DNA of 46,178 nucleotides from the IMG/VR virus record IMGVR_UViG_3300049716_000014, positions 1 to 46,178 of that record. The stretch is one strand, 5' to 3'. Both the position numbers and the translations under genes were made by a program. This stretch comes from a virus. Position 1 is the first letter of the stretch. Each line of letters begins with the position of its first letter. The notes under the pieces were generated by a model. That model saw only the letters and a program-made list of their open reading frames with translations. It was not told the origin of the DNA and made no database searches. Shown piece after piece: positions 1 through 46,178 of the stretch.

Positions 1-135
1 GTGTAACTGGTGCGTCTGCTACTGGTGTCACCTTGTCAAAAGGATTCCCCATTTTTTACTCCTTCATTTCTGATTCTGCTTCTTTATCGAGTTTATCCGA
101 AAATATCACATCGGACTTATGTTCTCTCTGCATCT
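1..135. repeat. Terminal direct repeat, left copy
   Basis: Bases 10-135 are identical to 46053-46178, and 1-8 also match 46044-46051; position 9 (G) differs from 46052 (T). The copy holds the first 52 bases of the scaffold gene (minus strand, start at 52) and the 3' end of the upstream Bbp19-like gene. It is most simply an assembly overlap of a circular or circularly permuted genome. The mismatch may come from the similar repeat near 46003 inside the scaffold gene. Confidence 0.9.
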
Positions 136-433
136 CCGTATATGTTTCTGGCCTTGCCTCATCCATCTCCTTCATTGCCCAAAGTCCAATATCAGTCTTT
201 CCCATATTAAAATGTGCTGTAAAAGGAGCTTCCCCACAAAATGCGCTTCTAAAGGCTCCACATTCATCCAACATTCTATACCAAACTCTCCGTCCAGCTG
301 GCGTTGATAACACTTCCTTAATATCCTTTTTCTCCCTGTACCGCCTAACCCTTGCCAGGTTTAACTTTCGTTTTTCAACTTGATCTTTATCAAGACGTGT
401 TAAATCAACAGGTTCTTTTTTTTCTTCACTCAC
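56..433 (-). CDS. Bbp19-like head-region protein
   Basis: A 125-residue soluble protein. The N-terminal third is highly charged and lysine/arginine rich. The central block LSTPAGRRVWYRMLDECG, followed by a phenylalanine/glycine segment and NMGKTDIGLWAMKEM, matches my memory of the Bbp19-like phage domain, a conserved small protein between portal and scaffold in BPP-1-like podoviruses. Its exact role is not known. The ATG overlaps the portal stop by four bases (ATGA), so translation is probably coupled. Its last codons contain the AAGGAG that serves the scaffold gene, which begins four bases after the TAA once the genome is closed at the terminal repeat. Confidence 0.7.
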   Translation of the reverse strand: MSEEKKEPVDLTRLDKDQVEKRKLNLARVRRYREKKDIKEVLSTPAGRRVWYRMLDECGAFRSAFCGEAPFTAHFNMGKTDIGLWAMKEMDEARPETYTEMQREHKSDVIFSDKLDKEAESEMKE

Positions 434-2202
434 TTAGCACCTGCCGGCTGTGTATGCCCAGTCATAGCTCCATGCAACGTACCAGGGCCAGTAGGTATGC
501 TTCCTACCTTATGCGCAGCATTAGCTGCCTGCTCTGCCATTTGCATTTGCGCTTGCTGTTGCTGTGCTTTAGCACGCTGTTTACGTATCTGATCAATTAA
601 CACCTGATCCTTGTTCATTTTAGCAGGGCTTCCCTCCATGTCGCATACCTCACGGAGAGTCTGATCCCAATCAATACCATCTGCGATTGAAGTATCCTGA
701 CCACCCAAAGCCTGCACAACGGTCTGAATAAATCCAACAACCCTTGAAATTTGTTGAACTCCTAATTGCTTCTGCGCTTGAGCTAAGATAGATGTATACT
801 CAACCTTAATAGGCAATCCGGCAATCTGTTGCGGAGGAGGAGGAAATAACTTATTATCCATAGCAATGCCAAACAGCAAGCTAACCAGAGGATCAAGCAA
901 TTCAGTCTGCAACCGATAAAGTATCGGCCCCATCATCATGATCTTCTCTTGCTGACGTTCTGCCACTTCCTGTGCAGTCATGTTATTCTTATCAAAATTC
1001 ATCAACATTAAAAATAAATTAACAAAGAAGCACTTGTCAATCTTATCATGCAAAGCGTTTTCAAGCTCAAGGAACGACCCTAAGTTTGCCTGGATTTGAT
1101 AAGCAGGGCGGACTCCGGCGTTTGGCACAGCGTTCGAATTGGTACGGGTTACCCCTCCAGGTATTGTGGAAACGTGTCCATCAACGCTACCATCCGCCTG
1201 CATAGGTGGATTATGGGTCTTTTCTTGTGTTAAGAGTTTATCTTGAGTAGTTTTTTGAAGTTCGCGAACATGCCCTAACGCATACGTCCCGCAACCATAA
1301 CCATACGGCTGATCAGTAACAACGGTTTCCCATCTGGGACAAATAACAGGAAATCGTTTGAATCCTCTCATGCCTAAAAATGTATTCGTACCATCTGCCA
1401 TATCCCAATAGGCTGATCTAAATGGCATATTTTTGAAATCAGGCATATCAAGCATGGCCACATCATTCGGCTCAATCATATGCCTAACTTTCCAAAGCGT
1501 GTCAATTAGGTTCCAATCCCACTGTTGCCGGACAGAAGCGGAACAATTTTCATATCCAAACTCTTCAACCATCTGCTGTACGGTCATCCAGAATTCACGG
1601 CAGAACGTATTTACTCTTCCCTTATTATCACAGGCAATATAATATTCACCTATAGTAAATGACGTTCCACGAACAAAATCCTCGTAATCTTCAAGCACAA
1701 TAAAGCAACCGGTCCCAAATATTCCCAGCTCTTCATAGCAGCTATTAAGGCAGAAATAAAGGTTTGACTTGTCCAACATTTCATAAAGCCTTGCTTGGCA
1801 AGAGTCAAGCCATCCTCTTATCTCTGACGGATTTGGCATATCTTCCATGCCATCAATGTTAAGCCGAAGCCATGGCATTGATTGGGATGTCATGCCAGAA
1901 CTCATGCCGCTGGCAAGCGTCTTGGAAGCCTGTGTCGCCTGATCATCAAGGATAATCCGGTAATCTGGGAGAATAGCTCGCTTCTGTGGAGGAGTATCAA
2001 ATACACCACGAAGCGGATTTATCCATTGTGAAAGTTGCTCAAATCCTCCGCGCCACCATAGATGTGTTGCCTTTACAGCGGTAAATCTTTTATCAAATTC
2101 TTTTCTCTTGGCATCCCGTGACCAATTGCTAACATTAGGAGGTGTTTCACGTGTAACTGTCTTTGGATTTTGGGTTGTATATCTGCCGGATGAGTCTTGC
2201 AT
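430..2202 (-). CDS. Portal (head-tail connector) protein
   Basis: 590 residues, the usual size for the T7-like head-tail connector family. The N-terminal half has the family-typical run LDDQATQASKTLASGMSSG followed by a short tryptophan/proline segment and RLNIDG, and later the conserved block around MTAQEVAERQQEK. The C-terminus is glutamine/alanine rich (KAQQQQAQMQMAEQAA), as in many connectors. It should form the dodecameric ring at the capsid vertex that passes DNA and docks the terminase and tail tube. It follows a terminator-like hairpin at 2227-2259 and overlaps the next gene by four bases. No frameshift is seen. Confidence 0.9.
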   Translation of the reverse strand: MQDSSGRYTTQNPKTVTRETPPNVSNWSRDAKRKEFDKRFTAVKATHLWWRGGFEQLSQWINPLRGVFDTPPQKRAILPDYRIILDDQATQASKTLASGMSSGMTSQSMPWLRLNIDGMEDMPNPSEIRGWLDSCQARLYEMLDKSNLYFCLNSCYEELGIFGTGCFIVLEDYEDFVRGTSFTIGEYYIACDNKGRVNTFCREFWMTVQQMVEEFGYENCSASVRQQWDWNLIDTLWKVRHMIEPNDVAMLDMPDFKNMPFRSAYWDMADGTNTFLGMRGFKRFPVICPRWETVVTDQPYGYGCGTYALGHVRELQKTTQDKLLTQEKTHNPPMQADGSVDGHVSTIPGGVTRTNSNAVPNAGVRPAYQIQANLGSFLELENALHDKIDKCFFVNLFLMLMNFDKNNMTAQEVAERQQEKIMMMGPILYRLQTELLDPLVSLLFGIAMDNKLFPPPPQQIAGLPIKVEYTSILAQAQKQLGVQQISRVVGFIQTVVQALGGQDTSIADGIDWDQTLREVCDMEGSPAKMNKDQVLIDQIRKQRAKAQQQQAQMQMAEQAANAAHKVGSIPTGPGTLHGAMTGHTQPAGAK

Positions 2203-2226
2203 AGTTTCCTTTTTAGGCCAAACAAA

Positions 2227-2259
2227 AAGACACGACCCCCTTGCGCAAGGTCGTGTCTT
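2227..2259 (-). terminator. Rho-independent terminator-like hairpin
   Basis: An 11-bp perfect stem (AAGACACGACC / GGTCGTGTCTT) with an 11-base loop, followed on the minus strand by a T-rich run. It lies between the terminase block and the portal, where it could lower read-through or separate the two transcription units. On the plus strand it is followed by GAAATG, so it is oriented for leftward transcripts. Confidence 0.75.
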
Positions 2260-2344
2260 GAAATGTTTGTTAAATCCGCCAGTCAGATGATCAGTCCAAC
2301 TAACTTACTACAGCAATACGCTGGGTTCATCCCAGCCGAAATCT

Positions 2345-2614
2345 TTAGGTTCCACCGCTTGTCGCCGATCCGCCTGTTCCAGGTACAGGTGCTGATTTCA
2401 TGTTTGCCCCCGTGCCAGTCATTCCACCGGCAGCAACTGTTGAACTAAGTCCAAACTGCAATTTCTTCAAATTAGCAGCTCTATCGGTTGCAGTAGCTAT
2501 TGGATTCTGTGTCATGGGAACAGGCGTTGGTGTAGGTGCTGGTGCGGCTTGAACTGATGGAGTTCCGCCACCTCCGAATCCGCGATTATTTAAAATCCAC
2601 TTCCAATTCAGCAT
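2345..2614 (-). CDS. Small Pro/Ala/Gly-rich protein, head region
   Basis: 89 residues. A tryptophan-containing N-terminus (MLNWKWILNN) and a glycine run lead into a low-complexity stretch of alternating proline, alanine and threonine, then a short more ordered segment (LKKLQFGLSSTVAAGG) and a glycine/threonine-rich tail. I recognise no domain. Its place between terminase and portal, just before a terminator, suggests a minor head component or assembly factor, but that is inference. The composition argues for a largely disordered protein. Confidence 0.6.
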   Translation of the reverse strand: MLNWKWILNNRGFGGGGTPSVQAAPAPTPTPVPMTQNPIATATDRAANLKKLQFGLSSTVAAGGMTGTGANMKSAPVPGTGGSATSGGT

Positions 2615-2680
2615 ATGGCCTCCAACATTTGTCCACTAAAAACTATCTTAGTTCTACTCACAATTTCAGTATGTAATATT

Positions 2681-2848
2681 CTAAGCATATTGCAATAAAT
2701 TTTTTTTCTTTTCTCTGCGAATACGTTCACGCTCAAGATTGTCATCATGGATGCAGTCATCACAACGTCGTGCTACATTATTCTCTTTATGTACCTGTGT
2801 GTAATTCTCATACTTCCGACGACACTTAGGACATATAATAATCTTCAT
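2681..2848 (-). CDS. Zinc-ribbon miniprotein downstream of TerL
   Basis: 55 residues. Two CxxC knuckles (CPKC near residue 6 and CDDC near residue 33) flank a basic segment, and the C-terminus is a charged helix rich in Arg, Glu and Lys. This is the layout of a small zinc ribbon that could bind nucleic acid or a protein partner. The ATG overlaps the TerL stop (ATGA), so it is translationally coupled. It resembles HNH-like or terminase-associated miniproteins only in general form; no HNH residues are visible. Confidence 0.65.
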   Translation of the reverse strand: MKIIICPKCRRKYENYTQVHKENNVARRCDDCIHDDNLERERIRREKKKNLLQYA

Positions 2849-4419
2849 ATTATTTTGCTTCCAGGTGAGTTTCCAACTAACACATCATATTTACCGTCGG
2901 GGTTGCTCTTTGCGTCATCCGTCCGTATCTCTTTCATCTTAGGGAATACCGCGCCTAAATTATCGTCTAAAATACGACTCATGCAATCCAACATATCATC
3001 GTGGCTGCTAACAGGAAAATCAATGTACTCTTTCGCAATAAACTCCTGCACCATATCTACCATTTGCTTTTGACGTGTAATATACGGCAAGCGCCTAGGA
3101 AAATAAAACCTATGATTTTCAAACACCGGCACAAGGCGGCGTATGCGATCGGGCTTCGGCATATGGCCAGCGAGAGGTTCAATTTCAAACCTGAAGCCTT
3201 TCTGCTGTTGCACATATTGTATGTGGGCGATATCGGAGTCTTTTCCATATTGTTCATATCCTATCTTCTTAGGATTCCACTCCATTATTAATTCAAATAA
3301 TTTATCTGTTCTTTCTGTCAAAGACAAACGGTCGCGCACCATATCCACTAAATAATAATTTTTATCTGTGGCCATGCCTATAACAATAAACACGCTATAA
3401 TCAGGATCTTTCGATTTATTTTTCTTTTTACCTTCTCCGGCAGGATCACAAAGCAAATAATAATTCCAATTCTTGTTATTCTTCAAACAGTCGTAATACA
3501 TCATCCATTCAGTGCTAAAACCCATAACCTTATCCGCCTGGGGATTCTGCAACATTTGGCAGGCATAAATATATGGTCCCATCTTACGGCGTTTAGCTTC
3601 TAACGCCTCCGTTGTCATTAATACTGGATTTCCTACAACATCAATATCATTCTTTCCCAAATCAGTAGGATAGAACTCCTTCACCTTAACATCACCAGTA
3701 TCAATTATAGTTTTATAAGTATCATTGGCGTGATACCTGGTACCTATATATCTCTCCCTAGAAACTCCGCTTGACTCTGACCCAAGATTCAAAGATATGC
3801 GCCATCCATTCGTGGTTTTCTCAATCATCTCTGGGGAAGTAACAGACGAAAGGGTCACAACGTCATCATACACGCGGATATTATAATGCTTTGAAGTAGG
3901 CTGGCCATCAACAAGTCCCCACGCTTCCAGGGTGCAGGTTGGATTGGTACTCTTTCGGCGTACTATAAGCCCGTCATCAAGGGACCACTTCTGTGACTCT
4001 TTCTGCGGATCATTGTAAAGCACGTCCTTGAAGAGTCCTTTAATAAAGGTGTTCTCTTCAAAGGTTGTTTTGATAGCAAACAAGAAAGCCTTCGCAATTG
4101 GTCTGGTGTGGGAGAAGATGCCGATGGTAATTTCAGGGTCACGCAATACCTCCTGGATGGTCCCAGCGTATGTTATTATAGTAGACTTGTAATGTTCTCG
4201 CGCCCAAAGGTCAAGCCGGCTATCAGGTTCTTGTTCAAACTCCCGGCACCGCGCATACACAAAATCATTATCTGCATCTTTACGGCGGCAGGCTACGGAC
4301 AACAAAAAAAACAGATCATCCTTACACAGCTTGCGGAGCGTGGCAGGGTCACCCCTGCGTAACGCTTCCTCATATATAGCGTTGCTATCAGCGCGGCTAA
4401 GTCCTGTCATCAGTGACAT
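2845..4419 (-). CDS. Terminase large subunit (TerL)
   Basis: 524 residues from the ATG at 4419, chosen because GAAGGGAA lies about eight bases upstream; an ATG at 4464 would add 15 residues. The N-terminal ATPase half includes LWAREHYKST (the adenine/Walker A-like region of this family) and IRVYDDVVT (Walker B). The C-terminal half has the RNase H-like nuclease acidic residues in LLCDPAGEG, IGYEQYGKDSD and SSHDDMLDCMS. It should cut and translocate DNA into the prohead with TerS and the portal. The gene overlaps its zinc-ribbon neighbours on both sides. It is complete and of normal length. Confidence 0.92.
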   Translation of the reverse strand: MSLMTGLSRADSNAIYEEALRRGDPATLRKLCKDDLFFLLSVACRRKDADNDFVYARCREFEQEPDSRLDLWAREHYKSTIITYAGTIQEVLRDPEITIGIFSHTRPIAKAFLFAIKTTFEENTFIKGLFKDVLYNDPQKESQKWSLDDGLIVRRKSTNPTCTLEAWGLVDGQPTSKHYNIRVYDDVVTLSSVTSPEMIEKTTNGWRISLNLGSESSGVSRERYIGTRYHANDTYKTIIDTGDVKVKEFYPTDLGKNDIDVVGNPVLMTTEALEAKRRKMGPYIYACQMLQNPQADKVMGFSTEWMMYYDCLKNNKNWNYYLLCDPAGEGKKKNKSKDPDYSVFIVIGMATDKNYYLVDMVRDRLSLTERTDKLFELIMEWNPKKIGYEQYGKDSDIAHIQYVQQQKGFRFEIEPLAGHMPKPDRIRRLVPVFENHRFYFPRRLPYITRQKQMVDMVQEFIAKEYIDFPVSSHDDMLDCMSRILDDNLGAVFPKMKEIRTDDAKSNPDGKYDVLVGNSPGSKII

Positions 4420-4597
4420 TAGGCTTCCCTTCGTACCACAGTTCCCCGCACTTATTACACTCATACACGCGGTTGCGCTTCATAAACCTAGGCTCACACA
4501 GTCCCCACTTGGCGAAGTCTGATATTCGTTCGTGAAGAGTCCCTTTGCACCGTTTACGCTTGCATGGCTTATTCAAAAGGAAATCCGTTCTTATCAA
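4397..4597 (-). CDS. Zinc-ribbon miniprotein upstream of TerL
   Basis: 66 residues with a CKRKRC pair near residue 12 and CNKC near residue 48, giving four potential zinc ligands around a basic core. It overlaps the end of the upstream gene (4569) and the start of TerL (4419), so the three form a coupled block. No catalytic motif is visible. It may be an auxiliary DNA-packaging or DNA-binding factor; that is inferred from position alone. Confidence 0.6.
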   Translation of the reverse strand: MIRTDFLLNKPCKRKRCKGTLHERISDFAKWGLCEPRFMKRNRVYECNKCGELWYEGKPNVTDDRT

Positions 4598-4841
4598 TTA
4601 TCGGGGTTACCTTTATCTGGCTTGCCTTATTATCATCTCTCATCCGCTTAACCTCTTCATTTGCCTGACGGACATTATGATCAAACACTATCTTACCCTT
4701 AACCGTTTCCAATATACCTATTATCTCGTGAGCAGCCAAAGTCCGTGATGACTGCGCCACAAAATCCCATATCCCATCCATACATACTTGTGCATGTAAT
4801 TCATGTTCTTTTGAAATCGGCGCATATTGGTTATCTATCAT
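4569..4841 (-). CDS. Small hypothetical protein between TerS and TerL
   Basis: 90 residues, charged, with predicted helices (DFVAQSSRTLAAHEIIGIL and NVRQANEEVKRMRDDN) and no cysteine pairs or membrane segment. I do not recognise a family. The ATG overlaps the TerS stop (ATGA at 4841-4838), so it is probably coupled with TerS. Phage genes in this slot are often uncharacterised small proteins conserved in position. Confidence 0.65.
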   Translation of the reverse strand: MIDNQYAPISKEHELHAQVCMDGIWDFVAQSSRTLAAHEIIGILETVKGKIVFDHNVRQANEEVKRMRDDNKASQIKVTPIIDKNGFPFE

Positions 4842-5467
4842 ATATCGCTCCCTGGTTTATCTATTACAGTTACCGCTTCTATAATCTTCGGCCTGCGCAG
4901 CTGTGCTATCCTATCCTCAAGGTCAAAACCTTCCACAGTATGCTTTACCTCACCAGATACCACCACTCGCTTCTCTTCCACAAACATCTTCAAATGCTTC
5001 ATCAACAATTCCAGCGAACCTCGCTTGTCAGTCAACTTTATCTTCTTCAACTCACCAGTCTTGTTGCCATCCTCATCCCACTGTTCCAATACTTCAATAC
5101 CAGCAATATTACGACGTATATTCTCCGGTATATCAGCCAGAGATTTAAGCCGTCCAGTGTTATCATCAAACGCATCCTTGATATCCACAAAGCACAGAGC
5201 CTTTAACTCCCTCATTATCCCCTGCACAAACCACTCTGCACGGGTAGCCAGCGCTCCCTCATACACAGCCTGACGCGCCTTATCCGTATATATCCACCTT
5301 GTCGCATGTTCATACGGAACTCCCATCCTGGCCACCAAGTCAAGCAATGATCCACCATTCGCAACCTCCGCTACCACCGCAGGCATAAACGCTGGCACAT
5401 CCATCATCTTTACACTTGCCATAGGTACGTCTGCTACTGTTAGGTTCTTTATTGGTACTTGTGGCAT
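4838..5467 (-). CDS. Terminase small subunit (TerS)
   Basis: 209 residues. An N-terminal helix-turn-helix-like segment (SLLDLVARMGVPYEHATRWI) is followed by a helical oligomerisation region, including a segment typical of this group in which a residue run like FVDIKDAFDD precedes LKSLADIPENIRRNIAGIEV and a KIKLTDKRGSLELLMKHL helix. This is the pattern of Terminase_2-type small subunits that recognise packaging DNA and stimulate TerL. It heads the leftward packaging/virion block and is preceded by a 330-base non-coding stretch with promoter-like repeats. Confidence 0.8.
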   Translation of the reverse strand: MPQVPIKNLTVADVPMASVKMMDVPAFMPAVVAEVANGGSLLDLVARMGVPYEHATRWIYTDKARQAVYEGALATRAEWFVQGIMRELKALCFVDIKDAFDDNTGRLKSLADIPENIRRNIAGIEVLEQWDEDGNKTGELKKIKLTDKRGSLELLMKHLKMFVEEKRVVVSGEVKHTVEGFDLEDRIAQLRRPKIIEAVTVIDKPGSDI

Positions 5468-5704
5468 ATGTTACCTGACTTTTTGGAAAAAAATATATTT
5501 TTTGCGTATAGGAAAAATGAAGCTATGAAAAATGAAGCTATTTGTATGCTGAATGTAGGGGGGACGGGTGTATGGGCTAATTTAAATAAGGTGGTGTTTA
5601 TAAAGACCAGTGAAGCATTTGAGGGGTGCCATGCCGCCAGCCAATATATACACGCTTTATATACTGTACTCATATCTCTCATATCCTACGTGCGACCATA
5701 TATG

Positions 5705-5797
5705 CACTTAACATAACATCACACGTATTATAGGCTCGTCGCTGTGTACTTAACATAATGTAAATTATAGGAAGTTGAGTATAATACTCGTCGCTGT
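5705..5797 (-). promoter_or_regulatory. Duplicated promoter-like module before the packaging genes
   Basis: The 5468-5797 gap holds no convincing gene. Within it CTCGTCGCTGT occurs at 5735-5745 and 5787-5797, ACTTAACATAA at 5706-5716 and 5748-5758, and ATTATAG at 5727-5733 and 5764-5770. Read on the minus strand, each CCTATAAT is a good -10 element preceded by ACAGCGACGAG at a different distance. This suggests two leftward promoters with shared operator or activator sites serving TerS and the late genes. The -35 elements are weak, so an activator may be needed. Confidence 0.5.
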
Positions 5798-6106
5798 CTA
5801 AGTTAGTCTTGTCACCTTAAGCCCGGCAATATGCCTGATTATGTCAATGGTCCAGCCAAGCTTAGCGGCTTGACGTGTGACACACAAACGCATAACTTGA
5901 GATTTCTCAACAGTATACATCATTTTATCTAAATCCCATGGCAGGATTAGCGCTTCACCGGGCGCAAGCGGGGAGATATCATATAAACGTGCCTGGCCAC
6001 GGCGTTTTGGGTGTATCTGCCAGTGATTTTTGCCGCAAGTTGGGCAAAAACTGGGCCGGACACGAGTTAAACCCACATACTTATTTTTACAGAATCTACA
6101 TATCAT
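5798..6106 (-). CDS. Zinc-ribbon protein, possible regulator
   Basis: 102 residues. The N-terminus has CRFCKNKY and FCPTCGKNHW, a clear four-cysteine zinc ribbon. The remainder includes a short helix-turn-helix-like stretch (VMRLCVTRQAAKLGWTIDII) and a basic tail. It may bind DNA as a regulator of the adjacent promoter module or origin region, which it separates. It has no strong family match that I can name. The start is the first ATG, with the zinc ribbon intact from residue 3. Confidence 0.6.
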   Translation of the reverse strand: MICRFCKNKYVGLTRVRPSFCPTCGKNHWQIHPKRRGQARLYDISPLAPGEALILPWDLDKMMYTVEKSQVMRLCVTRQAAKLGWTIDIIRHIAGLKVTRLT

Positions 6107-6148
6107 ATAAAGTTTTAAGACTATCTATATCATACCACGGCTGTCAAT

Positions 6149-6184
6149 AGCTATAAGGCTATCTGGAGCTATAAGGCTATCTGG
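6149..6184. repeat. Tandem 18-bp repeat near the putative origin
   Basis: AGCTATAAGGCTATCTGG occurs twice head to tail (6149-6166 and 6167-6184), followed by a partial copy (ATCTATAAG). It borders the iteron region. Confidence 0.85.
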
Positions 6185-6212
6185 GAATCTATAAGCGGCA
6201 AATATCAAACGT

Positions 6213-6541
6213 GGACAAAACTTCCAATAATGAATCCGAGATTAAAAAGCTTGATATATTGGCCGGGGGATATGGCCGGGCGCAGCGGACAAAATGTGGA
6301 CTATTATATATATATAATTGCACAATTATAAATATATTAAAGGACAAAACAGGACAAAAAAGCCTCTAACCCTAACCGCCAACAATATCAAAACAATAAA
6401 TCCACTAACAATATTAGAAACTATTGTACGATATATATTTTGTCCTTTTGTCCTTATTTTCTATAACTCTTTATTTATTAATTATTTAAGTAAGGACAAA
6501 ACAAAGGACAAGACAATAAAAAAGGACAAAATAACTATAAA
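6213..6541. repeat. GGACAAAA iteron array, candidate replication origin
   Basis: GGACAAAA occurs on the plus strand at 6213, 6287, 6342, 6352, 6494 and 6534, and as its complement TTTTGTCC at 6438 and 6446; a variant GGACAAG lies at 6506. The surrounding DNA is very AT-rich, with TATATATA-like runs (6302-6316, 6431-6440) that could melt easily. The stretch 6107-6620 has no gene. Clustered short direct and inverted iterons next to an AT-rich zone are typical of initiator-dependent origins. The binding protein is not identified; the nearby RHH protein and the SF3 helicase are candidates. Confidence 0.6.
6229..6284. repeat. 56-bp copy of part of the RHH gene
   Basis: This non-coding stretch is identical to 6669-6724, which lies inside the RHH gene at 6636-6881 (codons 12 to 30). 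The copies are in the same orientation, 440 bases apart. It has no start codon or useful frame here, so it is a fragment left by duplication or recombination, placed among the iterons. Confidence 0.85.
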
Positions 6542-6566
6542 AATATGGGTAAAAAAATAAAAATCA

Positions 6567-6595
6567 TTGAAAATTTTCTAAAAATGTGGCATACT
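6567..6595 (+). promoter_or_regulatory. Sigma70-like promoter for the early rightward genes
   Basis: TTGAAA (6567-6572), a 17-base spacer, then CATACT (6590-6595), about 40 bases upstream of the RHH gene start at 6636. It fits host sigma70 spacing. Confidence 0.5.
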
Positions 6596-6635
6596 ACAGA
6601 CATACAGTAAACCATCACCTAATAGGGGTATGTGT

Positions 6636-6881
6636 ATGTCAGATAGACGCACAGTAGCAATACGATTAAATGAATCCGAGATTAAAAAGCTTGATATATT
6701 GGCCGGGGGATATGGCCGGGCGCAAGTGATTGCCAGGATGATAAATGAATTATATGATAAATATCCTGCTGGCAAGGAAGCGCTAAAGAAACAAAAATCG
6801 GCAGAAGCTTTTAAAGAGCGCATGGCAAAGATCGGGGTTGATTGCCAGGATAATATTGCGGCGATGGATGGTAGTATATGA
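6636..6881 (+). CDS. Ribbon-helix-helix (CopG-like) DNA-binding protein
   Basis: 81 residues from the ATG at 6636, chosen over 6630 because AGGGG sits seven bases before it. The N-terminus RRTVAIRLNESEIKKLDILA is a beta-strand then helix, followed by a second helix (RAQVIARMINELYDKYP), the ribbon-helix-helix layout of CopG/Arc repressors. The C-terminus is a charged helix. It probably binds operators as a dimer and may control its own promoter or act at the adjacent iterons. A 56-bp piece of its coding sequence is duplicated upstream at 6229-6284. It overlaps the next gene (ATGA). Confidence 0.7.
   Translation: MSDRRTVAIRLNESEIKKLDILAGGYGRAQVIARMINELYDKYPAGKEALKKQKSAEAFKERMAKIGVDCQDNIAAMDGSI
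6669..6724. repeat. 56-bp direct repeat, copy inside the RHH gene
   Basis: Identical to 6229-6284. It covers the turn between the RHH strand and its second helix, so this is likely the parent copy. Confidence 0.85.
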
Positions 6882-6982
6882 TAATTGAATTAACTCCACA
6901 AGAGAAGAAAATGTTGATCAAATTACGGATAGATGATCATGATTTTATTAATAATGATTATAGGGATAGATACGGGGATTAG
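6878..6982 (+). CDS. 34-residue peptide coupled to the RHH gene
   Basis: The ATG overlaps the RHH stop (ATGA). The product starts MIIELTPQEKKMLIKLRIDD and is acidic and helical at first, with no recognised family. It ends inside the first of two 19-bp tandem repeats, so it may have been longer before the repeat arose. Short and uncertain; the overlap is the main evidence. Confidence 0.4.
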   Translation: MIIELTPQEKKMLIKLRIDDHDFINNDYRDRYGD

Positions 6983-7033
6983 GGATAGATACGGGGATGA
7001 TGAATACAATAAGATTATGAATACAATAAGATT
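6961..7033. repeat. Two neighbouring tandem duplications (19 bp x2, 17 bp x2)
   Basis: TAGGGATAGATACGGGGAT occurs at 6961-6979 and 6980-6998. ATGAATACAATAAGATT occurs at 7000-7016 and 7017-7033, followed by ATGAATG. The two pairs sit back to back at the end of the small gene. Confidence 0.85.
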
Positions 7034-7101
7034 ATGAATGTATCTTATATTATTAACCCCAAAAATCCTGCTGGCAAGATTTTTACCTCGTAAGCACTCA
7101 C

Positions 7102-7288
7102 CGTCGATGTACCCGTCGCTGTAAACATCACCTCACTTAACAAGCCGTTTGTATCTGTCAAGGATTTTTTTATCGTCGAGGAACGCAACAAGCGGATTGT
7201 TAAAAATCAGCGTCGGGTTTTCCGTCGTGGTTTTGGTGTGGTATGCTTTGGGTGTCAGACACGGCAGGCAATCGGCAGGCCGGACACC
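7102..7288 (+). promoter_or_regulatory. Leader of the ArdC gene with CGTCG motifs and a hairpin
   Basis: The gap 6983-7311 has no convincing gene. CGTCG occurs at 7102, 7114, 7174, 7211 and 7223, with two pairs each 12 bases apart, and CCCGTCGCTGT (7112-7122) resembles the motif before the packaging genes. An extended -10-like TGGTATGCT lies near 7238-7246. A GGTGTC/GACACC stem (7251-7256 with 7283-7288) follows in the untranslated leader. These look like regulator-binding sites and a leader structure for the early antirestriction gene. Confidence 0.4.
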
Positions 7289-7311
7289 TGGCAAAACAAG
7301 GAGCGCCAAAA

Positions 7312-8430
7312 ATGAACCAGACACAGACAGCAGGAACCGCAACAAGGATCACAGACACCGCAAGCATGGAGTACAAGATCAAGGATCTTTTAGGGGCAAA
7401 GATCACGGATGGAGAGATGGACTTTTTACGCGGCTTTTATCGCATACCGGGTATATATCGTTATAGCATGCGAAATTGTATGCTTATAATGATACAAGGC
7501 GGATCCATTGCAATGGGATTTGACAGATGGCTAAAATTAGGCCGCCATGTTAAGCGCGGCGCTAAAGCTAATATTGAGATATTGATACCGCACTGTATAT
7601 CATTGGGCAAGGATGATGAGGGCCAAAACATCCCCCGGGCCGTTAATTTTTTCGGCCGCAAGGTTTTTGATATTAGCCAGACATATGGCAAGGATCTAGA
7701 GTATCAGAATAACAGTCAAGAAGTGATAGCGGCTAATTTTGATACATTGGCCCCGGTACTACAGCGCGGCTTGGGTATTAAGATAAATACAGCGATCACT
7801 GGCAGCGCTAGAGGATACTTCAAGCGCGGGATCACGGCAGAAGGCCGGGAGATATGCATATCTATAATGAGCAATAATTCTGATAAATGTAAAACCTTAT
7901 TTCATGAGCTTGGCCATGCTTTGCTGCACGACAGCGCTGAAGATGTTGCAAGTCACCCGGCCCGCGAAGTTGAAGCCGAGTTAACATCCCTGCTGGTATG
8001 TAGTGTCTTGGGCGTTGAGTTCAAAGAGAGCGAGCTATATATTAAGGCTTATAATACACACAAGCCGGATGTTAGAGTATTGAAGGTTATAAGCGCGGTG
8101 CAGAAGATACTAAAGGCTATGGAGCCGCAAGCGGCGGCAGCAGTACCAGCCATTGATCCGCTGGCAAAATTACGCGCTAAGAAGTATAAATTTATCAGTG
8201 ATCCCGGCCATGGATGGCTTGAGGTCCCGCAAGTCGATATTTTAACCGCTGGCATACAAAGCAAAATTAGCGGTTATTCTTATATCAATAAAGGCATGGT
8301 ATATCTGGAGGAGGATTGCGATGCCGGATTATTCATTGATGCTGTAAAATTGCCGCGTGAAAATTGCATCGATGTATATGCAGAAAATACACCAATTAGG
8401 GATTATCAATCTTATAACGGGACAAAGTAA
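7312..8430 (+). CDS. ardC: ArdC-like antirestriction protein with metallopeptidase domain
   Basis: 372 residues from the ATG at 7312, placed by AAGGAG nine bases upstream. Residues about 20-150 match the ArdC single-stranded-DNA-binding domain: YSMRNCMLIMIQ, GFDRWLKLGRHVKRG and FFGRKVFDISQTYG. Residues about 200-215 contain HELGH in LFHELGHALLHD, a zinc metallopeptidase motif, with downstream acidic residues (EVEAELTSLLVCSVLG) as a third ligand candidate. ArdC proteins protect incoming DNA from restriction enzymes. The C-terminus carries an extra domain around HGWLEV that I cannot name. It leads a small rightward operon expected to act early. Confidence 0.75.
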   Translation: MNQTQTAGTATRITDTASMEYKIKDLLGAKITDGEMDFLRGFYRIPGIYRYSMRNCMLIMIQGGSIAMGFDRWLKLGRHVKRGAKANIEILIPHCISLGKDDEGQNIPRAVNFFGRKVFDISQTYGKDLEYQNNSQEVIAANFDTLAPVLQRGLGIKINTAITGSARGYFKRGITAEGREICISIMSNNSDKCKTLFHELGHALLHDSAEDVASHPAREVEAELTSLLVCSVLGVEFKESELYIKAYNTHKPDVRVLKVISAVQKILKAMEPQAAAAVPAIDPLAKLRAKKYKFISDPGHGWLEVPQVDILTAGIQSKISGYSYINKGMVYLEEDCDAGLFIDAVKLPRENCIDVYAENTPIRDYQSYNGTK

Positions 8431-8475
8431 CATTTCTTGCCGAGTCCGGCGGCTTGTCCGGACGGAAAAGATAAC

Positions 8476-8646
8476 ATGCCAGAATATTACATACCAAAAA
8501 GCAAGCGCGAGCTTATAATCTGGATTAAAAGACAGTATTTTACAAAAGGTCAATGCGTGTCCGGACTGGATAAAATGCCAGTAAAAAGGCTTTACGCCAT
8601 ATATTATCAATTAATAAGCCAAATAAAGGAGCCGATATTATGCTAA
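8476..8646 (+). CDS. Small hypothetical protein after ArdC
   Basis: 56 residues from the ATG at 8476; an upstream ATG at 8437 would give a proline/cysteine-rich extension with no better ribosome site. The sequence PEYYIPKSKRELIIWIKRQY then KMPVKRLYAIYYQLI resembles short phage and plasmid proteins often found near antirestriction genes, but I cannot give it a function. It is basic, with aromatic residues that could contact nucleic acid. It overlaps the next gene by seven bases. Confidence 0.6.
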   Translation: MPEYYIPKSKRELIIWIKRQYFTKGQCVSGLDKMPVKRLYAIYYQLISQIKEPILC

Positions 8647-8894
8647 ATTCACCAAAATTGAGGAAATTAAAGAAATTAGGTTATTTTAATGAAGAAAATA
8701 CTAAAAAACTACCAAATGTAACCGGGACGAATTATGAAAATGGTCTATATTATCATCCGGATACATCGCCAACCACAAATATTGCTATAATAATATTAAT
8801 ATTGATAATAGGCGCAGTAATAACATGGCTTCTAGTTCGGGGCGTTGCATTATTAATCATGGCAATGCCGCATGCCTGGCTTGCCGTAAAATGA
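8640..8894 (+). CDS. Single-pass membrane protein
   Basis: 84 residues. A basic, soluble N-terminal half (KLRKLKKLGYFNEEN) is followed by a strong membrane segment of isoleucine and leucine near residues 46-72 and a short tail. With this charge pattern the N-terminus probably faces the cytoplasm. It overlaps its upstream neighbour. No family is recognised; a role at the host membrane early in infection is inference. Confidence 0.6.
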   Translation: MLNSPKLRKLKKLGYFNEENTKKLPNVTGTNYENGLYYHPDTSPTTNIAIIILILIIGAVITWLLVRGVALLIMAMPHAWLAVK

Positions 8895-8903
8895 GGGAAT
8901 GAC

Positions 8904-9077
8904 ATGACAACAGCAATAAGAAAGTATCTATCTAAAATTGGAAGTAAAGGCGGATCTGTATCTGGAGGTCGTAAAGCAGATACAGCCCGCGCAAACGTAG
9001 CCAAGGCGCGCGCAGTTAAGGCGGCCAAAACAGCAGGACCGGCTTTAAGAGCCGTAAATGAAGGGAGTCAGGTATGA
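8904..9077 (+). CDS. Small basic Ala/Lys/Arg-rich protein
   Basis: 57 residues with GAGGGA before the ATG. The middle is SKIGSKGGSVSGGRKADTAR followed by repeats of alanine, lysine and arginine. It is strongly basic and probably helical, so it may bind DNA or RNA; no named domain. The ATGA overlap with the following lipoprotein-like gene indicates coupling. Confidence 0.55.
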   Translation: MTTAIRKYLSKIGSKGGSVSGGRKADTARANVAKARAVKAAKTAGPALRAVNEGSQV

Positions 9078-9202
9078 AAATTATCATATTAATAGGGTTA
9101 TTATTTTGGTCAGGATGCGCCTGGGCACAAACAAACACAGGTTATCCGGTAGGAGCCCCACCGCAACAGTGCGTTGGGTGGAATTGCGCGCCAGGAACCT
9201 AA
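9074..9202 (+). CDS. Small secreted or lipoprotein-like peptide
   Basis: 42 residues. MKIIILIGLLFWSGCAWAQ is a short signal sequence that could be cut after AWA by signal peptidase I, or at SGC by signal peptidase II if that lipobox is accepted. The mature part is only about 23 residues, proline and glycine rich, with two cysteines. The size and placement recall Rz1-type small lipoproteins, but there is no partner here. It ends facing the primase gene, overlapping its end by four bases. Confidence 0.5.
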   Translation: MKIIILIGLLFWSGCAWAQTNTGYPVGAPPQQCVGWNCAPGT

Positions 9203-9765
9203 GATGCGCATAACAAGCGCACGGCCTGGGGAAATGATAATCCCCTTGCCTTCTGTATAAATGATATAGTATCCTGGCATGACCAACCGCAAGAGAAGCA
9301 ATGAGCGCCCTTATTTGGTAAATAAATCACGAATGAGGGCGTTTTTTCTGCGTGAAAAATACAACAGGCTATCATTCTACCAGATCCACTGTTTTTAAGC
9401 CGCTCAAACGTCTGTACGCTTGTTATAGGCACGTTTTTAGCCCGTTCAATCATTTCATCAGTTACGCGGTTATCGTTCAACTGGGATTGATTTTGCTGGG
9501 TAATAATGACTTCTAAACGGTGCACCTGCTTATTATACCAATCTATATTATAATAAATTACTTTAATACACTGGATCAGGAAACGTTCGGTAAATATATC
9601 ATACCCGCGCAAGGTTATATCATGGATAATTTTAGCTTGAAATTTGACAGGTTTACGATATTCAGTCAGCAGCCGAGGAACCAACGTCTTAATTTCCTGC
9701 GGAAACGCATCTTTAATCTGTGCAACTGTAAGCGGAAGATTGCGATAATATTCATTAATCGGCAT
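9199..9765 (-). CDS. CHC2 zinc-finger primase-like protein
   Basis: 188 residues. The C-terminal 65 residues match the DnaG-type CHC2 zinc domain: CCIFHAEKTPSFVIY, then HCFSCGWSCQDTISFIQKARG. The N-terminal 120 residues are helical and charged, with no TOPRIM catalytic motif visible, so primer synthesis may need the helicase or a host partner. The start overlaps the upstream helicase end by eleven bases. This split arrangement (zinc domain separate from helicase) suggests the two proteins work together at the fork. Confidence 0.75.
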   Translation of the reverse strand: MPINEYYRNLPLTVAQIKDAFPQEIKTLVPRLLTEYRKPVKFQAKIIHDITLRGYDIFTERFLIQCIKVIYYNIDWYNKQVHRLEVIITQQNQSQLNDNRVTDEMIERAKNVPITSVQTFERLKNSGSGRMIACCIFHAEKTPSFVIYLPNKGAHCFSCGWSCQDTISFIQKARGLSFPQAVRLLCAS

Positions 9766-11104
9766 AAGTATGTTGATATTCTTTTTTCTTGTGAATATAT
9801 TGAGGCTTGAAACTTAATCCCGTATATGCCCGGATACGATCACCATCAGGCAAATAAATGCGGTTATCTTTTTTATTATAACCGCGCCTGGACATATATT
9901 CGGAGATAGTTTTACCACTTTTTTTGTATCTCATAATTTCTTCAAATTTTAACTTAAATTCACTTACCGGTATATACCCTTCTTCATCAATATCGCAATA
10001 ATCTTCAATAAACAAACCAAGATCATCCTCTTCATATTTATAATCATTAGTAGCATCCAATATAGAGGTTGGCGTTTGTAATCCAGATTCAGCCCATTTT
10101 TTATATCCATTTACAATCCATTTGAATATTCCCGGTAGTTCTGATCGTAACCGTTCAGGCAATTCTTTATCTTCTTGTTCAATGCTAACATTAAGATTAA
10201 AAGGTATCATGCGTATTTTACGCCATATGCCAGGATCGGTCCCACGAATGTTTGGTTTGTGGTTTGTGCTAATAAATATTTTAAATGTAGGCATAAATTC
10301 AAAAAATTCTTTATTAAGAAATCGAGCTGTTATTATATCTCCACCAGTTAATTGTTTAATTATAGATTCATCCAAAGTTACACTCTGATTGTTTTCAGCA
10401 GAAGTTACAAGTCGAGCGCCTTTAAGACGCGCTATATCATTCGGTATCCCTGGATTTTGTTTAAGCATGAAAGTTGTAATAGGACAATTTATTGTATATC
10501 CTCCAAAAATTTCTTTAATAATGTTTATAAAAGTAGATTTTCCATTGCGGCCCATGCCATAAAAAATAAACATACAATGCTCTTTTGTGGATTCAGTCAT
10601 TGAATAGCCAATAGCCCTTTGGACAAATTCTATGATTTCTGCGTTGCCTTGAAATATATTATTAACAAATTTTTCCCACATAGGACATTCGGAATTAGGC
10701 AAATAATCTATAGGAGATATTTTTGTTATAAGATGTTTGGGATTAAAAGCTAACATTTTCTTTTTATATAAATCTATCGTTCCATTATTGCTATTAAATA
10801 ATTCACTTATGGAATCAAATCTTGACGATGAAACTCCTAAATACGCTTGAGCACAATTAAGCATAGCATTTAGCTTAGCATCATTGCCGGCGTTTTTAAC
10901 AAAACGGGCAAAGTTCTCATATTGCTCGCGTTCCTGGTCATTGGTAGGATCGTAGGAAAAATTTGATAAGTCATTAACTAATTTTTTGTACGTATCAATA
11001 GCGAATTTTTTGATTTGATTATTTTTATCTAATTGCCATACTTTCCCATCGTAGTTAAACCATCCTCCCAAATCCCTGCAATAACGCACACTTTCTTTGT
11101 GCAT
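9755..11104 (-). CDS. P4/D5-type SF3 replicative helicase
   Basis: 449 residues from the first ATG. The N-terminal segment RYCRDLGGWFNYDGKVWQLD is typical of the D5_N region. The SF3 core follows: Walker A GMGRNGKSTFINII, Walker B region RLVTSAENNQ, and motif C KIFISTNHKPNI, with the arginine finger region WRKIRMIPF. The C-terminus is a winged-helix-like domain (ISEYMSRRGYNKK). The protein should unwind DNA at the origin as a hexameric ring. The same frame stays open upstream to about residue -25 with D5_N-like sequence (KEPHILYNDNHSAEIF) but no ATG, so the true start may be non-standard. No primase domain is fused to it. Confidence 0.85.
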   Translation of the reverse strand: MHKESVRYCRDLGGWFNYDGKVWQLDKNNQIKKFAIDTYKKLVNDLSNFSYDPTNDQEREQYENFARFVKNAGNDAKLNAMLNCAQAYLGVSSSRFDSISELFNSNNGTIDLYKKKMLAFNPKHLITKISPIDYLPNSECPMWEKFVNNIFQGNAEIIEFVQRAIGYSMTESTKEHCMFIFYGMGRNGKSTFINIIKEIFGGYTINCPITTFMLKQNPGIPNDIARLKGARLVTSAENNQSVTLDESIIKQLTGGDIITARFLNKEFFEFMPTFKIFISTNHKPNIRGTDPGIWRKIRMIPFNLNVSIEQEDKELPERLRSELPGIFKWIVNGYKKWAESGLQTPTSILDATNDYKYEEDDLGLFIEDYCDIDEEGYIPVSEFKLKFEEIMRYKKSGKTISEYMSRRGYNKKDNRIYLPDGDRIRAYTGLSFKPQYIHKKKEYQHTYAD

Positions 11105-11232
11105 TTCCGTGAATATTTCCGCACTGTGGTTGTCATTGTAAAGGATATGGGGTTCCTTCCAAAAAATAAAATATCCCTGGCGACGTTAGTCATTGAAGCC
11201 GGCGAGGGCTACCAGGGCATAAAATAGAAAGA

Positions 11233-11309
11233 CACCGAACAGGTTATACCGTCGGTGCCGAAAATGAATGATCCTCTAAAGTCTTTAGCCTCGCCTTTAA
11301 CATTCATTT
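11233..11309 (-). other. Structured leader of the helicase transcript
   Basis: Two stems lie between the promoter and the helicase gene: AAATGAATG with CATTCATTT (11262-11270, 11301-11309), enclosing CTAAAGTCTTTAG, and CACCGA with TCGGTG (11233-11238, 11252-11257). The 272-base gap 11105-11376 holds no convincing gene. The structures could control expression of the replication proteins. Confidence 0.45.
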
Positions 11310-11337
11310 ATTATATTCCTAAAATATAAAAAGTCAA
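11310..11337 (-). promoter_or_regulatory. Sigma70-like promoter for helicase and primase
   Basis: On the minus strand, TTGACT (11337-11332), a 16-base spacer and TATAAT (11315-11310), a near-consensus promoter. A second TTGACA lies eight bases further upstream. Confidence 0.7.
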
Positions 11338-11376
11338 TATGTCAATAATACTTAGGTATAACATAGGCAAAAAAAA

Positions 11377-11703
11377 TTATATACGTTCCCGCAGTTCATT
11401 ATGAAACATCTCAACGGAATCAACCCAAAAAGCTATCCCACCGCCACGATTGATTTCTGCCAAAACACGCAGCTGATCTGGTGAGGGTGTTTCTCCTGGT
11501 CGTTTTACTTCTATGCCCAAAAACCTACCGGATGGCTTAACATACCCAATTAAATCCGGCCAGTTTTTTCCTCCAACTCCGTAATGCACCCACTTTCCCG
11601 GAGCGTATTCATACGCGCCAATGTTGTTTCTTAAAAGGCGATGTCCGAGTAAGGAGGCTTCCAACTGGATAGCGTTCTGTATGTCCGTTTCTTTTTTACC
11701 CAT
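11377..11703 (-). CDS. VRR-NUC family nuclease
   Basis: 108 residues from the ATG at 11703, which overlaps the upstream stop (TAATG). The sequence shows the PD-(D/E)XK-type VRR-NUC layout: an N-terminal helix with E (KETDIQNAIQLEASLLG), then WPDLIGYVKPSGRFLGIEVK with the D and E-x-K metal-binding residues, and a final helix near DQLRVLAEINRGGGIAF. Length matches stand-alone phage members. It may resolve branched DNA during replication and recombination, in keeping with its RecT/YqaJ operon. Confidence 0.85.
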   Translation of the reverse strand: MGKKETDIQNAIQLEASLLGHRLLRNNIGAYEYAPGKWVHYGVGGKNWPDLIGYVKPSGRFLGIEVKRPGETPSPDQLRVLAEINRGGGIAFWVDSVEMFHNELRERI

Positions 11704-12062
11704 TATTCCCCGCACTCACCGATAGCGATGGCCGCATTAGCCCACATAACAGTTTGTTGAATGTTTCCTAATGCCTGTGATCGTTCCTTGCCAGCCGGAC
11801 ATTTTTCAATAAGCAATTTAGCAAATTGTTTGCCGTAATCACGGATTAAAGTATACCGTGGTATTTGGTCAGGCTTAGGCGCGTGATATTTAAAACAGCG
11901 TTCAGCCCTAAACTCATCAGCCTCATCAAGCGTCATTCTTCTTATCGGCATTGACGCTTGGTTCCCTAATCCTTCTAAAGGTATATCTGTTACTTCGCGG
12001 ATTTCTGGCGGTTTTAATGTGCCGTCTTGGTTTTGATGCTCTCCTATGATTCCATCGTCCAT
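11703..12062 (-). CDS. Acb2/Tad1 hairpin-domain protein, likely anti-CBASS sponge
   Basis: 119 residues. A variable N-terminal half is followed by RCFKYHAPKPDQIPRYTLIR and then the helical hairpin KCPAGKERSQALGNIQQTVMWANAAIA, which I recognise as the Acb2/Tad1 hairpin domain shared by phage proteins that bind cyclic nucleotide signals. Such proteins sequester CBASS or Thoeris second messengers. The charged GKERSQAL and MWAN motifs are intact. It lies in the recombination operon, coupled to the nuclease gene (TAATG). Ligand specificity cannot be read from the sequence. Confidence 0.7.
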   Translation of the reverse strand: MDDGIIGEHQNQDGTLKPPEIREVTDIPLEGLGNQASMPIRRMTLDEADEFRAERCFKYHAPKPDQIPRYTLIRDYGKQFAKLLIEKCPAGKERSQALGNIQQTVMWANAAIAIGECGE

Positions 12063-12075
12063 ATTCCCTCCTGTT

Positions 12076-13443
12076 TTAGATTGAAGCCTTCATCTGCCCA
12101 ATAATTTTCTTTTGTGTATCCTCATGACCATAATATAAATGTTGTTCGGCAAGCTCAAGATATTTACGGCATAACGGCCTATCATTAGCCTTCTTGGCGC
12201 ATAAAGCCGCCGCCCATAGCAGATCCCAGTCTTTAGGATTAAACCGTAAACACTCCATTGTCAAATATGACATCTTGACATAATTACCATGTTGCCAGCA
12301 AATTTGGATGTATTCTTTGTTGACGATAGAATACTGCGGCCAATGGTAGAAATGGTAGTCAAACATGCCTTGGATGTTTTCATACATCCTGTACGCCATA
12401 CTGGTAAAGCATATATTTACGGCCACTATACTGGCGCAGGCCCACCATGGCAATAACCACGCTAATATTACCTGCATGAATACGTTTGTCAGGACAATAT
12501 ATCGATCTGCTACGATCTGCGTTAAGTTGATTATGTTGCACCATTGGAGTGTCGATAACGCCATAAATACCACATAGCCTTTATACGCAACAGGTAGATA
12601 GATAACCGCAATGACCGATAACCCCAAAGCAACTGTTCCTTTAACAAAATCTTTGTTATAGCTGTACGCATCTTTATCCCCCTCTTGTGTAACTCCCCAC
12701 ATATACAAAAAATTGTAATTAGTACGTGTCATCATGGGGAAAATCATCTTAAAAAAATAAAATCCGTATGATTTTATGATGACTATAAGACGCTTTAGGT
12801 TGTAGTCTTTCCGAGAGCAAAGTACGATAGCTTTTTCTTTTGCGTGATAATGTGACAGCAATCGTTTCCTAAACAAAAACAAAATTAATGCTATAACAGG
12901 GATCATTGGCGGGTATAACACAGGGGAGCATATAGCCGTCATATGGAATAAAGGAGTGACGATGAACATTGGAAGTGCTGCAATTAACCACCATCCTCCA
13001 GCATGGAAACATGCCACCATCAGCAAGGCAAGAATAGATACTACAGCATACCGTCGCCCATTTAACCAACAAGAGATATGTGTTGTTATTGAGCTTGATG
13101 TCCATAGCAATACAGCCCAAAGAGAATGGAAGTCAAGATACATAAGGACGCCTATTAAAGCCGTGAGAGCAATGCTAAACGCATGATCGATTTGGACAGA
13201 AGTTATTGACCATCTTGTTATTTTTTGATCCCAATTAATTCCAAATGTTCCACCACCATATAGACGTTGGGTAATCCACGTAATAAAATTATTCAATTTT
13301 GGGTATTGCTGCCATACCCAATTACCTTTTTTTATCATGCCGTACCATCTAACATCATCGACAATTACTAATAGCTTTAATACGGGAAACCAAAGTATTA
13401 AATTAAATGCGATTATTACGAGATATGTCTGCCAAGTGGTCAC
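12076..13443 (-). CDS. Polytopic membrane protein with TPR-like tail
   Basis: 455 residues. About nine or ten hydrophobic segments fill residues 5-365, beginning with YLVIIAFNLILWFPVLKLLV. The soluble C-terminus (residues about 370-455) holds paired helices such as YVKMSYLTMECLRFNPKDWDL and CRKYLELAEQHLYYGHED that look like one or two TPR repeats. The overall form recalls GT-C type membrane glycosyltransferases with TPR tails, but the acidic loop motif is not clear (VDDVRWYG near residue 28 is a candidate). It overlaps the upstream membrane protein by 41 bases. It could modify the host surface; function is unproven. Confidence 0.55.
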   Translation of the reverse strand: MTTWQTYLVIIAFNLILWFPVLKLLVIVDDVRWYGMIKKGNWVWQQYPKLNNFITWITQRLYGGGTFGINWDQKITRWSITSVQIDHAFSIALTALIGVLMYLDFHSLWAVLLWTSSSITTHISCWLNGRRYAVVSILALLMVACFHAGGWWLIAALPMFIVTPLFHMTAICSPVLYPPMIPVIALILFLFRKRLLSHYHAKEKAIVLCSRKDYNLKRLIVIIKSYGFYFFKMIFPMMTRTNYNFLYMWGVTQEGDKDAYSYNKDFVKGTVALGLSVIAVIYLPVAYKGYVVFMALSTLQWCNIINLTQIVADRYIVLTNVFMQVILAWLLPWWACASIVAVNICFTSMAYRMYENIQGMFDYHFYHWPQYSIVNKEYIQICWQHGNYVKMSYLTMECLRFNPKDWDLLWAAALCAKKANDRPLCRKYLELAEQHLYYGHEDTQKKIIGQMKASI

Positions 13444-13756
13444 GTATTTCCTCCTGTAATTTTATGCCATATAAACCATAGTGGCTTCCAAACCTAACAT
13501 TAAGCCAATCTTGTACCTTGTTGATATGATGAATTGATATATACCCGACCACCATCAATATTGGAATGAATACTAAAAACATTACCAATAACCACCATGC
13601 GCACTTTAACTTTAATGTCCAATAAATACCAAAAATCATCATTCCCACATACCTAAAATTGTTGAATGTATCCAGGCCCTTATTGCAGTAAAAATAATAA
13701 CGGATAGCTTTGTTTTTCCAACCTATCCAGTGTTCATGTTTTTTGGGATTTTCCAT
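13403..13756 (-). CDS. Two-segment membrane protein
   Basis: 117 residues. A basic N-terminus (WIGWKNKAIRYYFYCNKG) precedes two adjacent hydrophobic segments near residues 35-52 and 54-75 (WWLLVMFLVFIPILMVVGYI), then a charged tail. The gene overlaps both neighbours, so it is translated in series with the lysozyme-like protein and the large membrane protein. No family recognised; it may be a partner of the large membrane protein. Confidence 0.55.
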   Translation of the reverse strand: MENPKKHEHWIGWKNKAIRYYFYCNKGLDTFNNFRYVGMMIFGIYWTLKLKCAWWLLVMFLVFIPILMVVGYISIHHINKVQDWLNVRFGSHYGLYGIKLQEEIRDHLADISRNNRI

Positions 13757-14111
13757 ATAATTTTAAGACGTTTTTACGCCATATTTGCTGGTTAGCTTTT
13801 GTGTCACCTTTAAGGTATCGTGCTGCAATATACGCTGTAAAATCTTCAATTCCGGTTCCCCCATGGCGCTTAAATCTCGTCCAGTTATTCCTAACCGTGT
13901 TAAGACAGATAGCCTTGCAAGCATCTTTAGTTCGACAAGGAATTGATTTAATTCCGTATGGATACCTGGTATGCTCTGCGCCTTCTTGGATATATATGGC
14001 ATTGACGTATTTTTCTGCATTAAGTTCTCCCAAGGTAGTTCGTCTACATGAGAATAAAATAACTGTAATTCCGATAATGATAAATTCCGCATATTTAAAC
14101 CTTGCGAACAT
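13734..14111 (-). CDS. Lysozyme-like phage protein with membrane anchor or lipobox
   Basis: 125 residues. The C-terminal 80 residues (YIQEGAEHTRYPYGIKSI, then ICLNTVRNNWTRFKRHGG and FTAYIAARYLKG) match a lysozyme-like family seen in many phages, with the E of the EGA motif as likely catalytic acid. The N-terminus has a hydrophobic run IIIGITVILFSC that could be a signal anchor or a lipobox (LFSC). The ATG at 14111 lies within the end of the cold-shock gene. A second open frame (14092-13763) covers the same DNA, but only this frame carries a recognisable domain. Its place in the recombination operon, far from the holin, is unusual. Confidence 0.65.
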   Translation of the reverse strand: MFARFKYAEFIIIGITVILFSCRRTTLGELNAEKYVNAIYIQEGAEHTRYPYGIKSIPCRTKDACKAICLNTVRNNWTRFKRHGGTGIEDFTAYIAARYLKGDTKANQQIWRKNVLKLYGKSQKT

Positions 14112-14292
14112 TACTAGCCTGTTGACCACGTTGTCCTTCCACAACTTCAAATTCTACTTCATCATCTTTTTGTAACATCCTGTTACCATCCATAGTAATT
14201 GCAGAGTGATGTACGAAAATGTCCTTGCCTTTTGATTGCCGAATGAAGCCAAAACCTTTTTGATCATTGAAGAATTTTATTGTGCCTCTCAC
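14095..14292 (-). CDS. Cold-shock domain protein
   Basis: 65 residues, the full length of a single cold-shock domain. RNP1 is KGFGFI and RNP2 is DIFVHHSAI; the opening MRGTIKFFND and closing GQRGQQASNVRKV are standard. These proteins bind single-stranded RNA or DNA. In a phage it may stabilise transcripts or single-stranded DNA during recombination. It overlaps the previous gene by four bases. Complete, with no missing key residue. Confidence 0.93.
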   Translation of the reverse strand: MRGTIKFFNDQKGFGFIRQSKGKDIFVHHSAITMDGNRMLQKDDEVEFEVVEGQRGQQASNVRKV

Positions 14293-14597
14293 ATTTCCTC
14301 CTTTGGAGTTACCTGTATGATTCCTTTTTCAATCTGCCTTAAATACCGTTGCCTACGCTTTTCCGACATATCAGGAGGATAATAATTACCTCCGGCAAAA
14401 GTTTTATGTAGTTTCCCAGATGCGGCAAACCGTGTAATCGCCCATTTATTAGGACGGTTCATTTCATTTATTTTCTTAGCCAATGCCGGTGCTGACATGT
14501 TTTTAATGCTGTCTGGCAATAGCTTCTCGGCATGTGCTACAGATGCAGGCATTGCTTTTTGCATGTCTTTCTTTTTCATCCATGGTATATTAAACAT
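14289..14597 (-). CDS. Basic hypothetical protein
   Basis: 102 residues from the ATG at 14597, which has GGAG six bases upstream; a longer frame to 14669 lacks a good start. It is basic, with a segment PALAKKINEMNRPNKWAITRF that resembles a helix-turn-helix, and a charged tail (SEKRRQRYLRQIEKG). It may bind DNA. Overlap with the cold-shock gene (ATGA-type) shows coupling. No named family. Confidence 0.6.
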   Translation of the reverse strand: MFNIPWMKKKDMQKAMPASVAHAEKLLPDSIKNMSAPALAKKINEMNRPNKWAITRFAASGKLHKTFAGGNYYPPDMSEKRRQRYLRQIEKGIIQVTPKEEM

Positions 14598-14696
14598 ATT
14601 ACTCCTATTTGGTCCAGCGTCCAAGGCCCACCGTAGCACGGTCTTATCTTGGCGTTTGTTTGACCACAAGGGATTCCGTCCCTGTCGCCCGTTATT

Positions 14697-15824
14697 TTAT
14701 ATAGGTACATCATCGCCATCAATACCGCCCTGATCATTAGCAACCACTGGCTTTATTGACACCAAATTAAGATAAGTTTTACCGTCTTTCGCTGACACGC
14801 TTTCAACATATTCTGCGTCCAACAATATCGGAGGAGACGCTTTTCCCCATTCTACAATCGAATCGTATATTTTAGAGTCAAAAGTACCCATCCATCTTCC
14901 GTCTATTTTAACTCCGTATTTATTACCGGCTTTTCCGTTTGATACAAATGGCTTGATTTTTTTGTCCTCAATAGTTCCACGGCAAGTCAAGGAAACAGGA
15001 TTTGATGAAGGTTTGGCTGGTTCAGTTTTAACGACAGTAGGAGCTGGTTGTGATTTCGTAACAGTTTGTTCAACTATTTGCGCTTCTTCAACTCCGCCAG
15101 ACACCGCATCGCGTAAAGCCGAAGATGTTGTTTGATTTTTAGCTTCCTCTGCTGTGGATTCAGCCATGGATATATCATACTGCTCATTGTCTCGATCAAT
15201 AACTCGTTCAATATCCGTTGATTTCGGGAGTCTTTTAGAAAGGCGTTTAATCGCCGATTTTCTGTACTGTTCGTCCCTAAAAGCGCCCCCCCATACTTCT
15301 TTTGTCTTAGCGCAGGCTTCAATTTTGTGCATTTCTTGTTCGGTAATTTCTTCATGGTACACGCTCCCATCCTTGGTAATGGCATAACCATACGTTAATA
15401 CCGGAGCTCCACGTTCGCCACGCGCCTTAACGTGCTTGAAATGCGGACCACGTTCATCCGTATAACTCTCATATTGATCATTTGTAAATACCGTTTGAGC
15501 ATCCACCGTAGCTAGTTCTCCAGAATTACGAATTAGCTTTAAAAGACCTCCCACCATAGGTTGATACGCAATTTTGCCTTTATACGGCACTAGCGCAGCT
15601 TCTCGTCCATCAGGAATAAGACCATCAGATGCACACGCAAGGCAACTGGAATATAACGATGGACGGTCAAGGTTAAGCAACTCTGGCTTAAGCTGGACTG
15701 CGGTTACAACGACTTGCATGAACTTCTCCGGGCTGATGTAACTTGGCAATACAGATTTAAGTTGATCCTCCATCTTGGCAAGCGTTTGACGTACTTCTAC
15801 AACAGGGCTTATTTGTGTGGCCAT
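14697..15824 (-). CDS. recT: RecT-family single-strand annealing protein
   Basis: 375 residues. The conserved RecT core spans about residues 10-225: a leading helix with LPSYISPEKFMQVVVTAVQ, CLACASDGLIPDGREAALVP, YQPMVGGLLKLIRNSG, and the basic EQYRKSAIKRLSKRLPKS near the end. The remaining 150 residues are a variable tail with a linker and a C-terminal beta-rich part (GTIEDKKIKPFVSNG) that may contact partners. It anneals single strands made by the YqaJ exonuclease encoded three genes upstream. Start and upstream stop overlap as TAATG. Confidence 0.92.
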   Translation of the reverse strand: MATQISPVVEVRQTLAKMEDQLKSVLPSYISPEKFMQVVVTAVQLKPELLNLDRPSLYSSCLACASDGLIPDGREAALVPYKGKIAYQPMVGGLLKLIRNSGELATVDAQTVFTNDQYESYTDERGPHFKHVKARGERGAPVLTYGYAITKDGSVYHEEITEQEMHKIEACAKTKEVWGGAFRDEQYRKSAIKRLSKRLPKSTDIERVIDRDNEQYDISMAESTAEEAKNQTTSSALRDAVSGGVEEAQIVEQTVTKSQPAPTVVKTEPAKPSSNPVSLTCRGTIEDKKIKPFVSNGKAGNKYGVKIDGRWMGTFDSKIYDSIVEWGKASPPILLDAEYVESVSAKDGKTYLNLVSIKPVVANDQGGIDGDDVPI

Positions 15825-16834
15825 TAAAAATCCTCCATAATTGTTGGGTTAATTTTTGAAATTGCTAAATAGAGATGACTTTTTGCATCGCTAATTATAC
15901 GCATAGATTCAGGACTATTAACGTCTGGTATTTTAATGGCCTCAACTGCTTTTCGGAACTCCCATAATTTTTCCGCATCACCGGCATTAGCTAATTCCAG
16001 TTCTTTGCGTATGCGTTCTGCCTCGGCCTTCATTTCAGCTTGTTTCTTCGCTCTTAATTCAGATTCAATCTTCTCACGTTCTGCTCGTTCTTTGTCTAAC
16101 TTTGCTTCTTGCTCTTTTCGTACCAAGTCAAGTTTAGCTTGCTGTTCTACTCTTTCTTTAGCGATTTTTGCTTCATTATCCTTCTTAATTTTTTCTTGTT
16201 CATCACGAGCCTTCCGTTCGGCTTCCAATCTCTTAGACTCCGCATCCCGTCTTTCTTTCATGCGTTCATCTTCAATGCGCTTGCGTTCAATGGCTGCCAA
16301 TCTATCTTTCTCCATCGCCTCTTTACGCAACCTTTCATTCTCCGCATAAATTCTATCCCGTTCTTCAACGTCAGCCTTTTCTTTGGCAATTCGTTCTTCT
16401 TCCATCTTTTTCTCAACTTCCAAACGGATTACTTCGGCTTTAACAGATTCTTGGAACTCTACAAATTTCTCCTGTTTTTCAAGATATTCTTCAATCGGGA
16501 TGATAAGAGCTTTTAAAACATTGGCGATACCATCAATAGCTTTTCCCTCACGCAAAGACTGTTCTTTTAGTTCTTTACGTGATTTCTCTATAGCTAAACG
16601 TTTTTCACGCAATGCAAGTCTACCGGCCCGCGCTAACTTCATCATATCGGTTTGCTTGGCATCAGTAACAACGATGGTTTTAGTTTGCTTTGCCCATTCG
16701 TCAGCCATAGTGAAGTAATCTTGGAACTTATTTAAGATATACTTGGCTTTTGTTTCTTCAAGGCCGGATTCTTGGACTATTACTTGCAGTTGATTTGTGG
16801 ATGGTTCTTCATCCCAATTTTCGTAATCAGGCAT
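15824..16834 (-). CDS. Long coiled-coil protein in the recombination operon
   Basis: 336 residues from the ATG at 16834 (TAATG overlap). After an N-terminal 80 residues, residues about 90-290 form one very long, charged coiled coil of repeated Arg, Glu, Lys and Ala (e.g. RKARDEQEKIKKDNEAKIAK). The C-terminus is a compact domain ending in AISKINPTIMEDF. Its place between YqaJ and RecT and its length resemble the DUF1351-type accessory proteins of phage recombination operons; the family link is uncertain. It may bridge the exonuclease and the annealing protein. Confidence 0.6.
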   Translation of the reverse strand: MPDYENWDEEPSTNQLQVIVQESGLEETKAKYILNKFQDYFTMADEWAKQTKTIVVTDAKQTDMMKLARAGRLALREKRLAIEKSRKELKEQSLREGKAIDGIANVLKALIIPIEEYLEKQEKFVEFQESVKAEVIRLEVEKKMEEERIAKEKADVEERDRIYAENERLRKEAMEKDRLAAIERKRIEDERMKERRDAESKRLEAERKARDEQEKIKKDNEAKIAKERVEQQAKLDLVRKEQEAKLDKERAEREKIESELRAKKQAEMKAEAERIRKELELANAGDAEKLWEFRKAVEAIKIPDVNSPESMRIISDAKSHLYLAISKINPTIMEDF

Positions 16835-17001
16835 TAAAAATCTTCCTTGCCTGTCAAAATACAAGCCGTTAATTGTTCCGATAAAACAGGATGTTTAATA
16901 TTAATTTGGACAGTATCACCTTGTTGAAGAGCTTCAGTGTATTTGTCAGATATTGTATATTCACGTCGTACATATGGGGAAAACTCTATGAATATTTTCA
17001 T
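16834..17001 (-). CDS. 55-residue hypothetical protein
   Basis: Starts MKIFIEFSPYVRREYTISDK and appears to be a small beta-rich fold. The ATG overlaps the YqaJ stop (ATGA) and the stop overlaps the coiled-coil gene start (TAATG), so it is a coupled member of the operon. No family recognised. Confidence 0.6.
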   Translation of the reverse strand: MKIFIEFSPYVRREYTISDKYTEALQQGDTVQINIKHPVLSEQLTACILTGKEDF

Positions 17002-17915
17002 TTGCTCTTCTTCCAATTGATACGAAAATTCCTAAATCCAGCACGGTCATACTCAACGTGCGTACCTGCCACCATACCGGCAGTGATTGAAAATCCGTTG
17101 CCATTTGCACGTTCCGCATTCCCAATGGCCGTCAATAACTGTGCTTTGATAGCATCTCTATCGGATTCGAGGGCTTTAATATCATCACCAAATTTCTTAT
17201 AATCACTGGCAAGAACGGTAAGATTATCGTCAGATGATATGTCAATTACGGTGCCCGGTTCTGCGAAGGAATATAACGTGTTAATAAATCCCGCGTCCTC
17301 TTGAAAGTTAGGCAATGGTCCAATACCAGCATCAACGGAGGCCCAGAATGAGGAGCATTTGGCAAGGATGGCATCCTGTACCTTTTTATCCGCCGTCCGT
17401 TCAATCAATTCAATATGGTTCCCACCAATGCAAGCGCCTATAAGACATTTATCACGTCCAGAAACAAGCATTTCCATTTGCACTTGACACTCGATATGCA
17501 ATGGTGCCTGTGGCGCTCCAGTATCTGATGGAATCCAATCATTTTTGTAGACGAGGCCATCTACGTTTTTGATCTCAAGTAAGAATTGACTCATGTCTTT
17601 GGCTGTTGCTTCAAAATCGAATGAAGCACCAATCCTTAATTGGTCATCAAAGATAAATTCATTCATCCGGCGTAAAAACCAATCGTTCTTATCGCCAATA
17701 TGTTTTGCTATTGCGTCCTGTAATGCGATACCTAATTCCATGCGTTCATTTGGATCAATCTTGACATATTGCTGGTTCTTTTTTCTGTTCCAAAGCTCGA
17801 ATGCCGTTGTATACGGACTGATACCGAATAAGGCTGCCACCTCTGTGCTTGTAACCACTCTAGTTCGCATTTCCAACCAATGCTGTTCGTTATCTGGAAT
17901 AATAATTTGACGCAT
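16998..17915 (-). CDS. YqaJ-type (lambda exonuclease-like) recombination nuclease
   Basis: 305 residues. The first 200 residues match the YqaJ fold: WLEMRTRVVTSTEVAALFGI, then GIALQDAIAKHIG, the acidic IGASFDFEA, the LLEIKN catalytic E-x-K pair and HIECQVQMEMLVSG. The last 100 residues are a helical tail that ends in a beta segment. It should degrade one strand from double-strand ends to give the substrate for RecT. It is preceded by a structured leader (17934-17987). Confidence 0.88.
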   Translation of the reverse strand: MRQIIIPDNEQHWLEMRTRVVTSTEVAALFGISPYTTAFELWNRKKNQQYVKIDPNERMELGIALQDAIAKHIGDKNDWFLRRMNEFIFDDQLRIGASFDFEATAKDMSQFLLEIKNVDGLVYKNDWIPSDTGAPQAPLHIECQVQMEMLVSGRDKCLIGACIGGNHIELIERTADKKVQDAILAKCSSFWASVDAGIGPLPNFQEDAGFINTLYSFAEPGTVIDISSDDNLTVLASDYKKFGDDIKALESDRDAIKAQLLTAIGNAERANGNGFSITAGMVAGTHVEYDRAGFRNFRINWKKSK

Positions 17916-17933
17916 GATACTCCTTATATAATG

Positions 17934-17987
17934 ACCTGGCGCCTACACCTTGCGGTGTAAAAGCGCCAACTTACATGGGCGCCAGGT
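17934..17987 (-). other. Structured RNA leader before the YqaJ gene
   Basis: A perfect 10-bp outer stem ACCTGGCGCC (17934-17943) pairs with GGCGCCAGGT (17978-17987). Inside is a hairpin TACACC-TTGC-GGTGTA (17944-17959) and a free TTGGCGC repeat. The transcript would fold just upstream of the YqaJ ribosome site. It fits no riboswitch that I know. Confidence 0.6.
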
Positions 17988-18085
17988 TAAATTACTTCAT
18001 CCGTTGGTTCACTGTCAGGATATATTTTTTCAAAATCTTTTTCGGCTTCTTCATTAATATTTAGGGCTTTGAAGTTTGGGGTCAC
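17987..18085 (-). CDS. 32-residue acidic peptide
   Basis: GTG start with AAGGAG at a good distance. The product contains LNINEEAEKDFEKIYPDSEP and is acidic and mostly helical. It follows the RHH gene in the leftward operon and ends at the edge of the structured leader. Its leader, AAGGAGCGCCAA, is identical to the one before the ArdC gene. No family. Confidence 0.5.
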   Translation of the reverse strand: MTPNFKALNINEEAEKDFEKIYPDSEPTDEVI

Positions 18086-18108
18086 TTGGCGCTCCTTATT
18101 GGTGATTG

Positions 18109-18258
18109 TTATTTTTTCTTTTCCGCAATCTCAATTCCAGCTTTGAATATCTCTGATATTTTCCAGCCATCTTCTCGTAATTTCTGAATACGATTGTAAA
18201 TATCTTCATGGAACGCTAAAGATATTGGGAATCTTGCTTTTGCATTTTTCTTTTTCAT
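18109..18258 (-). CDS. Ribbon-helix-helix type DNA-binding protein
   Basis: 49 residues. A basic start (MKKKNAKARFPISLAF) forms the strand, followed by HEDIYNRIQKLREDGWKISEIFKAGIEIAEKK as two helices, the layout of short CopG/Arc-like repressors. The promoter's -10 element ends only seven bases before the ATG, so the transcript is probably leaderless. It is divergent from the DECH helicase, and the inverted repeat between them is a likely operator for this protein. Confidence 0.6.
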   Translation of the reverse strand: MKKKNAKARFPISLAFHEDIYNRIQKLREDGWKISEIFKAGIEIAEKKK

Positions 18259-18265
18259 ATCTAAA

Positions 18266-18336
18266 ATTCTACCATAATTTTTTTTAATGTCAAGGCATTA
18301 TTTTTGTATTGACATTATTTTATTTTTTAGTATACT
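18266..18336. promoter_or_regulatory. Facing promoters with an inverted repeat (operator candidate)
   Basis: Leftward: TTGACA at 18293-18288 and TAGAAT at 18271-18266. Rightward: TTGACA at 18309-18314 and TATACT at 18331-18336. Both spacers are 16 bases. The two -35 elements lie in the inverted repeat AATGTCAA (18286-18293) and TTGACATT (18309-18316). The -10 elements end 7 and 6 bases before the two ATGs, so both mRNAs would begin at or very near their start codon. A repressor bound to the repeat could cover both -35 elements at once. Confidence 0.7.
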
Positions 18337-18342
18337 TTAGGT

Positions 18343-20672
18343 ATGCTAAAATTACGTCCATATCAAGAAGATTTAATAAGCAATTCCCGTCAATTAATGA
18401 AACAAGGCGTTCGTTCCCTTATAATAGAAAGTCCGTGCGGTTCTGGAAAGACTTGCCTAACCGCTAAAATGCTTCAAACAGCGTCAGAAAAAGGAATGTC
18501 CTCGCTTTTTATAGTCCATAGAAGGGAACTTGTGAAGCAATCAATGGACACGTTCAAACTTGCCGGCGTTCCGCATGGCGTTATTGCAGCAGGGTTCTAT
18601 GAGGAAAAGAAGCATTTAGTCCAGATCGCCAGCATACAGACGTTGGCTCGTAGGGTTAAGTGGTTGAAGAAGCCTTCTCTTATAATCTGGGATGAGTGCA
18701 TAAGTGGGGATAGTATTATTGAAACAAATGTTGGACAAATTCGTATGGATAGTATACCATCATATAAAGATTTAAGAATTAAAAGTTTTAATGGGACAGA
18801 CATTGTCTATCCTAAAATCAAAGCATTTAAGGATTCTGGATTTAAAGAAATTTATGAAATAACTTTAGAAGATAGGAAAAAAATTAAATGTACCGAAAAT
18901 CATCCACTGATGACAAAAGAAGGATGGGTAGTTGCAGGGAAGCTAAAGAATGGCGAAAAAGTATTCGTATCTCCGCAAAACAAAAACGTTTTCTATACGG
19001 CACTCTTATTGGCGATGGTTCAATTGGATACCCAAATAAAAGATCAAAAACCCCTCGGTTGGCGTGGACTCATTCAGCCAATCAATTGGAATGGATGGAG
19101 TTTAAGGCCAATATATTACGAAACCTCAGAATCGGAATTGACCACGTCAGAAATGCAGGCTTTGGAGATTATTCTGTCAGAGGTAGAACCTCTTGCCTTG
19201 AAAGTCTTAAAGAAATACATTCCACAGTGTATAGGAATGGGAGAAAAACTATCAGCCAAGAATGGCTTCAGAGTCTCGGCTCTGAAGGAATTGCATGGTG
19301 GTTGTGTGATGACGGATGTTATCAAAGACGTTGCGGATGGATTGAATTTAATACTCAAGGATACAATTACAAAGAAAATCTTCTCATTCAAAAATTCTTT
19401 TTTGAAAGATATGGAGATTGTCGATTGTATCAACATAAAAGAGGGCATTATTCAGTTCGACTCCCAAAAGAATCTTCAAGAAATCTTATCAAAGATGTTA
19501 GAAAGTATGTGCCAGAATGTATGGCGTACAAGTTGGGTAAGAATAGAATCAATAAAAAAAGTATGTTCCGAGAAGGTCTACGATATATCTGTGGGTAGAA
19601 CTCACTGGTTCATAATTGTCATCATGTGGCCGCAAAGTCATGGTCAAAGATACATGACCAATACCCAGACGCTTATCACATTGGTTTGTCGGCTACGCCT
19701 TCCAGGCTTGACGGAACCGGCCTTGGCAAGTGGTTCAAAGCAATCGTACACGGGCCTACTGTTGAATGGCTTATTAATGAAGGCTATCTGTCAAAATATA
19801 AGCTATACGCCCCGTCATCCGTCAATGTGTCAGGCGTACATACACAGATGGGTGACTACAATCGCAAAGAGCTTAATGTTGCTACTGATAAGCCGTCAAT
19901 AACAGGAAATGCTATTCATCACTACATTAAATACGCTTATGGCAAACGGGCAATAGTTTTCGCAGTTTCTATTGAACACTCGAAACATATAGTAGCCGAT
20001 TTTCAAAAAGCCGGTATATCCGCAGTTCACGTTGATGGGGAAACACCTACAGAAGAAAGGGATTATGCAATCAATAAATTCAGAGAAGGATCAATCAATG
20101 TGCTTAGTAACGTTGAATTATTTGGGGAAGGATTTGACCTTCCCGCTATCGAAGTGGCAATCCTTCTTCGCCCAACTAAAAGCCTGGGATGCTATGTTCA
20201 ACAGGCCGGGAGGGTTCTACGCACCTTGGATGGTAAAAGAGAAGCAATCATCCTTGATCATGCAGGTAACTGTCAGCTTCACGGTTTGCCAGATGATGAG
20301 CGTACTTGGTCCCTTGAAGGTTCACGTAAGAAAGCTCAAGAAAAACCAGAAATAAGTGTTAAGATCTGCCCATCATGCTTCGGTGCGCAAAAGTCATATG
20401 TTAAAGCCTGTATTTATTGCGGGTATATATTCGCTGTTAAGTCACGCGAAGTTGAACATAAAGAGGGTGATCTGGTTGAAGTAAACTCCGAAATAGTAAG
20501 ACAAACAAGAACCAACGATCTCTGGCAGGCAAAAACCCGTGACCAGTTAATCGAACTTGGCCGACAACGTAAATATCGTCACCCGGAATATTGGGCACAT
20601 CATATATTACAAGCACGTCAATTAAGAAAAATAAAAGGTAAACCAGTGGAGGTATCAAATGGAAACTTATAG
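18343..20672 (+). CDS. DECH-box SF2 helicase, split by an intein and frameshifted
   Basis: N-extein: 118 codons in frame with 18343, including motif I SPCGSGKTCLTAKML and motif Ia FIVHRRELVKQS, ending at WDE (motif II). The intein fills 18697-19616. C-extein: from TGT at 19617, in another frame, starting CHHVAAKSWSKI (completing DECHH), then motif III LSATPSRLDG, motif V LFGEGFDLPAIEVAILLRPT, motif VI QQAGRVLRTLDG and a zinc ribbon with CPSC and CIYC. Joined, the exteins give about 469 residues, a normal length for phage restriction-type helicases. The two exteins are out of frame by net one base, so the protein is broken unless a frameshift occurs or the sequence is in error. It may be leaderless (see promoter). 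Confidence 0.8.
18697..19616 (+). mobile_element. Intein in the helicase DECH box, partly frameshifted
   Basis: Starts with cysteine directly after DE: CISGDSIIETNVGQIRM is block A. Block B is CTENHPLMTKEGWVVAGKLK, with the usual NHP and GW. Near the end, RIESIKKVCSEKVYDISVGR is block F-like. All are in the frame of the N-extein. The final VHN and following Cys (19608-19619) are in the next frame, so the element is 920 bases, not a multiple of three. The normal spacer between block F and the HN dipeptide is missing. A LAGLIDADG endonuclease overlaps it in the third frame. The insertion point is inside an essential motif, as is typical of inteins. Confidence 0.85.
18888..19598 (+). CDS. LAGLIDADG homing endonuclease nested in the intein, other frame
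   Basis: 236 residues, in a different frame from the intein's splicing blocks. First motif: KRFLYGTLIGDGSIGYP. Second motif: GSEGIAWWLCDDGCYQ. These are the two LAGLIDADG helices with acidic catalytic residues, and the spacing fits the two-motif family. The N-terminal 30 residues are basic and overlap block B of the intein. The stop TAG (19596-19598) lies just before the intein's C-terminal splice residues. It could be translated from its own ATG at 18888 (weak AGG about eleven bases upstream) or from an inner site. It would cut uninterrupted helicase genes to spread the element. Confidence 0.75.
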   Translation: MYRKSSTDDKRRMGSCREAKEWRKSIRISAKQKRFLYGTLIGDGSIGYPNKRSKTPRLAWTHSANQLEWMEFKANILRNLRIGIDHVRNAGFGDYSVRGRTSCLESLKEIHSTVYRNGRKTISQEWLQSLGSEGIAWWLCDDGCYQRRCGWIEFNTQGYNYKENLLIQKFFFERYGDCRLYQHKRGHYSVRLPKESSRNLIKDVRKYVPECMAYKLGKNRINKKSMFREGLRYICG

Positions 20673-20961
20673 CACAATCGGAACCGGCGTAAAAGTCACA
20701 GACCGCGTATTTACCAGCGATCAGCTTGGAGAAGCAGAAACACCATTTAAATATGTCATCAAGAATCTCGAAGGCCGCTTAATAGGACACCTGGTATTCA
20801 AGAATGGAGAGAACGAAGGAATATTGAATGAGGACCTGTTATCCGTTTTGATTGACCGTCTTGCCACGCAACAGGAAGGGATTAAGAAGGCGAGAGAGAT
20901 AGGTTTTGCTTTGGCCAGATGTGAAGAAGCATTAATGTGGTTGAAAAGCAGGGTAAAATGA
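20659..20961 (+). CDS. Second Acb2/Tad1-type hairpin protein
   Basis: 100 residues. The N-terminus is a short beta-rich part with VIKNLEGRLIGHLVFKNGEN. The C-terminal helices NEDLLSVLIDRLATQQEG and KAREIGFALARCEEALMWLK match the same hairpin pattern as the protein at 11703-12062, in the version that has a leading LLxVxIDRL helix. It may bind nucleotide signals made by host defence. The start is within the helicase end (overlap of 14 bases) and its stop overlaps the next gene (ATGA). Confidence 0.6.
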   Translation: METYSTIGTGVKVTDRVFTSDQLGEAETPFKYVIKNLEGRLIGHLVFKNGENEGILNEDLLSVLIDRLATQQEGIKKAREIGFALARCEEALMWLKSRVK

Positions 20962-21230
20962 TATTATCCGAAGGCAACAACATAAAAATAACAAAAGTAG
21001 GTGATGACTACCTAATAAGTAGCCTCACAACAGTCCACAGCAAGGGCTTCAAACTCACAGCAGAGTCCATAGAAATACAAGGAGATCGAGGCATTATGAT
21101 TAGCAGTGCTATGCCTAACAAAATAATCATTAGTGTCGATATTAATAAATTTATAGCGGAGATTAACGATCTACAAACACGCTTCGATAACCTTGAGAAG
21201 ATCGTTTTGGGTATGATTAAGGGTAAATAA
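20958..21230 (+). CDS. Small beta-rich protein with C-terminal coiled coil
   Basis: 90 residues from the ATG at 20958 (ATGA overlap; an upstream GTG is less likely). The first 60 residues alternate hydrophobic and charged positions (NNIKITKVGDDYLISSL), typical of beta structure. The last 30 form a coiled coil (INDLQTRFDNLEKIVLGM). The design looks like a short trimeric or fibre-like module, but the gene is in the early region. Function unknown. Confidence 0.6.
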   Translation: MILSEGNNIKITKVGDDYLISSLTTVHSKGFKLTAESIEIQGDRGIMISSAMPNKIIISVDINKFIAEINDLQTRFDNLEKIVLGMIKGK

Positions 21231-21257
21231 AACATATATACGGATGAAAGGACTTCT

Positions 21258-21479
21258 ATGGACGAGGAAAAGCTGGCAAAGGAATTAATGAATGTTTATT
21301 GGAATAGGGGTGGTGGGTATATGGCTTTTAGGTTAGCCCGCTTCGTCCTGCGAAGGGAAATTGAGGCACGCATGGAAGAATTAACGCATCATATTTCTGG
21401 TAGCCAAGAAGCGTGTTTACATAAATTAGAAAGGCTTGCCTATCTTCGCAGGGATTTAGAAAGGTTGGGAAGGAATTGA
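21258..21479 (+). CDS. Small helical protein
   Basis: 73 residues, with GAAAGGACT before the ATG. It is almost all helix, basic and acidic in alternation (RREIEARMEELTHHISGSQE). No family. It opens the string of miniprotein genes in this region, each with its own strong ribosome site. Confidence 0.6.
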   Translation: MDEEKLAKELMNVYWNRGGGYMAFRLARFVLRREIEARMEELTHHISGSQEACLHKLERLAYLRRDLERLGRN

Positions 21480-21559
21480 CAAATCTATTATTCTTGCAGG
21501 AATTACTGGACAGGGGAAATCGCCCAACGCCGATTAGCACAGGAGTATTTGTTTACTTA

Positions 21560-21584
21560 AACGGCATTGTTAAAGGAACGGAGA
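21560..21584 (+). repeat. Recurrent 25-bp leader, copy 1
   Basis: A 25-base sequence from AACGGCATTG to GGAACGGAGA, containing a ribosome-binding site. It ends five bases before the ATG at 21590. It is identical to 22242-22266, which sits before the gene at 22269. Confidence 0.85.
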
Positions 21585-21589
21585 GCGTT

Positions 21590-21811
21590 ATGGTTCAATT
21601 TATTACGTCACTAGCAGTAAGATGGTTAACATGGCAATTAAGAAAAGACAAAGATTTTTGGAGAAGTTACCAGTCAAATATTGCTATGTGTATATACGAT
21701 AATTTAGGTAGAAATTTGCCATTAACAACAGAAAAATCGAGTCCAACGTTATTAGAACTATCCAATATTTGTGCCAATGATTTTATGTATTTATGGACAA
21801 GAGAAATATAA
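21590..21811 (+). CDS. Small hypothetical protein with leader repeat
   Basis: 73 residues from the ATG at 21590, preferred to a TTG-started longer frame at 21476 because the recurrent leader with GGAACGGAGAG lies just before it. Two tryptophan-rich helices (SLAVRWLTWQLRKDKDFW) precede a leucine-rich end. No family recognised. Confidence 0.55.
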   Translation: MVQFITSLAVRWLTWQLRKDKDFWRSYQSNIAMCIYDNLGRNLPLTTEKSSPTLLELSNICANDFMYLWTREI

Positions 21812-21848
21812 TCCCATAACCCACAACAGTTACAGGAACGGAGAGAGA

Positions 21849-22046
21849 ATGAAACCAAAATGTAGACACCTAAATAATAAGCTCGTATTAACGGCAGGAT
21901 GGTATAGGAAGAATGATGCCTTAATATCAAGTGATGAGGCTTTGGTTTTTGAATGTGAGAAATGCCATGCAATAAGGGTAGATAATAAAAATGAAATGTG
22001 CTACGGAAAAGGTGTTTGGAGTCATTACACAATTAGACCTCTTTAA
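21849..22046 (+). CDS. Zinc-finger-like miniprotein
   Basis: 65 residues; ATG preceded by GGAACGGAGAGAGA. CRHLNNK near the start and FECEKCHAI in the middle give potential zinc ligands. It is probably a small zinc ribbon in a host takeover protein. No family. Confidence 0.6.
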   Translation: MKPKCRHLNNKLVLTAGWYRKNDALISSDEALVFECEKCHAIRVDNKNEMCYGKGVWSHYTIRPL

Positions 22047-22081
22047 CCCCATCACCCACAACAGGAAGGGTAGAGGAAAAT

Positions 22082-22243
22082 ATGAAGAATAAATTACAAG
22101 CAATTTGGCGAATCATTTGGGCAAATGAATACTTTGTATTATGCCCAAGCGGTTCCACAAGCCAATGGTATCAAGATAGCACATCTTATACTGCTAAAAT
22201 TGCTAAAAAGTATAAAGAAAATATTGAGAATGGTTTAGTTTAA
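22082..22243 (+). CDS. 53-residue hypothetical protein
   Basis: ATG with AGAGGAAAAT upstream. The product contains QAIWRIIWANEYFVLCPSGS, then a basic helix. Its intergenic leader shares CCCACAACAG with the one upstream of 21849. It ends two bases into the second leader repeat. Confidence 0.5.
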   Translation: MKNKLQAIWRIIWANEYFVLCPSGSTSQWYQDSTSYTAKIAKKYKENIENGLV

Positions 22244-22266
22244 CGGCATTGTTAAAGGAACGGAGA
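22242..22266 (+). repeat. Recurrent 25-bp leader, copy 2
   Basis: Identical to 21560-21584. It ends three bases before the ATG at 22269. Confidence 0.85.
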
Positions 22267-22268
22267 AA

Positions 22269-22490
22269 ATGAAACCTAAATACTTCAAGAAAAAAGAATA
22301 CACCCAATGCTTCCATGAGTGTCCAAAGTGCCATCTGATTATTCGTCAACAGACTATGCCTAACCAACGGTATATCGAATTGAAAGAGTATCACTGTTTG
22401 ATATACAATTTATCAATGAAACGAAATTTAATAATTATACAGGGCGATTTACCATTACAAGAAAGTTATGTTTGGAAAACTGCTCGATAA
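22269..22490 (+). CDS. Small Cys/His-containing protein
   Basis: 73 residues. CFHECPKCHLII near residue 14 looks like a zinc knuckle. The second half is hydrophobic and basic (LSMKRNLIIIQGDLP). It is preceded by leader copy 2. No family. Confidence 0.55.
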   Translation: MKPKYFKKKEYTQCFHECPKCHLIIRQQTMPNQRYIELKEYHCLIYNLSMKRNLIIIQGDLPLQESYVWKTAR

Positions 22491-22502
22491 GAAAGGACTC
22501 CA

Positions 22503-22991
22503 ATGATAACCAAAGAATGGCTTAAAGAACAATCAGCGTGTAAAGAGGGTTATGAATGGTCAGTGCCAAGATTAAAAACCCCAATGAATGATAAAGATTT
22601 TCTTCAAGCCCTTATCGACGATAATAAACTTGATTGGGCGAATTGGGTTATCATCCGATTATTTAATGATACTCAAAATAGGCGCTATGCCATTTATGCC
22701 GCTGAACAGGTAATACATATTTATGAAAAAGAATATCCTAATGATAATCGACCTAGAAAGGCTATAGAAGCGGCAAAAGCGTATTTAGAAGACCCAACTC
22801 TCGCTAATGCCTCCGCTTGGGAAGCCGCTAGGGACGCCGCTTGGGAAGCCGCTAGGGCCGCCGCTTGGGACGCCGCTAGGGACGCCGCTAGGGCCGCCGC
22901 TTGGGACGCCGCTTGGGACGCCGCTAGGGACGCCGCTTATAACGACATGATCAAAAAAATATTAACCTACGGATTAACCTTATTGGAGTAA
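22503..22991 (+). CDS. Imm5-like protein with Ala-Ala-Trp/Arg-Asp repeats
   Basis: 162 residues, with GAAAGGACTCC before the ATG. The first 100 residues (GYEWSVPRLKTPMNDKDFLQ, then AIYAAEQVIHIYEKEYPNDN and RPRKAIEAAKAYLEDP) resemble the Imm5 family of toxin-immunity and phage proteins. Residues 106-145 are ten four-residue units of Ala-Ala-Trp or Arg-Asp, Glu or Ala, encoded by 12-bp DNA repeats. The helix would carry regular aromatic and charged faces. The role in a phage is unknown; it may interfere with a host protein. Confidence 0.65.
   Translation: MITKEWLKEQSACKEGYEWSVPRLKTPMNDKDFLQALIDDNKLDWANWVIIRLFNDTQNRRYAIYAAEQVIHIYEKEYPNDNRPRKAIEAAKAYLEDPTLANASAWEAARDAAWEAARAAAWDAARDAARAAAWDAAWDAARDAAYNDMIKKILTYGLTLLE
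22818..22937 (+). repeat. Ten tandem 12-bp units
   Basis: Units based on TGGGACGCCGCT or AGGGACGCCGCT, with few substitutions. They stay in frame and code the alanine-rich repeat. The copy number could change by slippage without breaking the frame. Confidence 0.85.
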
Positions 22992-22993
22992 AA

Positions 22994-23128
22994 ATGAAAC
23001 TCTCTCTCAAGGGCGTGTGGCCTCGTAAAAAGTCAGATACGTTTTATGATTCTCATGGTAAATGGAATCTATTAGAGATTTCAGCATGGAATCGTTGTAT
23101 CGACGCATTGCCGACGGAGGGTAAATGA
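22994..23128 (+). CDS. 44-residue hypothetical protein
   Basis: ATG with TTGGAGTAAAA upstream. It contains KLSLKGVWPRKKSDTFYDSH and ends in a short helix. It may be a small basic nucleic-acid-binding protein. The ATGA overlap with the following membrane peptide supports coding. Confidence 0.45.
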   Translation: MKLSLKGVWPRKKSDTFYDSHGKWNLLEISAWNRCIDALPTEGK

Positions 23129-23247
23129 ACGATAAAAATTGGATTGCAGTTTACATTATTTTGGCTGTATTAACTTTAGTAGCCATATATGTCGGAACGT
23201 GCGTATTTATTAACCTATTACCGCCAATCAAAATACATTTAGTTTAA
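23125..23247 (+). CDS. 40-residue single-pass membrane peptide
   Basis: MNDKNWIAVYIILAVLTLVA then a few more hydrophobic residues form one membrane segment covering most of the peptide. It is coupled to the gene before it. No signal cleavage site is obvious. Confidence 0.5.
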   Translation: MNDKNWIAVYIILAVLTLVAIYVGTCVFINLLPPIKIHLV

Positions 23248-23259
23248 CCCCTTCGGGGT
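23247..23259 (+). other. Small hairpin before the methyltransferase
   Basis: ACCCC pairs with GGGGT around a TTC loop, directly before the ribosome site GGAAAGG. It has no T run after it, so it is more likely a leader structure than a terminator. Confidence 0.4.
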
Positions 23260-23272
23260 GGAAAGGACTGAA

Positions 23273-23813
23273 ATGACCTTTAATAAGGTTATGTTTTCAT
23301 CTGCAAGTGCCCACTGGTCAACGCCAAAGGAGGTTTATGATGCCCTTAATAGCGAGTTTAATTTTGATTTTGACCCTTGCCCTATCAATGGTACACAGGG
23401 ATTGGATATATCTTGGGGTCGGAGCAATTTTGTTAATCCTCCCTATTCTGATATTAAAAAGTGGGTTGAGAAGGCGTATCAGGAATTTGGACAAGGCAAA
23501 CAAGTTGTTCTCTTGATACCGTCAAGAACTGATACAAAATACTGGCATGACTATATTATGAAAGCAACGGAGATAAGATTTATCAAAGGCCGTCTTAAAT
23601 TCGGGGGGGAGTAAGAATTCCGCACCATTTCCAAGCTGTATTGTTATCTTTAGAAAGGACTTCCACATTCCCAAAGCGCAGGTTAGCTTGGGAGATATAA
23701 GACAAGTTATTCAAGACTGGTTATCAAGCGCAGGCGAGAGCAGACTAACACCCTATGAAGAAATTGAAATTGCCCAAGCCGTCTTGGAACTTGTTCAGGG
23801 GAAAGGACTATAA
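23273..23813 (+). CDS. Dam-type DNA adenine methyltransferase, frameshifted at a G run
   Basis: The ATG at 23273 has GGAAAGG seven bases upstream. The first 114 codons contain SAHWSTPKEVYDALNSEF, DFDPCP and the catalytic NPPYSDIKKWVEKA, as in the phage Dam family. At 23603-23609 there are seven Gs, after which frame one stops (GAG TAA). With six Gs the protein would continue KFGGSKNSAPFPSCIVIFRK, the conserved family sequence, and run on to 23813. So the gene is either broken, switched by G-run slippage, or carries a sequencing error. Methylation of phage DNA would protect it from restriction. Confidence 0.75.
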
Positions 23814-24020
23814 TACGCCTAAACAGCGTAATGACCCGCACGGAATATACTTACAATTCACGTCAACTTTCTGCAAATTGTTAAGATTAGCCACTTGATT
23901 AGCTGTTGAGCGTATCTGCGGAGTTACAATCTGACCGTACCGGATAGCCCACCCTATCAGTATCACAACGATAAGAAGGACTATCCGGTACCAAGAAAAC
24001 CCATGTTCAATCTTTACCAT
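23808..24020 (-). CDS. Small membrane protein, lysis-region candidate
   Basis: 70 residues. A hydrophobic segment of residues 11-27 (YRIVLLIVVILIGWAIRYGQ) with N-terminus probably in the cytoplasm, then a helical part (STANQVANLNNLQKVDVNCK) and a Cys-containing end. The form fits an inner-membrane spanin or similar lysis protein, but there is no outer lipoprotein partner next to it. Its end overlaps the end of the methyltransferase from the opposite strand. Confidence 0.5.
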   Translation of the reverse strand: MVKIEHGFSWYRIVLLIVVILIGWAIRYGQIVTPQIRSTANQVANLNNLQKVDVNCKYIPCGSLRCLGVL

Positions 24021-24053
24021 TTTAAAGTCACCGTAAACACCATTATATCAAGC

Positions 24054-24467
24054 CTATGCGGCAGGATTGACAGATGCGCTGTTTGTATTACCGCTAAAGT
24101 CGCCATTGACACTATTGCCTTGGTTGCCATCCATAAGACCTTTATCATGTGCGATTGCCCAAGCCCAGGAATGGAACAAAGCGTTCTTAGCGATTATCAA
24201 ATCCGCAGCTAAGTCTGCTGTGGCCTCTGCTACTGCAAGGGCTACCCTTTCTTTTACTGTTGAAAACGGAGACATCTTTGCTTCATCAGCAAATATTTGT
24301 TCTACCTGTTGCTTAAAGGCAGGAAATAATGCCGCTTCTTCTTCCGTAATGGCCTCTTTAAGGAACGATAATAGAAAATTGATAGCTTGACCTGCCTCTT
24401 TTTCAATGAAGTCTTTAACGTCGTTATAGCATGTTTCCAAGAGTGATAAAACAGGGTTTATCGACAT
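24054..24467 (-). CDS. Helical hypothetical protein near the holin
   Basis: 137 residues, ATG preceded by GGAGGGAAG. It is largely alpha-helical, with an acidic N-terminal helix (LETCYNDVKDFIEKEAGQAI) and a long alanine-rich helix (ALAVAEATADLAADLIIAKN). The tail (VNGDFSGNTNSASVNPAA) is low complexity. It is coupled with the holin-like gene. No family name; a virion-associated or lysis role is possible. Confidence 0.6.
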   Translation of the reverse strand: MSINPVLSLLETCYNDVKDFIEKEAGQAINFLLSFLKEAITEEEAALFPAFKQQVEQIFADEAKMSPFSTVKERVALAVAEATADLAADLIIAKNALFHSWAWAIAHDKGLMDGNQGNSVNGDFSGNTNSASVNPAA

Positions 24468-24468
24468 A

Positions 24469-24669
24469 TTACTTCCCTCCTATTGGTTTAATCCTGTTTC
24501 CGAGGCCAATGTAGCCTCCGATGGCCGTCATGTAGTAAATCACCTTACCAAATGGTGGCTTTAAATCCTTTGGTTCTGCGTCCACGGCGTCCTGAACAGC
24601 CGTTAAAACTTTAACGATTATCAGGTATATCACCCCTATCTCAGCCCAATGTTTGTGCAATATCTCCAT
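24469..24669 (-). CDS. Holin-like membrane protein
   Basis: 66 residues, with GGGAGGAGAAAG before the ATG. Two hydrophobic segments (WAEIGVIYLIIVKVLTAV and IYYMTAIGGYIGLG) are separated by a charged loop (QDAVDAEPKDLKPP). This is a class II-like holin layout. It sits between the tail fibre module and the end of the late operon, the usual place for lysis genes. Confidence 0.6.
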   Translation of the reverse strand: MEILHKHWAEIGVIYLIIVKVLTAVQDAVDAEPKDLKPPFGKVIYYMTAIGGYIGLGNRIKPIGGK

Positions 24670-24790
24670 GTTCTTTCTCCTCCCTAGTTACATAGTCTTT
24701 ATGGTACGGACATTCCTTATCACAAGCACCGCTACCTTTGTACTTACATCCACCATCAAGCGTGCATTTAACATGTTGTTGGGTCGTCAT
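24641..24790 (-). CDS. 49-residue cysteine-rich peptide
   Basis: It overlaps the end of the upstream gene and the start of the holin gene. The product MTTQQHVKCTLDGGCKYKGS continues with ACDKECPYHKDYV, giving four cysteines and two histidines in a zinc-knuckle-like pattern. The ribosome site is weak, so expression would rely on coupling. The regular cysteine spacing is the main support. Confidence 0.45.
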   Translation of the reverse strand: MTTQQHVKCTLDGGCKYKGSGACDKECPYHKDYVTREEKEHGDIAQTLG

Positions 24791-25058
24791 GGCAACACCG
24801 GGACACTTTCTGCTCAAGGCAGGTCATTTTGTCTTGATAATGGACTAACTCTGCCCACATTCTCATATGGTCTGCTTTATTTTCATTTCTTAATTCGTTA
24901 AGAGAACCGTTAGATTCTTCAAATTTACCGTCGATATGGTGAAGCTCCCGGTCAATGGTATATCCAAAATACCAACTGATACCTCCGAGCACAAACGTTA
25001 ACGCAATTGTTGTTATTGGTATTGCCCATACCCATTTGCGGCTTTCGTGAGTAACCAT
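24768..25058 (-). CDS. Membrane-anchored coiled-coil protein
   Basis: 96 residues. A membrane segment at residues 10-32 (AIPITTIALTFVLGGISWYF) is followed by a coiled coil (RNENKADHMRMWAELVHYQD) and a cysteine-rich tail. The layout recalls XhlA-like holin partners. It has a good ribosome site (AAAGGGAG). Confidence 0.55.
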   Translation of the reverse strand: MVTHESRKWVWAIPITTIALTFVLGGISWYFGYTIDRELHHIDGKFEESNGSLNELRNENKADHMRMWAELVHYQDKMTCLEQKVSRCCHDDPTTC

Positions 25059-25068
25059 ACTCCCTTTC

Positions 25069-25965
25069 TTACTTCATCACAGCGTCGAGTATTGACTTAT
25101 GTTTATATTCCATGCACTTTTCACCATAACGGCACTTCCAAACAGAACCAGTCTCCGGCATGTCAAATAAGAAACTATTTGGTCTGTGGCAGAAAGGCTC
25201 ATCGCAAACAGATTGAGTTAAATTAATATTACTCTCATATCCTAAAACCTTTGGTGACGTTCCTCCCCAGACCACAACAGCTTGTTTTTCGAGTGCGGCG
25301 CAAGCATGTTGCATAAACGAGTCAATCAACACTAATTTATCCGCATATTTAATTAATGCTATTAACTCCCTTATAGGAGCAGATACAGGTGTTGTGTTGT
25401 CTACTGTTGGCTGTGTAGGGGCTTTAATTAATAATACCTTGTGCTTAGTATTAAGTTTCTCCGCTACTTTGTTAGCAATTTCTACAGGCAAATTTCGGAC
25501 ATACATCTTAGGGGCAAGCTGACCTTGCTTCGGAGGCGCACCACCAGTAACCTGCATGATAGCGACAGGTTTCTTTTGTAAGTTTATAAACTCCCTTGCG
25601 TCGCGATACTCAACATCTGTCAGAAAAATATCAGGTTTAGGATTATCAAACGGAACTCCTAACATTTCGCACCAGATATCGGTGATGTGTCTATTTTTAT
25701 ATATGTAGTCGTGATGAAGATAAGGCTCATTCTTCAATACCAGAGATTTTTTATCACGGATAAAATCATCATAGAAATAAAGAGGATTGCCAAGCGAATA
25801 AACCCTGTCCACATTAGGATTAAATTGAAAAATATCAGGGTAACTTGCAACGACAAGTATTTTCTTATCTGGATATTTTTGTTTAATCCCTCTTAATGGT
25901 ACAGTGGCATTGATGTTTTTTCCAACACCACCATCGACGATAAAGACTACATTTTCAAAGTCCAC
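25069..25965 (-). CDS. GT9-like glycosyltransferase (heptosyltransferase type)
   Basis: 298 residues from a GTG at 25965, chosen because ACGGAGA lies upstream; the frame is open to 26031 but that part overlaps the previous gene. The N-terminal half has the glycine-rich start FIVDGGVGKNINATVPLRGI. The C-terminal half has LVLIDSFMQHACAALEKQAV followed by VVWGGTSPKVLGYESNI, the GT9 donor-binding pattern. Four cysteines near the end (CDEPFC, CRYGEKC) may bind metal. A glycosyltransferase inside a tail-fibre module could glycosylate the fibre or a host surface. Confidence 0.65.
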   Translation of the reverse strand: MDFENVVFIVDGGVGKNINATVPLRGIKQKYPDKKILVVASYPDIFQFNPNVDRVYSLGNPLYFYDDFIRDKKSLVLKNEPYLHHDYIYKNRHITDIWCEMLGVPFDNPKPDIFLTDVEYRDAREFINLQKKPVAIMQVTGGAPPKQGQLAPKMYVRNLPVEIANKVAEKLNTKHKVLLIKAPTQPTVDNTTPVSAPIRELIALIKYADKLVLIDSFMQHACAALEKQAVVVWGGTSPKVLGYESNINLTQSVCDEPFCHRPNSFLFDMPETGSVWKCRYGEKCMEYKHKSILDAVMK

Positions 25966-26179
25966 GTTTAATCTCCGTTGGGTGTTCAACAAAAATATCA
26001 ATGCCCTGAACTTGATGGCCAAGAGGCGCATTTGGATTTATACGGACTTTAACATCCATTAATAAATCTCCCTCTTCCACCACAACACCATTTGGGGTAT
26101 TAAAGCCAACCTTAAATCCCAACACTTTCATTAGTTCTTGACCCGACACCCAATACTTAACAACATCTTTTCTAATCAT
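25955..26179 (-). CDS. Small hypothetical protein in the fibre module
   Basis: 74 residues (VKYWVSGQELMKVLGFKVGF and a beta-rich remainder with NPNAPLGHQV). It overlaps the glycosyltransferase by eleven bases. It could be a fibre chaperone or small tail component; no family. Confidence 0.55.
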   Translation of the reverse strand: MIRKDVVKYWVSGQELMKVLGFKVGFNTPNGVVVEEGDLLMDVKVRINPNAPLGHQVQGIDIFVEHPTEIKRGL

Positions 26180-26187
26180 ATTTCCCC

Positions 26188-26421
26188 TTATTTTAATGTT
26201 ACATCAGCGACGGCTTGTCCTAATGCTGTCAATTGAGCCGTTAAATTGTTTACCCCGTTTTGGACATTGTTCTGTTGATTAACAACTTCTGCTCTTGTCA
26301 GAGGCTTTGACGCATTGATAGTCGTTTGCTCTGATCCATCTGGATTCTCATTCACCGTTGTTGTTGTGATAATTGCCTTACCATTAACCTGTGCATAAGT
26401 TACTGTTACTGTTTGTGCCAT
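26188..26421 (-). CDS. Small tail-module protein with coiled-coil end
   Basis: 77 residues with AAGGAG before the ATG. A beta-rich N-terminus of repeated Thr and Val (TVTVTYAQVNGKAIITTTTV) is followed by a helical segment of repeated Asn, Gln and Val (VNQQNNVQNGVNNLTAQL). Probably a small tail or fibre-associated protein; no family. Confidence 0.55.
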   Translation of the reverse strand: MAQTVTVTYAQVNGKAIITTTTVNENPDGSEQTTINASKPLTRAEVVNQQNNVQNGVNNLTAQLTALGQAVADVTLK

Positions 26422-26432
26422 TTCAATCTCCT

Positions 26433-27458
26433 TTAATTAATCATTATTCCACAACAAGTACAATGCCAATTATAATTACCGTCCATCCAATAACAATTAA
26501 TCCCCGAATAACCTTGAATATAATAACTTAGAGCGTTTATGTAAGCGCAACAGATATTATAATAGTTCATGCAAAGGTCACTACAAGCAGAACCGCTCCA
26601 ACCGCCGAAACCACCACCTCCACATAAATAACAAGCGTAATACGCCAGACCGGAATAACAGGAGCATTGCACATTACTTAAACAGCTTCCGTCCCCGCAA
26701 AAATATCCATAAAAATAACAACCACAAATATTAAAAGCGCAACATATACTGTATCCCTGCATACAAAGGTCAGTACAGGCGCATCCAGACCATCCACCAC
26801 CGCATCCACCGGAACAAACAGAACCTAAATTCCAATTATAACCGTTCCAACAAAGGACGCATCCATAACAGTATCCACACATAGCATAACTAGGTATGCT
26901 CACATCACATAAACCGCACAAACATTCGTGCGTGGACAGATTGGTTAATCCGCTCCCATCTCCATAAAAATAACTTCCACAAATACAACTCCCCTGGATA
27001 GGACCATTTGTGTAAACACCCCATCCTTCGTATGTCGATAATGAAGTGTAAACTCCATTATAATTATTACAGAAATAGCCACCAGCGTCACAACCGCCCA
27101 AATTGGAGCCAAGTATGCCTGTGAAAACATAACAACTACAACCAGTTGTTTGGGCTGTAATAGGGCCGTAAGCACTTATATAGCCAACATCAGTCAAGGT
27201 ATAACCATTACCACAAACATTAGAAGTCCAATTAGCATTGTTAGGAACATCGACCCAAGCACCGTTACATCTGCCATAAATTGTGCCATCAGACGGAGCG
27301 TCTTGCAATACCATCGTTTCTACACCACTATAAGCCTGTGTGTATAAATTACCATCAGCTTTGAAGTAAAGTTCATGGAATCCAGATACAGGTGCGCTTG
27401 GAGTAGCAAGCTCTTGCATCGTTACCAAACCTTCAATATTTAATGAACCAGTATTCAT
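26433..27458 (-). CDS. Cysteine/glycine/tyrosine-rich tail-fibre protein
   Basis: 341 residues from the ATG at 27458, which overlaps the upstream stop (ATGA) and has AGAGG before it. The N-terminal 60 residues are fibre-like (ELYFKADGNLYTQAYSG). From residue 60 onward there are 38 cysteines, many as CxC, CC or CxxC, with units like YFYGDGSGLTNLS and GGWSGCACTDLCM. Tyr and Gly are also dense. This looks like a repeated beta-solenoid in which Cys fills core or side positions. It is unusual for a phage fibre. Confidence 0.7.
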   Translation of the reverse strand: MNTGSLNIEGLVTMQELATPSAPVSGFHELYFKADGNLYTQAYSGVETMVLQDAPSDGTIYGRCNGAWVDVPNNANWTSNVCGNGYTLTDVGYISAYGPITAQTTGCSCYVFTGILGSNLGGCDAGGYFCNNYNGVYTSLSTYEGWGVYTNGPIQGSCICGSYFYGDGSGLTNLSTHECLCGLCDVSIPSYAMCGYCYGCVLCWNGYNWNLGSVCSGGCGGGWSGCACTDLCMQGYSICCAFNICGCYFYGYFCGDGSCLSNVQCSCYSGLAYYACYLCGGGGFGGWSGSACSDLCMNYYNICCAYINALSYYIQGYSGINCYWMDGNYNWHCTCCGIMIN

Positions 27459-27709
27459 TGGATATCCTCTAATTGAGCCCGTAAAGCCTGTGCCTGTGCT
27501 TCCCATTGAGCCATACGTGCGGTGTCATTGGTACGTATTGCCCTTATTGATTTAAGGTCTATAGCGTCAAGTTGGGCTTGAATATCCGCTATCTGTTTAG
27601 CCTTGGCCTTTTGTGCATCAATGATCATCTGTACTTTAGCAGAAGCGTCCAATTCTTCTGGTGTAGGAATTGAATAGGTGATATTGCCGTCTTTAATTAT
27701 CTCTGCCAT
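27455..27709 (-). CDS. Small coiled-coil protein, fibre assembly candidate
   Basis: 84 residues. After a short beta hairpin it is one long helix (KVQMIIDAQKAKAKQIADIQ and onward). The start overlaps the upstream fibre stop (TAATG) and its stop overlaps the next fibre gene (ATGA), so it is tied to both. The form is like tail-fibre assembly or trimerisation proteins. Confidence 0.6.
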   Translation of the reverse strand: MAEIIKDGNITYSIPTPEELDASAKVQMIIDAQKAKAKQIADIQAQLDAIDLKSIRAIRTNDTARMAQWEAQAQALRAQLEDIQ

Positions 27710-27710
27710 A

Positions 27711-28871
27711 TTAGTTCATCCTATATAAGTTAACTGTCCCAGTTACCGTTCCCGCCGTGGTTGTAAAATCTATCGAGCTTAAAGCATTGTGTGAATACTT
27801 GAACGTCCCATGCAAGGTACGAAAATACCCTGCTGAATCGGTTATGCCATAGGTCATGTTCCCTCGCACTATGCTTGTGCTTCCAGGGATAGTTGAGAAA
27901 TCCATAACGATATAGAAACCCTCTCCTATAGCATTGTTATCTAAATCCGCTATATAGGTCGTGTTCACCCGTCCATATACCAGATCGTTAGAAGTGCCCC
28001 CCGAACTCATAGCGTTCTCCGTCCACGCCCATGTATAATATGAGCCAGAGTCGCTATTAAAAGTGATATTAAACTGTCCAGCGGTAGTATTTTGTTTTAG
28101 GTTAACGATGATACGATAATTAACACCAGAAGTTAAACTTCCAATGCTAAACGTATTGGCCGAAGAAGGCGAAGCTGTTACTACATTAGACATTCCAGGC
28201 AAGGCAGCATTGGTTATTACACCCGTCGTATTGTTGTAGCTTATGCCCGTCCCTGCGGATAAGGCCATCAAAGGTATGTAACTATTTGGATTTGTGGCGT
28301 TATATGGCGTAAATCCCAATGCCCCTGTAACCATGCCACTTGTTAAGGATACACTCAAAGGCGTTACTGCTAGCCCGTTGCCTGTCAATGTAGAGTCCGT
28401 ATAGACCTTATTCGTCAACGACCCGCCCTGCACCACGACCTTCCATGTCCCTGTTATCGTATAGGATGATAAATTTACCGTACATGCCGAAGTGCTTGTT
28501 AAGGTTATCCCGTCTGGAATTATCAGGTTACTACCATTGTCGTAAACAGATACTATTACACTCTGTACCCCTAAATTGTGCGTTACTGTCAACACTCCAG
28601 CCGATAGACTTGAACTTGTGAAGGTTGCCGTGTAACCGCCGGAAGGAACTCCGATCATTTGATTCCAGTTTAAATTTGTTAAACCAGAACCATTACCAGA
28701 AATTATATAGTTTGAATTTATTGGACTTAGCGTTGACCCTGATAGTGTCCAGAATGACCCACAACCTGGCGTTGTATCATAGGGCTTACAGACATATTTC
28801 GTGATTTGGCCAAAACATACTGTTGGCGCGATCATAATAAGTATTAGGTTAAGTTTCCACGAACGTACCAT
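27711..28871 (-). CDS. Tail-fibre-like protein with signal peptide
   Basis: 386 residues. The start MVRSWKLNLILIMIAPTVCF has a basic end, a hydrophobic core and a cleavage-like CFG, so it looks like a Sec signal. The body is rich in Ser, Thr, Gly and Asn with beta repeats such as NYIISGNGSGLTNLNW, LGVQSVIVSVYDNGSNLI and LGFTPYNATNPNSYIPLM, the last being a familiar fibre repeat. The final 150 residues look like a globular tip domain. A signal peptide on a virion fibre is unexpected. Confidence 0.65.
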   Translation of the reverse strand: MVRSWKLNLILIMIAPTVCFGQITKYVCKPYDTTPGCGSFWTLSGSTLSPINSNYIISGNGSGLTNLNWNQMIGVPSGGYTATFTSSSLSAGVLTVTHNLGVQSVIVSVYDNGSNLIIPDGITLTSTSACTVNLSSYTITGTWKVVVQGGSLTNKVYTDSTLTGNGLAVTPLSVSLTSGMVTGALGFTPYNATNPNSYIPLMALSAGTGISYNNTTGVITNAALPGMSNVVTASPSSANTFSIGSLTSGVNYRIIVNLKQNTTAGQFNITFNSDSGSYYTWAWTENAMSSGGTSNDLVYGRVNTTYIADLDNNAIGEGFYIVMDFSTIPGSTSIVRGNMTYGITDSAGYFRTLHGTFKYSHNALSSIDFTTTAGTVTGTVNLYRMN

Positions 28872-29179
28872 CTATATGCCCCTGTAGTTGTTATCGCCAC
28901 ACTCGTAAACGGTGGCACTCTTTCGTTGAATGTTTCCCCTGTATGTAGAACCCAAGACAATGTACCGCCAGAACAAGTAATAACTATCTGGATATCACCT
29001 GCGCTGTCATTAGTAAGGAAAAGCTCTCTTGCCGGAAGATTAGGCCATTCAACACCCGCTTGTATTGTCGCATTAACTATTACAGGCGTAACTCCGCTTG
29101 ACCCAATGACGGGTAGCTTCTCCCGCTGATCGCCGTGATACTTTGCTTCTACGGCCATTATGGATGGGTTAATTGGCAT
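28844..29179 (-). CDS. Small beta-rich tail-module protein
   Basis: 111 residues. VEAKYHGDQREKLPVIGSSG leads into beta strands (LPARELFLTNDSAGDIQIVI and a final GAYRWYVRG). It overlaps both neighbours. It is similar in composition to short fibre-attachment or baseplate-like proteins; no family is named. An inner ATG seven codons on is also possible. Confidence 0.6.
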   Translation of the reverse strand: MPINPSIMAVEAKYHGDQREKLPVIGSSGVTPVIVNATIQAGVEWPNLPARELFLTNDSAGDIQIVITCSGGTLSWVLHTGETFNERVPPFTSVAITTTGAYRWYVRGNLT

Positions 29180-29387
29180 TGGCGTATACCTGATTGTTAG
29201 GAATTTCCGTTATATTGCAATTTGTAGCGTTCAATACATTCTGGTAGTAATTAACATCAAACACTTGATTTCCGTATTGTCCGGTTTGGTTTAATGCCTG
29301 GATACCGTTATCGCATGATATAACGTAAGCGGCATAGGCTCCCGTGATTGAGGCTAAAAGTATAAGTAATGTTAAAAGTAGTTTCAT
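29169..29387 (-). CDS. Small secreted protein
   Basis: 72 residues with AAGGAGAAAG before the ATG. MKLLLTLLILLASITGAYAA is a textbook Sec signal peptide with AYA cleavage site. The mature part (about 53 residues) is polar, Asn and Gln rich, with two cysteines that could form a disulphide in the periplasm. No family. It sits between two fibre-type genes. Confidence 0.65.
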   Translation of the reverse strand: MKLLLTLLILLASITGAYAAYVISCDNGIQALNQTGQYGNQVFDVNYYQNVLNATNCNITEIPNNQVYANAN

Positions 29388-29396
29388 GCTTTCTCC

Positions 29397-30620
29397 TTAT
29401 GTTGATTGAAAATCAAAATCACCATAAACTGCTTTTGTACCGGATGTTGTCCAGTTAGAGCCAGTCGAAGCCTTGTAAAAATTAACAACATTACTGTTGG
29501 CAGACATCTCAACTTGTGTAAGAGAATTTGTTATCGGGGTAGAATTATCCATTGAATATCCGGAAGTTTTCTCTATTCCAATGAACGTATTTGTGTTATA
29601 TTGGAGTGTAAAAGATAACTTATTAGCATTAGATGTTCCAACTATGCCATAATATACAGTCACATGTTTACCAAGTTTACAGACGTAAATTTGTTTTACA
29701 GAAATGCTACTGAAGCCAACAATCGTCGAACTTGCGGAGTAATCTGCACAGGCGTTGGTGTAGACGTCGCCACCACTGGAAGAATTTAATATTAAATTTG
29801 AACCGTTTAGTTCAAGATTATTAAAAGTATTTCCTGCGTCATTAACACTTTCTAACTGAATACCATTAGTTGATGCGGTTGTTACAACAAGACGCTGGTC
29901 TGTTCCTTTTCTAACATCAAGAATATCCAAAGGCGAACTCGTCCCGATGCCGACGCTGCCAGTAGTAGTGATTGTTCCGGCAGTCACGTTACCAGTCACG
30001 TTACCAATAAACCCATTCAAGGACGACACCGTCCCATTGTTATAATAAATATTCGACCCGCTATACAGCCAAGGATTTGATGTGTTTGCTATGTTCCCCA
30101 GATTACCGTTTGCAAGCCACCCTATCAATAACCCAGGACTAGATGAAGGAAATGTTAATGGTGTTGAACTATTGACTGAAGATAATGGTGATCGATCTAA
30201 TTGTTCCTGTAATTGCTGTGAAATCATAGTCAACTTATCACTCATCCCCATAACCACTGGTGAAGGTGAGGGCCCTTGATTACTAGCCGCAACTTGTTGC
30301 GTAAAAGGCTCAACACGAAGCAATATTATCTGCGTTCCGGAAGCTAAAGGAGATCCGCTAACAGGATATAACACGGACTGCGTTACGGTATTGACAGAGA
30401 AGTTTGATGTCTGTTGCGTAACATTACCATTTATGTCAACCGTATAGACCTGAATATCGGTAGATAATAATATAGGGAATGTGTAATTGAAAGATGTGGT
30501 TACGCCATTACCAAAATAAATATTTTTATTGATTGCAGATGATACGATGGCGTAACTTGGCGTTGATATGGCTGATAATAGGCCAAAGGCTACCAGGGCG
30601 GACAACATTAATCTTTTCAT
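29397..30620 (-). CDS. Tail fibre with T7-type N-terminus and Sec signal peptide
   Basis: 407 residues, strong AAGGAG before the ATG. Residues 1-24 (MKRLMLSALVAFGLLSAIST then PSYA) are a signal peptide with an AxA-type site. After it, INKNIYFGNGVTTSFNYTFP, TDIQVYTVD and a NQGP turn match the T7 tail-fibre N-terminal domain that binds the tail. The rest is a Gly/Thr/Ser beta shaft and a tip. A T7-type fibre domain is normally not secreted, so the signal peptide is odd. Confidence 0.75.
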   Translation of the reverse strand: MKRLMLSALVAFGLLSAISTPSYAIVSSAINKNIYFGNGVTTSFNYTFPILLSTDIQVYTVDINGNVTQQTSNFSVNTVTQSVLYPVSGSPLASGTQIILLRVEPFTQQVAASNQGPSPSPVVMGMSDKLTMISQQLQEQLDRSPLSSVNSSTPLTFPSSSPGLLIGWLANGNLGNIANTSNPWLYSGSNIYYNNGTVSSLNGFIGNVTGNVTAGTITTTGSVGIGTSSPLDILDVRKGTDQRLVVTTASTNGIQLESVNDAGNTFNNLELNGSNLILNSSSGGDVYTNACADYSASSTIVGFSSISVKQIYVCKLGKHVTVYYGIVGTSNANKLSFTLQYNTNTFIGIEKTSGYSMDNSTPITNSLTQVEMSANSNVVNFYKASTGSNWTTSGTKAVYGDFDFQST

Positions 30621-30630
30621 TTAACGCTCC

Positions 30631-33600
30631 TTATTGTATTTTATGCTTATCGTAGAAGGTGGCAAGCAATTCCCCAACTCTTTTTATTTCATTTGGCGAC
30701 GCTTTTCCTGCGCTTTCCATGCGTTGGTACTTATCTTGCAACATAGTTTTTAATTCGTCCTGATCTTCTGCGCTCATATCATTCATATTTCCATCAGCCT
30801 TCTTAATAATCTTCTCTACGGACAAATGCTTGTATGCTTTCTCTACTGGCGTTTGATCTGCCTTTGCTTGTAAAGCATTAACACGTTCTTGAGATATATC
30901 GCCAGATTGAAGGTATTTATTAGCGGAAGTTTGATCGCCTTTTTCTAAGCCTTTTTCAACTTCTTGATCGATATCTTTAGCTTTGTTAGATTCGGATTGT
31001 CCTTGTGAAAAACGGCTAAGACCTGTAACAAGGGTTGCACTACCGGCAATATCTGATGGCTTTCCTTCTGTGGCATTTTTGACCTGTTCTCCAACGTAAC
31101 CAGCTGGCCCTGGCTGAACAACAAAAGGCAAAGGAGCGACCGTTGAAAGCAATTCTGACACATAATTGACTTGTTTTGTAACTGCTTCTTTATATTCTTC
31201 GGGGACTGTCTTGGCTATCTGTGCGCCAACTCCACCAGTTTCTTTTGTTATATCCTGACCAGCATAACTTGTATGGGAAGCCCATGTAACTACAAGCCTT
31301 GCAACTGGCGATAGTTTTCCTTGTAAGTACCTGCTTATGCCAGTTAGCCCGCTCTCACCAATATCAGACAACATTTTAACAATCTCACCCGTAGCGGCGG
31401 GGTACATTGATATATGATTCTTTGGAGAGAGTTCAATCTCCATTTTATGACCTTTGCTGTTTTCATTAGTAAAATGTCCGTTGATCATATAATTAGCAAG
31501 CTGTGTGGCCGCTGTGCCATATAATAAGCCCTTAATTACTATTGCCCTTGTGGCATTGCCTTCTGTGCCTTGACTTCCTGCAATCCCTTTCCAGTCAGAT
31601 ACTCCCGAACCTGCGGAACGAATAGCAGAATATAGCCAATCAGGAGCAAACCACGCTGTACGAGCAGCTGTTATAGCTTCCTTGCTGTATCCAAGTCCTG
31701 CCCAATTGTGACCACCAAAGGCATTGTTGGAGGCTTGCGCATACCCACGATCCGCCTGTAAGCGTTCTTCATCCGTTGCGTCTGGATGTGCTAAGTCCCA
31801 TTTTGCTGTATTGCGCATGAAATTATCAACCTTGTAATACTCGCCCATGACTTGAAATAAATTATGCGTATGCCAATCAACTAACTGTGCGGCCTGTTTA
31901 ATTACTGGCAATGAGGTAATCTTGTTCAACCAACTCGCGTCTTTTCCGGTAGCATTGGCTAATTTTATTACGTCTATATTGGATTGGACTTTATTTGACA
32001 TTCCAACGCCAGTGCGAAGCATTCGTAAGCGACCTTCTTTAAAATCTTCTTGTTGCATAAGATTGCTTAATTGTCCTGTAAATGTATCTTTAAGACCTTT
32101 AATGCCGCCAGGGGAAGATAACTTTTGAAGAATGAATTGTTTATCATGGAATAGGCCAACCATAACGTTGATTGACTTAACAGCATTATTCAACGCTCCG
32201 GCTTTCTGCATAAATCCGACCTTCTTGAGATTGTCAGGATCAGTTATAACAGACATATCATCAGCTATGGCGGCAGGAGCAACAAATACTTGCTTCAATA
32301 TCTTCTGATTCCCTTGTTCATCCATGATGGCTTCTTTAGTGTCTTTATACTTCATGGGTATATCGCGGGACATATTACCAACTTGTTTCCAACCAGCAGG
32401 AACGCTATCTTTATTAACCCAATCGCCCATATCTTTAGGAGCGGACTCCTGCGCATATTGTCTGCCAACGGTAACACTTGCAGCTTCTTCTCCGTGGATA
32501 CCAATTAGATCTGGGTAGTTCATTGTCTTGAAACGCTTGCCACCGATAACGGCATCGATCATATTCTCATAGAAACGCTTTTTGGAATGGCCTGTGCTTT
32601 GCTGTGGATTATCATAGTCGTTACCTTTTAGGACACGTTCGGCTGGCTCGTCTTGATACATGCGGTTAATGCCGTAGTTTTCAAGAAACGACCGTATAGC
32701 ACCAACTGATTTCATTGCAAGACCGGATTCTTTGAAGTATTGATTGCCTAAAGCAATGCCCTGTTTGGCTTCATCTGAAAGGCTCAATGCAAGTTCAGCG
32801 GCAGGCTTGACTTCTTTTTCCCAATATTCCTTATTATATTCATCAACTTCTTTATCGGCCTTATCAATCCATTCTGCGATCTTAGCCTCATCACCACCAA
32901 AACTGGCATAAATAGACATGGCGTCTTGCTGTGATTTATCTTTTTCAATCCCGCGTATATCATCAGCCAAGTCCTGAACGCGTACAACCTGTTCTTGATA
33001 CCTGCCAATGTATCGTTTGACAATATCTCGTCCTGTTTTGTTTAAATCAACGTCTCCACGTTTGCCAACGACTTCTTTGATACCTAAAGGCTTTAATGGA
33101 AAATATTTTTGTTTTTCTAAATCTTTTTCTTCCATAAATTTAGGTATATGCTGACCCGCAGTATCTTGAATACTTTTTTCATTAGCAAATTCACCTCTTA
33201 ATATTGATTCAAAAAATTCTTTTGATTTATCAAGATTAGCACCAAAGAACTTTTGAATACGATAAGATAGTCTTTGAAACAATCCTTTTATTCTGTCTGA
33301 AAATGTTCCAGAAATTGCTTTACCATCTTTTAATTGCGCATCTTTTCCTTGCCCAGCATATTCAGTAAATTCACGCATCAAATGTTCTTCAGAAATATGA
33401 TCTATTCTTCCTTGATAATCTTTATCACTTTCTCCTTCTTCACGTTCAATATTGACATTATTTCTTTCAGCAGCACCATCTAATAATGTTCTTTTCTCGC
33501 TAGGAGTTAAAAACATATCGAATATTGAATGCCCCATTTCATGTAAATATGTTATAAGCGGAGCATCTTTTGCTATTCTTGTTTTAAGATCATAATAAAG

Positions 33601-35622
33601 TCCAAGTCCTTTTTTACCCGCTTCCGTCATTAAATATTCTACATTAACTAAAGAATCTGCGAGTTGTGGAAAATATTTCCTAACTAATTCCCTTCCAGAT
33701 ATTTCAGCTTTACCTTTTTCTTCTTCTGTTAGTTCTTTGCCAATTTTAATACTATTAATATCTCCTTGTGGCACTAATTCATTTGTTTGGAATTTAGGAT
33801 TATCTTCATCTACTAATCCACCGGTCATGGGGGAGATGGGTTTTTCTTCAACATTTGACTCAACTACAGGTTCGCCTTTAGCGGCACGACGTTCATTTAA
33901 TTTTTGCTTCCATTCAGCAACGTCTTTAGCGGCATTGACAATATCTTCATCTGAAACATTTTCTAATTTACTCTTTGCTTCTTCTACACTACCATATCCA
34001 TGAGCTAAATTACTTCTCATATTATCAATCAATTCTTTATCAGTATATTGTCCATCACGTTCATTTACTGACAACTTGAATTGAGAATAAAAATCCTCTA
34101 ACTGGCTTTCTAAGTCAACTCCATATCTACCGTTACCTTCAAGTTCTTTCTCGGACTGTTCGTTATCTTCGGACATATTCAATTCTTCTTCACTTACACG
34201 TTCAGCATAAATGTTCTCAAGAAAATCCAATTCCTTTTGTGATGCCCCCGCTTCATAGCGAGTATCCATCAAACTTTCGAGGTTTTCTGTGTCAAGACTC
34301 CTAACTTGCTTTTCAACTTCCGCAAGTGATACATTGGAGGTGTTTTTGACTTTTCCTTTCCCGCCTTCTTTTTCACCTGAAAAATATCCATTTAATTCTC
34401 CTTTAAGCATAAGATTTTTATAATAATCAGGCCCCTTAACTCCAAAATTCTTTTCACCTTCAAATTGAGATGCGAAATCTCTTAAATTCTGCCACGGCCC
34501 ATTTGCTAATTTTAACCTTTCATCATTTGTCAATGATGCAACAACTTTTGGAGGTAAATATTGTGAAAGATAATCCAACAATAATGGGCTTTGACCTTTC
34601 TGAAAACTACCCTGTTGTTCTCCTTCGGCATTAGGAATATTATCCGGTGATGCTTCTCCCGCAAGGACAGCCTTCACCTCCGGCGTCTCAATCCCCGTCT
34701 TAGGCAACCCATTCTCCGTAATCTCATTCGCAATAGCGTCCCAATGAGGGCTTTGTGCCATGTTGATAATATTTGTGAAAGGCACACGAATAGGCTTACC
34801 AGAAGCAACTGATGCGTCAATGTGCTGTCGTGTTACCTCTAATCTTCCAAGCAATTCCTGTTTAGCGTCATTAGGAAGATTACTGTCTGTAATTGCTTTG
34901 ATGTGTTCAGCGGCTAAGTCCATTGTAGGAACAGCGTCTACTGGATGAGGAGCAATATCCCCTAATAACCATCCAATAAGGCTTTCAGCGCCTTTCTCAA
35001 CAAATTCACCTGCGCCATGCGCCGCAACCGCACCAACAACAATTTTAGGAATCTCCAATAAATCTTTAATAAACTGATTTGTTTCTTTAGGAAGAAATTT
35101 ATCTTCCGCCATTCCAAGCAACTTATCTATGCCAGTGAATACACCTAATCCTAATAACCCTTTTGTGGTTAATAAAGCACCTGCGGCAATTCCGCCTTCT
35201 GCGGCAACTGGCGCTAACATTCCTTCTGTCATTAATGCGCCAAGATATTGTCCTTTAGTTGGTTCAGACATCATACCTGTAATCTTTGGATTCCTTGAAA
35301 GTTGATCGTAATTCTTCGCCGCATCAGTCATGGACATCCCCGTTGACTTAGAGATGCTATAAATATTGCCAACTTCTGCTTGATTATCAGCAGTAGACTT
35401 AACAAATGGAGATCGAATAAAATCTAATGCTTGTTCTTGCCAAGTCTTAGGTTGTGATTTTTGGTATTGTGGATCAGGCGTAAATGAACTCAAGTCAAAA
35501 GCGGGCATGGCAGATACAGCTTTACCATCTTCTGTATCTGGTACAAACGAACTCATGTCAAATTGCGTTGTATCAGCTTGCGCTGGTGCTGTTGCTAGTT
35601 GATTTCCCACTTGAATCTCCAC
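30631..35622 (-). CDS. Large internal ejection protein with zinc-protease motif
   Basis: 1663 residues, in the range of the T7 gp16-type ejection proteins. Near residue 693 there is ITYLHEMGHSIFDMFL, a HExxH zinc metallopeptidase motif, followed by EEHLMREFTEYAGQGK with a possible third ligand. This replaces the transglycosylase seen at the start of gp16. The last third has the conserved TAWFAPDWLYSAIRSAGSG region and helical membrane-like parts. The N-terminus holds a repeated FDMSSFVPD/FDLSSFTPD motif. It is likely ejected into the cell to form a channel and digest host material. It overlaps the upstream gene by 50 bases. Confidence 0.75.
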   Translation of the reverse strand: MEIQVGNQLATAPAQADTTQFDMSSFVPDTEDGKAVSAMPAFDLSSFTPDPQYQKSQPKTWQEQALDFIRSPFVKSTADNQAEVGNIYSISKSTGMSMTDAAKNYDQLSRNPKITGMMSEPTKGQYLGALMTEGMLAPVAAEGGIAAGALLTTKGLLGLGVFTGIDKLLGMAEDKFLPKETNQFIKDLLEIPKIVVGAVAAHGAGEFVEKGAESLIGWLLGDIAPHPVDAVPTMDLAAEHIKAITDSNLPNDAKQELLGRLEVTRQHIDASVASGKPIRVPFTNIINMAQSPHWDAIANEITENGLPKTGIETPEVKAVLAGEASPDNIPNAEGEQQGSFQKGQSPLLLDYLSQYLPPKVVASLTNDERLKLANGPWQNLRDFASQFEGEKNFGVKGPDYYKNLMLKGELNGYFSGEKEGGKGKVKNTSNVSLAEVEKQVRSLDTENLESLMDTRYEAGASQKELDFLENIYAERVSEEELNMSEDNEQSEKELEGNGRYGVDLESQLEDFYSQFKLSVNERDGQYTDKELIDNMRSNLAHGYGSVEEAKSKLENVSDEDIVNAAKDVAEWKQKLNERRAAKGEPVVESNVEEKPISPMTGGLVDEDNPKFQTNELVPQGDINSIKIGKELTEEEKGKAEISGRELVRKYFPQLADSLVNVEYLMTEAGKKGLGLYYDLKTRIAKDAPLITYLHEMGHSIFDMFLTPSEKRTLLDGAAERNNVNIEREEGESDKDYQGRIDHISEEHLMREFTEYAGQGKDAQLKDGKAISGTFSDRIKGLFQRLSYRIQKFFGANLDKSKEFFESILRGEFANEKSIQDTAGQHIPKFMEEKDLEKQKYFPLKPLGIKEVVGKRGDVDLNKTGRDIVKRYIGRYQEQVVRVQDLADDIRGIEKDKSQQDAMSIYASFGGDEAKIAEWIDKADKEVDEYNKEYWEKEVKPAAELALSLSDEAKQGIALGNQYFKESGLAMKSVGAIRSFLENYGINRMYQDEPAERVLKGNDYDNPQQSTGHSKKRFYENMIDAVIGGKRFKTMNYPDLIGIHGEEAASVTVGRQYAQESAPKDMGDWVNKDSVPAGWKQVGNMSRDIPMKYKDTKEAIMDEQGNQKILKQVFVAPAAIADDMSVITDPDNLKKVGFMQKAGALNNAVKSINVMVGLFHDKQFILQKLSSPGGIKGLKDTFTGQLSNLMQQEDFKEGRLRMLRTGVGMSNKVQSNIDVIKLANATGKDASWLNKITSLPVIKQAAQLVDWHTHNLFQVMGEYYKVDNFMRNTAKWDLAHPDATDEERLQADRGYAQASNNAFGGHNWAGLGYSKEAITAARTAWFAPDWLYSAIRSAGSGVSDWKGIAGSQGTEGNATRAIVIKGLLYGTAATQLANYMINGHFTNENSKGHKMEIELSPKNHISMYPAATGEIVKMLSDIGESGLTGISRYLQGKLSPVARLVVTWASHTSYAGQDITKETGGVGAQIAKTVPEEYKEAVTKQVNYVSELLSTVAPLPFVVQPGPAGYVGEQVKNATEGKPSDIAGSATLVTGLSRFSQGQSESNKAKDIDQEVEKGLEKGDQTSANKYLQSGDISQERVNALQAKADQTPVEKAYKHLSVEKIIKKADGNMNDMSAEDQDELKTMLQDKYQRMESAGKASPNEIKRVGELLATFYDKHKIQ

Positions 35623-37237
35623 TTGATTTGCTTTTTATAATTTCCACATGTAAGTCTGGAAAAACAGTCCTTCTATTACCATACTTATCGCTACCAGTAA
35701 TGCCGCCCTCTGGAATATTCGCCAACTTAGGATTTAACTGCAAAGCATGATTCCTCATAGCCCCAGTCATTGCCTGCGTAGAATCGGAATTAGGCGCTTG
35801 CATGGCGGTAGTGTAATCTTTAATCAATCCAGTAAACCCAGGCTTATCCTTGCCATAATCAGTCAACGTCTTTATCCCTGCCGTAACTGCTATCTGATTT
35901 GGATCAGGTTCTTTCCCTTCATCTGCGTCTGCTTTCACCGGCATATACTGCCCGCGCATAGTCAATAACTGTGCGGCGATATTTTGTTGCTCTTGCGTTA
36001 TCTTGCCAGTGGCTTTGGAATTGAATATCTTAACAGCCTCATCAACCAATGCGTTAGATGATGGAGCCTTGGCTAATGCAACCAAATGATTAGCAAAAAT
36101 TTCGTTCTGCTTTGATAAGAATTGCTTATTCTGCGCCATGCGGCCTTGAAGCTCTTTTATGTTTATATCTTCCGGTTTTTGTGCTTGTTGCGCATTAAGT
36201 CCAATTGGATGGGCATTGATTGAAGCCGAAGCTGCCATTTTAAGTTTATCGTCAATAGGCAATCCATTAATAGAGCCTTGGTTATGTAATCCCACAACTC
36301 CATTGGCCATATCCTTGATAAATTGGAGATTATTTCCTTGTTGTTTAATGTCCGCTAATTTCTCTTGTGCTTTTGAATAACCGATTGCGGCTTTTTCTAC
36401 CTTATCGCTAATCTCGTTTAAATCTTCCGATGCCAAAAATTTAGATGTAGCTCCCAACATTGCTTGGGCATCATCATTACTCATGCCGTTTGTAACTCCG
36501 CCAATAGTTGCATTTAAGACTGTTTGCTTATACGCCTTTTGTTGATTCTTCTGGATCTCCTCTGGTGGTAATCCTGCATACGCTCCCTGTTTCATTGTTG
36601 AATCTGATACTTCATGTAGAACATTCATTAAATCGGGGATAGTCTTAACGTTGCCGCCAGAAGCAACCGCGTTGGCCGTGCTTGCTGTCAAAGTATCATT
36701 AACATACGCTTTCTGTTGTCTCGACTGCCAATCAGATACGGAACTTAATCCGCCGGCATAGACTGACCCAAATAGCCGCTGCCTTGTCTTGTTAAGCTCA
36801 AGCAATTCCGGTTCTTTAGGGCTATTCGCTTGCATAGCCGCAGTCATGCGTTGTGAATATTCATCAGCAATACCAGTTGCCCATTTACCTTGGCGATCAA
36901 GCAGGCCATCTGGTATTTGAATCTCTTGATTTGTATCAGGATCAATAACCGTTTTCATCCGGTCATTGTGGAGAATATCTACTTGATCCGCACGAAAACC
37001 TTCTTTATCTTCGTAAAGATTAGCCTGCTGTATCCACATTTTCTGTTGGATAAGGCGATCAGCGATGTCAATAGCTCCGGCTTGAACTTTAGCGCCAACC
37101 TTTTCTCCCGCCTCTGCCTGTGCTACCCCAAACATATTGGGATTAGCCACCGGCTGTTTGGGCATAGGAACTTGCGCCATCTCTGGCTGTGGCGTTGGTG
37201 CTTCATAATCTGCGTTTGGTACTCTTATGCCTGCCAT
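35573..37237 (-). CDS. Internal virion (ejection) protein
   Basis: 554 residues with GAGGTAAAT before the ATG. After a proline-rich N-terminus it is mostly helical, with GDIQ/QKAY-type segments such as VSDWQSRQQKAYVNDTLTAS and a long helical middle, as in T7 gp15-like internal proteins. It has no membrane segment. By position (between the gp14-like and gp16-like genes) it should be part of the ejected channel. Family match is by position and composition. Confidence 0.65.
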   Translation of the reverse strand: MAGIRVPNADYEAPTPQPEMAQVPMPKQPVANPNMFGVAQAEAGEKVGAKVQAGAIDIADRLIQQKMWIQQANLYEDKEGFRADQVDILHNDRMKTVIDPDTNQEIQIPDGLLDRQGKWATGIADEYSQRMTAAMQANSPKEPELLELNKTRQRLFGSVYAGGLSSVSDWQSRQQKAYVNDTLTASTANAVASGGNVKTIPDLMNVLHEVSDSTMKQGAYAGLPPEEIQKNQQKAYKQTVLNATIGGVTNGMSNDDAQAMLGATSKFLASEDLNEISDKVEKAAIGYSKAQEKLADIKQQGNNLQFIKDMANGVVGLHNQGSINGLPIDDKLKMAASASINAHPIGLNAQQAQKPEDINIKELQGRMAQNKQFLSKQNEIFANHLVALAKAPSSNALVDEAVKIFNSKATGKITQEQQNIAAQLLTMRGQYMPVKADADEGKEPDPNQIAVTAGIKTLTDYGKDKPGFTGLIKDYTTAMQAPNSDSTQAMTGAMRNHALQLNPKLANIPEGGITGSDKYGNRRTVFPDLHVEIIKSKSSGDSSGKSTSNSTSAS

Positions 37238-37244
37238 ATTTACC

Positions 37245-37916
37245 TCATAATTTTAATGGACTAAAATCTGGAGAATCAGAACTACCAACACCACCAGATG
37301 CTCCTAACGGTGTTCCCGTATTAGTTGTTTGCATCTTATACCCAATCCCAGCCACCGTAGAAGCCGTACTCAATAATGTTCCCGTAGCGTTCATTTCCCC
37401 TGCCGCCATCTCATTCTGTCCCTGAATAGTATCTAATGCAGCCTGCTGTGTATCAGTAAACATCTGTTCTGCCGCCGCAGTTTTAATGCTCCAAATCTTA
37501 TTCTGTGCGTTATAACTAAGCATGGATTCGTCACGGTTACCTTTAGTAAATTGATTTGTTGCTAAATTCTCCGCTGTAACTGAATTAGCCGTGATGCCAT
37601 TGGCAGACTCCGCAGCTCTCATTTCACCAGCTGTTTGCGCATTCTTAAAAGCTAATGACTGTGATTCAAGTTCTCCTTGTTGGGCAACCTGTTCTGATTG
37701 AGCTTGACCTACCTCATAGGCGGCCTGGGCATCTACTTGCTCTTGTTGCGCTTGATAATTCTGGAAAGCCTTGGAAGCTGCTCCTTGTTGATAACTAGAA
37801 TAAGCTGAAAATCCACCGGAGACAACGGCTGTGCCAATAGCTATCCAAGCCATTGTGCCACGTTCATTTCCCATATATCTAGGGAAACTTTCTATCATAA
37901 ATTTAAAAAAACTCAT
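37245..37916 (-). CDS. Internal virion protein, gp14-like
   Basis: 223 residues. A hydrophobic glycine-rich segment (AWIAIGTAVVSGGFSAYSSY) is followed by a long alanine/glutamine-rich helical domain (AAYEVGQAQSEQVAQQGELE) and a polar tail. This is the usual form of gp14-like ejection proteins, which enter the host membrane. The ATG overlaps the upstream stop (ATGA at 37916-37913). An inner start at 37853 would put the hydrophobic part at the N-terminus. Confidence 0.7.
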   Translation of the reverse strand: MSFFKFMIESFPRYMGNERGTMAWIAIGTAVVSGGFSAYSSYQQGAASKAFQNYQAQQEQVDAQAAYEVGQAQSEQVAQQGELESQSLAFKNAQTAGEMRAAESANGITANSVTAENLATNQFTKGNRDESMLSYNAQNKIWSIKTAAAEQMFTDTQQAALDTIQGQNEMAAGEMNATGTLLSTASTVAGIGYKMQTTNTGTPLGASGGVGSSDSPDFSPLKL

Positions 37917-38356
37917 TTTGCCTCCGCAAATGCTTCTAAAAAATCATTTTCTTGTTCATCTAAATCCTTGTAATCATTCGTTGCGTGAATTCTCTCAAGT
38001 TCTTCTATATCACGAATATTATCAGGATTCGCGTGAATTGTGATCCATACAGTATCTTCATGGGTATAGATAACGCGTTTTGTCCCAACATTAGTGACCA
38101 TGTGCATAGGAGCCTTAACACGCATTACGCCTTTCTCCGTTAAAACACTGCAATCGCCTAGTAACATAAAAGTTGCGTGAGATTTCTTAAATATTCTTGT
38201 TACGATAACGTATCCTCTTGGAAGAAATACTTCTCGTATATAAAGCCCTTCTGCAAAACTATGCTTTAATGGAAAAGCATTTCCCCATAATGCTCCAGGC
38301 ATCTTCTCAATTTTATCCTGTATTGTAAGTATATTGTTTCTCGTTGCTAAATCCAT
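37913..38356 (-). CDS. Cupin-like tail-region protein
   Basis: 147 residues. HSFAEGLYIREVFLPRGYVI, then ATFMLLGDCSVLTEKGVMRV and TKRVIYTHEDTVWITIHANP form the beta-barrel pattern of a small cupin-type protein that recurs in podoviruses between tail and ejection genes. No metal ligands are sure. It overlaps the neighbours on both sides. Role unknown, perhaps assembly. Confidence 0.65.
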   Translation of the reverse strand: MDLATRNNILTIQDKIEKMPGALWGNAFPLKHSFAEGLYIREVFLPRGYVIVTRIFKKSHATFMLLGDCSVLTEKGVMRVKAPMHMVTNVGTKRVIYTHEDTVWITIHANPDNIRDIEELERIHATNDYKDLDEQENDFLEAFAEAK

Positions 38357-38835
38357 ATTTCCCTCGAGAATTTATAACGTTGAAACGGCATCATATCAAC
38401 CCCCATGTTCACTTTGCCGTCCCATCTTCCTCCAACAAAATCTAACCATTTGCGAGATTCTCTGTTCCTTAAATCAACATACGCAATCAACACAGGATAT
38501 ATTTCAAGCATTTTTCTAATCCAGTCTTTCGTATTGCGTAAAAAATTTCTTCCAATCAATTTTAATCCGTTTGTTTTCAACAACCACATTGTAGGTCCAT
38601 CACTTAAATCCATTATGCCAAACATTGCGACTATCTTTGCATTGTGTTCTACAGTCATGACAACCGTTGATTTCTTAAAGCTATTTAAGCAAGCATCTAC
38701 AGGAGATGATCTGTCATAATTATATAATTCCTGTGCGTCTTGTTCACAAAGGTTATTGCCTAAAACCTGACAATCTGATTCCTTTGCTATGCGAATATCC
38801 CCTACAACCTTATCATGGTAAGTTAAGTAGCTCAT
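38347..38835 (-). CDS. GNAT acetyltransferase-like protein (gp13-like)
   Basis: 162 residues. The fold pattern of a short GNAT is visible: STVVMTVEHNAKIVAMFGIM (strands 2-3), then NGLKLIGRNFLRNTKDWIRK (helix) and VLIAYVDLRNRESRKWLDFV. It is like the T7 gp13 family of internal virion A proteins, which have a degenerate acetyltransferase fold. The coenzyme A loop is not conserved clearly, so activity is doubtful. Confidence 0.7.
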   Translation of the reverse strand: MSYLTYHDKVVGDIRIAKESDCQVLGNNLCEQDAQELYNYDRSSPVDACLNSFKKSTVVMTVEHNAKIVAMFGIMDLSDGPTMWLLKTNGLKLIGRNFLRNTKDWIRKMLEIYPVLIAYVDLRNRESRKWLDFVGGRWDGKVNMGVDMMPFQRYKFSREIWI

Positions 38836-38867
38836 GAGTCTGCTATAGTTCCTACACCTGATACTGA

Positions 38868-41800
38868 TTAATTATAAGATCCACCGGCAAGGCTTGTTGT
38901 TCCTCCAACAATTACCTCTGGAATTACTCTAACAAGCGTAAATGGTAATGGATCACATTGCCGATAAAATACTCTCGCCCCATCTTCCCATCCACCACCA
39001 AGAACCTCTCGTATGTTTCCATTTAATAATTCAATTACTTTATTTTGATTCACTCTCTTAGGAATAAACGCTTCTCTTAATTTTAAATTACCGTATTCAT
39101 CCAATGCAGATGTCCCTATCCATCCACCACGACTATTAACAAATCCAAATGTAACGCCGCCTATCTTAACCCTGCGCCCCTGTGTTGTCATTGGCGGTGG
39201 AGGATTAAACCAGAATGATAGTTCTACTGGAAGCGTTTCAACGTCGGAAAGATATTGCATCCCAATTTGAAGATATCCGCAAGCTCTCGGAAGAGTTATG
39301 CTTGCGCCGCTTATTACCTGTTTCGGAAAAACAAATCCATCCCCTAAAATGGAAACCGTTACCCCGTTGTATGAAGAAGGTATAGTGAAAGTGTAGAAAC
39401 ATTGTACGCAATTACCTCCTGATACATATGCGCCATATTTAGTGCTGTCAATATTAGTGTTGTCATAAACATCTTGAAGCGATATATGATCAGCATCAAT
39501 TACCGTGCATAAATATTGATTACCATTTAATTCAGCCATCCCTACAACACTATCAAATTCAACAATTGCTCCGGTAGTTAATCCATGCGCTACTGATTTT
39601 ATGACACACGGATTATCCTGCGTTGCCCCTGTCACTGGCAATACCGTAACTGTATTGCTCCATCCGTTATCAATGAAAAAGCTCTGCCTTACATCTTTAG
39701 TAATCCTCTGCTCTAATACTTCAATAAAACCACCATTCGGCCTTGTTACAACCGCCCATAATTCCGTGTAGCCATTTCCATACCCAGAAGTAATTGAATT
39801 GAATATGCCATTAGTATCATGATGATGCCATGCTACAACTTCTTGCTCTTTTAGATATGTCAAAGCAATCAACTGTCCATCGCTTCTTAACATCCAGATA
39901 ATATTGTCTGGATTCTGCTGATAGCACATATCAACGACTGAATAATTCTCTAATAAATGTCGTGCGAATATATTTAATTCTGATGATGTGAAAGCCTGAT
40001 AAGCAAATTGATAAACTATGCTTCTGATAACCTTACCTTGAAATTGTGAGAAGACAGCTTCATTACCAATAACAACTGGGTCTATTCCATCAGAACCGTT
40101 ATAATCTTGGATTGACTGATCAATGGTTGAAGGCGTTAATGCCGAGCCAGATACTGGGGCAATAGCCCAAGAAGCGGACGATGTAAGCACAAGAAGAGAT
40201 TGGAACGCTACCATGCCATTAATGGCATTTAATTGGCGTGATGTTAATTGAACGGATATCCCATCTGCGGCTGTCACTGGTGTATTAATTATGTAGCTGA
40301 TATAATTTCCAGACGCTGTTAGCCATGTTGTATCTGGATCGTTCGGTGATCCTGCAAATCCTAATCTGTCTTGATAAAATCTTACTCTTCTAGGATAACC
40401 ACGATAAGGTGACCATGCGCCTTCTGCCCATGTAGGTGTTGCGGCAGATGTGCCCATCTTTTGCAATACCGTACATGTTACCTGTGTTGGTGAAGTGTAT
40501 GCGGTAATCTTAACGAAACTGTCTTGATAAAATGGCAATGTGCTTAGATTGACTTGAGCTGTACCAGATGTCAATGCTGACACATTTATTCTCAATAAAA
40601 AAGGTGTGGTATGATTAGTTACGCTTTCTGAATTTGAAGCATTAACATTAAAGTTTCCCTGACTATTCCATTGTTGAAGCATTGTCCATGTAGTACCATT
40701 ATCCTCTGACATTTCTAATTGAACTGTTCCAGTCCATGTTCCATTGGTTTCTAAAAGCCAAGACGTGAAGCATGATATTGAATCGCTAACACCAGGAGCA
40801 GAGAAAGAGGTGTTCTGCGTTGCCTGTCCTTGAATATAATCAGTCTTACGCCATAATGCGCCAACATGAAGAGCGTTAAAGATTGACTTGGTTGCTGTAA
40901 GTATGACGCCAGTAGTTCCTGTATCTATTGCTCCACCGGCGGTAATGGTTACTGTTGCGTTAGATCCATGCCCACCAGATGTCAATAAATTCGATGCCTG
41001 TGTGTAACCAAGTCCCGCATTTGTAAGTGATAAAGATTGAATTACACCAGTAGTTACGGTTATATTTACCTTTGCACTTGATCCTGTGCCACCAGAAACG
41101 CTAAGACCTGTTGCTGTGGAGTACCCTGTCCCACCGTTTGTTAGAACTATTGTTCCAATAGGACCCGTTCCAAGTCCGCCAGTTATTGTCAAAACATTAG
41201 CCGTGCCAAGAACCGCCGATCCTTGAATAACCGTAAGAACATCTCCTACCTTATATCCTGTTCCTGCATTATTAAGAGCAACGGCGGTGATCGTGTTTGC
41301 AACGCTTCCTACCGTTACAGTTCCACCAGAACCTCCACCTTGTATAACGGTAAGTACATCGCCTGCTTGATAAGCAGATCCTCCATTATTTCCGAGTTTT
41401 GCACTTGTCATGCCAGCCAAAACAGAAATAGTGCTTGTAATATCAGCATTTTCATTTAGGAACGGCCCATCAATAACCTGATCAAGATATGACACCAGCG
41501 ACCAATTATTATCAGCCAGTCTTTCCAGTATCATCTGGGGATATTTTTGATTAGTGATATAAACAAAATCAGCGGATTCTTCAAAACGTAAATCATTCAA
41601 ATCTGCCTGTGCGTAAGGAGTTGGTATCTCATAAGCAGTTTGAAGTACCCAATCACCGTTTGCTAAATCTGTGGTGAAGGTTCCAGATGTGTGATTTGCA
41701 ACGCAGTAATATGTGCTTCCACCATGGGTAACGAAATTTCCAATAATGTACGCGGTTCCCGTTAGCCATGCCGATACCCCTGTTGCTTGTACTTGCGCTC

Positions 41801-42149
41801 TATTAGTGAAAAAGCGCATATAATAATTACCAACTTCAATATAGAATACTTGTGAAGTTGAAAAAATAAATTTAACTATTCTTGGCGGATATGCTATATC
41901 TTTATACTGGGCAATCATCCTTAATCCTGGACGGTTGCTTACGCCACCTGATGGATGAATGATTGCATTACGGCAGGTTTCTAATCCTATTTTGTAACGT
42001 TCCAAATCAGTGCGGGCCGCGCAAATTGGAGAATATTCTCCTCCCATAAACGAACTTTGATTATAGTGTACGACTTTTGTAGGCGGAAGTTGTGGCAAAG
42101 CAACGCCATTGGCTTGCGTTTCTTTCTGTGGTTGTTGCGTTGCCGGCAT
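38868..42149 (-). CDS. Tail tubular protein B (nozzle) with GTGY-repeat insertion
   Basis: 1093 residues, longer than T7 gp12 (about 790). The start has VVHYNQSSFMGGEYSPICAA and RTDLERYKIGLETCRNAIIH, typical of this family, and the middle has SPYRGYPRRVRFYQDRLGFA. Residues about 245-410 are an inserted domain of four or five repeats such as NNAGTGYKVGDVLTVIQGSA and LTNGGTGYSTATGLSVSGGT. The insertion is Gly/Thr/Val-rich and likely projects outwards. The protein forms the tail nozzle below the gatekeeper. Confidence 0.85.
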   Translation of the reverse strand: MPATQQPQKETQANGVALPQLPPTKVVHYNQSSFMGGEYSPICAARTDLERYKIGLETCRNAIIHPSGGVSNRPGLRMIAQYKDIAYPPRIVKFIFSTSQVFYIEVGNYYMRFFTNRAQVQATGVSAWLTGTAYIIGNFVTHGGSTYYCVANHTSGTFTTDLANGDWVLQTAYEIPTPYAQADLNDLRFEESADFVYITNQKYPQMILERLADNNWSLVSYLDQVIDGPFLNENADITSTISVLAGMTSAKLGNNGGSAYQAGDVLTVIQGGGSGGTVTVGSVANTITAVALNNAGTGYKVGDVLTVIQGSAVLGTANVLTITGGLGTGPIGTIVLTNGGTGYSTATGLSVSGGTGSSAKVNITVTTGVIQSLSLTNAGLGYTQASNLLTSGGHGSNATVTITAGGAIDTGTTGVILTATKSIFNALHVGALWRKTDYIQGQATQNTSFSAPGVSDSISCFTSWLLETNGTWTGTVQLEMSEDNGTTWTMLQQWNSQGNFNVNASNSESVTNHTTPFLLRINVSALTSGTAQVNLSTLPFYQDSFVKITAYTSPTQVTCTVLQKMGTSAATPTWAEGAWSPYRGYPRRVRFYQDRLGFAGSPNDPDTTWLTASGNYISYIINTPVTAADGISVQLTSRQLNAINGMVAFQSLLVLTSSASWAIAPVSGSALTPSTIDQSIQDYNGSDGIDPVVIGNEAVFSQFQGKVIRSIVYQFAYQAFTSSELNIFARHLLENYSVVDMCYQQNPDNIIWMLRSDGQLIALTYLKEQEVVAWHHHDTNGIFNSITSGYGNGYTELWAVVTRPNGGFIEVLEQRITKDVRQSFFIDNGWSNTVTVLPVTGATQDNPCVIKSVAHGLTTGAIVEFDSVVGMAELNGNQYLCTVIDADHISLQDVYDNTNIDSTKYGAYVSGGNCVQCFYTFTIPSSYNGVTVSILGDGFVFPKQVISGASITLPRACGYLQIGMQYLSDVETLPVELSFWFNPPPPMTTQGRRVKIGGVTFGFVNSRGGWIGTSALDEYGNLKLREAFIPKRVNQNKVIELLNGNIREVLGGGWEDGARVFYRQCDPLPFTLVRVIPEVIVGGTTSLAGGSYN

Positions 42150-42152
42150 ACA

Positions 42153-42461
42153 TTATTCCTTTTCTTCGCCACCTAAAATAGTATCTTCGCCTTCATCCTC
42201 TTTTTCTTCATCTTCATCAGACTCTACTTCTCCCTCCTCTGCTTTCATGGTAAAGGAAGAATCATACTGATCGTCGTGCATAGCCGTTATTTCTCCTTCA
42301 ACTTCAATACGTACTCTATCTCCTTTATTTAATTTCAAGCCCTTAATTAACTTTAAAGGAAGAGATATTTCTTTATGGATAATAATAGTATCTTGATGTT
42401 CTTTGACAGCCGTAGGAAACATTTTCTCTGCGTTATTTTCTGATTTCTTTCCAAGATTCAT
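42153..42461 (-). CDS. Small acidic protein with AbrB-like segment
   Basis: 102 residues from the ATG at 42461, which overlaps the upstream stop (ATGA). ISLPLKLIKGLKLNKGDRVR then IEVEGEI resembles the swapped-hairpin SpoVT/AbrB DNA-binding fold. The C-terminus is a strongly acidic tail (EVESDEDEEKEDEGED). It sits in the tail genes, so it may be a virion accessory or a DNA mimic rather than a regulator. The family link is tentative. Confidence 0.5.
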   Translation of the reverse strand: MNLGKKSENNAEKMFPTAVKEHQDTIIIHKEISLPLKLIKGLKLNKGDRVRIEVEGEITAMHDDQYDSSFTMKAEEGEVESDEDEEKEDEGEDTILGGEEKE

Positions 42462-43132
42462 GATGGTGTACCTCCAGGTCCAAATACATTGTCTAAAGTA
42501 ACCTCTCCTTGAACAGAAACGCCACATCCTCCACGAGAATCTCGATACCCGTGTACTTGATGCGGCTTTTTCTTCTTTTCATTATACCCAATGCGCTTGC
42601 ACTCATTAATTAGACCCAAAGCTACCGAAGCCTGCGCCTGTGCAACGGCTTCATCGCCAGTCAGCGCGACTGCTAAATATGCGGCAAGTTTATGAGAGAA
42701 AGCTAAAGCAAACTTAGGGTCCCAAAGAGTAGGGTCGACAACAATAGCCGTGGCATCGCAGATTGCGTTTGGCTCATTTGAACCAATAGCAAGCATTGAT
42801 GTTCCTTTAATATAATATTTATCAAATTCAATTTCTTCTTTCTTGCTATGATGGAGTGGATTATAAACAGCCCAAACTCCGCCAATTTGAACTGGATAAG
42901 CATAAACAAATCCCCATCCAGCAAGCGTCGTATTGGCTAACAAGACTAAAGGTATTTGCGCTTGAGAGAATCCGAACTCATGTTCATTAAATAAATCATC
43001 CCGTGAAGGAATCCAGTACATCTGACACGCCAATGCTTCTGGTACAAGGTCAGATATGTCGCCAATCTGATTCTGCCCTATATGGTACAAAGCAAGGTTG
43101 CAAATCTGTGTCTGTCCAAGTGACTGTGGCAC
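42458..43132 (-). CDS. Tail tubular protein A (gatekeeper)
   Basis: 224 residues. The conserved N-terminus of the gp11 family is clear: ICNLALYHIGQNQIGDISDL, then ACQMYWIPSRDDLFNEHEFG. The C-terminal part has AFSHKLAAYLAVALTGDEAV, also typical. It forms the ring between portal and nozzle. Length is slightly longer than T7 gp11. The stop overlaps the next gene. Confidence 0.85.
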   Translation of the reverse strand: MPQSLGQTQICNLALYHIGQNQIGDISDLVPEALACQMYWIPSRDDLFNEHEFGFSQAQIPLVLLANTTLAGWGFVYAYPVQIGGVWAVYNPLHHSKKEEIEFDKYYIKGTSMLAIGSNEPNAICDATAIVVDPTLWDPKFALAFSHKLAAYLAVALTGDEAVAQAQASVALGLINECKRIGYNEKKKKPHQVHGYRDSRGGCGVSVQGEVTLDNVFGPGGTPS

Positions 43133-43141
43133 TTTTCCTCC

Positions 43142-43522
43142 TTAAAGATCATTCCCAGGTGCTTCTATCAAAGCCTTTTCCCGTGCGTTCAATGGCACTT
43201 CTGCGGGATGTTGTCTGCCTTCAAATATGTCCTTCTGGGATGGACCTTGACCATTAGTAAAAACCTTTTGATCTGCCATGACTTGTCCCGCTGTTGGCTC
43301 TTTCTTATAAGGCTTTGCAAGCGTATCTGCCAATGTATTTACAGGCTTATCCACGTCAGCCTCAACAGGCAGTACCGTGTCTTTGGTAATGCGTTCAAAA
43401 TATCTTTTATCAGGTATAACATCAGGCGGAAACTCTACTATTTCGTTCTCTGTCCAATAACGTCCTTTGAAACCGTGATTCGTAATCTTTACTAAATACT
43501 TTACGTTTTTTACTGGTGCCAT
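43142..43522 (-). CDS. Hypothetical head-region protein
   Basis: 126 residues. A short beta part (YLVKITNHGFKGRYWTENEI) resembles the start of small head-tail or decoration proteins. The rest is polar, proline/lysine rich and probably disordered. It lies between decoration-like protein and gatekeeper. No family. Confidence 0.6.
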   Translation of the reverse strand: MAPVKNVKYLVKITNHGFKGRYWTENEIVEFPPDVIPDKRYFERITKDTVLPVEADVDKPVNTLADTLAKPYKKEPTAGQVMADQKVFTNGQGPSQKDIFEGRQHPAEVPLNAREKALIEAPGNDL

Positions 43523-43578
43523 TTTTATTCTCCCTGCTGCACTAACTACCGCCGGGCCGCACTTACCGGCTTAAAGTA

Positions 43579-43608
43579 GGGCGACCGGGCCGCGAACACC
43601 GGTCGCCC
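43579..43608 (-). terminator. GC-rich hairpin after the decoration-like gene
   Basis: A perfect 10-bp stem GGGCGACCGG / CCGGTCGCCC with a ten-base loop. The bases after it on the minus strand (TACTTTAAG) are only partly T-rich, so it is a weak terminator or an mRNA-stabilising structure. It would let the capsid and decoration genes be expressed above those that follow. Confidence 0.5.
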
Positions 43609-43615
43609 ATGCGAA

Positions 43616-44107
43616 TTACGTCAGGTTAATATCAACGTCAGGAACAAGCATGACGCTGATAGTACCAACAGAAAGAGAACCGACGCATGTATAAAATGCT
43701 CCGATAAATCTCTGCATACCAGCAGGCAACCGTTGTTTAATTAAAACGGCTCCAGCTGTTAAACTCGCTTTAGCAACAACACCACTATCCGCCACTTTAA
43801 TAGTCGGAACAGTTGAGGAAACAGTAGGAATAGACCCGCCATTTCCAGTTGTCCAGATATTAGCAGCAGTAGACGATGACCAAACAGTAACATCCAAAGA
43901 CGTTCCTGTTCCTGTAGCAAAAGACGCAATAACTTCCGCTACAATCCAAAGGCTTTCATAAGCATCATACCCGCCCTGGATAGCATTAACCCCAGAGATT
44001 TGTGCTTGTCCACCCGCCGCACCGATGGTGTCGATGTAATTCGTCGAAGAACCAGTCGTTGTGAGGGCTAAAGCATTGTCTAAAATCAGACTGTTATCAA
44101 TCAACAT
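43616..44107 (-). CDS. Bbp16-like head protein (decoration or stabiliser)
   Basis: 163 residues from the ATG at 44107, which has AGAGGAGAG upstream; a longer frame to 44134 lacks such a site. The start MLIDNSLILDNALALTTTGS then NYIDTIGAAG matches the Bbp16 family found after the major capsid gene in BPP-1-like phages. It is beta-rich and rich in Ser, Thr and Gly. It probably decorates or stabilises the capsid. Hairpins flank the gene on both sides. Confidence 0.7.
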   Translation of the reverse strand: MLIDNSLILDNALALTTTGSSTNYIDTIGAAGGQAQISGVNAIQGGYDAYESLWIVAEVIASFATGTGTSLDVTVWSSSTAANIWTTGNGGSIPTVSSTVPTIKVADSGVVAKASLTAGAVLIKQRLPAGMQRFIGAFYTCVGSLSVGTISVMLVPDVDINLT

Positions 44108-44144
44108 ATTGCTCTCCTCTGCCTTATTAGGCATTAATTATTAC

Positions 44145-44165
44145 CGGACGACCCTATGTCGCCCG
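44145..44165 (-). other. Hairpin between major capsid and Bbp16-like genes
   Basis: CGGACGAC and GTCGCCCG pair over eight bases (one G-T) with a five-base loop. It lacks a T run, so it may adjust mRNA stability. Confidence 0.4.
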
Positions 44166-44178
44166 TGGCCTTCACGAA

Positions 44179-45204
44179 TTACACGTTTGCTTCGGTGTTC
44201 AAGATGCTGTCAATACGACGACAAGGAACTCCTAAGAACATCAAGACTTGATCAGGACGAGGAATTAGAGTTCCTTTGATTTCCTCTAACCGAAGAAGTA
44301 AGTTGCTCTTATTAACGATTTTCAGACGCAGATAAGAACGAACAGTTTCGTTCATATAGAACACTTTGCGTCCGATGACGTTAGGCGGAATCCTATCCAA
44401 AGCCAACGACATATACTTCAACAGGTCAGCCGATGTATCAGAACTGGCACCCGTGGTAAGCAAGTTGGTCATATCAATATTCGCAATACGCACAACAGAA
44501 CGGTAATCGCGAATAGCAAGACCAGCTTTCCACTGATACCAAGAACACATCATCTGCATGAAGGCACCAGTTGTGTTAGGATCTGGAACCATCTGTTCCC
44601 CTAAATCCTTGAACTGGAATCCAGCCTTAGAACCTTTAGGAACAATGCCGTAGATATTATCAGGGGACCATACAACTAGCCAAATAGAACTGTTGACGTT
44701 GTTTGTACCGCCGGCAGAGATAACCTGCTTGGCAGTCGTATTAGTACCAGTACTGGAATAATAACGAGCGGCCAAACCAGTGAACTGATTAGGTGAAATA
44801 GAAACGTCACCATAGATCAATGTGCTTGATAACTGATCGCCGAATCCTTGGATAATACCTTTATCTTCAGATAAACGATACCCTGCTGTATTTCCATTGG
44901 CCATAGCCACATCAATGTCAATGTGGTTGCGGGCTTCCATAATGGCACACGTTTCGACAATTTGACCGGTTGTCGATTTGACCGGAGTGATACCAGCGTT
45001 CAGATACCGGAAGGAAATGGTCGGCTTGGAAGTACGAACGGTTATCTGCTCGCCAGAATCCAAATTACCTTGTTTCCAGCCAATATCATCAAGAATTTCG
45101 TGATATTGCGTGATGATTTCCGCGATGTCCGCGATAGAACCATCCGGGTCAACCCGGCGACTCATATCGAGGTATGTCGGGAAATATGTGGTATTTAATC
45201 CCAT
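44179..45204 (-). CDS. Major capsid protein (Bbp17-like)
   Basis: 341 residues with AAGGAGAAG before the ATG. HK97-type features include an N-terminal helix (SIADIAEIITQYHEILDDIG), the spine/P-domain parts PTISFRYLNAGITPVKSTTG, a long central AMANGNTAGYRLSEDKGIIQ region and a final domain with IPPNVIGRKVFYMNETVRSY. It matches the BPP-1 Bbp17 major capsid family by length and order. It builds the icosahedral head with the scaffold encoded just upstream. Confidence 0.85.
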   Translation of the reverse strand: MGLNTTYFPTYLDMSRRVDPDGSIADIAEIITQYHEILDDIGWKQGNLDSGEQITVRTSKPTISFRYLNAGITPVKSTTGQIVETCAIMEARNHIDIDVAMANGNTAGYRLSEDKGIIQGFGDQLSSTLIYGDVSISPNQFTGLAARYYSSTGTNTTAKQVISAGGTNNVNSSIWLVVWSPDNIYGIVPKGSKAGFQFKDLGEQMVPDPNTTGAFMQMMCSWYQWKAGLAIRDYRSVVRIANIDMTNLLTTGASSDTSADLLKYMSLALDRIPPNVIGRKVFYMNETVRSYLRLKIVNKSNLLLRLEEIKGTLIPRPDQVLMFLGVPCRRIDSILNTEANV

Positions 45205-45237
45205 ATACTTCTCCTTGTGGCATGGCCACTATTTTAA

Positions 45238-46095
45238 CTAAGGATTATTGGGAAACAACCGTTTAGCTTTCGCTTCATCGGATGTATCCTTATCCCCAGG
45301 TGGAGGATTGCCTTTTGGGAAAGTATCTTCCCCAAGCAATTTCCCCGCTTTTATCATAAATTCAACGACTAACTTGTTGTTCCCTATGCCAGTGCCGGTT
45401 GTTCCTGGCTTGTCATTCATAAGTTCCCTTAACGCTTTTGGATCAGATGAAAACTTATTAATGGCTTTAGCGGCATATGACATTTCAGCGCCTAACTTCG
45501 CACCGTATATGGTCTTAGTTTCTTCACCCCACGCCTTAACGTTATCCTTCCATGCCTTGATTGCCTCAACTTGCTGTTGCATGACATACTGCTTTTGTTG
45601 CTCTTGCAAATGAGGTGCATAAACGTCAATAATTTTCTGGAAGGCTTCTTGAGTAACCCCATACGTCTTTAATACAGGAGTCAACTTATCATTTAAGAAG
45701 GCTTCATCAACCTTCATTCCTTCCGGGGCTTTAAGCGTGTACTTATCGGGTACTAACTTCGCCTTCGCAGCAGCCTCTGCTTCTAGCTTCTCGCGTTCAG
45801 CTTTCTGTTCGGGGGTTTCGTTCTTTAATGCTTCTGCTTTGGCGGCTTCATCAGCTTTCGCTTTTTCGTCCGCTTCTTTCGCTAACTTGGCGATCTCGTC
45901 CGCTGATTTAGGCTCTTCTCCTAAAAGTGTTCCATCGCCTTCTGGTGCTTTTTCCGGTACTTTGGCTACTGGCTCCTTTGGAGCGGGCGCCTCAACAACG
46001 GGTGTAACTGGTACGACAGGTGTCACGGGTGCTAGCGCCACCGGTGTAACTTGTGCGTCTGCTACTGGTGTCACCTTGTCAAAAGGATTCCCCAT
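45238..46095 (-). CDS. Scaffold (capsid assembly) protein
   Basis: 285 residues with AAGGAG before the ATG. The N-terminal 60 residues are Pro/Val/Ala repeats (TPVALAPVTPVVPVTPVVEA), then a long charged helix (DEIAKLAKEADEKAKADEAA), and the C-terminal 100 residues hold helices such as NNKLVVEFMIKAGKLLGEDT that bind the capsid protein. It is typical of phage scaffolds. The first 52 bases are repeated at the window start because the genome is circular there. Confidence 0.85.
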   Translation of the reverse strand: MGNPFDKVTPVADAQVTPVALAPVTPVVPVTPVVEAPAPKEPVAKVPEKAPEGDGTLLGEEPKSADEIAKLAKEADEKAKADEAAKAEALKNETPEQKAEREKLEAEAAAKAKLVPDKYTLKAPEGMKVDEAFLNDKLTPVLKTYGVTQEAFQKIIDVYAPHLQEQQKQYVMQQQVEAIKAWKDNVKAWGEETKTIYGAKLGAEMSYAAKAINKFSSDPKALRELMNDKPGTTGTGIGNNKLVVEFMIKAGKLLGEDTFPKGNPPPGDKDTSDEAKAKRLFPNNP

Positions 46096-46178
46096 TTTTT
46101 ACTCCTTCATTTCTGATTCTGCTTCTTTATCGAGTTTATCCGAAAATATCACATCGGACTTATGTTCTCTCTGCATCT
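46044..46178. repeat. Terminal direct repeat, right copy
   Basis: Matches 1-135 with one mismatch (46052). After closure at this overlap the genome is about 46,043 bases, and the minus-strand late genes run without a break through the join. Confidence 0.9.

What the first reader, a model, noticed from the sequence alone, without database searches (positions are those of the whole stretch)
18697..19616. Intein inside the DECH box of a phage helicase with an endonuclease in another reading frame
The splicing blocks A, B and F-like are in the helicase N-part's frame, starting with Cys right after DE. The LAGLIDADG endonuclease (LYGTLIGDGSIGY and AWWLCDDGCY) is in the frame used by the helicase C-part, with its own ATG at 18888 and TAG at 19598. 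Standard inteins fuse the endonuclease in frame. Here the endonuclease seems to be a separate, nested gene, or the element is caught partway through decay.
Basis: partly seen in the sequence, partly recalled or inferred. Interest (0 to 1): 0.85.

Follow-up and report, generated by a model that had tools for sequence, protein, structure and literature searches.

The report
Intein with hidden out-of-frame endonuclease gene
A self-splicing protein insert inside a phage helicase carries its DNA-cutting 'homing' enzyme as a second gene written in a different reading frame of the same DNA; the same layout is conserved in other phages and in cyanobacterial chromosomes, so it is a real and long-lived arrangement, although this copy also has a small deletion that should stop it from splicing.

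Summary
A RadD-like SF2 helicase is interrupted after DE of its DECH box by an intein (blocks A, B, F in the helicase N-part's frame). An intact LAGLIDADG_2 endonuclease ORF (18888-19598) lies in the +2 frame of that splicing frame. This frame difference is not decay: the same site type and the same +2 frame recur in Xanthomonas phage FoX3, three IMG/VR phages and 430-aa dnaX inteins of cyanobacteria. In all contiguous elements the splicing frame crosses the endonuclease with 0 stops, where synonymous shuffles expect 3-9 (window 0 vs 5.4, P<2e-4). Cyanobacterial copies show that the endonuclease frame is the one under amino-acid constraint. In Pectobacterium and Escherichia phages the linker has chance numbers of stops, giving split inteins that overlap the nested gene. 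The window's real lesion is separate: 22 nt are missing between blocks F and G (41 nt against 63 in seven relatives), so the C-extein lies in the endonuclease's frame by accident. Best reading: an overprinted homing endonuclease, translated separately from inside block B, in an intein that elsewhere should still splice. A hidden HNH element without a splicing domain (ShiLan) is published; older accounts of non-canonical inteins could not be read here.

The parts
18343..18696 (+). Helicase N-extein (RadD/ResIII-like, Walker A GSGKT, ends ...SLIIWDE)
   Evidence: PF04851 E=7e-16; NCBIfam RadD_YejH E=5e-13
18697..18969 (+). Intein N-terminal splicing region, blocks A (Cys1) and B (TENH), splicing frame
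   Evidence: TIGR01445 36.2 bits; own HMM iE 4e-34, model trained partly on it; DnaX mini-intein 7cfv phmmer E=6e-9
18888..19598 (+). LAGLIDADG homing endonuclease ORF, 236 aa, +2 frame relative to splicing frame; ATG sits in the Cys-Thr codons of block B
   Evidence: PF03161 E=6e-24; AlphaFold pLDDT 88.7; Foldseek I-WcaI 3.7e-14 and I-SceI 2e-12; 41% identity to FoX3 out-of-frame ORF
18970..19542 (+). Linker of the intein in the splicing frame; overprinted by the endonuclease, stop-free, predicted unstructured
   Evidence: 0 stops across the ORF vs 5.4 expected, P<2e-4; residues 93-278 pLDDT below 50
19543..19614 (+). Block F in the splicing frame (IESIKKVCSEKVYDISVGRTHWFI)
   Evidence: own HMM iE 1e-3; PF14890 spans to here
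19605..19611 (+). CTGGTTC, footprint of the 22-nt gap: reads as part of H-W-F of block F in one frame and L-V-H of block G in the other
   Evidence: VYD to +1 Cys is 41 nt here, 63 nt in seven relatives
19602..19616 (+). Block G (SLVHN), now in the endonuclease's frame
   Evidence: direct reading
19617..20672 (+). Helicase C-extein (CHHVAAKSW..., Helicase_C), +1 residue Cys; out of the splicing frame because of the gap
   Evidence: PF00271 E=1e-18, RadD E=4e-29; intein-free homologues L076-L078 read WDECHH straight through

Best explanation
This is a class-1-type intein at the DE|CH site of a phage SF2 helicase whose homing endonuclease is overprinted: one DNA stretch encodes two proteins. Translation of the helicase frame gives N-extein, N-intein, a disordered in-frame linker, C-intein and C-extein; in intact relatives the HINT domain would excise itself together with the linker. 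Ribosomes that start inside block B in the +2 frame make a free I-SceI-like LAGLIDADG endonuclease, which would cut intein-free DE|CH alleles so that the element is copied in by repair. Shown: conserved +2 frame, absence of stops in the splicing frame, amino-acid constraint on the endonuclease frame, intein presence/absence among near-identical phages. Inferred: internal initiation, cutting, splicing. The window copy additionally lacks 22 nt between blocks F and G, so in this contig the helicase halves are out of frame and splicing should fail, while the endonuclease ORF is intact.
For: Same insertion peptide and same +2 offset in FoX3 (single 788-aa helicase ORF with A-B-F-G in one frame and a 252-aa HEG ORF in another), L008, L016, L092 and cyanobacterial dnaX inteins L065-L072. 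In a draw of 386 cyanobacterial genomes 32 had a dnaX-type intein match; 10 had a 430-residue match with the endonuclease starting 227 nt in, and none of the listed intein matches contained a stop. Stop test: 0 stops in the splicing frame against 3.2-8.6 by synonymous shuffle, window P<2e-4, third frame at expectation; L092 0 vs 4.7; further cyanobacterial copies 0 vs 3.0-8.3. Substitutions fall on endonuclease codon position 3 in the overlap and on splicing codon position 3 upstream of it; aa identity of the endonuclease frame exceeds that of the splicing frame over the same DNA, e.g. 74% vs 56%. Catalytic Asp positions D43 and D142 are invariant in 26 sequences. Fold: HEG pLDDT 88.7, I-WcaI/I-SceI best hits; splicing frame hits DnaX mini-intein 7cfv and other inteins. 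FoX3 carries the intein while FoX1, FoX2, FoX5, M29 and Murka lack it at about 98% DNA identity. Shine-Dalgarno-like sequence before the HEG ATG ranks in the top 1-9% of local positions in FoX3, L008, L016, Pectobacterium and Escherichia phages.
Against: No expression, splicing or cutting data. The window's own Shine-Dalgarno match is unremarkable (-4.2 kcal/mol, 22nd percentile) and cyanobacterial ones are weak. The window's splicing frame is broken at F/G, so this copy itself cannot splice as read. No close nucleotide relative of the window was found, so the gap could be an assembly error. Elements share descent, so they are not all independent tests.
Confidence: 0.86

Rival explanations
1. 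A standard in-frame intein that is decaying: chance frameshifts put the endonuclease out of register with the splicing blocks.
For: There is one real frame break at F/G in this contig.
Against: The same +2 offset occurs in phages with 38-41% endonuclease identity and in cyanobacteria, with an open splicing frame in each; random decay would not keep one frame stop-free and the other intact.
Confidence: 0.03
2. Sequencing or assembly error: the phage has a single continuous frame through the intein.
For: The contig is a virus record of unknown read support, and the F/G gap lies at a possible short direct repeat (CTGGTTC), where assembly can collapse.
Against: Cannot explain the endonuclease frame, which the isolate FoX3 shares. 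It remains a fair explanation of the 22-nt F/G gap alone (my estimate: about one in three for that part).
Confidence: 0.04
3. The endonuclease is reached by a programmed -1 frameshift from the splicing frame, giving a helicaseN-inteinN-endonuclease fusion.
For: The +2 frame equals a -1 shift; some relatives have heptamers of the slippery type in the overlap.
Against: No in-frame slippery heptamer in the window or in Pectobacterium and none shared by relatives. Endonuclease ORFs start at ATGs made from conserved block B codons, often after a Shine-Dalgarno-like stretch.
Confidence: 0.06
4. A group I intron or free-standing endonuclease insertion, with the intein-like blocks a coincidence.
For: The endonuclease fold is nearest to intron-encoded I-SceI and I-WcaI.
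Against: Splicing blocks are significant in several libraries; no Rfam match at E<=1 in 18300-20700; the boundaries are exactly DE|C...HN|C.
Confidence: 0.01

Closest known systems
Cyanobacterial DnaX inteins (e.g. Spirulina DnaX mini-intein, PDB 7cfv)
   Same: Splicing domain is the best structural and sequence hit; same DE|C insertion peptide; the 430-aa dnaX inteins found here carry the same +2 endonuclease.
   Different: Host gene is dnaX, not an SF2 helicase; the window copy is shorter and has the F/G gap. Whether the endonuclease of DnaX inteins was described before (possibly in Gorbalenya 1998, not readable here) is open.
ShiLan domain: hidden out-of-frame HNH endonuclease in phage methylases (PMC11855218)
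   Same: Homing-type endonuclease hidden in another frame of an insertion that is open in the host frame; stop codon at the 3' end of the insertion (compare L008).
   Different: HNH, not LAGLIDADG; the authors found no splicing domain and propose that the insertion stays in the protein. Here a HINT splicing domain is present.
Fractured genes with split inteins and an endonuclease gene between the halves (Dassa et al. 2009; title cited in PMC8899391, content from memory)
   Same: Pectobacterium, Escherichia and L091 phages have a split intein with the endonuclease gene between and across the halves.
   Different: In the window, FoX3, L008, L016, L092 and dnaX the intein is contiguous; the endonuclease is LAGLIDADG and overlaps coding sequence of the splicing frame.
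Conventional LAGLIDADG inteins (e.g. PI-SceI; here L120 and KLEP7 RNA ligase)
   Same: HINT domain plus LAGLIDADG endonuclease, site-specific insertion; L120 sits at the same DE|C peptide.
   Different: Endonuclease in frame with the splicing domain.

Membership tests
Intein (class 1 type) | Nucleophile at position 1 and block B TxxH | tested here: met
   Cys1 at 18697 and TENH; TIGR01445 above cut-off
Intein (class 1 type) | Blocks F/G ending HN with Cys/Ser/Thr at +1, in frame with block A | tested here: not met
   F in frame, G (LVHN|C) out of frame by a 22-nt gap in this contig; met in FoX3, L008, L016 and dnaX relatives. So this copy reads as a damaged member, not an intact one.
Intein (class 1 type) | Precise insertion in a conserved motif with intein-free homologues | tested here: met
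   L076-L078 and FoX1 read WDECHH straight through
Intein (class 1 type) | Protein splicing | not testable with these tools
   needs expression
LAGLIDADG homing endonuclease | Two LAGLIDADG motifs with catalytic acids, two-lobe fold | tested here: met
   PF03161 E=6e-24; D43 and D142 invariant; fold matches I-SceI
LAGLIDADG homing endonuclease | Site-specific cutting of the empty allele | not testable with these tools
   needs an assay
ShiLan-type hidden endonuclease element | HNH endonuclease in another frame and no splicing domain | tested here: not met
   LAGLIDADG and a HINT domain are present
Fractured gene with split intein | Stops separate the two intein halves | tested here: not met
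   no stop 18331-19902 in the window; met in L009, L010, L074, L075, L091

The most novel reading that the evidence does not exclude
Overprinting of the homing endonuclease onto the intein linker is a recurrent intein design with several origins: LAGLIDADG in +2 (DE|C helicases and dnaX), LAGLIDADG in +1 in a UvrD-like helicase (L103, 0 stops vs 23.2 expected), and a Vsr/DUF559-type nuclease in +1 (L093, L107; 0 vs 9.5 and 0 vs 13.0). It lets the endonuclease be made without the splicing domain, frees the linker from folding, and is one route to naturally split inteins once stops enter the linker, as in the Pectobacterium and Escherichia phages.
Probability: 0.6. Interest if true: 0.78.

Novelty: new variant of a known kind. 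Interest (0 to 1): 0.68.

Why it matters
Intein endonucleases are normally treated as in-frame domains, so annotation that translates only the host frame misses these: FoX3's 788-aa protein is annotated simply as a helicase. A conserved overprinted endonuclease is a clean case of overlapping genes with opposite constraints (one protein conserved, the other mainly kept open). It suggests how split inteins and 'fractured' genes can arise, and it links phage helicase and cyanobacterial dnaX inteins through a shared DE|CH target. The FoX1/FoX3 pair makes homing directly testable.

Tried and rejected
Exact search for a close nucleotide relative without the F/G gap: none. PDB sequence search with the endonuclease alone: no hit at E<=1, so fold comparison was used. 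RNA intron: no Rfam match. Programmed frameshift: no conserved slippery site. Literature: 10 searches; only the ShiLan work and a genome announcement mention out-of-frame endonucleases in this context. Gorbalenya 1998 'Non-canonical inteins' and the 2025 actinobacteriophage intein preprint, both cited by the ShiLan paper for overlapping frames, are not held, so priority could not be settled. One clade for all +2 elements including the split ones is the best tree but unsupported (55/0); the contiguous ones alone have 90/92.

Full report
What is there. The window is a 46-kb phage contig (terminase, head-tail adaptor, major head protein, RecE/RecT, primase). A RadD-like SF2 helicase starts at 18343 and runs to WDE, where an intein begins with Cys at 18697. 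Blocks A, B and F are in that frame. An ORF from ATG 18888 to TAG 19598 in the +2 frame is a LAGLIDADG_2 endonuclease (PF03161 E=6e-24). Helicase motifs resume at CHHVAAKSW (19617) in the endonuclease's frame.

The key comparison. Xanthomonas phage FoX3 has a homologous helicase and the same insertion site (DE|CHH) with a 314-aa intein whose blocks A, B, F and G share one uninterrupted frame. Read in that frame its middle part shows no endonuclease; the endonuclease (252 aa, 41% identical to the window's over the matched part) is in the +2 frame, nested, just as in the window. Five near-identical relatives, FoX1, FoX2, FoX5, M29 and Murka, lack the intein. So the frame difference is not decay.

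How widespread it is. Searching IMG/VR, GTDB genomes and GenBank phages with the endonuclease gave, by an automated frame test, +2 elements in L008, L016, Pectobacterium phages (five records, two read), two Escherichia phages and eight cyanobacterial loci, whose flanks and DE|CHM site are those of dnaX. More distant relatives such as the KLEP7 RNA ligase, LR756508 and L017 are in frame. In a draw of 386 cyanobacterial genomes 32 had a dnaX-type intein match. Ten have a 430-residue match with the endonuclease starting 227 nt into the intein, one of them with a stop in the endonuclease; the rest have shorter or broken matches, several keeping endonuclease ends. L085 is a mini-intein that keeps both ends of an endonuclease in the +2 frame.

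Two coding frames, tested. Within each endonuclease ORF I shuffled synonymous codons, which keeps the endonuclease protein and codon usage, and counted stops in the splicing frame. Contiguous elements have 0 where 3.2-8.6 are expected; the window has 0 vs 5.4, with no shuffle of 5000 reaching 0. The third frame is at expectation. In the Pectobacterium and Escherichia elements the splicing frame has 13 and 10 stops vs 12.5 and 12.0: there the linker is free, the intein is split, and the two halves (N-part with A and B; C-part with F and G, same frame) flank and overlap the endonuclease gene. In cyanobacterial pairs, differences within the overlap fall mostly on endonuclease codon position 3, and upstream of it on splicing codon position 3; identity is higher in the endonuclease frame than in the splicing frame over the same DNA, for example 74 vs 56% and 56 vs 35%. 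So the endonuclease sequence is conserved while the linker is mainly kept open.

Fold and mechanism. The endonuclease model has pLDDT 88.7 and matches I-WcaI and I-SceI (TM 0.74); PI-SceI matches less well (about 0.51). The splicing frame gives HINT-like ends matching the DnaX mini-intein and a linker with pLDDT near 30. The start ATGs use block B codons: TGY-ACN (Cys-Thr) in the window, L016, the Pectobacterium and Escherichia phages; GGATGG (Gly-Trp) in L008 and dnaX (read from the sequence). Shine-Dalgarno-like sequence precedes most phage ATGs but is weak in the window. In L008 the endonuclease stop TAA lies in the CATAAC codons of the terminal HN. I infer internal initiation, a free endonuclease, and copying into empty DE|CH sites; the shared short motif would explain why the same kind of element is in two unrelated genes.

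The lesion in this copy. From the V of VYD to the +1 Cys the distance is 63 nt in seven relatives and 41 nt here. CTGGTTC fits H-W-F in one frame and L-V-H in the other, as expected if two direct copies recombined or were collapsed in assembly. This shifts the C-extein into the endonuclease's frame. As read, the helicase is not made as one precursor; the GTG at 19626 has no good ribosome site.

Other origins. At the DE|C site in IMG/VR, L103 has a LAGLIDADG endonuclease in the +1 frame of an intein in a UvrD-like helicase (0 stops vs 23.2 expected), and L093 and L107 have Vsr/DUF559-type nucleases in +1 (0 vs 9.5 and 0 vs 13.0). L120 has an in-frame LAGLIDADG endonuclease at the same site. The contiguous +2 endonucleases form one group (90/92) with L103 and L120 elsewhere.

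What is known. The ShiLan paper (PMC11855218) describes hidden out-of-frame HNH endonucleases in phage methylases without a splicing domain. It cites Gorbalenya 1998 and a 2025 preprint for overlapping frames; I could not read either, and one may already mention an out-of-frame endonuclease in an intein. I therefore rate this a new variant of a known kind.

Noticed in passing
L103:4007-5370: Intein in a UvrD-like helicase with a LAGLIDADG endonuclease in the +1 frame; splicing frame has 0 stops where 23.2 are expected (minimum 12 in 5000 shuffles).
   Followed up: partly
L093:4242-4895 and L107:4164-4949: Vsr/DUF559-type nucleases nested in the +1 frame of contiguous inteins at a DE|C site; the C-extein begins CDE and looks like a terminase-type ATPase.
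   Followed up: partly
L009:1054-4260, L074:1863-4997, L091:4007-6600: Helicases of Pectobacterium and Escherichia phages are annotated as separate hypothetical, endonuclease and helicase genes but look like split inteins with a nested, overlapping endonuclease.
   Followed up: partly
L008:4725-4736: The endonuclease stop codon TAA is formed by the CAT AAC codons of the terminal His-Asn of the intein, like the TAAC end reported for the ShiLan element.
   Followed up: no
L085:4114-4440: Mini-intein that keeps an N-terminal Cys-rich CRCWCG stretch and a C-terminal PDCMHYK tail of a lost endonuclease in the +2 frame.
   Followed up: partly
window 9755-11104: Primase-like ORF matches only the C-terminal half (model 338-769) of phage primase families; the N-terminal half was not found in the one neighbouring ORF tested (12076-13443).
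   Followed up: no
window 7243-8430: Plus-strand ORF with a PHROG match to an anti-restriction protein (E=3e-9).
   Followed up: no
L071 and genomes G067, G094: dnaX inteins with in-frame deletions that shorten the endonuclease while keeping the splicing frame open: likely steps towards mini-inteins.
   Followed up: partly
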